Positions 1 through 46,289 of a stretch of 46,289 nucleotides of DNA are shown piece after piece. Every line of letters starts with the position of its first letter. Within the stretch, counting starts at the first letter, position 1. The DNA lies in contig CACFVO010000006.1 of NCBI GenBank assembly GCA_902569785.1, positions 1 to 46,289 on the forward strand, read 5' to 3'. The DNA comes from an uncultured Pelagibacteraceae bacterium. Lineage in GTDB: Bacteria; Pseudomonadota; Alphaproteobacteria; Pelagibacterales; Pelagibacteraceae. Under the pieces are notes generated by a model. The model had not been told where the DNA came from. It did no database searches and worked only from the letters and a program-made list of their open reading frames with translations. Both the position numbers and the translations under genes were made by a program.

Positions 1-513
1 TTGCCCCTTTTCCTTTATACCTTTAGCTTTATAAGGTTCTACAGGTTTTAGATTCTTGATGTCTGCAGATATTTTAGCAACTAAATCTTTGTCTACTCCA
101 TTAATTTTTATTGTTGTTTGTTTTTCAACAGTTATTTTAATATCTTTTGGAATTTTAAAATTTACATCATGACTAAAACCTATTTGTAAGTTTAAGTTTT
201 CTCCTTTTATATTTGCTCTAAATCCTACACCGCTTAACTCTAAAACTTTTTCATGTCCCTTAGAAACACCCGTAATCGCATTATTAATTAAACTTCTATA
301 AGTACCCCACATTATAGTGGTCTTCTTATCAATTTTTTTATTTAAAGGTAGAATTTGAAATTCATTTTTTTCATTGAGTTTTGATGAAAAAATTTTATCA
401 TTAACAGTTAATTTTGTTGATCCTTTAGGGCCAGTAATAGTTAAATTTGCACCTTCTATTTTTACTGAAGACTCTTTTGGTATCAATATATTTTTTTTTC
501 CTATTTTAGACAT
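1..513 (-). CDS. rplF: 50S ribosomal protein L6, C-terminus cut by window edge
   Basis: This gene encodes ribosomal protein L6, which binds 23S rRNA near the GTPase-associated centre of the large subunit. The frame is open from an ATG at 513-511 to base 1, giving 171 codons. The family is usually about 177 residues, so only the last few are missing. The N-terminus (MSKIGKKNILIPK) and the later segment ELSGVGFRANIKGENL are typical of L6. The start codon overlaps the rpsH stop codon by one base (TAATG), which suggests translational coupling. It is the last gene visible in the S10-spc run, and the operon continues beyond the window. Confidence 0.95.
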   Translation of the reverse strand, partial: MSKIGKKNILIPKESSVKIEGANLTITGPKGSTKLTVNDKIFSSKLNEKNEFQILPLNKKIDKKTTIMWGTYRSLINNAITGVSKGHEKVLELSGVGFRANIKGENLNLQIGFSHDVNFKIPKDIKITVEKQTTIKINGVDKDLVAKISADIKNLKPVEPYKAKGIKEKGQ

Positions 514-911
514 TAAAATACTCTGCAAATTATTTCGCCACCAACGTTATTTTTTCTTGCATCAGCATCACTCATTACGCCTTTCGGTGTAGAGAGGATT
601 GCTAATCCTAGTCCGTTCATAACTTTTGGAATGCTTGTTGCTCTTGAATAAACCCTTCTTCCTGGTTTTGATATTCTTTTAATTTCCTTAATAACAGGAT
701 CTCCTTCATAATATTTAAGATTTATTTTTAAGTTAACCTTATTTTTTTCTGATTTTTCGACATAGTAATCTTTTATATAACCTTCATTTTTTAAAATCTT
801 TAAAATATTTTGTCTAAAATTAGATGAAGGTATATCTATAGAATTTAATGATCTCATTTGACCATTTCTAATTCTTGAAAACATATCTCCGATTGGATCT
901 GTTAATGTCAT
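513..911 (-). CDS. rpsH: 30S ribosomal protein S8
   Basis: S8 is a primary binder of the central domain of 16S rRNA. In E. coli it is also the repressor of the spc operon. The 132-residue product is the usual length. It has the N-terminal pattern DPIGDMFSRIRNG and the conserved C-terminus GGEIICRVF. The gene lies 7 bases after rpsN and shares one base with the rplF start. In E. coli the S8 control site lies at the start of rplE. Here rplX and rplE overlap by four bases, so I cannot tell whether that regulation exists. Confidence 0.97.
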   Translation of the reverse strand: MTLTDPIGDMFSRIRNGQMRSLNSIDIPSSNFRQNILKILKNEGYIKDYYVEKSEKNKVNLKINLKYYEGDPVIKEIKRISKPGRRVYSRATSIPKVMNGLGLAILSTPKGVMSDADARKNNVGGEIICRVF

Positions 912-918
912 ATTTCTC

Positions 919-1224
919 CTACCAACTTGATTTAGTTATACCGGGAATTTTGCCTGACGATGCCATATCTCTTAGTGCAATTCTCGATATTCTTAATTTT
1001 CTATAAACTCCATGTGGTCTGCCAGATACTTCACATCGATTTCTCACTCTTATTTTTGCTGAGTTTTTTGGCAACTTATTTAATTTTAATTGTGCAGCAA
1101 ATCTTTCAGATAACTCTAATTTTTTATTTTTTATTATCTTTTTTAATTTAGCTCTTTTATTCGCATATTTTTTTACAAGTTTTATTCTCTTTAAATTTTT
1201 TTGTATAGCGCTTGTTTTAGCCAT
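919..1224 (-). CDS. rpsN: 30S ribosomal protein S14, zinc-independent long form
   Basis: S14 assembles into the head of the small subunit. The 101-residue product is the long form without the CxxC zinc ribbon. It has a single cysteine in [16 protein letters not shown] and ends with the family signature [11 protein letters not shown]. The first 60 residues are very lysine-rich, as in other AT-rich genomes. The gene lies 8 bases after rplE and 7 bases before rpsH in the conserved spc order. No second zinc-type S14 is visible in the window. Confidence 0.97.
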
Positions 1225-1232
1225 TTCTTACC

Positions 1233-1784
1233 TCAATTTTTTTTATTGTTTAATGGAAAATTAAATTCTTTTAGTAGTTCTATCGTTCCTTCTCTACTTT
1301 TGCTTGTGGTTACTATTGTAACATCTAAACCTCTAATTTTATCTACTTTATCAAAATTAACTTCGGGAAATATGATGTGTTCTTTAACTCCAAAAGAATA
1401 GTTGTAAGAACGATCTATTCCTTTAGAAGTTAACCCTCTAAAGTCTTTTACTCTAGGTAAAGCAATATTTACTAGTCTGTCAATAAATTCATACATTTTA
1501 TTAGATCTTAAAGTTACTTTTACTCCTGCATTAGATCCCTTTCTTGTTTTAAAATTAGATATAGATTTTTTAAATTTTGTAATTACAGGTTTTTGTCCAG
1601 CTATTAATGACATATCATCTAGACATGATTTAAGCTTCTTTCCATCAGAGGCATCTTCACCTAAGCCCATATTTAGTATAATTTTATGAATTTTAGGAAC
1701 CTCGTGTTTATTTTTAAGATTGAGTTTACCCATCAAATTACTAATTATTTCTTTCTCATATGCTGTTTTTAATCTTGGTGTCAT
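1233..1784 (-). CDS. rplE: 50S ribosomal protein L5
   Basis: L5 binds 5S rRNA and forms part of the central protuberance. The product is 183 residues, close to the usual 179. Visible family segments are KIHKIILNMGLGED, the GQKPVITKFKKSISNFK loop, and LPRVKDFRGL followed by the IDRSYNYSFGVKEHIIFPE block. The start codon overlaps the rplX stop by four bases (ATGA), so reinitiation coupling is likely. Nothing looks unusual. Confidence 0.97.
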   Translation of the reverse strand: MTPRLKTAYEKEIISNLMGKLNLKNKHEVPKIHKIILNMGLGEDASDGKKLKSCLDDMSLIAGQKPVITKFKKSISNFKTRKGSNAGVKVTLRSNKMYEFIDRLVNIALPRVKDFRGLTSKGIDRSYNYSFGVKEHIIFPEVNFDKVDKIRGLDVTIVTTSKSREGTIELLKEFNFPLNNKKN

Positions 1785-2032
1785 TTTTTACCTGCTATTT
1801 TTTTTTCTTTTTTATTTTGGTCTAAATTTTTTACATTTGATAGATGTATAAAACTTTCTTTTGAAATTATTCCACCTTTATTTTCTTTGGTTGGTTTCAA
1901 ATGCTTTTTAATCATACCTATAGATTTAATCTTAATTTTATTCAGTTTCTTATTTATCTCTAGAATTTCTCCAGTCTTACCTTTGTCTTTGCCAGATATA
2001 ATCTTTACTTGTGTCCCTTTTTTTAAATTCAT
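1781..2032 (-). CDS. rplX: 50S ribosomal protein L24, short form
   Basis: L24 is an early large-subunit assembly protein. The N-terminal KOW motif is clear (GTQVKIISGKDKGKTGEI, about residues 5-22), followed by KHLKPTKENKGGI. At 83 residues it is shorter than the roughly 104 common in proteobacteria. The C-terminus is reduced to a lysine-rich tail, which fits genome streamlining. It starts one base after rplN ends and overlaps rplE by four bases. The rplN, rplX, rplE order is the standard spc arrangement. Confidence 0.95.
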   Translation of the reverse strand: MNLKKGTQVKIISGKDKGKTGEILEINKKLNKIKIKSIGMIKKHLKPTKENKGGIISKESFIHLSNVKNLDQNKKEKKIAGKK

Positions 2033-2033
2033 T

Positions 2034-2402
2034 TTAAAGTACCTCCGGTGCTAGAGAAATAATCTTCGTATGTCCTCGTGTTCTTAATTCACGTGTTACT
2101 GGCCCAAAAATTCTTGTCCCTATTGGTTCACCTTTTTCATCTGTTAATACAACGGCATTTTTATCAAACTGAACTTTAGATCCGTCATCTCTGTAAATTT
2201 CTTTTCTGGTTCTAACTACTACTGCTTTATGAACAGCACCTTTTTTAACTTTTCCTTTAGGTATAGCATCTTTCACACTTATTACTATGAGATCACCGAC
2301 TGAGGCGTATCTTCTTTTTGAACCGCCTAAAACTTTTATACACTCAACTCTTTTAGCTCCCGTATTATCTGCTACCATTAGTTCTGTTTGTACTTGAATC
2401 AT
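2034..2402 (-). CDS. rplN: 50S ribosomal protein L14
   Basis: L14 lies at the subunit interface, forms bridge B8 and contacts L19. I chose the ATG at 2402-2400, giving 122 residues that begin [17 protein letters not shown], the family's invariant N-terminus and length. An in-frame ATG at 2420 would add six residues not found in the family. The chosen start overlaps the rpsQ stop by one base (TAATG), the junction type seen at several places in this operon. The [20 protein letters not shown] segment is conserved. Confidence 0.97.
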
Positions 2403-2629
2403 TATTTCATTACCTGCCAAGTCTTTTTTTTGGAAAATGGTTTACATTCCATAATTGAAACCTTTTCTCCTTCTTTAAATTTGTTGTCTTCATCATGTGC
2501 ATGATATTTTTTGGTTCTTTTTATTATTTTTTCATAAAAAGGATGTTTAAATTTTCTAACGACTTCAACAACAACAGTTTTATTGTTCTTTGCGCTAGTT
2601 ATCACTCCTTTTAAAATTTTTTTTGTCAT
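2402..2629 (-). CDS. rpsQ: 30S ribosomal protein S17
   Basis: S17 is a primary 16S rRNA binder in the 5' domain, with an OB fold. The 75-residue product shows the core pattern [18 protein letters not shown] followed by [23 protein letters not shown]. It is slightly shorter than the usual 80-85 residues. The start overlaps the rpmC stop by four bases and the stop overlaps the rplN start by one base. Confidence 0.96.
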
Positions 2630-2814
2630 TTTGTATTTTTAATAGTTGTATATAATCTTGCTATATTTTTTTTAATTTCATTATATTGAGCTGAATTTTC
2701 TATTTGATTATTTATCTTCTTAAATCTAATATTGAATAAATCTTTTTTCAAAGTAAGTATTTTTTTTTCAGCTTGATCTTTTGTTAATTTATTATCTTCT
2801 TTTTTTTTAGCCAT
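2626..2814 (-). CDS. rpmC: 50S ribosomal protein L29
   Basis: L29 is a small helical protein near the exit of the peptide tunnel, where the signal recognition particle and trigger factor dock. The 62-residue product has the expected length and the loosely conserved [19 protein letters not shown] helix. The sequence is divergent and lysine/asparagine-rich. Position between rplP (4-base gap) and rpsQ (4-base overlap) makes the identity secure. Confidence 0.93.
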
Positions 2815-2818
2815 AAAA

Positions 2819-3223
2819 TTATCTTTTAATAAATTTTGTTTTAATTGGTAATTTTGCAGATGCTTTATAAAGAGCTATCTTTGCTACTTCTTCCGTGACT
2901 CCATCTACCTCAAAGATTATTCTTCCAGGTTTTACCCTGCACGCATAATATTCCGGAGATCCTTTACCTTTACCCATTCTTACTTCTGTTGGTTTTTTTG
3001 AAACTGGAATATTTGGAAATATTCTAGTCCATACTTTTCCAGTTCTTTTCATATATCTAGTTAAAGCAACTCTGGCAGCTTCAATCTGTTTACCAATAAC
3101 TCTTTCGGGTTCCATCGCCTTAAGTCCAAATTGTCCATAGTTCAATTTTACAGCTCTCGAAGCTTTTCCATGAATTCTTCCTTTGAACGCTTTCCTGTAT
3201 TTAGTTCTTACTGGTTGCAGCAT
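2819..3223 (-). CDS. rplP: 50S ribosomal protein L16
   Basis: L16 sits near the A site and helps position aminoacyl-tRNA. The 134-residue product begins [16 protein letters not shown], as the family does. It contains [19 protein letters not shown] and the conserved [18 protein letters not shown] loop. The start lies inside the end of rpsC with a 23-base overlap, the largest overlap in the ribosomal block. Confidence 0.97.
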
Positions 3224-3887
3224 TTTTAACCCTTTCCTTCTTTTCTTTTTCTACATCTTTTGCCATTAGTTCGCCTTTGTAAATCCAAACTTTAACACCA
3301 ATTATTCCATAAGTAGTTAAAGCTTCAGCAAATCCATAATCGATATCAGCTCTCAAGGTGTGAGAAGGTATGCTTCCTTCTCTTAACCATTCTGTTCTAG
3401 CTATTTCATTTCCTGCCAATCTTCCACTTAACATCACTTTTATTCCTTTTGCGTTTAATCTCATTGCTGATTGCATTGCTCTTTTCATGGCCCTTCTGTA
3501 AGCTATTCTTTTAACAAGTTGTTGAGCGATATTTTCTGCTACCAAATTAGAGTTAAGTTCTGGCTTTTTTATTTCTTTTATATTTACACTCACATCGCCG
3601 TCGGTGATTTTCATAATATTTTTTTTAATCTTCTCAATATCGGCACCTTTTTTTCCAATAACAAACCCTGGTCTAGAGGTATGGATTGAAACTTTACATT
3701 TTTTTGATGATCTTTCTATTGTGATTTCAGAAACACCTGAATTAGTTATATTTTTTTTTATATAATTTCTTATTTTGAAATCTTCTATTAAATATTTTCC
3801 AAAATCTTTTTTCTTAGCAAACCATGTTGAGTCCCAACCTCTATTGATTCCTAATCTTAGACCTATTGGATTGATCTTTTGTCCCAT
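3201..3887 (-). CDS. rpsC: 30S ribosomal protein S3
   Basis: S3 lines the mRNA entry channel and contributes to ribosomal helicase activity. The 228-residue product starts [20 protein letters not shown], the family signature. The KH domain is visible at [18 protein letters not shown] (GXXG as GKKG), and the C-terminal domain has [17 protein letters not shown]. The start shares one base with the rplV stop and the 3' end overlaps rplP by 23 bases. Confidence 0.97.
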
Positions 3888-4255
3888 TATTTAGTATCCT
3901 TTTTTTCTTTTTTTTCTTCAAGTATAATTGTAATTCTGCTGAATGGTTTTTTTATTGGACTAGCTCTTCCTTTTGCTCTTGGTCTAAATCGTTTCATTAC
4001 TAGTGATTTACCAACGTATGCTTCCTTAACAAATAAATTATCAATATCGTATTGATGATTGTTTTCTGCATTTGAAATTGCCGATTTAACTGTTTTACTA
4101 ACATCTTTTGCTATTCTTTTTCTGGTAAATTCTAAATCCCTTAAAGCTAAATCAGCTTTTTTTCCTTTAATATAATTTAATACTAAAGCTAGTTTTCTAG
4201 GACTTGATCTTACATTTTTATTTATCGCTTTAACCGTTGAGTTATTTTTTTGCAT
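3887..4255 (-). CDS. rplV: 50S ribosomal protein L22
   Basis: L22 lines the peptide exit tunnel. I chose the ATG at 4255-4253 (122 residues, starting [21 protein letters not shown]). The core matches the family, and AGGAGG at 4266-4261 lies at suitable distance upstream. An earlier in-frame ATG at 4366 would add 37 residues encoded over rpsS in another frame and has no family support. The C-terminal half shows [22 protein letters not shown], then a charged tail. The start lies 14 bases inside the end of rpsS. Confidence 0.96.
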
Positions 4256-4565
4256 CGGCACCTCCTGGTTTAACTGGATCAGATGCAACTGCAGCAGCTT
4301 TTTTGTCTGCTGGAGTGTGTCCTTTAAATGTTCTGGTTGGTGCAAATTCACCAAGTTTATGACCAACCATTTCCTCAGAGATGGTTATAGATATAAATGA
4401 TTTTCCGTTATGAATCATAAAACTATGGCCTACAAAATCAGGGATAATTGTAGAATTTCTTGACCAAGTCTTAATTGGTTTTTTATTTGGTGTATCTTTA
4501 AGTTTATCAATCTTTTTTAATAAACTTGGATGTACAAAAGGCCCTTTCCAAACAGATCTGGTCAT
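4242..4565 (-). CDS. rpsS: 30S ribosomal protein S19 with C-terminal extension
   Basis: S19 forms a complex with S13 in the subunit head. The first 90 or so residues are standard: [18 protein letters not shown], then [14 protein letters not shown] and the [15 protein letters not shown] signature. The product is 107 residues against about 92 in E. coli. The extra Ala/Lys-rich tail contains Pro-Gly-Gly codons whose bases also form the Shine-Dalgarno sequence of rplV. The first base of the gene is also the last base region of the rplB stop (one-base overlap). Confidence 0.97.
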
Positions 4566-5395
4566 TATCTTCTCTTCTTTCTTCTTGTTATAATTAGTTT
4601 GTCACTTCTTTTAGGTCTTCTTGTTTTCAATCCTTTTGCAGATTGACCCCAAGGTGAAACAGGACTTCTTCCACCGGATGTTTTTCCCTCTCCTCCTCCA
4701 TGAGGATGGTCAACTGGGTTCATGGCAACACCTCTTGTTTGTGGTCTTTTTCCTTTCCATCTATTTCTTCCTGCTTTGCCTATCTTAATATTTTTCTGAT
4801 CTGGATTTGAAACAACACCGATTGTAGCTACACAAGCGCTATTAACTTTTCTTGTTTCTCCAGACGATAATTTCAATATTGCATAATCGCCGTCGTACCC
4901 TGATAATGTTATACTAGAGCCTGCTGATCTAGCGAGTTTGCCTCCGTTTCCTGGTATTAGTTCAACATTATGTATTGATGTTCCAGGAGGAATATCTTTT
5001 AACTCAAGAGAATTTCCTATTTTGATTTCAGCGTCTTTACCAGACTCAATTTTATCGCCTTGTTTTAATCCTTGAGGACAGATTATATATGATTTTTCTT
5101 TGTCTTCATAAGTGATTAAAGCTATGTAAGCTGTTCTATTTGGATCGTACTCTATTCTGTCAACTGTTGCAGAAATATTTTTCTTTTTTCTAAAAAAATC
5201 GATAATTCTAAATTTGTGTTTAGAACCACCACCTATATGTCGAGATGTTATACGACCATAATTATTTCTTCCACCAGTAAAATTTTGACCTCGAGTTAAT
5301 GGTTTGTACGGAGAACCTTTCCATAAAGCACTTTTATTTACAACTACTGTGCCTCTAGTTGATTTCGTGTAAGGTTTAAAAGTTTTTAATGCCAT
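4565..5395 (-). CDS. rplB: 50S ribosomal protein L2
   Basis: L2 is required for subunit association and peptidyl transferase activity. The 276-residue product shows the expected segments: the [22 protein letters not shown] region, the SH3-like middle domain, and [19 protein letters not shown] near the C-terminus with the conserved histidine. Length matches the family (about 273-278). It lies 2 bases after rplW. Confidence 0.98.
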
Positions 5396-5397
5396 AT

Positions 5398-5691
5398 TTA
5401 AATTCCAGTTGTCAGATCAATACTTTGACCTTTTTTTAAAGTTACAATAGCTTTCTTATAACCAGTTTTGAAAGATTTTTTTCCTTGTTTTATTTTGAAT
5501 TTTGCTTTTCTATTAATGATATTTACTTTAATGACACTAACTTTAAATAATTTCTCAATATTTTTTTTAATAGTTTTTTTATTTGCTTTATTATGAACCT
5601 TAAAAACTGTTTTATTTTGTTCAGATAAAATAGTAGCCTTTTCAGTTATAATCGGATTTCTAATTGAGTCTATGTGATTAATTTTTTTCAT
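5398..5691 (-). CDS. rplW: 50S ribosomal protein L23
   Basis: L23 is at the tunnel exit and is the main docking site for trigger factor and the signal recognition particle. The 97-residue product has the N-terminal RNPIITEKATILSEQNKTVF pattern and the VSVIKVNIINRKAKFK strand region. It is lysine/isoleucine-rich but of normal length. The start lies 14 bases inside the end of rplD. Confidence 0.95.
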   Translation of the reverse strand: MKKINHIDSIRNPIITEKATILSEQNKTVFKVHNKANKKTIKKNIEKLFKVSVIKVNIINRKAKFKIKQGKKSFKTGYKKAIVTLKKGQSIDLTTGI

Positions 5692-6313
5692 TTAGAATCC
5701 TGTCTTGTAATTTTTTAACTGAAGAAGAAGTCATTATGACGTTTTTATATTTAAATAAATCATAAATATTAGTGCCTTCTTGTTTTATTAATTTTATATT
5801 TTTAATATTTCTTGCAGATTTATTAATGTTCTTTAAAGAGTCTTCGTCTGAAATAATTAATGCGTTAGATAAATTATTTTTAATCAAAAATTTATTAAAT
5901 TCTTTAGTTTTTTTAATTTCTTTTTTAACGTCTGCTAAAATATGTAAATTTTTGTCTGAATTTTTTTTAGATAATGTTTGAGCTAATGCTAATTTTCTTA
6001 CCTTTTTATTAATCTTTTTTACTTTATAAACCTTACCTTTTGGTCCGTGAGCAACACCACCTCCAACAAATAAAGGAGCTTTTCTACTTGCATGACGTGC
6101 ACCTCCGCTCCCCTTTTGTGCAACAATTTTGACTGTTGATCCTTTAATTTCATTTCTTTGTTTTGTTTTAGCGGTTCTTGGCTTTGAATGATTTAACTGC
6201 CAATCAATCACGAATTTTATTAATTTATGATTTATTTTTAATTTTACTATCTTATCTGACACTTCAATTGATGTAGATTTTGTTCCGTCAATATTTAATA
6301 AAGGAAATTTCAT
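5678..6313 (-). CDS. rplD: 50S ribosomal protein L4
   Basis: L4 has a globular domain and a long loop reaching the exit tunnel. The 211-residue product carries the conserved loop segment with QKGSGGARHASRKAPLFVGG and a later GPKGKVYKVKKINKKVRKLA. In E. coli, L4 represses the S10 operon through a leader before rpsJ. That leader has no room here because rpsJ follows fusA by two bases, so that mechanism is probably absent. The gene overlaps rplW by 14 bases and follows rplC by 2. Confidence 0.96.
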   Translation of the reverse strand: MKFPLLNIDGTKSTSIEVSDKIVKLKINHKLIKFVIDWQLNHSKPRTAKTKQRNEIKGSTVKIVAQKGSGGARHASRKAPLFVGGGVAHGPKGKVYKVKKINKKVRKLALAQTLSKKNSDKNLHILADVKKEIKKTKEFNKFLIKNNLSNALIISDEDSLKNINKSARNIKNIKLIKQEGTNIYDLFKYKNVIMTSSSVKKLQDRILNEKN

Positions 6314-6315
6314 TT

Positions 6316-7020
6316 TTATTTTTTACCTTTTTTTGCTTCTGCCTTTTTAATTTTAGCTTCGTGTTTTTCAACAACAGTTTTTCTAGAAATGTTTTTTACT
6401 GATTCTCTTAAATAAACTGTGGTATTTTTTGATCCGGGTATTGATCCTCTTAAATAAATCAAATCATTATCTAAATCTGATTTTATAATTTCCAAGTTTA
6501 GCATTGTTCTTACTTTATCTCCCATATGACCAGCCATTTTTTTTCCTTTGAAGACCTTACCAGGATCTTGATTCTGACCTGTTGAACCATGAGCTCTATG
6601 AGAAACAGAAACCCCATGTGAAGCTCTTAAACCTGAAAAATTCCACCTTTTCATACCGCCTGCAAAACCTTTCCCTATAGTTTTTGATCTAACATCTAAA
6701 AATTTTTTATCTTTAAATATTTCTAATCCAAATTCATTCCCCTCTTTAAATTGATCATTATTTCCAATTCTAAATTCTTTTAATATTTTTTTTGGTTCAG
6801 TTTTTTTCTTAGTAAAATAACCCTTCATTTGTTTTGTAAGTTTTGAATTCTTAATTTTGCCAAATCCAACTTTAATTGCGTTGTAACCTCTTTTATCTTT
6901 GGTGATAACATCTAAAACTCTACCTTTTTCTATCTTAATTACTGTTACAGGAACGGATTGTCCGCTCTTCATAAACTCTCGAGTCATTCCTAATTTTGTA
7001 CCTAATAATCCTATGCTCAT
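6316..7020 (-). CDS. rplC: 50S ribosomal protein L3 with lysine-rich tail
   Basis: L3 is a primary 23S rRNA assembly protein near the peptidyl transferase centre. The product begins MSIGLLGTKLGMTREF. It contains the loop segment HGSTGQNQDPGKVFKGKKMA with the glutamine that is methylated in E. coli L3. At 234 residues it is about 25 longer than E. coli L3, and the excess is a charged C-terminal tail of Lys/Ala/Glu. It lies 3 bases after rpsJ. Confidence 0.97.
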   Translation of the reverse strand: MSIGLLGTKLGMTREFMKSGQSVPVTVIKIEKGRVLDVITKDKRGYNAIKVGFGKIKNSKLTKQMKGYFTKKKTEPKKILKEFRIGNNDQFKEGNEFGLEIFKDKKFLDVRSKTIGKGFAGGMKRWNFSGLRASHGVSVSHRAHGSTGQNQDPGKVFKGKKMAGHMGDKVRTMLNLEIIKSDLDNDLIYLRGSIPGSKNTTVYLRESVKNISRKTVVEKHEAKIKKAEAKKGKK

Positions 7021-7023
7021 TTT

Positions 7024-7332
7024 TTATATCTTTATTTCTATATCTACTCCTGAAGCTAAATCTAATTTCATCAAAGCTTCAACTGTTTGAGGAGTTGGTT
7101 CAATTATATCTATTAATCTTTTATGAGTTCTCGATTCAAATTGTTCTCTACTTTTTTTATCAATGTGAGGAGATCTTAAAACTGTGTATCTTTCTATTCT
7201 TGTTGGTAATGGTATAGGTCCTTTTACTTGTGCTCCTGTCCTTTTAGCTGTATTGACAATTTCCTCCGTAGAAAGATCGAGGATCTTATTGTCGTATGCT
7301 TTTAAATGTATTCTAATATTTTGATTTTCCAT
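7024..7332 (-). CDS. rpsJ: 30S ribosomal protein S10 (NusE)
   Basis: S10 works in the small-subunit head and also in transcription antitermination as NusE, linking NusG and the ribosome. The 102-residue product matches the family: [19 protein letters not shown], the [19 protein letters not shown] loop, and [10 protein letters not shown] at the end. The ATG begins two bases after the fusA stop, so it has no promoter or leader of its own. In many bacteria a tuf gene or an S10 leader lies here. Confidence 0.98.
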
Positions 7333-7334
7333 AA

Positions 7335-9410
7335 TTAAGCTAATTTTTTAGTAACTTCATCTTGAACATTTTGAGGAACTTTATCATAATGACTGAATTG
7401 CATTGTGTACTGAGCTCTTCCTTGAGTGGATGATCTTAAATTGTTAATATATCCAAACATATTTGCCAAAGGAACAGTTGCATTTATAACTGTAGCATTG
7501 CCTCTAGCCTCAGTTGATGCTACTTGGCCTCTTCTGCTATTTAAATCTCCAATAACATCTCCCATAAAGTCCTCTGGTGTTACGACTTCTACTTTCATCA
7601 TTGGTTCAAGGAGTTTTAAAGTTGCTTTAGTACATGCCTCTCTAAAACACATTCTTGAAGCTATCTCAAATGCCAGTACGCTTGAGTCAACATCATGGTG
7701 TAAACCATCTAAAATTGTAACCTTATAATCTATGACAGGAAATCCTGCAAGAATTCCACTATCGGCTACACTTATAACTCCTTTTTCTACGCCTGGTATA
7801 AATTCTTTTGGTATTGCTCCACCTTTAATCTTGTTATCTACCTCTCTACCCTTACCTGGTTCTAAAGGTTCTACATTTAAAGTTACTTTAGCAAATTGTC
7901 CTGAACCACCGCTTTGCTTTTTATGAATATAAGTAACCTCAGATGATCCAAGTATAGTTTCTCTATAAGCAACTTGTGGTGCACCGATATTGGCTTCTAC
8001 TTTAAATTCTCTCTTCATCCTGTCGACAATGATATCTAGATGTAGTTCACCCATACCTTTGATAATTGTTTGTCCCGACTCCTCATCAGAGCTTACTCTA
8101 AATGATGGATCTTCTTTAGCTAATCTGCTTAAAGCTTCACCCATTTTTTCTTGGTCAGCTTTTGTTTTAGGTTCAACTGCGATTTCGATTACTGGATCTG
8201 GGAATTCCATTGGTTCTAATAGAATAGGTATTTTCTCATCACATAAAGTATGGCCTGTAATTGTGTGTTTTAAACCAGCAAGAGCCACAATATCCCCAGT
8301 AGTTGCTTCTTTTATATCTTCTCTACTATTTGCGTGCATTAAAAGCATTCTCCCTACTCTTTCTGATTTTTCTTTTGATGAATTATAAACTGATGTTCCG
8401 GCTTGTAATTTTCCTGAGTAAATTCTTATAAATGTTAATGAACCGACAAATGGGTCATTAGCTACTTTAAAGGCTAAAGCAGAAAAAGGTTCGTTATCAG
8501 CAAACTTCATTTGAACTTTTTCTTCTGAACCTAATTTAGTTCCTTCAATTGAACCAAGATCTTTTGGACTAGGAAGATAATCAATTACTGCATCTAATAA
8601 CGGCTGAACACCCTTATTTTTAAAAGCGGAACCTGTCGTTATAGGTACAAAATTAAAACCTAAGGTTCCTTTTCTTATACATTTAATTAAATCAGATTCA
8701 GATGGTTCTTTCCCATCCAAATAAGACTCCATTAATTTTTCATCTTGTTCAACAGCTGTTTCAACCAAGTCTTTCCTGTATTGATCTGCTTTTTCTTTTA
8801 AATCAGCTGGGATTTCAACATAATCAAATTTTGCTCCTAAATCTTCATTTTGCCAAACAACACCTTTCATTTTAACTAAATCAACTACGCCTTTAAGATC
8901 AGCTTCTGAGCCGATTGGTAATTGTAAAACTAATGGTTTACAGCCTAATCTATCTTTAATCATTTCTACGCATCTATAAAAATCAGCGCCTGTTCTATCA
9001 AGTTTATTAACAAAACAAATTCTAGGTACCTTATATTTATCTGCTTGACGCCAAACAGTTTCTGACTGAGGTTCTACCCCAGCTACCCCGTCAAAAACAG
9101 CAACAGCTCCATCTAATACTTTTAATGATCTTTCAACTTCAATAGTAAAATCTACGTGTCCGGGTGTATCGATAATATTAATTCTATGATCTCTCCAAAA
9201 ACATGTTGTAGCAGCAGAAGTAATTGTAATACCTCTTTCTTGTTCCTGCTCCATCCAATCCATAGTTGCTGCACCATCATGAACTTCACCTATTTTATGA
9301 CTTTTTCCAGTGTAGTATAAAACTCTTTCGGTAGTTGTTGTTTTACCCGCATCTATATGTGCCATGATTCCAATGTTTCTATATTTATCTAATGAATATT
9401 TAGTAGCCAT
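7335..9410 (-). CDS. fusA: Translation elongation factor G
   Basis: EF-G is the GTPase that drives translocation on the ribosome. The 691-residue product is full length. GTPase motifs are visible: G1 [19 protein letters not shown], the G2 region [11 protein letters not shown]3 DTPGHVDF and G4 NKLDR. Domain IV carries the [16 protein letters not shown] segment. The gene lies 6 bases after rpsG and 2 bases before rpsJ. No adjacent tuf copy is present, and only one fusA is visible. Confidence 0.98.
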
Positions 9411-9416
9411 AATATT

Positions 9417-9887
9417 TTACCATCTAAAATGTGCAAAAGCTTTATTGGCTTCTGCCATTTTATGTGTGTCTTCTCTTTTTTTAATTGCTGATCCTTTGTT
9501 TTGTGACGCATCTAAGATTTCTGAATATAATTTATCCGCCATTGTTTTATTTTTTCTTTTTCTTGTAGCATCCATTAACCATCTTAATGCTAAAGCTTGC
9601 GCTCTTTTTGATTTAACTTCAACTGGAACTTGATAGGTCGCACCTCCAACTCGTCTAGATCTACATTCTAAATTAGGTTTCACGTTGCTTATTGCAGTGT
9701 TAAAAATTTTTAGAGGATCTTCATTGTTTTTTGACTTAATTTTTTCTAAAGCATCATATAAAATCTTTTCAGCAGTAGATCTTTTTCCATCATACATAAT
9801 AGAATTAATAAATTTAGAAACTATTTCTGAGTGAAATTTAGGATCTGGATAAACTTTTCTAACAGGTGCTTTTCTTTTTCGTGACAT
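9417..9887 (-). CDS. rpsG: 30S ribosomal protein S7
   Basis: S7 starts assembly of the 16S rRNA head domain and lies at the mRNA exit. The 156-residue product has [18 protein letters not shown], then [20 protein letters not shown] and a C-terminal [15 protein letters not shown]. In E. coli, S7 represses its own operon by binding the rpsL-rpsG spacer. Here that spacer is only 4 bases, so any autoregulation would have to use another site, such as the leader before rpsL. Confidence 0.98.
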
Positions 9888-9891
9888 AATA

Positions 9892-10263
9892 TTATTTTGG
9901 TTTTTTTGCTCCGTACAAAGATCTTCTTTGTTTACGATTTGCTACACCTTGGGTATCTAAATTACCTCTTAAGATATGATATCTAACGCCGGGCAAATCT
10001 TTAACTCTGCCTCCTCTTAATAAAACTACTGAGTGTTCTTGTAAATTATGTCCTTCGCCTGGGATATAAGCTGTAACTTCAAAACCATTTGATAATCTAA
10101 CTCTTGCAACTTTTCTTAATGCTGAATTGGGTTTTTTGGGTGTTGTTGTATAAACTTTTACACAAACACCTCGTTTAAGAGGTTGTCGCTCTAAAGCTGG
10201 TACTTTATTCCGAGCTATCGGTTTAACTCTACTTTTTTTAATCAACTGATTAATTGTTGGCAT
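9892..10263 (-). CDS. rpsL: 30S ribosomal protein S12
   Basis: S12 lies at the decoding centre and controls fidelity. The 123-residue product begins [15 protein letters not shown]. It contains [20 protein letters not shown] and [19 protein letters not shown], the two loops where E. coli streptomycin-resistance changes occur (Lys-43 and Lys-88). Both lysines are present, so the allele looks wild type. The Asp after the second lysine is the methylthiolated position in E. coli. It is the first gene after a 152-base gap holding a promoter and hairpins. I see no good Shine-Dalgarno sequence. Confidence 0.98.
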
Positions 10264-10279
10264 AGTAATATTTTGAAGC

Positions 10280-10357
10280 AGAAGTGAGGAAAGCCTGATC
10301 GTGTTTTTCGTTAGTGTTTAAGGCTATAAAATGCCTTACTTCTAACATTCAAAATGT
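10280..10357 (-). promoter_or_regulatory. Structured 5' leader of rpsL (candidate ribosomal-protein autoregulatory RNA)
   Basis: The predicted rpsL leader can fold into two hairpins. The first is a 5-bp stem with a 3-base loop (10357-10353 with 10349-10345). The second has an outer stem pairing AGAAGTAAGG (10343-10334) with CCTCACTTCT (10289-10280), 9 of 10 pairs, and an inner 5-bp stem (10325-10321 with 10296-10292). It ends 16 bases before the start codon. No run of T follows, so it is not an obvious terminator. A regulatory role is inference. Confidence 0.45.
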
Positions 10358-10362
10358 GCCGT

Positions 10363-10390
10363 AAACTAGCATCGAAATAATAAAAGTCAA
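10363..10390 (-). promoter_or_regulatory. Sigma-70-like promoter for rpsL and the str-S10-spc block
   Basis: On the minus strand, TTGACT (10390-10385) and TAGTTT (10368-10363) are separated by 16 bases. TGC directly before the -10 hexamer gives an extended -10 element. Transcription would start near 10356, leaving a leader of about 93 bases before rpsL. It lies in the only sizeable gap within the minus-strand block. Confidence 0.6.
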
Positions 10391-10415
10391 TGTTTATTAG
10401 GTATTCTATTATTAT

Positions 10416-13400
10416 TTAAGTTGTTTGTTCTGGCGCTGATGTGGCTTTTAATGCTTGTTTTTGTAATTCCTCTAATCTTGTTTTATCTTGTTCTCTGGCT
10501 TTTTTATCCCAATCGATCTTGGTTAAACCTGTTCCAGCTGGTACTAGTCTACCTACAATAACATTTTCTTTCAAACCTTCTAATGTATCAATTTTACCTC
10601 TAATAGAAGCATCAGTTAAAACTCGGGTAGTTTCTTGGAAAGAAGCCGCAGATATAAATGAATTTGTTTGTAAGGAAGCTTTTGTTATACCAAGTAAAAC
10701 CCTTTCAAATATAGCTGGTTTCTTTTTATTTTTTCTTAATTCTTCATTAATTTTAGTCATTTCAAGTAAATCTATTACTTCCCCAGTTAATAAATCTGAG
10801 TCACATGGATCTTTAATTTCAACTCTTTTTAACATTTGTCTAACAATAGTTTCTATGTGCTTATCATTAATTACGACGCCTTGAAGTCTATAAACCTCTT
10901 GAACTTCAGTAACAAAATACTCTGTTAGTTTCTCAACACCCAATACTCTTAAGATATCATGTGGTAGAGGAGCTCCATCTAATAAATATTCACCTTTTTT
11001 TATTTTTTCTCCCTGGTTAAAATTAACATGTTTTCCTTTTGGAATTAAATAGTTAGAAGTTTCACCATTTGTAGCAATAATAGAAATTTTTTGTTTACCT
11101 CTTACTTCTTTACCAAATTCTATCACCCCATCATTTTCTGCTATAATTGCACTATCTTTTGGTTTTCTTGCCTCAAATAATTCTGCAACTCTTGGTAAAC
11201 CTCCGGTAATATCTTTTGTCTTAGATGTTTCTTTAGGAAGTCTAGCCAATACATCGCCAGCTGAAATTTTTTGTCCATCCTTTACAGACAAAATTGTGTC
11301 TGGGACTAAATAATATCTTGCTTCATTTCCATCTGCTTTTTTAATAATTTCACCTTTGTCATCTCTTAGAGTAATACGTGGTTTCAATTCAGAATTTTTA
11401 GATAATGATTTCCAATCAGTTACTGACTTAGATGATAAACCTGTGGCATCATCTAAAGTTTCTGTTAATGAGCTTCCCTCAGCTAAATCCATATAATTTA
11501 CAATACCACTGGTTTCTGCAATTACAGGTAAGGTATAAGGATCCCATTCAGCTATTTTTTTTCCTTTTTCAATCATATCTCCGTCTTTAAAAAATATTTT
11601 TGAACCATAATTAACTTTGTATATTGCTAATTGTCGTCCACTCTCATCTTCTATACTCAATTGAGTATTTCGACCCATAACAATTATATTTTTCTTTGAG
11701 TCTTCAATAAGATTCTTGTTTATTATATTTAATTTACCTTTTGTTTGAGAAACTATTTGTGACTCCTCTTTAATTTGTGCTGTACCACCCACGTGGAATG
11801 TTCTCATTGTTAACTGTGTTCCTGGTTCTCCTATTGACTGAGCTGCGATCATTCCTACAGCTTCTCCAATATTTACCAACTTTCCTCTGGCTAAATCTCG
11901 ACCATAACAAACTTGACAAACGCCTTTAGTAGAAGCACAAGTGATTACAGAATATACATTTACCGATTTTACTCCAGCAGCATCAATTTTTTCGCAATCG
12001 AATTCATCAATTAATTTCCCTTTTTTAATAATAACTTCTCCTGTTACTGGATTTTTAATATCCTCAGCTATTACCCTGCCAAGAACTCTTTCGGATAAAC
12101 TTACTAAAATATTTCCGCCCTCTATTATCTCAGAAATAGTTACTGAAGATCTTTTCTTAGGATCGCATTCCGCTTTGGTAACTTGAACATCCTGGGCAAC
12201 ATCACAAAGTCTTCTTGTAAGATAGCCTGAGTTAGCAGTTTTTAAAGCGGTATCAGCTAATCCTTTTCTTGCTCCATGTGTTGAATTAAAATACTCCAAG
12301 ACGGACAACCCTTCTTTAAAATTTGAAATAATAGGAGTTTCAATAATTTCTCCAGATGGTTTTGCTATTAGACCTCTCATGCCAGCCAATTGTTTCATTT
12401 GTGCTTGAGATCCTCTCGCACCTGAATCAGCCATCATGTAAACTGAATTTGTCTCTATTCTATCATCATCATAAACCTTCTCGGCAGAGGAAATTTCTTT
12501 CATCATTTCATTTGCTACTGTGTCTGTGCATTTAGACCATACATCCACTACTTTATTATATTTCTCGCCTCTGGTAATTAAACCATCCGAATATTGTTTT
12601 TCATACTCCTCTATTTGTTTCTTTGTATTGTTTATTAAACCTTCTTTGGTTTTGGGTATTAATAAATCATCCTTACCAAATGAAATACCTGCTTTAAATG
12701 CATGTTTAAAACCGAGTGTTTTGATTTTATCACAAAAAATAACTGTTTCTTTTTGCCCACAGTATCTGAAAATTATATCTATCACTTCAGATACATTTTT
12801 CTTAGTCAATAGTCTATTTACTAAACTAAATTTAATATTTTTATTTTTAGGTAATACATTCGCTAATAAAAATCTTCCAGCTGTGCTAGTATACTTTTCA
12901 GTTTTACTTGATCCGTCTTCATTAGTTGTTTTAAAAGTTGATATTATTTTTGAATGTAAACTAATTGATTTACTTTCTAATGCTTGCTCAATTTCTTCAA
13001 CATTAGAAAAAATACCTTTTGGTTTTTTATCATTTTCATTACCTTGTGATAGATAATAAATTCCTAAAACTATATCCTGACTCGGGACTATAATGGGTTT
13101 GCCGTTTGAGGGGCTTAGAATATTATTTGTTGACATCATTAAAACTCTAGCTTCTAATTGAGCCTCTAAACTTAAAGGTATATGAACGGCCATTTGGTCT
13201 CCGTCAAAATCAGCATTAAATGCTGCGCAAACGAGTGGGTGTAGCTCAATAGCATTACCTTCGATAAGTTTTGCCTCGAATGCCTGAACACCCAGTCTAT
13301 GCAACGTTGGTGCTCGATTCAAAAGAATAGGATGTTCTCTAATTATATGTTCCAAAGAGTCCCATACTTCACTTTTTTCTTTTTCAACTAGTCTTTTTGC

Positions 13401-14600
13401 CTGTTTGATTGTGGTTGCTAATCCTAGTTTATCTAACCTTGCATAAAGAAAAGGTTTAAATAATTCTAGAGCCATTTTTTTTGGTAAACCACATTGATGT
13501 AACTTTAGTTCTGGCCCAACGACAATTACTGACCTACCTGAATAGTCAACCCTTTTTCCTAACAAGTTTTGTCTAAATCTTCCTTGTTTTCCTTTAAGCA
13601 TTTCAGCTAGTGATTTAAGAGGTCTTTTACCAGTTCCAGTAATTACTCTACCTCTTCTACCATTATCAAATAATGCATCTACTGATTCTTGAAGCATCCT
13701 TTTTTCATTTCGAACAATAATATCAGGTGCTTTAAGATCTAATAATCTTTTTAAACGATTATTTCTATTAATAACTCTTCTATATAAATCATTAAGATCT
13801 GATGTGGCAAATCTACCTCCATCTAAAGGAACTAAAGGTCTTAGCTCAGGTGGTATCACTGGAACAGAAGTGAGTATCATCCATTCAGGCTTATTTCCTG
13901 ATGTTATAAAGGACTCAATTAATTTTAATCTTTTAATTGTTCTTTCTTCAGTTACTTTAGATTTAATAGTAGAAAGTGAATTTCTTAGTTTTTCTTGTTC
14001 TTTTTTCAAATCTAAATTAATTAATATTTCTCTAACGGCTTCTGCACCTATTCCAGCACTGAAGGCATCTTCTCCAAATTCATCTTGCGCTTTAGTTAAA
14101 GCTTCTTCGGATAGTAGCTGACCTTTCTTCAATGTAGTTAAGCCTGGCTCTACTACTATGAAACTTTCAAAATATAAAACTTTTTCTACTTCCTTCAGTT
14201 TCATGTCTATTGCTAAAGATATTCTACTTGGTAAAGATTTTAGGAACCATATATGAGCCACGGGACAAGCGAGATCTATGTGCCCCATTCTTTCTCTTCT
14301 AACGTTTGACTTAGTTACTTCTACACCACACTTTTCACAAATTATCCCTCTAAATTTCATACGTTTGTATTTTCCACACAAACATTCATAATCTTTTACA
14401 GGACCAAATATTCTTGAGCAAAATAATCCATCTTTTTCAGGTCTAAAAGTCCTATAATTAATAGTTTCAGGTTTTTTTATTTCACCGTAAGACCAAGATT
14501 TTATTTTTTCAGGACTTGCTAGAGTTATCTTAATACTATCAAAATTATTTTCTGGAACTAAATTTTGATTATCAAAGTTTTTTGTTAGATTTTTTTCCAT
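10416..14600 (-). CDS. rpoC: RNA polymerase beta-prime subunit
   Basis: Beta-prime carries the catalytic magnesium site and the DNA clamp of RNA polymerase. The 1394-residue product shows the N-terminal zinc ribbon (Cys 73, 75, 88 and 91), the rudder/lid region, and the active-site motif [12 protein letters not shown] with its three aspartates. A second zinc site lies around [16 protein letters not shown], and [18 protein letters not shown] marks the trigger-loop region. It starts one base after rpoB ends, as expected for a coupled rpoBC pair. Length is normal for alphaproteobacteria. Confidence 0.99.
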
Positions 14601-14601
14601 A

Positions 14602-17600
14602 TTAATTTAATTCTATATTTAAACCTAATGCTCTAATTTCTTTAATTAAAACATTAAATGATTCAGGCACTCCAGATTCAAAATTATTATTTCCTTTTAC
14701 AATTGTTTCATAAACTTTGGTTCTTCCAGCAACATCGTCTGATTTGACAGTAAGAATTTCTTGTAATGTGTATGATGCACCATATGCTTCTAGCGCCCAT
14801 ACTTCCATTTCACCAAACCTTTGACCTCCAAGTTGTGCCTTTCCACCTAATGGTTGCTGAGTAACCAAGCTATAAGGACCTGTTGATCTGGCGTGTATCT
14901 TGTCTTCAACTAAATGATTTAATTTTAACATATAAATAATCCCAACAGTAACAGGTCGATCAAAAATCTCTCCTGTTTGACCGTTCCATAAGTGTGTCTG
15001 TCCAGAATTTGGCAACTTCGCTATATCCAACATGTCTGTAATATCTTTTGTACTTGCTCCATCAAAAACTGGTGTTGAGATTGGAACTCCGTTTGAAATA
15101 TTGCTAATTAATTCAGCAATCTCTTTCTTAGACAATTTAGAAATTATATCTTCATAACATTGTTTTCCATAAATTTCTTTTAGTTTTTCTTTAATTTTTT
15201 CAATTTGATCATCAAAATTTTTTACATAGATCTTAATCTGTTCTCCGAGCTCTGAGCAAGACCAACCCAAGTGTGTTTCAAGGATTTGACCTACATTCAT
15301 ACGACTTGGCACTCCGAGTGGATTTAAAACAATATCAACAGGCTTACCATTTTCCATATATGGCATATCCTCAACTGGAACGATTTTACTGACTACACCT
15401 TTATTTCCATGTCTGCCAGCCATTTTGTCTCCTGGCATCAATCTTCTTTTTACTGCAACAAAAACTTTTACAACCTTCATTACAGTTGGCATTAAATCGT
15501 CGCCTTGTTGAATTTTAGCAACTTTATCTTCAAATCTAAGTTTTATATCTTCCGAAGCATTATCAAATTGATTCTTTAATTTTTCTAGGTCGGTATTTAA
15601 TTCTGCTTTTTGAAAACTAAGTTTCCATAACTCTTTTAAAGTTAGGTTCTCAAAATCATTTTTGTTTAATGTTGTTCCTGGTTTAAGTGCTTTATATTGT
15701 TTATTAATACTTTGGCCATTAAGTAAATCAATAGCCCTTAGCTTGATATTCCTATTTAGAATCTCCTCTTCAACTTTTTTATCTTCTTGTACAACTTCAA
15801 TTTCCGCTCTTTCTATAGCGATTGATCTCTCATCTTTTTCAATACCATGTCTGTTAAAAACTCTTACATCAATTACAACTCCCGTACTTCCGGAAGGTAA
15901 TTTTAACGATGAGTCTCTAACATCTGTAGCTTTTTCACCAAAAATAGATCTTAATAATTTTTCTTCTGGACTAGAAGAGGTTTCACTTTTAGGAGTAACT
16001 TTTCCAACTAATATATCACCTGGTTTAACTTCTGCTCCAACATACACAATTCCTGACTCATCTAAATTTCTAAGGCTCTCCTCACTAACATTTGGTATGT
16101 CTCTTGTTATTTCTTCAGCTCCTAATTTAGTGTCTCGAGCCATTGATTCATATTCTTCAATATGAACTGAGGTAAAAACATCATCAGTTACACATCTCTC
16201 AGAAATAAGTATTGAATCTTCAAAATTGTAACCTTGCCAAGGCATAAATGCTACTGTCACATTTTTACCCAAAGCTAGTTCACCAAGTTTAGTTGCTGGG
16301 CCGTCTGCAATTATATCACCTTTTTTAATTTGATCTCCAACCTTAACTAATGGTTTTTGATTGATACAAGTATTTTGGTTTGATCTTTGAAATTTAGATA
16401 AATTGTATATATCTACAGCTGACTGAGATAAATCAGTAACATCAGTTACTTTTACTACAATTCGTTTTCCATCAATTTTGTCTACTACCCCGCTTCTTTT
16501 TGCTACAATAGTAACACCAGAGTCTAAGGCAACATCTGACTCGATACCTGTTCCAACTAATGGGGACTCTGGTTTTAACAAAGGAACAGCTTGCCTCATC
16601 ATATTTGATCCCATCAATGCTCTATTTGCATCATCATTTTCTAAAAATGGAATTAAAGCAGCGGCTACAGAAACTAATTGTTTTGGAGAAACGTCTATAA
16701 AATCTATATTTTCTCTGTTTGCTAATTCAAAGTTAAGGTTTTTTCTGCAAGCAACTAGTTCTTCTTCGAAAGATCCATCTTTTGTAATTGGGGAATTAGC
16801 TTGAGCTATTGTAAATTTTTCTTCTTCTATTGCTGACAAATACTCTATCTGAGAAGTAACTTTTCCATTTACAACTTTTTTATATGGGCTCTCTATATAA
16901 CCAAACTTATTTACTCTACAATAAGTAGCTAAACTGTTGATTAGTCCAATATTAGGACCTTCTGGTGTTTCGATTGGACAAATCCTACCGTAATGAGTTG
17001 GATGAACATCCCTTACTTCAAAACCGGCTCTTTCTCTAGTTAAACCTCCTGGACCCAATGCTGAAACTCTTCTTTTATGAGTTATTTCTGATAAAGGGTT
17101 AGTTTGATCCATAAATTGTGACAGTTGAGAAGTAGCAAAAAAATCTTTTAGTGATGTAGTTATAGGTTTGGCATTAATTAAATCTTGTGGCATTGCAGAC
17201 TCGATTTCAAGAAATGTGGACATCTTCTCTTTCACAGTTCTTTCCATTCTTAAAAGACCAATTCTAAATTGATTTTCTACAAGTTCTCCTACAGATCTAA
17301 CTCTTCTGTTACCAAGGTGATCTATATCATCAACATCTCCTTTACCGTCCCTTAAATCAAGCATAAATTGGATAATAGCTACAATATCATCAATGGTTAG
17401 AATTGTTTTTTTGTTGCTTATTTTTAAATTTAATTTGGAATTTAATTTTACCCTTCCAACTTCTGAGAGGTCATAACGTTCTTTTGTAAAATAAAGATTA
17501 TTAAATATTTCTTCAGCTATTTCTAATGATGGGGCTTCACCAGGTCTTAAAACTTTATAAATATCATTCAAAGCATCTGCTTTGTTAAGATTTTTATCTA

Positions 17601-18693
17601 TTTTAAGTGTTTCTAATAAATAAGGTCCTTTATTTATTGGGTCAATATTAACTAGATCGATAATCTTTTCCTTTTGATTAATAATTTTTTCTAGTTGCTC
17701 TTCAGTTATATCAAAACCACTTCCAATTAAAATTTCTCCATTTTTATCTTTGATATCATTTGTAATATACTTTCCAACTATCTGTTCATTTGAAATTAAA
17801 ATTTTTTTTAAACCTTTTTCTTGAAGTTTTTTAGCTATTATAAAATTAAGTTTTTCACCTTTTGATAAAACTTTTTTATTATTTTTAGAATCCATTAAAT
17901 CATAAGAAAGTTTTATAGGTCTTTTATAATTTTCTGGATTAAATTCTGTAACCCACATTTTTTTCTCTTCGTCAAAAGTATATTTATTGGTTGAGTAGAA
18001 CGTATTAATAATTTTTTCTTTAGTGAAACCTAAGGCAAACAAAATTGAAGTGATTGGTAATTTTTTCTTTCTATCCACTCTAAAATATAAAATATCTTTA
18101 GGGTCAAATTCAAAATCTAACCAAGACCCACGACCAGGTATGATTCTACAATTAAAGAGTAATTTTCCACTTGAATGAGTCTTACCTTTATCATGATCAA
18201 AAAAGACACCGGGACTTCTGTGCATTTGATTCACTACAACTCTTTCAACACCATTAGTTATGAAAGTTGCGCTAGGTGTCATCAGTGGTAATTCGCCAAT
18301 AAATACTTCTTGTTCTTTTGCTGAAAGAATTTGTTTGGTATTATTTTCTGGATCAATATCATATACAACCAGTCTCAGATTAGCTTTAAGAGCGGCAGAA
18401 TATGATAGACTTCTTTGTTTACATTCTATTACATCGAATTTAGGTTTTTCTAATTTATAAGAAATGTATTCAAGTGTAGATTTATCTGAGCCATCTTCAA
18501 TAGGAAAGATATTTTTAAAAACTTTATCTATACCCTTTGATAAATCGCTTATTTGTTCTTCTAAAGTTTTTGACTCTAAAAATTCATTATAAGAATTTTT
18601 TTGAACCTCAATAAGATTAGGGATTGATAAGCCTTCGACAAGCTTTCCAAAATTTTTTCTAATATTTTTCTTTTGAGTAAAAGATAACTGCAT
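14602..18693 (-). CDS. rpoB: RNA polymerase beta subunit
   Basis: Beta forms half of the catalytic pincer and the rifampicin-binding pocket. The 1363-residue product has the rifampicin cluster region ([21 protein letters not shown] then [17 protein letters not shown]), with residues that look sensitive-type. It also has the conserved block [17 protein letters not shown] and a C-terminal region with [20 protein letters not shown]. The start follows a 60-base spacer after rplL that holds a hairpin with a T-rich tail. Confidence 0.99.
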
Positions 18694-18702
18694 TAATAAT
18701 AA

Positions 18703-18738
18703 AAATTCTACTGCAACTTTTATAGTACAGTAAAATTT
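18703..18738 (-). terminator. Hairpin between rplL and rpoB (candidate attenuator)
   Basis: On the minus strand an 11-bp stem pairs AAATTTTACTG (18738-18728) with CAGTAGAATTT (18713-18703), with one U-G pair and a 14-base loop. TTATTATTA and the rpoB ATG follow. A partial terminator between rplL and rpoB is known in E. coli, where it lowers rpoBC output relative to the ribosomal genes. The position matches, but the sequence similarity was not tested. Confidence 0.45.
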
Positions 18739-18753
18739 AGTCTTAAATTTTGT

Positions 18754-19122
18754 TTACTTTAATTCTACTTTAGCCCCAGCTGCTTCAAGTTTTTTCTTAA
18801 ATTCTTCAGCTTCTTTTTTAGCTACACCGGCTTTAATTTCTTTAGGTGCGGCTTCAACTAAATCCTTTGCTTCTTTTAATCCTAAACCTGTTATCGCTCT
18901 TACCTCTTTAATAACATTAATTTTTTTATCTCCAGCTGCAGATAAAAAAAGTGAAAATTCTGATTTTTCTTCGGCTGCTGGTGCTGCGGCTCCTGTTGCT
19001 GCTGCTGCAACTGGTGCAGCGGCTGTAACACCCCATTTTTCTTCTAATTGCTTTGAAAGCTCTGCTGCTTCTACAACTGTTAAAGTTGATAGCTCGTCTA
19101 TAATTTTGTTTAAGTCTGCCAT
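18754..19122 (-). CDS. rplL: 50S ribosomal protein L7/L12
   Basis: L7/L12 forms the flexible stalk that recruits translation factors. The 122-residue product has an N-terminal dimerisation helix. A hinge rich in Ala and Pro follows (about residues 33-53), then the globular C-terminal domain with [20 protein letters not shown] and [13 protein letters not shown]. Length and layout are standard. It lies 15 bases after rplJ, and a hairpin separates it from rpoB. Confidence 0.98.
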
Positions 19123-19137
19123 GTTGGATCCTATGAA

Positions 19138-19650
19138 TTAATTTTTTAAACTCTTTGCGCGCGCTAAATTAGCAATTTTTGAGCCAGGTGCAAGTAAAAT
19201 ACTTACTAATTTTTGTGCTGGAGATGCTAAAATTCCTACAATTTTGGCCCTAGCTTCTTCAAGCGAAGGCAGTGTGGCGATTATAGCCACTTCTTTTTGG
19301 TCTAAAACCTTGCCATCCATAAATCCAGCTACAATTTTTAACTTCTCATGAGATTTAGCAAACTTAGTTAAAATTTTTGCTGTCGAAATTGGATCTGAAG
19401 AAATGGCTGCTGCCGTTGGACCTGTAAAATATTTTTCTAAATCTTTAACTGGAGTCTCTTTAATTGCTATCTTAGTAATTCTATTTTTTGTAATTTTAAA
19501 AAGAATGCCATTTTCTCTTAACTCTTTCCTTAACTCATCTAATTCATTAACATTCAAGCCTTGATATTGAGCTATCATAACTGACTCATAAGATGAAAAA
19601 TTCTTTTTCATCTCTTCTATATAATTTTTCTTAGCTTCTTTGTTCATCAT
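19138..19650 (-). CDS. rplJ: 50S ribosomal protein L10
   Basis: L10 anchors L7/L12 dimers to the L11 region of 23S rRNA. In E. coli the L10-L12 complex represses its own operon. The 170-residue product shows the YQGLNVNELDELRKELREN segment and KITKNRITKIAI. The C-terminal helix that binds L12 is reduced but present. Two adjacent ATG codons occur at the start, so the protein could be one residue shorter. It lies 2 bases after rplA, leaving no room for the L10 leader known in E. coli. Confidence 0.96.
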   Translation of the reverse strand: MMNKEAKKNYIEEMKKNFSSYESVMIAQYQGLNVNELDELRKELRENGILFKITKNRITKIAIKETPVKDLEKYFTGPTAAAISSDPISTAKILTKFAKSHEKLKIVAGFMDGKVLDQKEVAIIATLPSLEEARAKIVGILASPAQKLVSILLAPGSKIANLARAKSLKN

Positions 19651-19652
19651 AA

Positions 19653-20339
19653 TTATTTAACTTTAACTTTATAAGAAACACCCATTGTAGAAGTTATAAA
19701 AATATTTTTTATAAATTCACCTTTTATTGTATCTGGTTTTTCTTTTTTAATTGACTCTATAAAATGTTTATAATTCTCTAATAATTTCTCGCTTGAAAAA
19801 CTTTTTCTTCCGATTGTAGATGATAAATTCCCATCTTTGTCATTTCTAATTTCAACTAATCCTGTCTTAATATCTTTAACAGTTTTTGCAATATCGTTCG
19901 TAACAGTTCCTAGTTTAGGGTTTGGCATTAAACCTTTTGGTCCTAATACTTTCCCGTGTTTACCAATTTTACTCATCATAGAAGGAGTGCACACCAACTT
20001 GGTAAAATTTAACTTGCCAGCACCTATTTTTTCAAGAAGGTCATCAGATCCAACAACTTCAGCTCCACTTTTTTTAGCTTCTTCTACTTTGCTTGACTCA
20101 CATAACACAGCAATTTTGCTTTTTTTTCCTGATCCATTTGGTAGTTTCACAACAGTCCTCAAACTTAAATCACCACCTTTGGATTGTTTGAGATTTATCC
20201 TTAAAGAAACGTCTATAGACTCATCAAATTTCGTAGTTGAATTTTTTTTAACTAAATCAATTATTTCTTTTAACTCTATTTTTTTCTCTTTGTTGGTAGA
20301 TTTAAGAAGTTCTTTATATCGTTTTGAATGTTTCTTCAT
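19653..20339 (-). CDS. rplA: 50S ribosomal protein L1
   Basis: L1 forms the mobile stalk that guides deacylated tRNA out of the E site. The 228-residue product has the signature MSKIGKHGKVLGPKGLMPNP, then GTVTNDIAKTVKDIKTGLVE. In E. coli, L1 represses translation of rplKA. The start shares one base with the rplK stop, so the two would be controlled together. Length is normal. Confidence 0.98.
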   Translation of the reverse strand: MKKHSKRYKELLKSTNKEKKIELKEIIDLVKKNSTTKFDESIDVSLRINLKQSKGGDLSLRTVVKLPNGSGKKSKIAVLCESSKVEEAKKSGAEVVGSDDLLEKIGAGKLNFTKLVCTPSMMSKIGKHGKVLGPKGLMPNPKLGTVTNDIAKTVKDIKTGLVEIRNDKDGNLSSTIGRKSFSSEKLLENYKHFIESIKKEKPDTIKGEFIKNIFITSTMGVSYKVKVK

Positions 20340-20770
20340 TATTCTTTAACCTCTATACCCATTGATCTTGCTGAGCCACAAATTATTTTTGTTGCTTCTT
20401 TAATATCAAATGCATTTAAATCTTTCATTTTTTCCTTAGCTATTGCCTCTGCCTGTTTCATTGTAATTGAACCAGCGACGATCCTACCTGGCTCTTGTGA
20501 TCCACTTTTTAATTTAGCTGCTTCTCTTATAAAATGTGACGCTGGTGGTGACTTAATAATGAAGTCGAATTTTTTATCTTTATAAACTGTAATTACAACT
20601 GGCACAGGTTTCCCCATAAAAGCTTTTGTTTTTTCGTTAAATGCTTTACAAAATTCCATTATATTTATTCCTCTTTGTCCTAAAGCAGGTCCAACAGGAG
20701 GGGCCGGGTTTGCTTGGCCTCCTTTAATTTGTAATTTTACGTAACCTGCTATTTCTTTTTGTTTTGCCAT
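20339..20770 (-). CDS. rplK: 50S ribosomal protein L11
   Basis: L11 is part of the GTPase-associated centre and is needed for RelA-type stringent activation. The 143-residue product has the proline-rich N-terminal segment [20 protein letters not shown] and the C-terminal rRNA-binding end [24 protein letters not shown] read in two parts. It begins directly after the nusG stop with no spacer and shares one base with rplA. Confidence 0.98.
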
Positions 20771-21295
20771 TTAATTTTTCTCCACTTGATTAAATTCTAA
20801 ATCCACAGGAGTTGCTCTACCAAATATAGAAACTGATACTTTAAGTCTAGATTTTTCTTCATCAATTTCCTCAATTAATCCATTAAATGAAGCAAATGGA
20901 CCATCACAAACTTTAACTTTTTCACCAATTTCGAAACTTATGCCAGTTTTTTGATTAACAGCACTTTCTGATACTTGTCCTAGTATTCTTTTAATCTCAT
21001 CATCTGAGATTGGAGTGGGTTTTTCTGCTGAACCTAAAAAACCACTTACTTTTTGAAGATTTTTAATCAAATGATAAATTTGTTTTGTAAGTTCGACTTT
21101 AACTAATACATAACCTGGAAAATATTTTTTTTCCTTTTTAGTTCTTTTCCCTTTTTTTACTTCCGTGACTTGATGAGTTGGAACTAAAATTTCACCAAGG
21201 TTTTCTTCTAATTTATTCTTTTTTAATTCATCTTTTATTGACTCAACTACTTTTTTTTCAAACCCAGAGTATGCTTGAACAATATACCAATTCAT
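20771..21295 (-). CDS. nusG: Transcription antitermination/elongation factor NusG
   Basis: NusG binds RNA polymerase through its N-terminal domain and Rho or S10 through its C-terminal KOW domain. The 174-residue product begins MNWYIVQAYSGFEKKV, with KKYFPGYVLVKVEL in the N-terminal domain. The KOW segment near the C-terminus reads VKVCDGPFASFNGLIEEID. It lies between secE (3-base gap) and rplK (no gap), a widely conserved order that couples NusG level to ribosomal synthesis. Confidence 0.98.
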   Translation of the reverse strand: MNWYIVQAYSGFEKKVVESIKDELKKNKLEENLGEILVPTHQVTEVKKGKRTKKEKKYFPGYVLVKVELTKQIYHLIKNLQKVSGFLGSAEKPTPISDDEIKRILGQVSESAVNQKTGISFEIGEKVKVCDGPFASFNGLIEEIDEEKSRLKVSVSIFGRATPVDLEFNQVEKN

Positions 21296-21298
21296 AAA

Positions 21299-21490
21299 TT
21301 AGAAATTAATAGTTAAAACTAAATTTAATAGAAATCTTAAAATTTGATCTAGGATAAGAAAAAAAATTGCAGCAATAGATGCTAATCCAAATACCATTAA
21401 TGCCCCCATCATAGTATCTTTTTTTGTAGGCCATGTTATTCTGAAAGTTTCTTGCTTAACTTCTTGAATAAATTTTAAAGGATTTTTCAT
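21299..21490 (-). CDS. secE: Preprotein translocase subunit SecE, single-span form
   Basis: SecE is the small essential clamp of the SecYEG channel in the inner membrane. The 63-residue product has the conserved amphipathic segment FIQEVKQETFRITWPTKKD and one membrane helix (about residues 27-50). This is the minimal form, unlike the three-span E. coli protein. It lies 13 bases after tRNA-Trp and 3 bases before nusG. Confidence 0.95.
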   Translation of the reverse strand: MKNPLKFIQEVKQETFRITWPTKKDTMMGALMVFGLASIAAIFFLILDQILRFLLNLVLTINF

Positions 21491-21503
21491 AACTTTTTAT
21501 TTT

Positions 21504-21579
21504 TGGCAGGAGCGGAGGGACTCGAACCCACAACCTCCGGTTTTGGAGACCGGCGCTCTACCAATTGAACTACGCTCCT
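21504..21579 (-). tRNA. tRNA-Trp (anticodon CCA)
   Basis: A 76-base cloverleaf with the 3' CCA encoded. The acceptor stem pairs AGGAGCG with CGCTCCT. The D loop has AATTGGTAGA, the anticodon loop TCTCCAAAA has anticodon CCA, and the T arm has GGTTCGAGTCC. It lies 6 bases after tuf and 13 before secE, so it is probably cut from the tuf-secE transcript. A Trp tRNA at this place is common in bacteria. Confidence 0.97.
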
Positions 21580-21585
21580 AAGCGT

Positions 21586-22785
21586 TTATTTTATAATTTT
21601 AGTTACTACTCCTGCTCCAACTGTTTTTCCGCCTTCTCTGATTGCAAAATTTAACTTATCATTCATTGCAATTGGAGTAATTAATTTTACAGTAAATTTT
21701 CCATCATCACCTGGCATAACCATTTCTGTGCCTGATGGTAAAGTCACTTCACCAGTTACATCGGTAGTTCTAAAATAAAATTGTGGTCTATATTTTGTAA
21801 AGAAAGGAGTGTGTCTTCCACCTTCTTCTTTTTTAAGAATATAAGCCTGACACTCAAATTCAGTATGTGGTGTAATTGAACCTGGTTTACAGAGAACTTG
21901 TCCTCTTTCAACATCTTCTCTTTCAACACCTCTTAATAAAGCTCCAATATTATCGCCAGCTTCACCGCTATCTAAAAGTTTTCTAAACATTTCAACACCA
22001 GTACAAACTGATTTTTTTGTATCTCTAATACCAACGATTTCAATTTCTTCTCCAACTTTAATAACTCCCGACTCAACTCTTCCAGTTACAACTGTACCAC
22101 GGCCAGAAATTGAAAAAACGTCTTCAACTGGCATTAGGAAAGGTTTGTCTTTAGGTCTGTTTGGTTGAGGAATAGTTTCATCAACTGCTTTCATTAATTC
22201 CATGATTGCATTTTTACCAGTTGCTTCATCTTTGCCTTCAACAGCATTTAAAGCTGAACCTTTAACTATAGGAATTTTGTCACCTGGAAATTTGTAAGAA
22301 GTCAAAAGCTCTCTAATTTCTTCTTCAACAAGATCAACCAACTCTTTATCTTTAACTGTATCAATCTTATTTAAAAATACTACTATAGCAGGAACTCCAA
22401 CTTGACGAGCTAAAAGAATATGCTCTCTAGTTTGTGGCATTGGACCGTCAGCAGCATTGACAACTAAAATTGCACCATCCATTTGTGCTGCACCTGTAAT
22501 CATATTTTTTACATAGTCAGCATGACCTGGGCAATCTACGTGAGCATAGTGTCTTTTTTCAGTTTCATATTCAACGTGAGCTGTTGAAATTGTAATTCCT
22601 CTTTCTTTTTCCTCTGGTGCTTTATCTATCTGATCATAAGCAACAAAGTTTGCACTAGATTTTCCACCTGCTTCTGACAATACTTTGGTAATCGCAGCAG
22701 TTAATGTTGTTTTACCATGGTCGACGTGTCCGATTGTACCTATATTACAATGCGGTTTGTTTCGTTGAAACTTTTCTTTTGACAT
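21586..22785 (-). CDS. tuf: Translation elongation factor Tu
   Basis: EF-Tu delivers aminoacyl-tRNA to the ribosome as a GTP complex. The 399-residue product shows G1 [14 protein letters not shown], the switch segment [16 protein letters not shown]3 [20 protein letters not shown] and G4 NKID. Domain 3 carries the [21 protein letters not shown] segment. GAGG lies about a dozen bases upstream of the ATG. It is the only tuf copy in the window, placed with tRNA genes and secE rather than between fusA and rpsJ. Confidence 0.98.
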
Positions 22786-22823
22786 TTTTTTTTATCCTCA
22801 GTTTATATTTTAATCTTTAACTT

Positions 22824-22897
22824 TGGAGCGGGTAAAGGGAATCGAACCCTTACATCCAGCTTGGAAGGCTAGCGTTCTACCATTGAACTACACCCGC
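22824..22897 (-). tRNA. tRNA-Gly (anticodon TCC)
   Basis: A 74-base cloverleaf with encoded CCA. The acceptor stem pairs GCGGGTG with TACCCGC (one G-T pair). The anticodon loop CTTCCAA carries TCC. The T arm has GGTTCGATTCC. It lies between tRNA-Tyr (45 bases away) and tuf (38 bases), the same order as tyrU-glyT-tufB in E. coli, but without the two tRNA-Thr genes present there. Confidence 0.97.
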
Positions 22898-22942
22898 AAA
22901 ATCCAAACTTATCTCGCTCTTATGTCGTTAATTACTTAAATT

Positions 22943-23028
22943 TGGTGGAGGGGGAAAGATTCGAACTTTCGAAGACCGAAGTCAACGGGTTTACAGCCCG
23001 CCCCATTTGACCGCTTTGGTACCCCTCC
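22943..23028 (-). tRNA. tRNA-Tyr (anticodon GTA)
   Basis: An 86-base class II tRNA with encoded CCA. The acceptor stem pairs GGAGGGG with CCCCTCC. The anticodon loop CTGTAAA carries GTA. A long variable arm follows (TTGACTTCGGTCTTCGAA region), as expected for bacterial tRNA-Tyr. It is the first gene of the minus-strand block, about 50 bases after a predicted promoter. Confidence 0.97.
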
Positions 23029-23084
23029 TTAAAATTTGTTACTAGGGATACCCCCTAACTTAAAAAGTATTTAACAACAAGCGT

Positions 23085-23112
23085 TTTATAAGCTTTTAAG
23101 AAATAAATGCAA
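23085..23112 (-). promoter_or_regulatory. Predicted promoter of the tRNA-Tyr/tRNA-Gly/tuf operon
   Basis: On the minus strand TTGCAT (23112-23107) and TATAAA (23090-23085) are separated by 16 bases. The expected start is near 23078, about 50 bases before tRNA-Tyr. The interval holds an imperfect palindrome at 23043-23057 (TAGGG and CCCTA around a short loop). It would drive one of the most expressed units of the cell. Confidence 0.5.
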
Positions 23113-23167
23113 TAAATCATTTTTCCTTGAAATATGCTAATTATTTAAAAAAAAATACTTGGAAATT

Positions 23168-23920
23168 ATGAAAAAAACAACATTTTTAATAGTTGGTAAG
23201 CATGCTGTTATTGAGGCACTTAAAAACCCATCAAGGAAAATTGAGAGAGTTTTTTTAACAGAAGATGCTCAAAAAAAACTTAATAGAGAAAATCAATCCT
23301 CAAATCTTTTTAAAGATATTCATGTTTTTTACAAATCTCGTAAAGAACTTGATAATATGTGTGGAAAAGATGAAACATCACATCAAGGATTGGTGGCTGA
23401 AGTTGAACAATTAGAGGAAATAACATTAAAAGAATTTGTCCAAGAGAATACAAATCACAATATTAATCTAATTGCATTAGAAGAAGTTACTGATCCTAGA
23501 AATATTGGATCAATAATTAGAAGTGCTGTAGCCTTTAACGTGCAGGGAATAATCGTTAAAGAAAGATCTTTTCCTTTTAAAAGCAAATTGCTTTACAAAA
23601 GTGCTAGTGGAGGCACTGAGCATTTACGAATATTTAAAGTTTCAAATATTAATACCTCTTTAAAATTTTTGAAAACAAAAGATTTCTGGATCAGTGCTTT
23701 TGACACTTCAGGTAAAAAAAATTTTACTAAACATAAGTGGTCAGGTAAAAATGTTTTATTATTTGGCTCAGAAGGATTTGGATTAAAGAATAAAACTCTA
23801 GAACATTCAGATTTTATATTTAAGATAGATATTAATAAAAAAATAGAAAGTCTTAATATCTCTAATTCAGTATCTATAGTTTGCCATTACATCGACTTTT
23901 ATTTAAAAAAAAATGAATAA
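23168..23920 (+). CDS. rlmB: 23S rRNA (guanosine-2'-O-)-methyltransferase, TrmH/SpoU family
   Basis: This SPOUT-class enzyme transfers a methyl group from S-adenosylmethionine to a ribose 2'-OH, in RlmB at 23S rRNA G2251. The substrate is inferred from family. The 250-residue product has an N-terminal substrate-binding domain starting near VGKHAVIEAL. The three SPOUT motifs follow: DPRNIGSIIRSAVAF, LLFGSEGFGLKN and SLNISNSVSIVCHY. I chose the ATG at 23168 over an in-frame TTG at 23159. It is divergent from the tRNA-Tyr unit, and its last 8 bases overlap the next gene. Confidence 0.9.
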   Translation: MKKTTFLIVGKHAVIEALKNPSRKIERVFLTEDAQKKLNRENQSSNLFKDIHVFYKSRKELDNMCGKDETSHQGLVAEVEQLEEITLKEFVQENTNHNINLIALEEVTDPRNIGSIIRSAVAFNVQGIIVKERSFPFKSKLLYKSASGGTEHLRIFKVSNINTSLKFLKTKDFWISAFDTSGKKNFTKHKWSGKNVLLFGSEGFGLKNKTLEHSDFIFKIDINKKIESLNISNSVSIVCHYIDFYLKKNE

Positions 23921-25235
23921 ATTGATATCAAAAAAAAATATTACATATATTACTTTTTCCTTAACTATTTTTTCTTTCTTTTTAGGATTTTATTATGATG
24001 AAAATTCTGCAGGCGCAGGAGGTTACATTGGCGATATATCATGGATATTAAAAAATATTGAAATTTTTAAAAATAATAGTCTTCAAGATGCGATACTAAG
24101 TGACGATCTTTTCGGAAACAGAACGCCTTTGATTTACGTTGTAAATGATTTATTAAATCCTTTTTTTTACGAATATGAAAAATACAGGACGACAGTATTT
24201 CTATTCTCATTGAGTGGACCAATATTTATTTATTTTTGTTTGAAAAATAGATACCCAAATTTAAATAAAGAATTAATATTTTTATTATCAAGTATAATTC
24301 TATTAAGTCCTTATTATAGAACTTCAGCTTTTTGGGCTTTAAATGAAAACTATGGATTAGTTACTTCATTAATAAGTTTACTTTTTTTAAATTTATACTT
24401 CGAAAATATCAAAATTACTAAAAAAAGGAATTTATTTTTATTTATAACAATTCTTTTAAGCTCTTTAAGTGTCTATTTCGATTTAAAACTTCTCATTGTT
24501 ACAATGATTTGTTTTTTTTATTTGATTAATAGTGAAATTAAAATCAAAATAAAATCTTATATATTTTTAATGTATCTTATTTTAGGTATCCCTTATCTAT
24601 TTTTAATTTTAGAATGGAATGGAATAGTTCCGCCAAAAACTCAGGAAGCCAATATAAACACTGCAACTAATTTTTCTAGATTAGGAGATCTTCACATTTA
24701 TCATTTAGGCTATGTAAGCACAATTATTGGCTTTTACCTTTTCCCTTTTTTATTTTTAAAGGAAAAAAATTTTTTTGAAATCATCTCTGATTTTCTTCGA
24801 AATAAACGTAATATTTTTATTTTGTTTATCCCTTTATTATACATTTCATATGTATTTTTAAATATAGAGTTTAAGTCATATACTGTTGATGATTATTGGA
24901 TTGGACTGGGTGTAGTGAATAAAATTTCAAATATTATTTTTATCGATATATATAAAAAAGAAATTTTTACTTACTTAATGTTTTTTTTATCTTGGATTGT
25001 AATTTGTTTATACATAGACAATCTAACCGATGTTTTTATTTTATCTTTCTTTTTCATTATCTCTTTATTTTTATGGCCTCTAATGCAAGAATATTTTGAT
25101 CCAATTATTCTTATATTGTCTTTAATGATATTTAAAACTAAAATGAAATTTGATTTCTACAATGTATTTTTTTTATTTTTTTATTTTGCTATCTTCTTAT
25201 CTATCGCAAATATCTATTATTCAAATTTGAATTAA
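23913..25235 (+). CDS. Multi-spanning membrane protein, possible GT-C type glycosyltransferase
   Basis: I do not recognise a specific family. The 440-residue product has about ten hydrophobic spans and a first outer loop with acidic residues (Asp29, Glu30) and GYIGDISWI. A short motif PYYRTSAFWALNENYGL follows at residues 133-149. A helix, an acidic loop, then many spans resembles GT-C transferases that use lipid-linked sugars. An O-antigen or other surface-glycan role is possible but unproven. The start codon lies inside the end of rlmB (8-base overlap), so it is probably translated from the rlmB message. Base composition looks more AT-rich than the ribosomal block. Confidence 0.75.
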   Translation: MNKLISKKNITYITFSLTIFSFFLGFYYDENSAGAGGYIGDISWILKNIEIFKNNSLQDAILSDDLFGNRTPLIYVVNDLLNPFFYEYEKYRTTVFLFSLSGPIFIYFCLKNRYPNLNKELIFLLSSIILLSPYYRTSAFWALNENYGLVTSLISLLFLNLYFENIKITKKRNLFLFITILLSSLSVYFDLKLLIVTMICFFYLINSEIKIKIKSYIFLMYLILGIPYLFLILEWNGIVPPKTQEANINTATNFSRLGDLHIYHLGYVSTIIGFYLFPFLFLKEKNFFEIISDFLRNKRNIFILFIPLLYISYVFLNIEFKSYTVDDYWIGLGVVNKISNIIFIDIYKKEIFTYLMFFLSWIVICLYIDNLTDVFILSFFFIISLFLWPLMQEYFDPIILILSLMIFKTKMKFDFYNVFFLFFYFAIFLSIANIYYSNLN

Positions 25236-25262
25236 TATTTAAGAATAAAATCATCGTATAGA

Positions 25263-26072
25263 TTAATTTTTCTTTTTAAGAACAATTCTTCTTCCCATAC
25301 AAAAGATATTAGGAAAAAGTCTTACAAGAAAATTATCAATGCAATTTAATATATTTAAAAGTGAGTTAGATAATGGTATATGAAAAGTTTGAGACGTTAC
25401 TCCCCCAGAATTTAGAAATATAAAACACTCTGTAAGTTTTTCATATTCAATAGAAAAAATATTTCCTAGGTTCTTGTCAAATTCTTGTTTATTATCAAAA
25501 ATTAAATTTGTTACTCCTATATTTCCATCCCAAACATCTAGTTCATCACTTTTTGGATTTTTTTCATCCCAAACATTTACAGTAAAATCAAAACCTTCAT
25601 GTTTCATTAAAATCATAACTAGCTGTAACAAAATTGAACAGTAGGCATCAAAGATTATTAATTTACCATCTTTTTTTAATATTCTATTTATCTCCTTAAA
25701 AAGTTTGATTGGATATGGAACGTGGTGAATCATATTTGAGGCAATAACGTAATCAAAGGTGTTATCATTAAAATTTGTATTTTGAGCATCTATGTTTTTA
25801 CAGTCTAAATGAGAGTCATTACTAAAGTCTGAAGTCTTAAGATTTTTATTTTTGATAAAAAATTTAGAAAATCCAGCGCCTGACCCTACTTCTAATCCAA
25901 TATCGTTTTCATCAATAAATTTATTCATCCAATCAAATCTTTGTTTTAATAGAAACTTTAAATTTTTTGATTTTGAAGAATTAAAATGAGAAATCGCTTC
26001 GCTAGTATTCGTTAATATACGCATTCTATTTTTATTTGGTGAAAATTTTATTTTATCTATAATTTTAAACAT
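25263..26072 (-). CDS. Class I SAM-dependent methyltransferase
   Basis: The 269-residue product has the Rossmann motif I IGLEVGSGAGFSKFF (about residues 58-72), an acidic strand-2 position near KTSDFSND, and the FDYVIASNMIHHVPYPIKLF segment, the usual motif of small-molecule methyltransferases (Methyltransf_11 type). The histidine pair in MIHHV is typical. The C-terminal half is not recognised. It lies 17 bases after a glycosyltransferase gene on the same strand, which suggests a role in modifying a sugar, lipid or polysaccharide. The true substrate cannot be read from the sequence. The 3' end faces the membrane-protein gene across 27 bases. Confidence 0.8.
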   Translation of the reverse strand: MFKIIDKIKFSPNKNRMRILTNTSEAISHFNSSKSKNLKFLLKQRFDWMNKFIDENDIGLEVGSGAGFSKFFIKNKNLKTSDFSNDSHLDCKNIDAQNTNFNDNTFDYVIASNMIHHVPYPIKLFKEINRILKKDGKLIIFDAYCSILLQLVMILMKHEGFDFTVNVWDEKNPKSDELDVWDGNIGVTNLIFDNKQEFDKNLGNIFSIEYEKLTECFIFLNSGGVTSQTFHIPLSNSLLNILNCIDNFLVRLFPNIFCMGRRIVLKKKN

Positions 26073-26089
26073 TTAATTTGTGTTATGTG

Positions 26090-27109
26090 TTAACTATCGA
26101 TGACTTTTGAAATTTGTTTTAACATATCTTGCTTAAGAGGAAATTTATTCTTTTCAATATTTTCTTGTATCTTGGTGTAGTTTTGAATCACATATTCTGT
26201 AATTTCTGAAAATGAATCTAATGTCCTTTTTGCAACAAAAATACCCTTTCTTTTTTTGATTATGTGGGCTATCTCCTCAAATATAATAACGGGTCGCCTA
26301 CGCGCAAGAGACTCTTCTACGACATGGGGTTGAGCTTCAGTAAATGATGGTAGTATTAAAATGTTATGGTTGTCGTAAACATCAATCAAAGATTGTTTAT
26401 CTGAAATATATCCAATTAGTTTAATGTTTTTATTTTTTAAATCATTAATTTTATTTAAATTGCCAACAATAGATAATTCTGCTTCAAATTTAATTTTTTC
26501 AAATATTTTTAAGAATTCATATATTCCTTTTTCGGGATTAGCTCTGCCCACATACAAAAATCTAATCTTATCAAGTTTAACTTTTTTGTAATTCTTTAAC
26601 CATTCTTGATCCAAAGTTGAGGAAGTTATTAAATCGCAATTTTTTCCTTTGTACAATCTATCGTGGTTAATAATAACAGAAGAATTTGAAGTCATTATTG
26701 AATACATAATGTGATAAATCCAAACAGACCACCAACCCAGTATATATTTCCATTCTTCATGTCCACTACTAATTAGATATAAAAACACTTTTTTTCTAAA
26801 CAGAAATAGAAGTAGAAAAGAAATAAATGTATACGGAGTAACAGAAATGATTAAGTATTTTGAATTTTTAATTTTAAAAGTTGAAAATATAGAATAGATA
26901 AAATTAATAATATTTGATGCTACTTTAATGTTTAGTAAATCAATTTTATGACTGCCTTTTTTATTTGATTGTCGAGCTATATATTTTACTTTGTGATAGT
27001 TATTTAGACCTTCTGGAAGAATTTTTAAATTATAATTGTTACTAAAAAATTCATTATTATCTTGAAAGACCTTGTCGTTATTAATTACAACCAATAAATT
27101 ATCACTCAT
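26090..27109 (-). CDS. Family 4-type glycosyltransferase (GT-B fold)
   Basis: The 339-residue product looks like a retaining nucleotide-sugar glycosyltransferase. The C-terminal donor domain is clear: IRFLYVGRANPEKGIYEFL (about residue 182 on), LSIVGNL, IKLIGYISDKQSLIDVYD and PSFTEAQPHVVEESLARRRPV. The last carries the EX7E pattern with Glu258 and Glu266. The N-terminal acceptor domain is divergent and has a hydrophobic stretch around residues 90-113 that may sit against the membrane. Its neighbour is a methyltransferase, so a surface polysaccharide or glycolipid is likely. The acceptor is unknown. Confidence 0.85.
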   Translation of the reverse strand: MSDNLLVVINNDKVFQDNNEFFSNNYNLKILPEGLNNYHKVKYIARQSNKKGSHKIDLLNIKVASNIINFIYSIFSTFKIKNSKYLIISVTPYTFISFLLLFLFRKKVFLYLISSGHEEWKYILGWWSVWIYHIMYSIMTSNSSVIINHDRLYKGKNCDLITSSTLDQEWLKNYKKVKLDKIRFLYVGRANPEKGIYEFLKIFEKIKFEAELSIVGNLNKINDLKNKNIKLIGYISDKQSLIDVYDNHNILILPSFTEAQPHVVEESLARRRPVIIFEEIAHIIKKRKGIFVAKRTLDSFSEITEYVIQNYTKIQENIEKNKFPLKQDMLKQISKVIDS

Positions 27110-27224
27110 TTAATTATACAAATTTAAGTTCTTAGAAGTTATCCTTTAAACTTAATGTATTGCTTAAAACCTTTCAATAAGACTCTGCAACTAGTAACAA
27201 TTTTCATTAAAAATTGAAAAGAAT

Positions 27225-27252
27225 TTGATTTATTTCTATTTCATGCTAAATA
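27225..27252 (+). promoter_or_regulatory. Promoter of tRNA-Thr
   Basis: TTGATT (27225-27230) and TAAATA (27247-27252) are separated by 16 bases, with TGC just before the -10 hexamer. The expected start is about 27259, only two bases before the mature tRNA 5' end, so the RNase P leader would be almost absent. The design matches the rpsL promoter (16-base spacer, TGC before -10). Confidence 0.55.
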
Positions 27253-27260
27253 ATTCGCAA

Positions 27261-27336
27261 GCCCTCATAGCTCAATTGGTAGAGCAATTGATTTGTAATC
27301 AATAGGTTCGCGGTTCGAGTCCGTGTGAGGGCACCA
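27261..27336 (+). tRNA. tRNA-Thr (anticodon TGT)
   Basis: A 76-base cloverleaf with encoded CCA. The acceptor stem pairs GCCCTCA with TGAGGGC. The D loop has AATTGGTAGA, the anticodon loop TTTGTAA carries TGT, and the T arm has GGTTCGAGTCC. It is convergent with the NAD kinase gene, whose stop codon is only three bases beyond the CCA end. Confidence 0.97.
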
Positions 27337-27339
27337 CAA

Positions 27340-28107
27340 CTAATTTGTTTCTCTTTTAAGCTGTTCTAGTTTAATCTTTTTTTGAAGACTTCTATTTCTA
27401 TCGTACAAAAGATGAAATTTAATTTTATGATTAACTTTAATATTAATAGTTTTAACATTTCTTACTTCAATATTATCTGCAACAGCACTAATTGGTCTTT
27501 TATTAGAATTTAAATTTTTAATAATTATTTTTGATTTTTCGCTGACAACTTTTCCTTTCCAGCGTCTTGGTCTAAACGCGCTAATTGGGGCTATAGATAT
27601 TTTTTTAGAATTTAAACTTAATATAGGTCCATGAACTGACATATTATATGCTGTACTCCCTGCTGGCGTTGATACAAGAACTCCATCCGAAATTAATTTT
27701 TTAATAATATATTTTGAACCATTCTTTATTGAAATAGATGAGGCTTGTCTGCTTTGTCTCAAAATAGAGACCTCATTAATTGCTAGATATTTTCTAATTT
27801 TATTTTTACTCACAACTTTCATCTCTAATGGAGAAATTTTTATCATTTTTGCCTTTGATAGATTATTAATAATTTTTTTTCTTGAAAATTTATTCATAAG
27901 AAATCCATAATTGCCTGAATTAATTCCATAAAATAAATTTGGCTTACCTTTATTTTTTTTTAATGTTTGAAGCATAAAACCGTCTCCTCCAATAACGATA
28001 ACTAAATTTAATCTTTTAATTGAATTTGATTTAATTTTTTTTATAAGAAATTTCTTAATTTTCAAAGATTTGCTATTAGAATCTGAAATAACTGTTATTT
28101 TATTCAT
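27340..28107 (-). CDS. nadK: NAD kinase
   Basis: NAD kinase makes NADP from NAD and ATP (or polyphosphate). The 255-residue product has the GGDG motif (residues 40-43, VIGGDGFMLQ), the NEVSIL segment, and the glycine-rich DGVLVSTPAGSTAYNMS motif, which together define the family. The C-terminus (SAVADNIEVRNV) matches the usual D-G/N-x region. I chose the ATG at 28107. A TTG two codons upstream is also in frame. The start lies 8 bases after tRNA-Leu, so the two are likely co-transcribed. Its 3' end meets tRNA-Thr. Confidence 0.92.
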   Translation of the reverse strand: MNKITVISDSNSKSLKIKKFLIKKIKSNSIKRLNLVIVIGGDGFMLQTLKKNKGKPNLFYGINSGNYGFLMNKFSRKKIINNLSKAKMIKISPLEMKVVSKNKIRKYLAINEVSILRQSRQASSISIKNGSKYIIKKLISDGVLVSTPAGSTAYNMSVHGPILSLNSKKISIAPISAFRPRRWKGKVVSEKSKIIIKNLNSNKRPISAVADNIEVRNVKTINIKVNHKIKFHLLYDRNRSLQKKIKLEQLKRETN

Positions 28108-28115
28108 TTTCAATT

Positions 28116-28201
28116 TGGTGCCCTCGGCCAGACTCGAACTGGCACTCCCAAAAGGGCAAGGATTTTAAGTCCTTTGTGTCTACCAATTTCACCACGAGGG
28201 C
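28116..28201 (-). tRNA. tRNA-Leu (anticodon TAA)
   Basis: An 86-base class II tRNA with encoded CCA. The acceptor stem pairs GCCCTCG with CGAGGGC. The anticodon loop CTTAAAA carries TAA. The variable arm (TTGCCCTTTTGGGAGT region) can form a stem, as in leucine tRNAs. The nadK ATG follows 8 bases after the CCA end, and a GT9 gene starts divergently 63 bases away. Confidence 0.97.
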
Positions 28202-28264
28202 ACATTATTAATTTGTTAATGACGTTTATATTATTTTATTAATCTTATAAAGTATAAATATTTA

Positions 28265-29278
28265 ATGAAAAAAATCTTACTTTATAACTCAGGCGGTGGT
28301 TTAGGCGATTCTATACAATTGTTTACTCTGATATTGAGCCTTCAGAATCATTTTAAATCCTCTGAATTTTTTTATTTAGGGGCACACGAAAATCATTTTC
28401 AAGGCAAATTAAAAGAGTTTAATATTAATATTAAAACGCTAGATCTGGGTTTAAAATATTTTGGTTTCAGATGGTGGCATTACCTATTTGCTAAAAAAAA
28501 ATTCATTGATCTAAGTGCTAAAAAAAAAGAAAAAGAAAGAAAATTTGTCACTAAAAAAAAATCAATTAATCAAGAGTTAGATAAAATGGATTTAATTATC
28601 GATTTACAATCTAAATTAAGAAATACGATAATTTTAAATAAAATACCTCATGATCATTTTTATTCACCTACTTATGGTTTTAAATTTTGTACAAAAAAAG
28701 GAGAATATTCATCAGGAAATCATCTTGAAAATTTAAGTAATTTTTTAAATACAAATATTGGAATATCAAAATTTAGTCCGAATAATCTTGAAGAAAAATA
28801 TAAATCCGAAGCAAAAAGATTGTTGCCTGATAAAAATTATATCGGATTTTCATTAACACAAGGTAATGTTTATAGAGAAAAAAGTTGGTCCATCGGTAAG
28901 TTTATGGACCTTGCAACTAAAATTGGTGAAAAAAATCAAGTACCTGTATTTTTTATTGAAAAAGAAGAAACTGAATTGGTTAATAATATTAGATCTAAGT
29001 TACCTAATGCTTTATTTCCTGAGCATCACTCAGAAATTTCATGCCCTGCTCTTGTGACTGCATTAGCTTCAAGACTAAATCTGGCTATATCAATTGATAA
29101 CGGAGTTATGCATATGATGGGGCTAGCTAATATTCCTATGATTGTTTTATTTGGGCCAACTGATTCAGAAAAATTTGCTCCAAAAATTGATTCAATACAA
29201 ATCTTAGATAGCAAAAAAATATATAAATCCAAAAACATTGACTCCATTACTGTGCATGATGTTTTTAAATTGATTTAA
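28265..29278 (+). CDS. Family 9-type glycosyltransferase (heptosyltransferase-like)
   Basis: The 337-residue product resembles GT9 ADP-heptose transferases of LPS inner-core synthesis. It shows the N-terminal pattern ILLYNSGGGLGDSIQLF (helix after a glycine loop), GFSLTQGNVYREKSW, and ISIDNGVMHMMGLANIPMIVLFGPT, the family hallmark D-[ST]-G-x-x-H with LFGPT. A lysine-rich insert lies near residues 80-105. SAR11-type cells may lack classic heptose cores, so the sugar is uncertain. The gene ends head-on with a CinA-type gene, and the two stop codons overlap in four bases (29275-29278). Confidence 0.83.
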   Translation: MKKILLYNSGGGLGDSIQLFTLILSLQNHFKSSEFFYLGAHENHFQGKLKEFNINIKTLDLGLKYFGFRWWHYLFAKKKFIDLSAKKKEKERKFVTKKKSINQELDKMDLIIDLQSKLRNTIILNKIPHDHFYSPTYGFKFCTKKGEYSSGNHLENLSNFLNTNIGISKFSPNNLEEKYKSEAKRLLPDKNYIGFSLTQGNVYREKSWSIGKFMDLATKIGEKNQVPVFFIEKEETELVNNIRSKLPNALFPEHHSEISCPALVTALASRLNLAISIDNGVMHMMGLANIPMIVLFGPTDSEKFAPKIDSIQILDSKKIYKSKNIDSITVHDVFKLI

Positions 29279-30033
29279 ATTTTTAATATTTCAATTTTTT
29301 TTAACTTAACTAATTTAATCAAATCTAGATTTACGCTTTTTAATTTTATTTTTGATGTCGATCTTGTTACAATTGAAACGCCTATTTTCCCCAATCTAAA
29401 AAAAGGATAGCTACCTATATCAACAAATTTTTTATATTTTTTTTGTATTAGACCTAGCTGTTTAGAAATATTACTTTCAACAGTAAATAAATTTAAAGTT
29501 TTGCTATGTACTTTTAAACCTTTAATTAAATATTGTTTACAGTTTTCAATCATAGAATTTAAAATAGATGGCACACCAGGTAAGGAAATTACATTTTTGG
29601 TAATAAATCCTGGAGCAGCGCTTGAAGGATTATAAATTAATTTTGATCCTCTTGGCATTTTAGCCATTTTTTTTCTACCATCATTAAATTTAGATCTGCC
29701 GTAATAATTTTCTAAAATTTTAAATGCTTCTTTATGATATTCGTATTTAACCTTAAAAGCTTTTGAGATAGATTGCGCGGTTATATCATCATGTGTTGGC
29801 CCAATACCTCCGGTGGTAAACACATAATTAAATTTTTTTGATAGTTCTAATATATTTTTGATTATTGTCCTCTCCAAATCAGGAACAATCCTTACCTCAT
29901 TTACTGATATTCCGCATTTTGAATTCAACCAATTCGATATAAACGCAATATTTTTATCTTGGGTTCTACCAGAAAGTATTTCATTGCCTATAATTAAAAT
30001 TGCAGCATTTACTTTTTTGTTTTTTTTCTTCAT
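29275..30033 (-). CDS. CinA N-terminal-type (MoaB/Mog-fold) nucleotide pyrophosphatase-like protein
   Basis: The 252-residue product has ILIIGNEILSGRTQDKN near the N-terminus and TTGGIGPTHDDIT at about residues 75-87, the signatures of the COG1058 domain of CinA. In full-length CinA this domain pairs with a C-terminal PncC nicotinamide-nucleotide amidase. That domain is absent here, so the protein is a stand-alone form. Known family members hydrolyse ADP-ribose or related nucleotides, but the natural role here is not shown. It overlaps the GT9 stop and is divergent from sfsA with 16 bases between start codons. Confidence 0.85.
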   Translation of the reverse strand: MKKKNKKVNAAILIIGNEILSGRTQDKNIAFISNWLNSKCGISVNEVRIVPDLERTIIKNILELSKKFNYVFTTGGIGPTHDDITAQSISKAFKVKYEYHKEAFKILENYYGRSKFNDGRKKMAKMPRGSKLIYNPSSAAPGFITKNVISLPGVPSILNSMIENCKQYLIKGLKVHSKTLNLFTVESNISKQLGLIQKKYKKFVDIGSYPFFRLGKIGVSIVTRSTSKIKLKSVNLDLIKLVKLKKIEILKI

Positions 30034-30048
30034 AGATTGATAATTATA
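30017..30048. promoter_or_regulatory. Back-to-back promoters between the CinA-type gene and sfsA
   Basis: The start codons face away with only 16 bases between (30034-30049). On the plus strand, TTGTTT (30017-30022), 16 bases, GATAAT (30039-30044) predicts a start at about the sfsA ATG, so that mRNA may be leaderless. On the minus strand TATAAT (30048-30043) lies 9 bases before the CinA-type ATG, with only a weak -35. The two -10 elements overlap. The promoters lie largely inside coding sequence. Assignment is by pattern only. Confidence 0.4.
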
Positions 30049-30049
30049 T

Positions 30050-30688
30050 ATGAACTTTGAAAATAAATTAATATCAGGTGTATTTATAAAAAGATATAAG
30101 CGTTTTTTTGTGGATGTTCAGATTAAAAATAAAGTAATAACAGCACATTGTCCAAATACTGGATCAATGAAAGGTCTTTTAAAAGAAGGCAATAAAGTCT
30201 GGCTAAGTAAATCAAATAATCCAGATAGAAAATTAAAATATACCCTGCAAATTATTGAAGACGATAACTCAAAAGTTGGAGTAAACACACATTTAACAAA
30301 TAAGATTTTTTTAGATGCTTTAAAAAACAATCTTGTTAAAGAATTCGATAAAGATATTACAATTAAACCAGAAGTAAAATTTGGTGACAATACTAGATTT
30401 GATTTCCTGATTATTAAAAAAAATTATAAAGCCTTTATAGAAGTTAAAAATGTAACTTTAGCAAGAAAACCTACAATTGCAGAATTTCCAGATGCAATGA
30501 CATCGAGAGGAGCAAAACATATCGAAGAATTAATTAAAGCAAGTAAAAAAGGTTATGAAGTCTATATTGCTTTTATTATTCAACGTGAAGATTGCAATCA
30601 ATTTGCTATTGCTAGCGATATAGATCCAGAATATTCAGAATTATTATCTAAAGCTGTTAAAAAAAAAACTAAATATACTTTGCTATGA
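30050..30688 (+). CDS. sfsA: Sugar fermentation stimulation protein homolog SfsA
   Basis: The 212-residue product matches SfsA: VFIKRYKRFFVDVQIKNK, AHCPNTGSMKGLL, and a nuclease-like core with RFDFLI followed by YKAFIEVKNVTLA (D and ExK pattern of a PD-(D/E)XK fold). The tail has TSRGAKHIEELIKASKKGY. In E. coli it was described as DNA-binding and linked to maltose use, but its cellular function is poorly settled. It precedes map by 57 bases and may begin its transcript almost at the ATG. Confidence 0.93.
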   Translation: MNFENKLISGVFIKRYKRFFVDVQIKNKVITAHCPNTGSMKGLLKEGNKVWLSKSNNPDRKLKYTLQIIEDDNSKVGVNTHLTNKIFLDALKNNLVKEFDKDITIKPEVKFGDNTRFDFLIIKKNYKAFIEVKNVTLARKPTIAEFPDAMTSRGAKHIEELIKASKKGYEVYIAFIIQREDCNQFAIASDIDPEYSELLSKAVKKKTKYTLL

Positions 30689-30745
30689 TTGTAAATTTTC
30701 ATCAAAAGGAATAAAAATAAATAAAAAGATAAAATTTAAAATTTA

Positions 30746-31501
30746 ATGAATGCAGATATAAAAGAGTCTTTTGAAAAAACTAGAATAGCTGGATCTATTG
30801 CAGCAAGTGCCCTTGATGAAGTGAGTAAAATAATTAAACCAGGTATTAGTACAGATAAAATTGATAGTATATGTTATGAATTTATAAACGACCATGGTGC
30901 CTACTCTGCTCCATTGTTTTATAGAGGTTTTCCTAAATCATCTTGCACATCTGTCAATCATGTTGTCTGTCATGGAATTCCATCAGATAAAATTTTAAAA
31001 GAAGGTGATATCCTCAATGTCGATGTTACTGCTTATAAAAATGGCTGGCATGGCGACACTAGCAGAATGTTTGAAGTTGGAAAAATATCTGTGAAAGCAA
31101 AAAAATTAATTAAAACAACTTATGAGTCGATGATGAAGGGAATTAAAATACTAAAAGAAAATGTTCAATTAGGAGATATAGGTTCAGCTATACAAGAACA
31201 TGTTGAAGCAAACGGATGTTCAGTTGTTCAAGATTTTTGTGGACATGGTATTGGTCAAGCATTTCATAAAGAGCCCAATGTGTTACATTACGGAAAAAAA
31301 GGAACTGGAGATAAAATAAAAGCTGGGATGATTTTTACCATTGAACCTATGATAAATCTTGGTAATTACGAAACTAAAGTATTGAATGATGGCTGGACTG
31401 CCGTTACAAAAGACAAATCATTATCAGCACAATTTGAACATACTGTTGGTATAACAAAAGATGGATACGAAATTTTTACTCAGTCAAAAAAATTTAGTTA
31501 A
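30746..31501 (+). CDS. map: Methionine aminopeptidase, type I
   Basis: This metalloprotease removes the initiator methionine from nascent proteins. The 251-residue product shows the metal ligands in context: NVDVTAYKNGWHGDTSRMF (two Asp), GHGIGQAFHKEPNVLHYG (His), FTIEPMINLG (Glu) and AQFEHTVGI (Glu). There is no N-terminal extension, so it is the type Ia form. The 57-base gap upstream may hold a promoter, though only weak candidates are visible. purB follows 9 bases downstream. Confidence 0.97.
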   Translation: MNADIKESFEKTRIAGSIAASALDEVSKIIKPGISTDKIDSICYEFINDHGAYSAPLFYRGFPKSSCTSVNHVVCHGIPSDKILKEGDILNVDVTAYKNGWHGDTSRMFEVGKISVKAKKLIKTTYESMMKGIKILKENVQLGDIGSAIQEHVEANGCSVVQDFCGHGIGQAFHKEPNVLHYGKKGTGDKIKAGMIFTIEPMINLGNYETKVLNDGWTAVTKDKSLSAQFEHTVGITKDGYEIFTQSKKFS

Positions 31502-31510
31502 TCTATTAAA

Positions 31511-32806
31511 ATGATTGAAAGATATTCTAGAAAAGAACTGAAGACTATTTGGGAAGATTATAACAAATATTCTATCTGGCTTGACATCGAATTAGCTGCC
31601 GCAGAAGCAATGGAAAAACTAAAAATTATTCCAAGAGGTGTTGTTAAAAAAGTTAAATCAAAAGCAAAAATTAACGTAAAAAAAATTTTAGATATTGAAG
31701 ATAAAGTAAAGCACGATGTTATTGCATTCTTAACTTCTATAAATGAAAGATCTGGTAAAGAAGCAAGGTATCTACACAAAGGCATGACATCTTCTGATGT
31801 ATTAGACACTTGTTTCAATCTACAATTAAAACAATCAGGTGAAATTTTATTAAAAGATATTGATGAATTATTAAGATCAATAAAAAAACAAGCAATTAAA
31901 CATAAATTTACTTTATGTATCGGTAGAAGTCATGGAATACATGCTGAACCAATTACTTTTGGCTTGAAAATGTTAACCTTTTATCAAGAATTTTTAAGAA
32001 ATAAAAAAAGATTAGAAAACTCAATAAAAGAAATATCTACTTGTGCAATTTCTGGGGCAGTTGGAACATTTGCAAATATTGATCCAAGAGTAGAAAGTTA
32101 TGTTGCTAAGAAATTAAAACTTAATGTAGAGCCTATTTCAACACAAATTATTCCAAGAGATAGACACGCTCAATTTTTTTCAACACTAGGTATTATCGCA
32201 AGTTCAATTGAAAGATTTGCAGTAGAGATTAGGCATCTTCAAAGAACAGAGGTTTTAGAAGTAGAGGAGTTTTTTGGAAAAAAACAAAAGGGTTCTTCAG
32301 CAATGCCTCATAAAAAAAATCCAATCTTAAGTGAAAATTTAACTGGGCTCGCTAGATTAATACGATCAAGTGTGGTTCCGGCATTAGAAAATGTTGCGCT
32401 ATGGCATGAGAGAGATATTTCGCATTCAGCTGTTGAAAGGAATATTGGTCCAGATTCAACAATAGCTTTGGACTTTGCTCTTTGTAGATTAAGTAATGTT
32501 GTAAAAAATTTAAACATTTACCCAAAAAATATGAGGAAAAACTTAAATATTACTAATGGAATTTTTTTCTCTCAAAGAGTTTTAATAGAATTAACCAATG
32601 TTGGGTTTACTAGGGAGCAAGCTTATAAGATGGTTCAAAAAAATGCTATGAAATCCTGGAATGATAATTCTCCTTTTTATGAAAACATTGCTAGTGACAA
32701 AAAAATTACAAACAAAATACCTGTTAATAAGCTTAAAAACTTATTTAATTTTAGTTATCATACTAAAAAAATTAATATAATTTTCAAAAGAAGTTTAAAA
32801 AAATAA
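31511..32806 (+). CDS. purB: Adenylosuccinate lyase
   Basis: PurB cleaves SAICAR to AICAR and adenylosuccinate to AMP, releasing fumarate in both steps. The 431-residue product has the fumarase-superfamily signature GSSAMPHKKNPILSENL (around residues 261-277), GRSHGIHAEPITFG (catalytic His region), and MTSSDVLDT. Length is normal. It lies 9 bases after map and 7 bases before purC, the start of a tight purine cluster. Confidence 0.97.
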   Translation: MIERYSRKELKTIWEDYNKYSIWLDIELAAAEAMEKLKIIPRGVVKKVKSKAKINVKKILDIEDKVKHDVIAFLTSINERSGKEARYLHKGMTSSDVLDTCFNLQLKQSGEILLKDIDELLRSIKKQAIKHKFTLCIGRSHGIHAEPITFGLKMLTFYQEFLRNKKRLENSIKEISTCAISGAVGTFANIDPRVESYVAKKLKLNVEPISTQIIPRDRHAQFFSTLGIIASSIERFAVEIRHLQRTEVLEVEEFFGKKQKGSSAMPHKKNPILSENLTGLARLIRSSVVPALENVALWHERDISHSAVERNIGPDSTIALDFALCRLSNVVKNLNIYPKNMRKNLNITNGIFFSQRVLIELTNVGFTREQAYKMVQKNAMKSWNDNSPFYENIASDKKITNKIPVNKLKNLFNFSYHTKKINIIFKRSLKK

Positions 32807-32813
32807 ATCAAAT

Positions 32814-33605
32814 ATGAATAAAGGGAATAAACTATACGAAGGTAAGGCTAAAATTATCTATGAAACAAAAGATAAAAATTTAGTCATTCAACATTTTAAA
32901 GATGACGCGACTGCTTTTAATAATTTAAAAAAGTCAAAGGTGGAAGGCAAAGGTGTTTTGAATAATCGAATTTCAGAATATATCTTAAGCAATCTAGCTC
33001 AATGTGGAATAAAAACTCATCTAGTTAAACGATTAAATATGAGAGAGCAGTTAATAAGAAAGGCTGAAATATTCCCTATCGAATTTATAGTAAGAAATAT
33101 TGCAACAGGATCATTAACTAAAAGATTAGATATTTCGGAAGGAACTGTTTTAGAAAAACCATTATTAGAATATTGCTATAAAAAAGATGAGCTTCAAGAT
33201 CCTCTTATTTCAAAAGAACATATTTATTCTTTTGGTTGGGCAACTGAAAAAGAAATAAAAGAAATAGATAAAATGACATTAAGAATTAATGACTTATTAC
33301 TTGGAATGTTTAGAGGTATAGGAATTAAATTAGTAGATTTTAAAATTGAATACGGCAAGGCTTGGAATAAAGATTCTGAAGAAAAAGAAATTGTACTAGC
33401 TGATGAAATTAGCCCTGATACTTGTAGACTATGGGATGTAAAAACTGAAAAAAAATTGGACAAAGATAGATTTAGAAAAGATTTAGGAAACATTATCCAA
33501 GGATACCAAGAAGTAGCTAAAAGATTAAACATTATGCCGGAACAAACAAATATAAGTGAAGTTAATTTTGGCAAAACAACTTCGATTAAATTTAAAAAAA
33601 AATAA
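32814..33605 (+). CDS. purC: SAICAR synthetase
   Basis: PurC joins CAIR and aspartate with ATP to make SAICAR, the substrate of the purB product. The 263-residue protein starts MNKGNKLYEGKAKIIYET and carries FPIEFIVRNIATGSLTKRL, KLVDFKIEYG and VLADEISPDTCRLWD, all typical. It is about 25 residues longer than E. coli PurC, with an extra basic C-terminal stretch. The purS start codon follows one base after its stop. Confidence 0.97.
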   Translation: MNKGNKLYEGKAKIIYETKDKNLVIQHFKDDATAFNNLKKSKVEGKGVLNNRISEYILSNLAQCGIKTHLVKRLNMREQLIRKAEIFPIEFIVRNIATGSLTKRLDISEGTVLEKPLLEYCYKKDELQDPLISKEHIYSFGWATEKEIKEIDKMTLRINDLLLGMFRGIGIKLVDFKIEYGKAWNKDSEEKEIVLADEISPDTCRLWDVKTEKKLDKDRFRKDLGNIIQGYQEVAKRLNIMPEQTNISEVNFGKTTSIKFKKK

Positions 33606-33606
33606 A

Positions 33607-33846
33607 TTGAAATTTTCAGTCACAGTTACATTAAAGAAAGATGTACTCGATCCACAAGGTAAAGTTGTACAAAATACCTTACAAACCCTTGGTATGGATA
33701 ATCTGAAAAGCATCAGACAGGGTAAATATTTTGAAATTGAATTAGATGATAGTGATTCAAAAACAGCTGAAAAAAAAGTTAATGATATGTGCAAAAAACT
33801 CCTAGCTAATTTGATTATTGAAGATTACAAGGTAAGTAAGATTTAA
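33607..33846 (+). CDS. purS: Phosphoribosylformylglycinamidine synthase subunit PurS, TTG start
   Basis: PurS is the small bridge of the PurSQL complex, which turns FGAR into FGAM with glutamine and ATP. I chose the TTG at 33607, one base after the purC stop. The product is then 79 residues beginning MKFSVTVTLKKDVLDPQGK, the family N-terminus and length. An in-frame ATG at 33556 would lie inside purC and add 17 unrelated residues. The segment KSIRQGKYFEIELDDSD is also characteristic. The stop shares one base with the purQ start. Confidence 0.94.
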   Translation: MKFSVTVTLKKDVLDPQGKVVQNTLQTLGMDNLKSIRQGKYFEIELDDSDSKTAEKKVNDMCKKLLANLIIEDYKVSKI

Positions 33847-34523
33847 TGAATTCATCAGTAATTGTTTTTCCTGGTTCTAATTGTGACAGAGACATAGCGA
33901 CTGCCCTAGAAAAAATGCAATTTAAAAACCAAATGGTTTGGCATAAAGAAACAAAACTACCTAAATCCGATCTAATTGTTGTTCCTGGAGGATTCTCTTA
34001 TGGGGATTATTTAAGATCAGGTGCTATTGCGGGTAAATCATTAATAATTAATGAAGTAATAAAAGCAGCTAATGAAGGTTGTTTGATACTAGGAATTTGT
34101 AATGGTTTTCAAATATTAACTGAAACAGGATTATTAAAGGGAGTTCTTTTGAGAAATAAAAATTTGAAATTTATTAACAAAGACATAAATATTAAAGTCA
34201 TTAATAGTGATACTAAATTTTCAAACAAATATAAAAAAAATCAAATTTTAAAAATAAATATTGCTCATAATGAAGGAAATTATTTTACAAATTCTGACCA
34301 TTTAAATGAATTAAAAAATGAAAATTTAATAGCATTTAAATACTGTGACAAAGATGGAAATGTTAATGAAAGCGCAAATCCGAATGGTTCTTTAGAAAAT
34401 ATTGCTGGAATATTTAATTCAAAAAAAAATATTTTAGGTATGATGCCTCACCCTGAAAGAATGGTTGATAATTTAATCTCAAATACTGATGGGATTAATT
34501 TATTTTCAAGTTTACTTAAATAA
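33846..34523 (+). CDS. purQ: Phosphoribosylformylglycinamidine synthase, glutaminase subunit PurQ
   Basis: PurQ supplies ammonia from glutamine to PurL. The 225-residue product is a class I amidotransferase with VPGGFSYGDYLRSGAIAG, the nucleophile cysteine in GICNGFQILTE, and the MMPHPERM segment with the catalytic His followed by Glu. The ATG overlaps the purS stop by one base (TAATG), which would help equal production of subunits. purL follows after 6 bases. Confidence 0.97.
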   Translation: MNSSVIVFPGSNCDRDIATALEKMQFKNQMVWHKETKLPKSDLIVVPGGFSYGDYLRSGAIAGKSLIINEVIKAANEGCLILGICNGFQILTETGLLKGVLLRNKNLKFINKDINIKVINSDTKFSNKYKKNQILKINIAHNEGNYFTNSDHLNELKNENLIAFKYCDKDGNVNESANPNGSLENIAGIFNSKKNILGMMPHPERMVDNLISNTDGINLFSSLLK

Positions 34524-34529
34524 ATAATA

Positions 34530-36710
34530 ATGAAGATTACTAATCAACTTATAGAAAAACATGGTTTGAAACCCGAAGAATATTCTACGATCAAAAAGCT
34601 TTTAAAAAGAGAGCCAAATTTATTAGAGCTTGGAATCTTTTCTGCCATGTGGAATGAACATTGCTCATACAAATCTTCAAGAAAACATCTAAAAAACTTA
34701 CCCACTAAGGGAAAAAAAGTTATTCAAGGTCCAGGCGAAAATGCCGGTGTAATTGACATTGGAGATGATGATGCAATTATTTTTAAAATTGAAAGTCATA
34801 ACCACCCTTCTTATATTGAACCTTATCAAGGTGCTGCGACTGGAGTTGGTGGCATATTAAGAGATGTGTTTACTATGGGAGCAAGACCAATTGCTCTTCT
34901 TAACTCGATACACTTCGGTTCTCCAAGTCATTTTAAAACAAAAAGTTTATTAAATGGTGTAGTTTCAGGAATTGGAGGTTATGGAAATTGTATTGGTATA
35001 CCAACTGTAGCTGGAGAGACAAAATTTAACAGCACATATAATGAAAATATTTTAGTCAATGCTATGGCTGTTGGTCATGCAAAAAAAGATAAGATTTTTT
35101 ATTCTAAAGCAAAAGGTTTGAATAAATCGGTTGTTTATGTTGGATCTAAAACTGGACGTGATGGTATTCACGGAGCCTCAATGGCTTCGGCTGAGTTTGA
35201 TGAAAATTCTGAAGATAAAAAACCTACCGTGCAAGTTGGTGATCCTTTTACTGAAAAATTATTAATGGAGGCTTGTTTAGAGTTAATGAAAGATAAATCT
35301 ATTATTTCTATTCAAGATATGGGAGCTGCAGGACTTACCTCTTCCAGTGTTGAAATGGCTTCAAAAGGTGAATTAGGAATTGAACTTCATTTAGATAAGG
35401 TTCCTTGTAGAGAAGAAAATATGACTCCTTACGAAATGATGTTGTCAGAAAGTCAAGAAAGAATGTTAATCATTCTTGAAGATGGAAAAGAAAAACATGC
35501 AAATGAAATATTTAAAAAATGGGATCTTGATTTTGTAGTAATTGGAAGAACTACAAATACAAATAAATTAACTCTTAAATATAATAACAAAATTGAAGGT
35601 GAAATTCCATTAGATGCATTAGCGTCCAAAGCACCTATTTATGATAGAAAATGGGTTAAAAAGAAACTGACTAAAAACAAAGTTGATTTTAAAAAATTAA
35701 AAAAAGTTAAAATTGAAGATGCTTTAATTAAGATTTTGTCTTCAGCAAATCATTCAGACAAAAATTGGATTACAAGTCAATATGATCAAATGGTAATGTG
35801 TGATACAGCTCAAAAATCTGGAGCAGATGCTGCAATAATAAGAATTCATAACAAAGAAAAAGCAATAGCTGTTACTGTGGACTCATCTTCAAATTATTGT
35901 AAAGCTCATCCTTTAACTGGAGGCAAACAAATTGTTTGTGAGAATTGGAGAAATTTAATTTCAGTAGGAGCCAAACCGATTGCTATAACGAATTGCTTAA
36001 ACTTTGGTAATCCTGAAAACCCAAAAATTATGGGTGAATTTGCCGAATGTCTAATTGGTATTAAAGAGTCATGTGAGTTTTTAAATTTTCCAGTAGTTTC
36101 AGGAAATGTATCTTTTTATAATGGAACAAATAAAAAAAATATTTCTCCCACACCGGTAATAGGTGGAGTTGGACTTATTCAAAAATTAAAAAAAACAATG
36201 GATCATAAGTTCAAAAAGGATGATAGTATTATAATTGTTATTGGTAAAACTTTTGGACATCTGGAGCAAAGTGTTTTTCTTGAAGAAATTTATTCTATTT
36301 TGGATGGTCAACCTCCAGAAATAAATTTAATAAATGAAAAAAATAATGGAGAAAATGTCTTAGAAATAATAAACAAAAATTTAGTAAATGCTGTGCATGA
36401 TATTTCTACCGGTGGTTTGTTAGTTGCCTTAGCTGAAATGTCTATGGGTACAAATTATGGTGTTAAAATTAATAAACCAAAAAACCTAACCAATTCATTA
36501 AAATATTTTTTTGGAGAAGACCAAGGTAGATATATTCTAGAAATCGATAAAGAAAATTTTGAAAAAGTGGAGAAAATATTAAAAAATAACAATATTTTTT
36601 ATGAAAATATCGGCTCAACTCAAAAAGATTATTTTGAAATTGATAAAGAGATGAGAATAGATATTAAAGAACTATATAAAATAAATAATCAGTGGTATAA
36701 TAATTATTAA
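34530..36710 (+). CDS. purL: Phosphoribosylformylglycinamidine synthase, synthetase subunit PurL (small type)
   Basis: PurL performs ATP-dependent amination of FGAR. The 726-residue product is the short form that needs separate PurS and PurQ, unlike the roughly 1300-residue fused enzyme of E. coli. Visible motifs are [51 protein letters not shown] and [14 protein letters not shown]. Later repeats ([28 protein letters not shown]) show the two-fold AIRS-like domain structure. It shares one base with bolA. Confidence 0.97.
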
Positions 36711-36940
36711 TGGCTTTACCAGTAGAAGAAATTAAAAAACTTATTACTTCATCTATTCCCGATGCATCTATAGAAATCAAAGATCTAATGGGTGATAACA
36801 ACCATTATTCTGCTGTAATTAAATCGAAAATGTTCAATGGTTTAAGTAAAATAGATCAGCATAAATTAGTTTACAAATCTCTTAAAGGCAAAATGGGTAA
36901 CGAGTTACATGCGTTATCAATTACTACAGAAGGAAAATGA
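36710..36940 (+). CDS. bolA: BolA family protein
   Basis: BolA proteins pair with CGFS glutaredoxins to bind and pass on 2Fe-2S clusters. The 76-residue product has EIKDLMGDNNHYSAVIKSKMFNG, followed by KIDQHKLVYKSLKGKMGNELHALS, with the conserved His of the VYKSL/ELHAL region. It is the short, IbaG/BolA2-like kind rather than E. coli BolA itself. It overlaps purL by one base and the glutaredoxin gene by four, so the pair is translationally linked, as in many proteobacteria. Confidence 0.93.
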   Translation: MALPVEEIKKLITSSIPDASIEIKDLMGDNNHYSAVIKSKMFNGLSKIDQHKLVYKSLKGKMGNELHALSITTEGK

Positions 36941-37257
36941 TGGAAACAAAAGAGAAAATAAAAAAGTTAATAGATGATAATGATGTATGTTTATTCATGA
37001 AAGGAACTCCCGATTCTCCTCAATGTGGATTTTCGATGGCGGTATCAAATGTGCTTAAACATTTAAAAGTTAATTTTAATGGTATTAATGTTTTAGAAGA
37101 TAATAATCTTAGACAAGGAATTAAAGATTTTAGTGATTGGCCAACCATACCTCAGCTTTATATTAAGGGAGAATTCATAGGTGGATGCGATATAGTAAAA
37201 GAGATGTTTGAAAAAGGTGAGTTAAAAAATTTATTAGTATCAAAAAAATTAATTTAA
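36937..37257 (+). CDS. grxD: Monothiol CGFS glutaredoxin, Grx4 type
   Basis: Monothiol glutaredoxins carry 2Fe-2S clusters with glutathione and BolA partners. The 106-residue product has LFMKGTPDSPQCGFSMAVSN (active site CGFS), followed by DWPTIPQLYIKGEFIGGCDIV with the TIPQ cis-proline and GG-C-D glutathione-binding residues. The ATG overlaps the bolA stop (ATGA), and a second ATG follows at once. A small membrane-protein gene starts on the next base after its stop. Confidence 0.96.
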   Translation: MMETKEKIKKLIDDNDVCLFMKGTPDSPQCGFSMAVSNVLKHLKVNFNGINVLEDNNLRQGIKDFSDWPTIPQLYIKGEFIGGCDIVKEMFEKGELKNLLVSKKLI

Positions 37258-37515
37258 ATGAGAAACTATATTTATAAAACTATAATTACAATTATTGCAG
37301 TTATAGTGATTTTTGAATTCACGATAGGAAAAGAACTTTCGCAGATAAATGAAAAAATAAACTATTTTGGAACAGCTGATGGAAGAAAAGAAATTATAAT
37401 ATCCTTAAAAAAAGAAATGAAAAAAGCTAATGAAAAAGAAAATTACTTAGATGACGAGGAAAGAGAATTAATTAAGAATTTTATATTAAAGATTAAAAAA
37501 GAATTATCTCTATAA
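37258..37515 (+). CDS. Small single-span membrane protein of unknown function
   Basis: I do not recognise this protein. The 85-residue product has one predicted membrane helix (about residues 5-23, rich in Ile and Val), a short loop with YFGTADGRKE, and a highly charged helical tail (many Lys and Glu). It could be a tail facing the periplasm or cytoplasm with coiled-coil character. The ATG is directly after the grxD stop with no spacer, so it is likely translated with bolA-grxD. A link to iron-sulfur or redox work is only suggested by position. Its stop lies one base from the stop of the convergent gene. Confidence 0.7.
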   Translation: MRNYIYKTIITIIAVIVIFEFTIGKELSQINEKINYFGTADGRKEIIISLKKEMKKANEKENYLDDEERELIKNFILKIKKELSL

Positions 37516-37516
37516 A

Positions 37517-39094
37517 TTAATTACAAACATATATTTTTGCCAAAATTAATTCTTCATTAGAAAAGTTAATATTTATTTTTTCATTGTGTATGTTCTCACA
37601 TCCGTTAGGAACACCTTTTTTTAAACCTCTTTCCAATAAAGCAATATAAAAAGGTCTTTCATTGTTTTTATGTAAGTTATCAAAAGATTTAAAACATCTA
37701 TTTTTATCAATAGTAAAAACTTCAATTCCTTCATTTCTATTTGAAATAATACAATTTTCTCTCTCAAGATTTCGTTTATTTAGAAAATTAGAAATTTTTT
37801 TTGTTGATACCCCCCAATAATCAAGTTCAAAAACACCATTAATTTTTGTTAAATGTGTAAAATTATTCAGCCAAATATAATTATAAGGATAAATTTTTAT
37901 ATTTTGAAATAAAAAATATAATGAGAAGAAAATTAACAACATGTAAGATATTTTTCTTGAATAAAAATAAATAGTAGATAATGAAATTATAAATATTAGC
38001 GGGAGTATAAAAAGTATTTGTCTCAACTCATCGTATAAATTAACATTAAATAAGATCAAAAAAAATATTATTATCAAAACAGATGATAATAAGGACCCAA
38101 TCAGAAACAAATTATTTTTTTGAGAAAATATTTTTTTTTCATAAATTGGAAATAAGAAAAGTCCAAAAATAATTAAAAGAGGTAATTTAAAAAACAACCA
38201 TATTGGTATGTAAGATGAAGGTAAATTTTGTGCTTTCATGCATTCTCCTAGAGTAGTAGTACAAACACTCTGAACATGTTTGCTCATAAATTCAATCGCA
38301 TAGAAAAACTTAAATGGATCATTCCAATAATTTGGATGAAATAAATATAACAATAATAAAAAAAGTAATGAAAATAAAACTATTTTTTTATAAAAAAATT
38401 TAATAAAAATTTTAAAGTCTATTTTAAAAGAACTTAAAAAAATAATTAAAAATATTAAATATTCAATAAAAATAAGAATGCCACTTATTCTAATAGAAAA
38501 TAAATATGCAGTTACCAAACTTAATAAAATAATTTTTGTTTCTTTTACTCTCTTTTTTTTTAGATAATTTATAAGTATATCTATAAAATAAAAAGTACAG
38601 ATTAACCAAACTGACATGAAAGGTATGTCTTTTACATTAAAAAAACTGTGTCCTAATAAATAAGGATACGAAAAATAAAAAACTGAACTTAAATATGAAT
38701 ATTCTTTATTTTGAGTAATTAAGTAAATAATCTTATTAAGATATAAACCAGAAATAAAAAAAAATATAAAAACCGTTGGATGTTTGCTTAATAATGCTTT
38801 TGATGTTTCTAAAACTTCAAAATTATCTAATATAATATTAATTGGTAATTCAATAATTGTAGAAATTAAATAAAAACCTACGCCATAATATCCATGATAA
38901 GTATCAAGTGAGCTAACATCAAAATTACCATTCAAAAAAAGATTTACTAATTTTTTTTTGTTAAGTTCCCATACATAAAAATTATGACTCTCATCATGAG
39001 TTATACCTACATTTAATGATAAATATATACCTAAGATAAAATACAGAAATAAAAACGAATAAAAAAATTTTTTATTTAGATTTGGATTGTTCAT
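37517..39094 (-). CDS. GT-C type membrane glycosyltransferase (family 39/ArnT-like)
   Basis: The 525-residue product has about ten to twelve membrane spans. The first outer loop holds the GT-C acidic pair in GITHDESHNFYVW (Asp34, Glu35). A second conserved Asp lies in FFNVKDIPFMSVW (Asp156), then HPNYWNDPFKFF. This matches polyprenyl-phosphate-sugar-dependent transferases such as PMT/ArnT. The C-terminal 130 residues form a soluble part with several cysteines. The acceptor (protein, lipid or glycan) is unknown. It follows a methyltransferase gene by 4 bases in a unit that starts with rpsD. Confidence 0.82.
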   Translation of the reverse strand: MNNPNLNKKFFYSFLFLYFILGIYLSLNVGITHDESHNFYVWELNKKKLVNLFLNGNFDVSSLDTYHGYYGVGFYLISTIIELPINIILDNFEVLETSKALLSKHPTVFIFFFISGLYLNKIIYLITQNKEYSYLSSVFYFSYPYLLGHSFFNVKDIPFMSVWLICTFYFIDILINYLKKKRVKETKIILLSLVTAYLFSIRISGILIFIEYLIFLIIFLSSFKIDFKIFIKFFYKKIVLFSLLFLLLLYLFHPNYWNDPFKFFYAIEFMSKHVQSVCTTTLGECMKAQNLPSSYIPIWLFFKLPLLIIFGLFLFPIYEKKIFSQKNNLFLIGSLLSSVLIIIFFLILFNVNLYDELRQILFILPLIFIISLSTIYFYSRKISYMLLIFFSLYFLFQNIKIYPYNYIWLNNFTHLTKINGVFELDYWGVSTKKISNFLNKRNLERENCIISNRNEGIEVFTIDKNRCFKSFDNLHKNNERPFYIALLERGLKKGVPNGCENIHNEKININFSNEELILAKIYVCN

Positions 39095-39098
39095 ATGT

Positions 39099-39842
39099 TT
39101 ATCTTTTTTTTATAAAGCAAATATCAGAGTCTGGTAAATTTCCTTTGTATGTTTGAATTTTATCTATATTCTTATGAAAATAAATTTGATCATCTTTTTT
39201 AAAAATATTTGAATTAAATAATTTTTTCTCTTTTAAGTTTTGTAATGTTTTATCAACTAAAATATGATCTATGTTTCTGTTGTATTTATAATAATTTGGA
39301 TGATTAAAATCTTCAATAACATAAATTCCTTCTTTTTTTAAATATCTAAATATATTTTTTAAACAATTTAAAATATCACTTAAATAGTGTGACCCGTCGT
39401 CAATTATTAAATCAAAGAAATCTGAGCTAGATTCAGGGCTTATTTTATTTAAAGTTTTTTCTACTGTTTTGTTATCTTTAATGTCTAAGCCAAAAACATG
39501 TATATTTTTTGAACAATAAATAAATTTTGAAATATTAATATCAAAACAATATACTTTTGAATTAGGAAAATACTTTACAAATGCACATGCTGAAGCTCCT
39601 GAATAAGAACCTATTTCTAAGATTTTAATTTCTCTATCTTTTAAATGCTTTAAGTTTTGGGTATAAAATGCCGAGAAACCATGGCCTTGATCTTGAGTTA
39701 TTTTAAAAATATTTGCTTTATCGCTTCCATAATAGTGAAATAATTCATCTAATGTATCTCTATTAATATTATCTAGATCAATATTAATTTTTCTTTTGAT
39801 TTTGTATAAAATATTTCGTTTAAATAAACTAAAGAAATTCAA
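39099..39842 (-). CDS. SAM-dependent methyltransferase, sugar/macrolide O-methyltransferase-like
   Basis: The 247-residue product starts with a FHYYGSDKANIFK region and QGHGFSAFYTQNLKHLKDR. Motif I follows as IKILEIGSYSGASACAF (about residues 72-88), Asp101 in YCFDINIS, and DLIIDDGSHYLSDIL with an aspartate-histidine group often metal-binding in this family (MycE-like enzymes). A sugar hydroxyl is a reasonable guess for the target. The ATG is directly after the rpsD stop, so translation should be coupled to S4. The GT-C gene follows 4 bases on. Confidence 0.82.
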   Translation of the reverse strand: MNFFSLFKRNILYKIKRKINIDLDNINRDTLDELFHYYGSDKANIFKITQDQGHGFSAFYTQNLKHLKDREIKILEIGSYSGASACAFVKYFPNSKVYCFDINISKFIYCSKNIHVFGLDIKDNKTVEKTLNKISPESSSDFFDLIIDDGSHYLSDILNCLKNIFRYLKKEGIYVIEDFNHPNYYKYNRNIDHILVDKTLQNLKEKKLFNSNIFKKDDQIYFHKNIDKIQTYKGNLPDSDICFIKKR

Positions 39843-40460
39843 TTATCTAGAATAGTATTCTATAACAAGATTTGGTTCCATTATTATAGGATATGGAACT
39901 TCTGCGAACTTTGGTACTCTAACTAACTTTGCAGTTTTATTTTTATCATCTAATTGAATATATTCAGGTACATCTCTTTCTTTGCTTTGAAGCGCGCCAT
40001 CTATAACCATTAATTTTTTTGATTTTTCTCTCACTTCAATTAGGTCAGTTTCTTTAACTGAATAACTAGAGATATTTACTCTTTTTTTATTAACCTTAAT
40101 ATGTCCATGGTTAATCATTTGTCTTGCGGAAAAAACTGTAGAAGCAAATTTCGCTCTATAAATTATGGTATCTAATCTACTTTCTAGTAAAGCAATTAAA
40201 TTCTCAGTAGTGTCACCTTTTTTGGCAAGGGCTTTCCTATAAATGTTTCTAAATTGTCTTTCATTTATATTTCCGTAATAAGCTTTAAGTTTTTGTTTCG
40301 CTTGTAATTGTATTCCGTAATCTGTCGGTTTACCCTTTTTACTTTGTCCGTGCTGTCCTGGGGGATAGGCTCTTGAATTAAAAGGACTTTTAGGTCTTCC
40401 CCACAGATTGGCTTTTAACCTTCGGTCAACTTTATGTTTAGATTTAAGTCTTTTTGTCAT
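39843..40460 (-). CDS. rpsD: 30S ribosomal protein S4
   Basis: S4 starts 16S rRNA assembly and lies at the mRNA entrance. The 205-residue product begins [21 protein letters not shown] and has [33 protein letters not shown] and the S4 RNA-binding motif [19 protein letters not shown]. It lacks zinc cysteines. Unlike E. coli, it is away from rpsM/rpsK/rpoA, here next to trmJ with its own promoter and a leader of roughly 10 bases. That leaves little space for an S4-binding leader RNA. Confidence 0.98.
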
Positions 40461-40476
40461 ATTTAAATGATGAGTT

Positions 40477-40504
40477 TTTATAAGGTTTCAGGGGTAATTG
40501 TCAA
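40477..40504 (-). promoter_or_regulatory. Consensus-like promoter of rpsD
   Basis: On the minus strand a perfect -35 TTGACA (40504-40499) and TATAAA (40482-40477) are separated by 16 bases. The -35 overlaps the trmJ stop codon (TGA at 40503-40501). The start would be near 40470, about ten bases before the rpsD ATG at 40460. It should drive rpsD, the methyltransferase and the GT-C gene. Confidence 0.65.
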
Positions 40505-41229
40505 TTATGGTTAATATTTTTTTTACTTAAAGAGCTAATAATACTAGCTAAAATCCTTAATTCTTTATCACTAGGCTCTAATCTGTAAATTAAGTTGTTA
40601 ATATTCATTAACATAGAGTGTTTTTTTTCATTTGGCACAAAAAAGCTTTTCTTTTCAAGAAGATTTTTAAGATGTAAAACAAGAGAAGAGATTTTTCTTT
40701 TAGAGGAAATCTTAATATTTTTGACGTCTTTTTGAAACTTCTTAAAGTTTATTAATTTGAAAATCTCATAGCATATTAAGGTTAAAGAATGAGATAAGTT
40801 TAATGACTTAAATCTTTTTGAAGTAGGGATTTGTAAGACAAAGTTTGATAAAGATAAATCTTCGTTTGACAAGCCTGATGCCTCTGGACCAAACATAAAT
40901 CCAAATTTTGTATTCTTTGTATTTGTTATCATTCGTAAAAAACGATTAATAGAAATATGTTTCTTATTAATATCCCTCTTTCTTGCGCTTAAAGATATAA
41001 CTATATTAAAATCACTTATCGCATCGTATGTATTATTAAAAATTTTTGCTTTCTTAATTATATCATAAGCTCCAACAGAAGTAGCTTTAGCTTTATTGTT
41101 TGGCCAAGATTGCTTTGGTGATACTATGTGCAGTTTCGAAAACCCAAAATTTTTTAAAGATCTTGCGCAGGCACCAATATTTTCACCTAGTTGAGGTTTA
41201 ACTAAAATAAATCCAAACTTATTTCTCAT
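40501..41229 (-). CDS. trmJ: TrmJ-like tRNA/rRNA 2'-O-methyltransferase, SpoU family
   Basis: The 242-residue product is a SPOUT ribose methyltransferase, nearest to TrmJ, which methylates position 32 of tRNAs in E. coli. The motifs are KPQLGENIGACARSLKNFGF at the N-terminus, MFGPEASGLSNEDL, and SLNLSHSLTLICYEIF. A C-terminal helical extension follows (about residues 165-242). The N-terminal catalytic domain layout differs from rlmB in this window, so they are separate family members. The start lies 11 bases inside the end of cimA. Confidence 0.87.
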   Translation of the reverse strand: MRNKFGFILVKPQLGENIGACARSLKNFGFSKLHIVSPKQSWPNNKAKATSVGAYDIIKKAKIFNNTYDAISDFNIVISLSARKRDINKKHISINRFLRMITNTKNTKFGFMFGPEASGLSNEDLSLSNFVLQIPTSKRFKSLNLSHSLTLICYEIFKLINFKKFQKDVKNIKISSKRKISSLVLHLKNLLEKKSFFVPNEKKHSMLMNINNLIYRLEPSDKELRILASIISSLSKKNINHN

Positions 41230-42823
41230 TTAAATTGGCTGGAGCTTTTTCTTTGTAAAGTTTGTAATCTAAACTGTCTATTAATGCTTTGAAAGAAGCC
41301 TCAATAATATTTGGAGATACACCAACTGTAAACCAACTTACTCCAGTTTTATCAGTACTTTCTATTAAAACTCTCGTAGTTGCCTCTGTTCCAGTATTTA
41401 AAATCCTTACTTTGTAATCTAACAGTTTTAAATCAGAAAAAAAATTATAATATTTTTCAACTTTATTAAAATTTGATCTAATTGCATTATCTAACGCATT
41501 AACAGGACCATTGCCTTCACCATTACATTCAATATTTTTTCCATCTATTAAAAATACAACATTTGCTTTAGTTTTGATTGTATCTGATTTTGCAACACTA
41601 ACATTATAACTTTGAACTTTAAGATATTCTGGGACCTTGCCCAAAAGTCTATTGGCTAGTAGTTCAAAAGAAGCGTCTGCCCCATCATAAGAATACCCAC
41701 TAAATTCTCTATCTTTGACTTCATCCAAAATTTTTTGGACTTTTGGGTCTTGAGAATCTATCTTAACTCCATATTTTTCTAATCTAGATAAAATATTCGA
41801 TCTACCTGCTTGATTTGAGACGATAATATTTCTGTGATTACCTATCAATTTAGGATCTACATGTTCGTAAGTTTTAGGATTTTTCTTAACTGCTGAAACG
41901 TGCAAACCTCCTTTATGGGAAAAAGCAGATGCACCAACATAAGCCATATTTTTGTTTGGCTTTCTATTAAGTATTTCATCTAAAAGTCTAGAACATTCTG
42001 TTAATGATGATAATTTTTCTTTTTTCATATTAATATCAAATTTATCATTAAATGATTTTTTTAAACATAATGTCGGAATTATCGACATTAAGTTTGCATT
42101 ACCACATCTTTCGCCTAATCCATTAATAGTACCTTGTATCTGTCTTACACCTGACTCAACAGCCGCTAAAGAATTAGCTACAGCATTTTCTGTATCATTG
42201 TGAGCATGAATACCAAGATTTTTTCCTGGTATTTTTTTTGATACTTTAGAAACAATCTCTCTAATTTCATTGGGTAGAGTTCCTCCATTTGTATCGCAAA
42301 GAACCAACCATCTAGCCCCAGAGTCATATGCTTGTTTTAGACAATCTAATGCATAGTTTGGATTAGCTTTGTAACCATCGAAAAAGTGCTCAGCATCAAA
42401 TAAAAATTCTTTATTGTTTTTAACAAAAAGTTTTGTCGTCTCTCTAATATTTTCTAAGTTTTCTTCGTTTTTAATGCCTAATGCTATTTTTACATGAAAA
42501 TCCCAAGTCTTTCCTACAACGCATACTGCTGGAGAGTTCGCGTTCATTAAAGATGCTAAACCTGGATCATTTTCAGCACTTCTTCCTGATTTTTTAGTCA
42601 TTCCAAAGGCAGTAAAAATACTTTTATTTATTTTCGGAGGATGAGAAAAAAATTTAGTATCTATTGGATTTGCTCCAGGCCAACCTCCTTCAATATAATC
42701 TACTCCAATTTCTGACAAAACATTAGCAATTTTATTTTTATCTTCAATCGAGAAGTCTACACCTTCTGTTTGCGCTCCATCTCTTAAAGTTGTATCAAAT
42801 ATATATATTTTATCTTTACTCAT
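41219..42823 (-). CDS. cimA: (R)-citramalate synthase
   Basis: CimA condenses pyruvate with acetyl-CoA to form citramalate, the first step of a threonine-independent route to isoleucine. The 534-residue product has FDTTLRDGAQTEGVDFS, the metal-binding GIHAHNDTENAVAN, and GLGERCGNANL. A C-terminal LeuA-type allosteric domain ends with NTGTEATTRVLIEST near residue 480. Length and the TEG motif support the CimA branch over isopropylmalate or homocitrate synthase. It overlaps cysS by four bases and trmJ by eleven. Confidence 0.92.
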   Translation of the reverse strand: MSKDKIYIFDTTLRDGAQTEGVDFSIEDKNKIANVLSEIGVDYIEGGWPGANPIDTKFFSHPPKINKSIFTAFGMTKKSGRSAENDPGLASLMNANSPAVCVVGKTWDFHVKIALGIKNEENLENIRETTKLFVKNNKEFLFDAEHFFDGYKANPNYALDCLKQAYDSGARWLVLCDTNGGTLPNEIREIVSKVSKKIPGKNLGIHAHNDTENAVANSLAAVESGVRQIQGTINGLGERCGNANLMSIIPTLCLKKSFNDKFDINMKKEKLSSLTECSRLLDEILNRKPNKNMAYVGASAFSHKGGLHVSAVKKNPKTYEHVDPKLIGNHRNIIVSNQAGRSNILSRLEKYGVKIDSQDPKVQKILDEVKDREFSGYSYDGADASFELLANRLLGKVPEYLKVQSYNVSVAKSDTIKTKANVVFLIDGKNIECNGEGNGPVNALDNAIRSNFNKVEKYYNFFSDLKLLDYKVRILNTGTEATTRVLIESTDKTGVSWFTVGVSPNIIEASFKALIDSLDYKLYKEKAPANLNEK

Positions 42824-44169
42824 TTATATTTCCAAATAGTTTTGCCTTTTTGATCCTCAATTAAAATACCCTCTTTTAATAGGCCTTCTCTTATTTTGTC
42901 AGCTAAAGAATAATTTCCATCATTCTTAGCTTTTGTTCTCTCATTTATCTTTTTTATTATGTCTGTTTCAGATAATCTAATTTTTTTCTTTTTAAAATTG
43001 TCCCATTCTTCTTTAGAAATATTGAATAAGCCTAAAAATCTACAAGCACTGTTAAATAAAGATTTCTTTTTTTTATCACCAGCATTAGCCTTAGTATATA
43101 ATTCGTGGATTTTTGCAATAAAGCCGGGAGTATTTAAATCGTCCAACAACACATCTGTTATATCTTCTATTCCTTCCTCTTTTTGTTCCTCATAAAGACT
43201 GTACCACTTATCAATTGTATTTTTTTGATTATGTAAAAGTTCGTCATTCCAATCTAAAGGCTGACTATAATGAGCGCTTAACAAAGCTAGTCTTACGACT
43301 TGGCCAGAATATTTATTAACTGCGTCAGAAATAGTGATTATGTTTCCCAAAGATTTAGACATTTTTTCGTTATTAATAGTTACAAAACCATTATGTACCC
43401 AATAATTTGCAAAATTATCAGTAGAATTATTGCAACAAGATTGAGCTATCTCGTTTTCATGGTGTGGAAAAATTAAATCAAGACCTCCTCCATGAATATC
43501 AAAAATTTTTCCAAGGTATTTTTCACTCATAACTGAACATTCTATATGCCATCCAGGTCTTCCCCTGCCCCATGGTGAATCCCAGCCTGGATCTTCTTTG
43601 CTTGATGGTTTCCATAAAACAAAATCCATTGAATTCTTTTTCAAATCTGATATTTCAATTCTATTTCCTGCTTTTAATTCATCTAAATTTTTATTTGACA
43701 ATCTGCCATAATTTTTAAAAGAAGATACTGAAAAGTATACATGCCCGTTATTTTCATAGGCAAATTTTTTCTTGATTAATGAAGAAGTCATTTCAATCAT
43801 TTCCTTTATATGTTCAGTAGCCTTTGGTTCTTTTGTCGGTTTTAAACAATTTAAATTTTCACAATCTTTATGAAAAACTGAAGTAATGTTCCTTGTTATT
43901 TCATTAATAGTTTTTTTATTTTTTTTTGAAGCTTCAATTATTTTATCGTCTATATCTGTAATATTTCTTACATAATTTACATTATTTCCATAAACTAACT
44001 TCAATACTCTATATAAGATATCAAAAACTACTAGAGATCTTGCATTACCAACATGAGGATTGTCATAGACTGTTGGTCCGCACGCATATAAAGAAATTTT
44101 TTTTTTATCAATAGGTTTAAAAAATTCTTTCTTTCTTGTTAGAGAATTTGTTAATTGAAGGTTATTCAT
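42820..44169 (-). CDS. cysS: Cysteinyl-tRNA synthetase
   Basis: CysS charges tRNA-Cys. The 449-residue product is a class I synthetase with the HIGH-type motif in YACGPTVYDNPHVGNARS and KMSKS in NNEKMSKSLGNIIT. The zinc ligands lie in the first motif (Cys), in WHIECSVMSEKYLG and in FPHHENEIAQSCC. Length is close to the usual 460. It overlaps nadE by 8 bases and cimA by 4. Confidence 0.97.
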   Translation of the reverse strand: MNNLQLTNSLTRKKEFFKPIDKKKISLYACGPTVYDNPHVGNARSLVVFDILYRVLKLVYGNNVNYVRNITDIDDKIIEASKKNKKTINEITRNITSVFHKDCENLNCLKPTKEPKATEHIKEMIEMTSSLIKKKFAYENNGHVYFSVSSFKNYGRLSNKNLDELKAGNRIEISDLKKNSMDFVLWKPSSKEDPGWDSPWGRGRPGWHIECSVMSEKYLGKIFDIHGGGLDLIFPHHENEIAQSCCNNSTDNFANYWVHNGFVTINNEKMSKSLGNIITISDAVNKYSGQVVRLALLSAHYSQPLDWNDELLHNQKNTIDKWYSLYEEQKEEGIEDITDVLLDDLNTPGFIAKIHELYTKANAGDKKKKSLFNSACRFLGLFNISKEEWDNFKKKKIRLSETDIIKKINERTKAKNDGNYSLADKIREGLLKEGILIEDQKGKTIWKYK

Positions 44170-44899
44170 TAAATTTGCAAACTGGTATTGGATTTATCTT
44201 ATGTAAATTTTTTTCTCTAATTTTTAAATATTTTTTATAATTAATATCATTCTTATCTTCCATGGCTTTTTCAAGTTCTTGATAGGTCATTCCAAGTTGT
44301 TGCACGTCGTTTCTGCCATCATCCCACAAACCATCTGTTGGTTGTGAATTAATTATTTTGTCTGATACACCTAAATGCTTACCAAGCTCCCATACTTGTG
44401 TTTTTGTACAATCTGCTATTGGAGAAATATCTACTCCACCATCACCATATTTTGTATAAAAACCTACTCCAAAATCTTCTACTTTATTTCCAGTTCCAAC
44501 AACTATTCCTGAATTAGCGGTAGCAACTTGATATAAAGTTGCCATTCTTAATCTAGCTCTTGAATTAGCAAAACCATGTTGGTTATTAAAATCATTTAAT
44601 ACTTCAGAAAAAGAGTCAAAAATTTTATCCATTTGAACTAAATGATGCTCAACATTTTTAAAATTATTTTTTAACCATTTTGCATGTTCTAAGCTTAAAT
44701 CATGTTGAGATTTAATTTGTTTTATTGGCATAGTTAAAACAATAGTTTTTCTTCCAGTTTTTGCACATAGAGTGCTAACAACTGAAGAATCTATCCCTCC
44801 TGAAATACCTACAACTAATGATTTAGGATTAAATGATTCATTCTTGCAGTAATCATCTATCCATTTAGTAATTATCTCAGCTCTTTTTTCTACCATCAT
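44162..44899 (-). CDS. nadE: Ammonia-dependent NAD synthetase
   Basis: NadE converts nicotinic-acid adenine dinucleotide to NAD with ATP and ammonia. The 245-residue product has the PP-loop SLVVGISGGIDSSVVSTL (SGGxDS), then GTGNKVEDFGVGFYTKYGDGGVDISP. It lacks the N-terminal nitrilase domain of the glutamine-dependent enzymes. Two ATG codons are adjacent at the start, with AAGGA a short distance upstream. NAD kinase is encoded elsewhere in this window, so both late NAD(P) steps are visible. Two hairpins lie in the 56 bases upstream. Confidence 0.95.
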   Translation of the reverse strand: MMVEKRAEIITKWIDDYCKNESFNPKSLVVGISGGIDSSVVSTLCAKTGRKTIVLTMPIKQIKSQHDLSLEHAKWLKNNFKNVEHHLVQMDKIFDSFSEVLNDFNNQHGFANSRARLRMATLYQVATANSGIVVGTGNKVEDFGVGFYTKYGDGGVDISPIADCTKTQVWELGKHLGVSDKIINSQPTDGLWDDGRNDVQQLGMTYQELEKAMEDKNDINYKKYLKIREKNLHKINPIPVCKFNE

Positions 44900-44915
44900 A
44901 ATAATTTTCCTTCGA

Positions 44916-44929
44916 TCCTCTTCAGGATT
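44916..44929 (-). repeat. Small 5-bp hairpin in the nadE leader
   Basis: On the minus strand ATCCT, a GAAG loop and AGGAT form a perfect 5-bp stem at 44929-44916, between the larger inverted repeat and the nadE Shine-Dalgarno sequence (AAGGA). It might mask or stabilise the start of the nadE reading frame. The evidence is base pairing only. Confidence 0.4.
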
Positions 44930-44931
44930 CT

Positions 44932-44962
44932 GTCTTAATGATTATACAATAATCATTAAGAC
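44932..44962. repeat. Perfect 14-bp inverted repeat over the DAHP synthase stop codon
   Basis: GTCTTAATGATTAT (44932-44945) and ATAATCATTAAGAC (44949-44962) are perfect reverse complements with a 3-base loop. The repeat includes the stop codon of the DAHP synthase gene (TAA, 44958-44956) and the two codons before it. No run of T follows on either strand, so it is not a classic intrinsic terminator. It may be an mRNA-end stabiliser, a processing site or a protein-binding palindrome. Confidence 0.7.
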
Positions 44963-46289
44963 GCTTCTTTAATAATATTTTTTGAATACTTGGAATTTTT
45001 CTTTATTTCGTCAGAAATCAAGAAAGCAAGCTCTAAAGCTTGTGAGGCATTTAATCTCGGATCACAATGAGTTCTATATCTATTTGATAAATCTCCATCA
45101 GATATTTTTTGAGCTCCGCCAGTACATTCTGTCACATCTTGACCAGTCATTTCGATGTGTAGTCCTCCTGCATAACTGCCTTCTGCTTGATGAATGCCAA
45201 AAACATTTTTTACTTCTTTTAAAACACTCTCAAAAGGTCTAGTTTTCAATCCACTAGTTGCTTTGATTGTGTTTCCATGCATTGGATCACAAGACCAAAC
45301 AACATTTAATCCCTCTTTTTTTACAGCTTTTATTAATTTTGGTAAAAATTCTTCAGCTTTGTTTGCTCCAAATCTCGAGATTAAAGTAAGCCTTCCAGCT
45401 TCATTATTAGGATTTAAAATATTAGAAAGTTTTATGAGTTCATCAGGTTTTAGTGATGGTCCACATTTTAATCCTATAGGATTCTTTATCCCTCTGCAGA
45501 ATTCAACATGTGCTCCATCAGTCTGTCTTGTTCTGTCTCCGATCCAAACAAAGTGAGCGGAAGTATCGTGATATTCTCCAGTTGTTGAGTCTACTCTAGT
45601 CATGGCTTCTTCAAAGGGAAGTAAAAGTGCTTCATGAGAAGTATAAAAATTGACTGTTCTTAATCTTCTATTATTTTCAGGATTTATTCCGCAAGCTTCC
45701 ATGAATGATAAAGCATCACTAATTTTATCTTCTATTTCTTTGTACTTACCTTTTGTTTTTTTATTTATAAAACCTAAATTCCATAGATGAACTTGTCTTA
45801 AATCCGCAAATCCTCCTTGCGAAAATGCTCTAATCAAATTTAATGTAGACGCAGATTGAGAATAAGCTCTGAATAATCTTTTTGCATCTGGAACTCTTGC
45901 CTTTTCAGAGAACTCCATGCCATTAATATTATCACCCAAATAACTCGGTAATTCTTTACCATCTTTTTTTTCAACAGGTGAACTTCTTGGTTTTGAAAAT
46001 TGGCCTGCAATTCTTCCGACTTTAATAACTGGCATAGAAGCAGAATGAGTTAAAACTAAAGACATTTGAAGAATAGCTTTAAATGTATCTCGAATATTAT
46101 CAGGATTAAATTCCTCAAAACTTTCTGCACAATCTCCTCCTTGTAATAAGAAAGCTTTACCTTCAACAACTTTTGCCAAAGACTCTTTTAAAGAACGTGT
46201 CTCACCAGCAAAAACTAAAGGAGGATATTTTTTAACTTTGCTTAGTACTAAATCCAATTCTTTTTTATCCTGATACACAGGTAAGTGTT
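44956..46289 (-). CDS. Class II 3-deoxy-D-arabino-heptulosonate-7-phosphate synthase, N-terminus beyond window
   Basis: This enzyme joins phosphoenolpyruvate and erythrose 4-phosphate in the first step of the shikimate pathway. The visible 444 codons match the class II (plant/AroH type) family: [30 protein letters not shown] with the metal-binding Cys, [23 protein letters not shown] and [15 protein letters not shown]. Reading to base 46289 adds the residues HLP before VYQDKKEL, which match the family. The true start, with the usual WRPxSWR segment, therefore lies outside the window. A GTG at 46278 is internal. Confidence 0.94.

Follow-up and report, generated by a model that had tools for sequence, protein, structure and literature searches.

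The window, that is, the whole stretch of 46,289 nucleotides analysed here, comes from an uncultured Pelagibacteraceae bacterium and belongs to a draft assembly (G000; 857 kb, 75.6% complete), in which the str, S10 and spc genes form a putative joined operon on the minus strand. This locus raises the question of where such a joined operon is controlled, and by which ribosomal protein. A preliminary description had argued that the E. coli control sites for S7, L4 and L10 have no room here, and the spacer lengths that it gave are all correct (rpsL-rpsG 4 bases, fusA-rpsJ 2 bases, the L10 gene and the gene upstream of it 2 bases); Pfam supports S7, S10, EF-G and L10 at the genes flanking those spacers, and L24 in the window is without Pfam confirmation at 1e-10. 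At 7333-7334, rpsJ follows fusA after the 2 bases without tuf between them, unlike in the E. coli str operon. The rpoC-rpsL gap had been called the only sizeable one of the gene block; it does measure 152 bases (10264-10415, minus-strand genes), but there are also 60 bases between rpoB and the next gene. The leader in this gap had been regarded as the natural place for feedback control, and the comparisons below argue for the same reading. The features referred to in the text are as follows.

513-911, minus strand: rpsH (S8), gene of the proposed repressor
9892-10263, minus strand: rpsL (S12), promoter-proximal gene of the joined operon
10385-10390, minus strand: -35 element TTGACT
10363-10368, minus strand: -10 element TAGTTT, with TGC ahead of it at 10371-10369
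10356-10362, minus strand: GC-rich discriminator ACGGCAC, high in G + C across leader groups
10348-10355, minus strand: 5' strand of the possible closing helix P1, AUUUUGAA (weakly supported)
10342-10346, minus strand: outer helix PA, 5' strand GUUAG (covariation)
10339-10341, minus strand: internal loop, 5' side AAG, the last G at the presumed place of 16S G597
10333-10338, minus strand: inner helix P2, 5' strand UAAGGC, the first U at the presumed place of U598 (covariation)
10319-10324, minus strand: inner helix P2, 3' strand GCCUUA, the last A at the presumed place of A640 (covariation)
10315-10318, minus strand: internal loop, 3' side AACA, at the presumed places of 641, A642 (10317), C643 (10316) and 644
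10310-10314, minus strand: outer helix PA, 3' strand CUAAC (covariation)
10270-10277, minus strand: 3' strand of the possible closing helix P1, UUCAAAAU, 6 bases upstream of the rpsL ATG

The promoter was compared over 159 SAR11 rpsL leaders (82 of the 107 genomes of the window's genus with rpsL, 53 of 53 other genomes of family f1, 22 of 42 of family f2 and two named records), which represent at most 158 genomes since two of them (L118 and L165) are both from HIMB114. The reported TTGACT (10390-10385), 16 bases and TGC-TAGTTT (10371-10363) are all in place, and the -35 and -10 elements are conserved: TTGAC is present in 159 of 159 leaders, TAnnnT follows it after exactly 16 bases in 153, and the remaining six, from genera g4 and g7, have TATTAA at the place of the -10 element. 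The 7 bases past the -10 element have group mean G + C contents of 0.57-0.66 versus 0.33 in the 560 bases upstream of rpsL. A consensus promoter scan of positions 9000-12000 gave 12 sites versus 11.8 in shuffled sequences and did not list the rpsL promoter; the case for the promoter therefore rests on conservation, by which it is real. Transcription would be expected to start at about 10357-10355.

Downstream of the promoter, the conserved element is the hairpin at 10346-10310 on the minus strand. Its common core, present in 159 of 159 leaders and missing from two non-SAR11 control leaders, consists of PA, 3-5 bases ending in G, P2 opening with U, AAC and 1-2 further bases, and PA starts 12-16 bases past the -10 element throughout this set. 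Most of the window's genus has GUUAG/CUAAC as PA; g8 has GUUAA/UUAAC, g4, g6 and g7 have GGUAG/CUACC, and f2 has AGUAG/CUACU or AGAAG/CUUCU; in most Pelagibacter PA is GGUUG/CUGCC with a U-U mismatch. When changes were redistributed over a tree built from flanking coding DNA, with the register fitted per clade for PA and not for P2, the combined p for PA and P2 over the 159 leaders was 1.4e-11, while slid partners gave 0.05-0.60. In addition, a MAFFT alignment of 36 genus-like sequences contained 10 cells changed on both sides versus 3.5 in shuffles. In an R-scape-like test of 406 column pairs, PA2, PA1 and P2-3 ranked at the top with E of 0.1 each, which alone is not significant. Alignment of many SAR11 leaders with a covariance test, the check proposed in the preliminary description, thus bears out a conserved structured RNA in this leader, and the helices that covary are PA and P2. 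The possible closing helix P1 lies in the same place in most leaders of the genus and beats shuffles (p ≤ 0.05) in 7/82; a local hairpin AAAUAAC/GUUAUUU in Pelagibacter was rejected (p 0.74).

The place of this RNA was already known. The available text of Meyer et al. 2009 (PMC2704228) describes an rpsL motif, at the rpoC-rpsL junction, from Ca. P. ubique and from marine metagenomes, leaves its ligand unassigned, calls it unlike the S7, S8 or L4 motifs and reports some covariation in P1 and P3. This motif is Rfam family RF01823, which is spelt rspL and typed 'Gene; sRNA' though it is a leader, and which extends at its 5' end over the -10 element and the discriminator. The first eight positions of the family are probably promoter DNA (-10 plus discriminator), because PA starts 12-16 bases past the -10. 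The site in the window likewise lies 3' of rpoC and 5' of rpsL, in the same order as the described motif, and P2 and the conserved AAC of RF01823 (in J2-3) are present in the window leader as P2 and AAC of the core. The Rfam search that had been suggested thus leads to a described place, but the window itself remains below the cut-off of the family: the match is full length, in the right place and on the right strand, with 21.1 bits versus a curated cut-off of 37, and across the window the family has no match at gathering threshold. Over the complete genome the top RF01823 match lies elsewhere (20.5 bits); the leader is therefore not identified by its Rfam score alone. For seven Pelagibacter leaders the scores are 78.6-96.1 bits, and outside Pelagibacter the model reaches its cut-off in 0 of 21 genomes. 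The revised core differs from RF01823 in that P3 is replaced by the outer helix PA, in its wider range and in having a proposed ligand.

This ligand is suggested by the internal loop. In the 16S numbering of helix 21 (597, 598 and 640-644) that we assume here, G, U, A, A and C of the leader occupy the places of G597, U598, A640, A642 and C643, and these equivalents, with U598-A640 as a pair, lie in an asymmetric loop between two helices in all 159 SAR11 leaders. No SAR11 leader was excluded; therefore the constancy of G-U...A-N-A-C there is not a product of selection, whereas outside SAR11 its invariance was partly built in by the choice of sites. Helix 21 of 16S rRNA is the S8 site (PMC10931766; PMC4176348), and the available text of the latter names A642 as the only conserved base-specific contact of S8. 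The leader in the window's genus and its own 16S rRNA share the loop AAG/AAC, the latter reading AAG/AACU; among ten 16S genes, nine have AAG with AACU and one has UAG with AACU. A descriptor of the core matches helix 21 in 7/7 16S genes of family f1, including that of the window's own genome, and misses it in both f2 16S genes and in the one other alphaproteobacterial 16S gene tested, because of mismatches in the lower helix, although by eye the loop bases are present there. On the minus strand of 1-14600 the descriptor finds no site besides the leader. At the place of the base triple A595-(A596-U644), the window's genus has A opposite A, so the triple is not obvious, and other alphaproteobacteria have a pyrimidine opposite a purine (C-G 18, U-G 24, U-A 9, C-A 1; Fisher p 0.07).

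The preliminary description had considered a lineage-specific RNA, and this did not hold, since the core is also found in many other alphaproteobacterial rpsL leaders. A covariance model trained on the window's genus and g8 (R1) finds the leaders of g7, g4 and g6 in place and gives nothing better than E 6.8 in 78 non-SAR11 loci. A second model (R2) matches 71 of 147 genomes of the order at E ≤ 1, the f2 matches lying on contigs other than that of rpsL, and over the class it matches SAR11 only (2/289 genomes); a match of about 23.5 bits recurs away from rpsL in several f2 genomes, for example at G013:C1:432021-432068. The strict descriptor was found before rpsL in three of 46 non-SAR11 alphaproteobacteria, in 0/1118 background windows from those loci and in 0/29 other bacteria. 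With 86 more genomes, taken non-randomly from the 273 of the class that have rpsL (by best score, roughly one from each family; one of them, L346, gave no leader), a wider consensus PA-GYNG-U...A-RACR-PA was obtained. This occurs in 22/131 leaders at a background p ≤ 0.01 and in 42/131 at 0.05, and in 0/29 and 2/29 other bacteria, respectively.

A third model (R3), built from 12 non-SAR11 cores and two f2 cores, recovered 24/75 loci at E ≤ 0.01 and 38/75 at E ≤ 1 in a held-out alphaproteobacterial set, 5/45 at E ≤ 0.01 in a held-out named set (45 or 46 loci, called alphaproteobacterial from their record titles; those of L059 and L087 give no class) and 0/32 non-alphaproteobacterial loci at E ≤ 0.01. 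The 58 sites examined (eight from the named-set search, 38 from the 75-locus search and the 12 non-SAR11 training cores) are all on the sense strand, 53-305 bases before rpsL; two of the ten matches of the named-set search (E 4.3 and 6.5) lay outside leaders and were excluded from them. By eye, most of the 58 have a TAGTAT-like -10 and a GC-rich stretch just upstream. The alignment of R3 itself contains 33 two-sided cells versus 11.2 in shuffles, and because its sites were chosen for pairing, a test with sites chosen by sequence only was run as well, in which at least five of the six PA pairs form in 56/131 leaders and in 15/518 shifted controls. Neither R2 nor R3 picks up helix 21, and R3 misses the leaders of the window's genus (g1) and of Pelagibacter; what ties these, putatively, to the class-wide core is their position, the bases they share with it and the f2 and g4-g7 forms. 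By these tests, about half of the alphaproteobacterial leaders in the sample are without the core, and 20 of these loci, core-bearing and core-less, contain no Rfam family at cut-off. Three Rhizobiales rpsL leaders (L046, L047 and L055) have a variant GAUG-UGAGGC...GCCUCA-AACA with a long hairpin loop, which R3 does not match.

The element is also linked in position to the S8 gene. In the window rpsH lies downstream of rpsL on the same strand, and among 33 genomes searched it does so at 9.0-11.3 kb in 17 of the 17 with both genes on one contig, the genes being on different contigs in the other 16. Moreover, R3 was run blind on 299 genomes of the phylum and gave four matches, all in the class; the search bears on this class only. 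Three of the four are before rpsL, and one of these three (G296) was already in the 75-locus search. In G747 the core lies 224 bases before rpsJ (S10) and rplC. Among 20 further genomes (17 without a core at rpsL, G498 with a weak site, G391 with no leader read and G267 with rpsL not examined), 14 showed rpsJ, and in one of them, G310, the core lies 256 bases upstream of that gene, preceded by an EF-Tu-like reading frame and TTGACA; the rpsL leader of this genome has no R3 match. Twelve control genomes with the core at rpsL have none at rpsJ (seen in ten), the only R3 match elsewhere being one of 12.6 bits. These two cases, few as they are, indicate that the element can accompany S10-spc when str has a leader of its own. 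Its position before rpsJ argues against S12 or S7 as the ligand.

S8 thus probably binds the leader hairpin and represses the joined str-S10-spc operon by which it is encoded. The promoter with its GC-rich discriminator would start the transcript, and the first 45 or so bases would fold into the hairpin with an asymmetric internal loop, which would be a copy of the S8-binding site in 16S helix 21. S8 in excess over 16S rRNA would then bind the hairpin and lower the expression of str-S10-spc, in SAR11 perhaps with the leader held closed beside the rpsL start and perhaps through early termination of transcription in those leaders that have a terminator-like hairpin past the core. On balance we also favour, with somewhat less assurance, the view that an S8 leader heading str-S10-spc is the ancestral alphaproteobacterial control, of which the SAR11 rpsL motif would be the AU-rich descendant and which would follow S10-spc when the leaders separate.

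Terminators as the general mechanism were rejected: a strict scan finds them in only three of 52 core-bearing alphaproteobacterial leaders (versus one), and a looser scan finds such hairpins in 20 of 44 core-negative leaders too (versus five). After the core, the looser scan gives terminator-like hairpins in 16/52 leaders versus two on the reverse strand. A U-run follows the core in 15/22 f2 leaders versus 3/137 f1 leaders. Both genomes that carry the core at rpsJ have, downstream of it, a strong terminator-like hairpin and its U-run (L360, 1440-1660, and L375, 2100-2353; -21.5 and -27.3 kcal/mol, respectively), which suggests attenuation there.

Other readings of the leader have to be weighed against S8 feedback. 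That the hairpin senses another ribosomal protein of the S10-spc part, for example S17 or L4, is unlikely: a second 16S place near position 263, presumably helix 11 in the S17 region, does fit the descriptor in four of ten genes (L248, L357, L358 and L359), but these are 4/7 from f1 and 0/3 others, whereas helix 21 is matched in 7/7 from f1, and 23S genes have no site in 4/4. E. coli L4 does control the S10 leader (PMC2704228), but the leader bases match the S8 determinants given in PMC4176348. It is improbable that the Rfam structure is correct as drawn, a three-way junction with inner P1 and P3 and an unassigned ligand. Besides the P1 and P3 covariation of Meyer et al., P3 has p 0.026 in 46 Pelagibacter leaders, in which the alignment of divergent rows is doubtful; in the same leaders, however, P2 has p 4e-5 and inner P1 has p 1.0 on its single testable pair, so that inner P1 was rejected as unsupported by covariation. 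In addition, PA competes with P3 and holds with paired changes across the order, and the failure of the model to reach its cut-off outside Pelagibacter also speaks against it.

The preliminary description had proposed a long-range stem, 10343-10334/10289-10280, whose compensatory changes would support it. As the conserved element this stem failed, although the structured leader itself stood: over the 82 leaders of the genus, 8.68 of its 10 pairs form versus 7.94 in shuffled regions, a mild excess, and of the seven leaders in which the 5' GAAGU is changed, none forms all five pairs. The partners that covary are local (AAGG-CCUU and GUUAG-CUAAC). The complete leader of the window contains the stem in its minimum-energy fold, slightly favouring it (-21.4 versus -19.1 kcal/mol for the core), and the stem could compete with the core; the nascent 60-base RNA, however, folds to the core (-12.4 kcal/mol). 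That the stem is the working structure, whether by itself or in a switch with the core, is therefore very improbable. The fold of the leader is only modestly better than those of shuffles (z -1.93; 6/200 fold equally well). Finally, a conserved promoter followed by a functionless hairpin can hardly be credited: the promoter is indeed strongly conserved, but the core lies downstream of the -10 element and changes in pairs.

The proposed S8 leader may be compared with known systems. Like the S8 operator of the E. coli spc operon at the start of rplE, it would be an mRNA copy of 16S helix 21 (PMC10931766; PMC4176348) in an operon that contains the S8 gene, but the SAR11 core heads the joined operon, the element standing before rpsL or rpsJ; in the window, rplX overlaps rplE. 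Control of the E. coli str operon by S7 concerns the same rpsL-rpsG genes, but its site is in the rpsL-rpsG spacer, which has only 4 bases in the window, and the alphaproteobacterial core is before rpsJ in two genomes. The rpsL attenuators of Naville and Gautheret 2010 (Listeria, Xanthomonas, Pseudomonas and Rickettsia) are also leaders before rpsL, and the terminator-like hairpins in part of the alphaproteobacterial leaders recall them, but theirs have no common sequence or structure according to the available text (PMC2965389). Rickettsia rpsL leaders were reported earlier (PMC2965389; PMC4683814), Table 1 of Eckert and Weinberg 2020 (PMC7247131) lists no S12, S7 or S8 leader, and a 2024 review remarks, in the part available, that phylogenetic studies of spc mRNA autoregulation have not advanced (PMC10931766). 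A literature search, with most subscription papers outside it, gave no S8 leader at rpsL, so that an earlier description is possible, and among alphaproteobacterial rpsL leaders it gave only those of Meyer et al. and of Rickettsia. Consequently, the place of the RNA is known, its structure would be revised and its range widened, and a specific ligand is proposed; the core before rpsL in many other alphaproteobacteria seems to be new here, as do its position ahead of rpsJ in two genomes and the match of its bases to the S8 site. A ligand is thus proposed for an RNA to which none was assigned in 2009 and which occurs in some of the ocean's most abundant bacteria, and many alphaproteobacteria would share a ribosomal-protein leader where an earlier rpsL survey reported no common feature (PMC2965389). 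If the S8 reading is true, one S8 site governs a whole superoperon in a streamlined genome.

Position 641 of 16S rRNA is U in E. coli and A in SAR11, and the alphaproteobacterial leaders have A or G at its equivalent. S8 has a highly conserved Ser-Thr-Ser (PMC4176348), in place of which the S8 encoded in the window (513-911) reads LSTPKG, and this change and A641 of SAR11 16S rRNA may go together.
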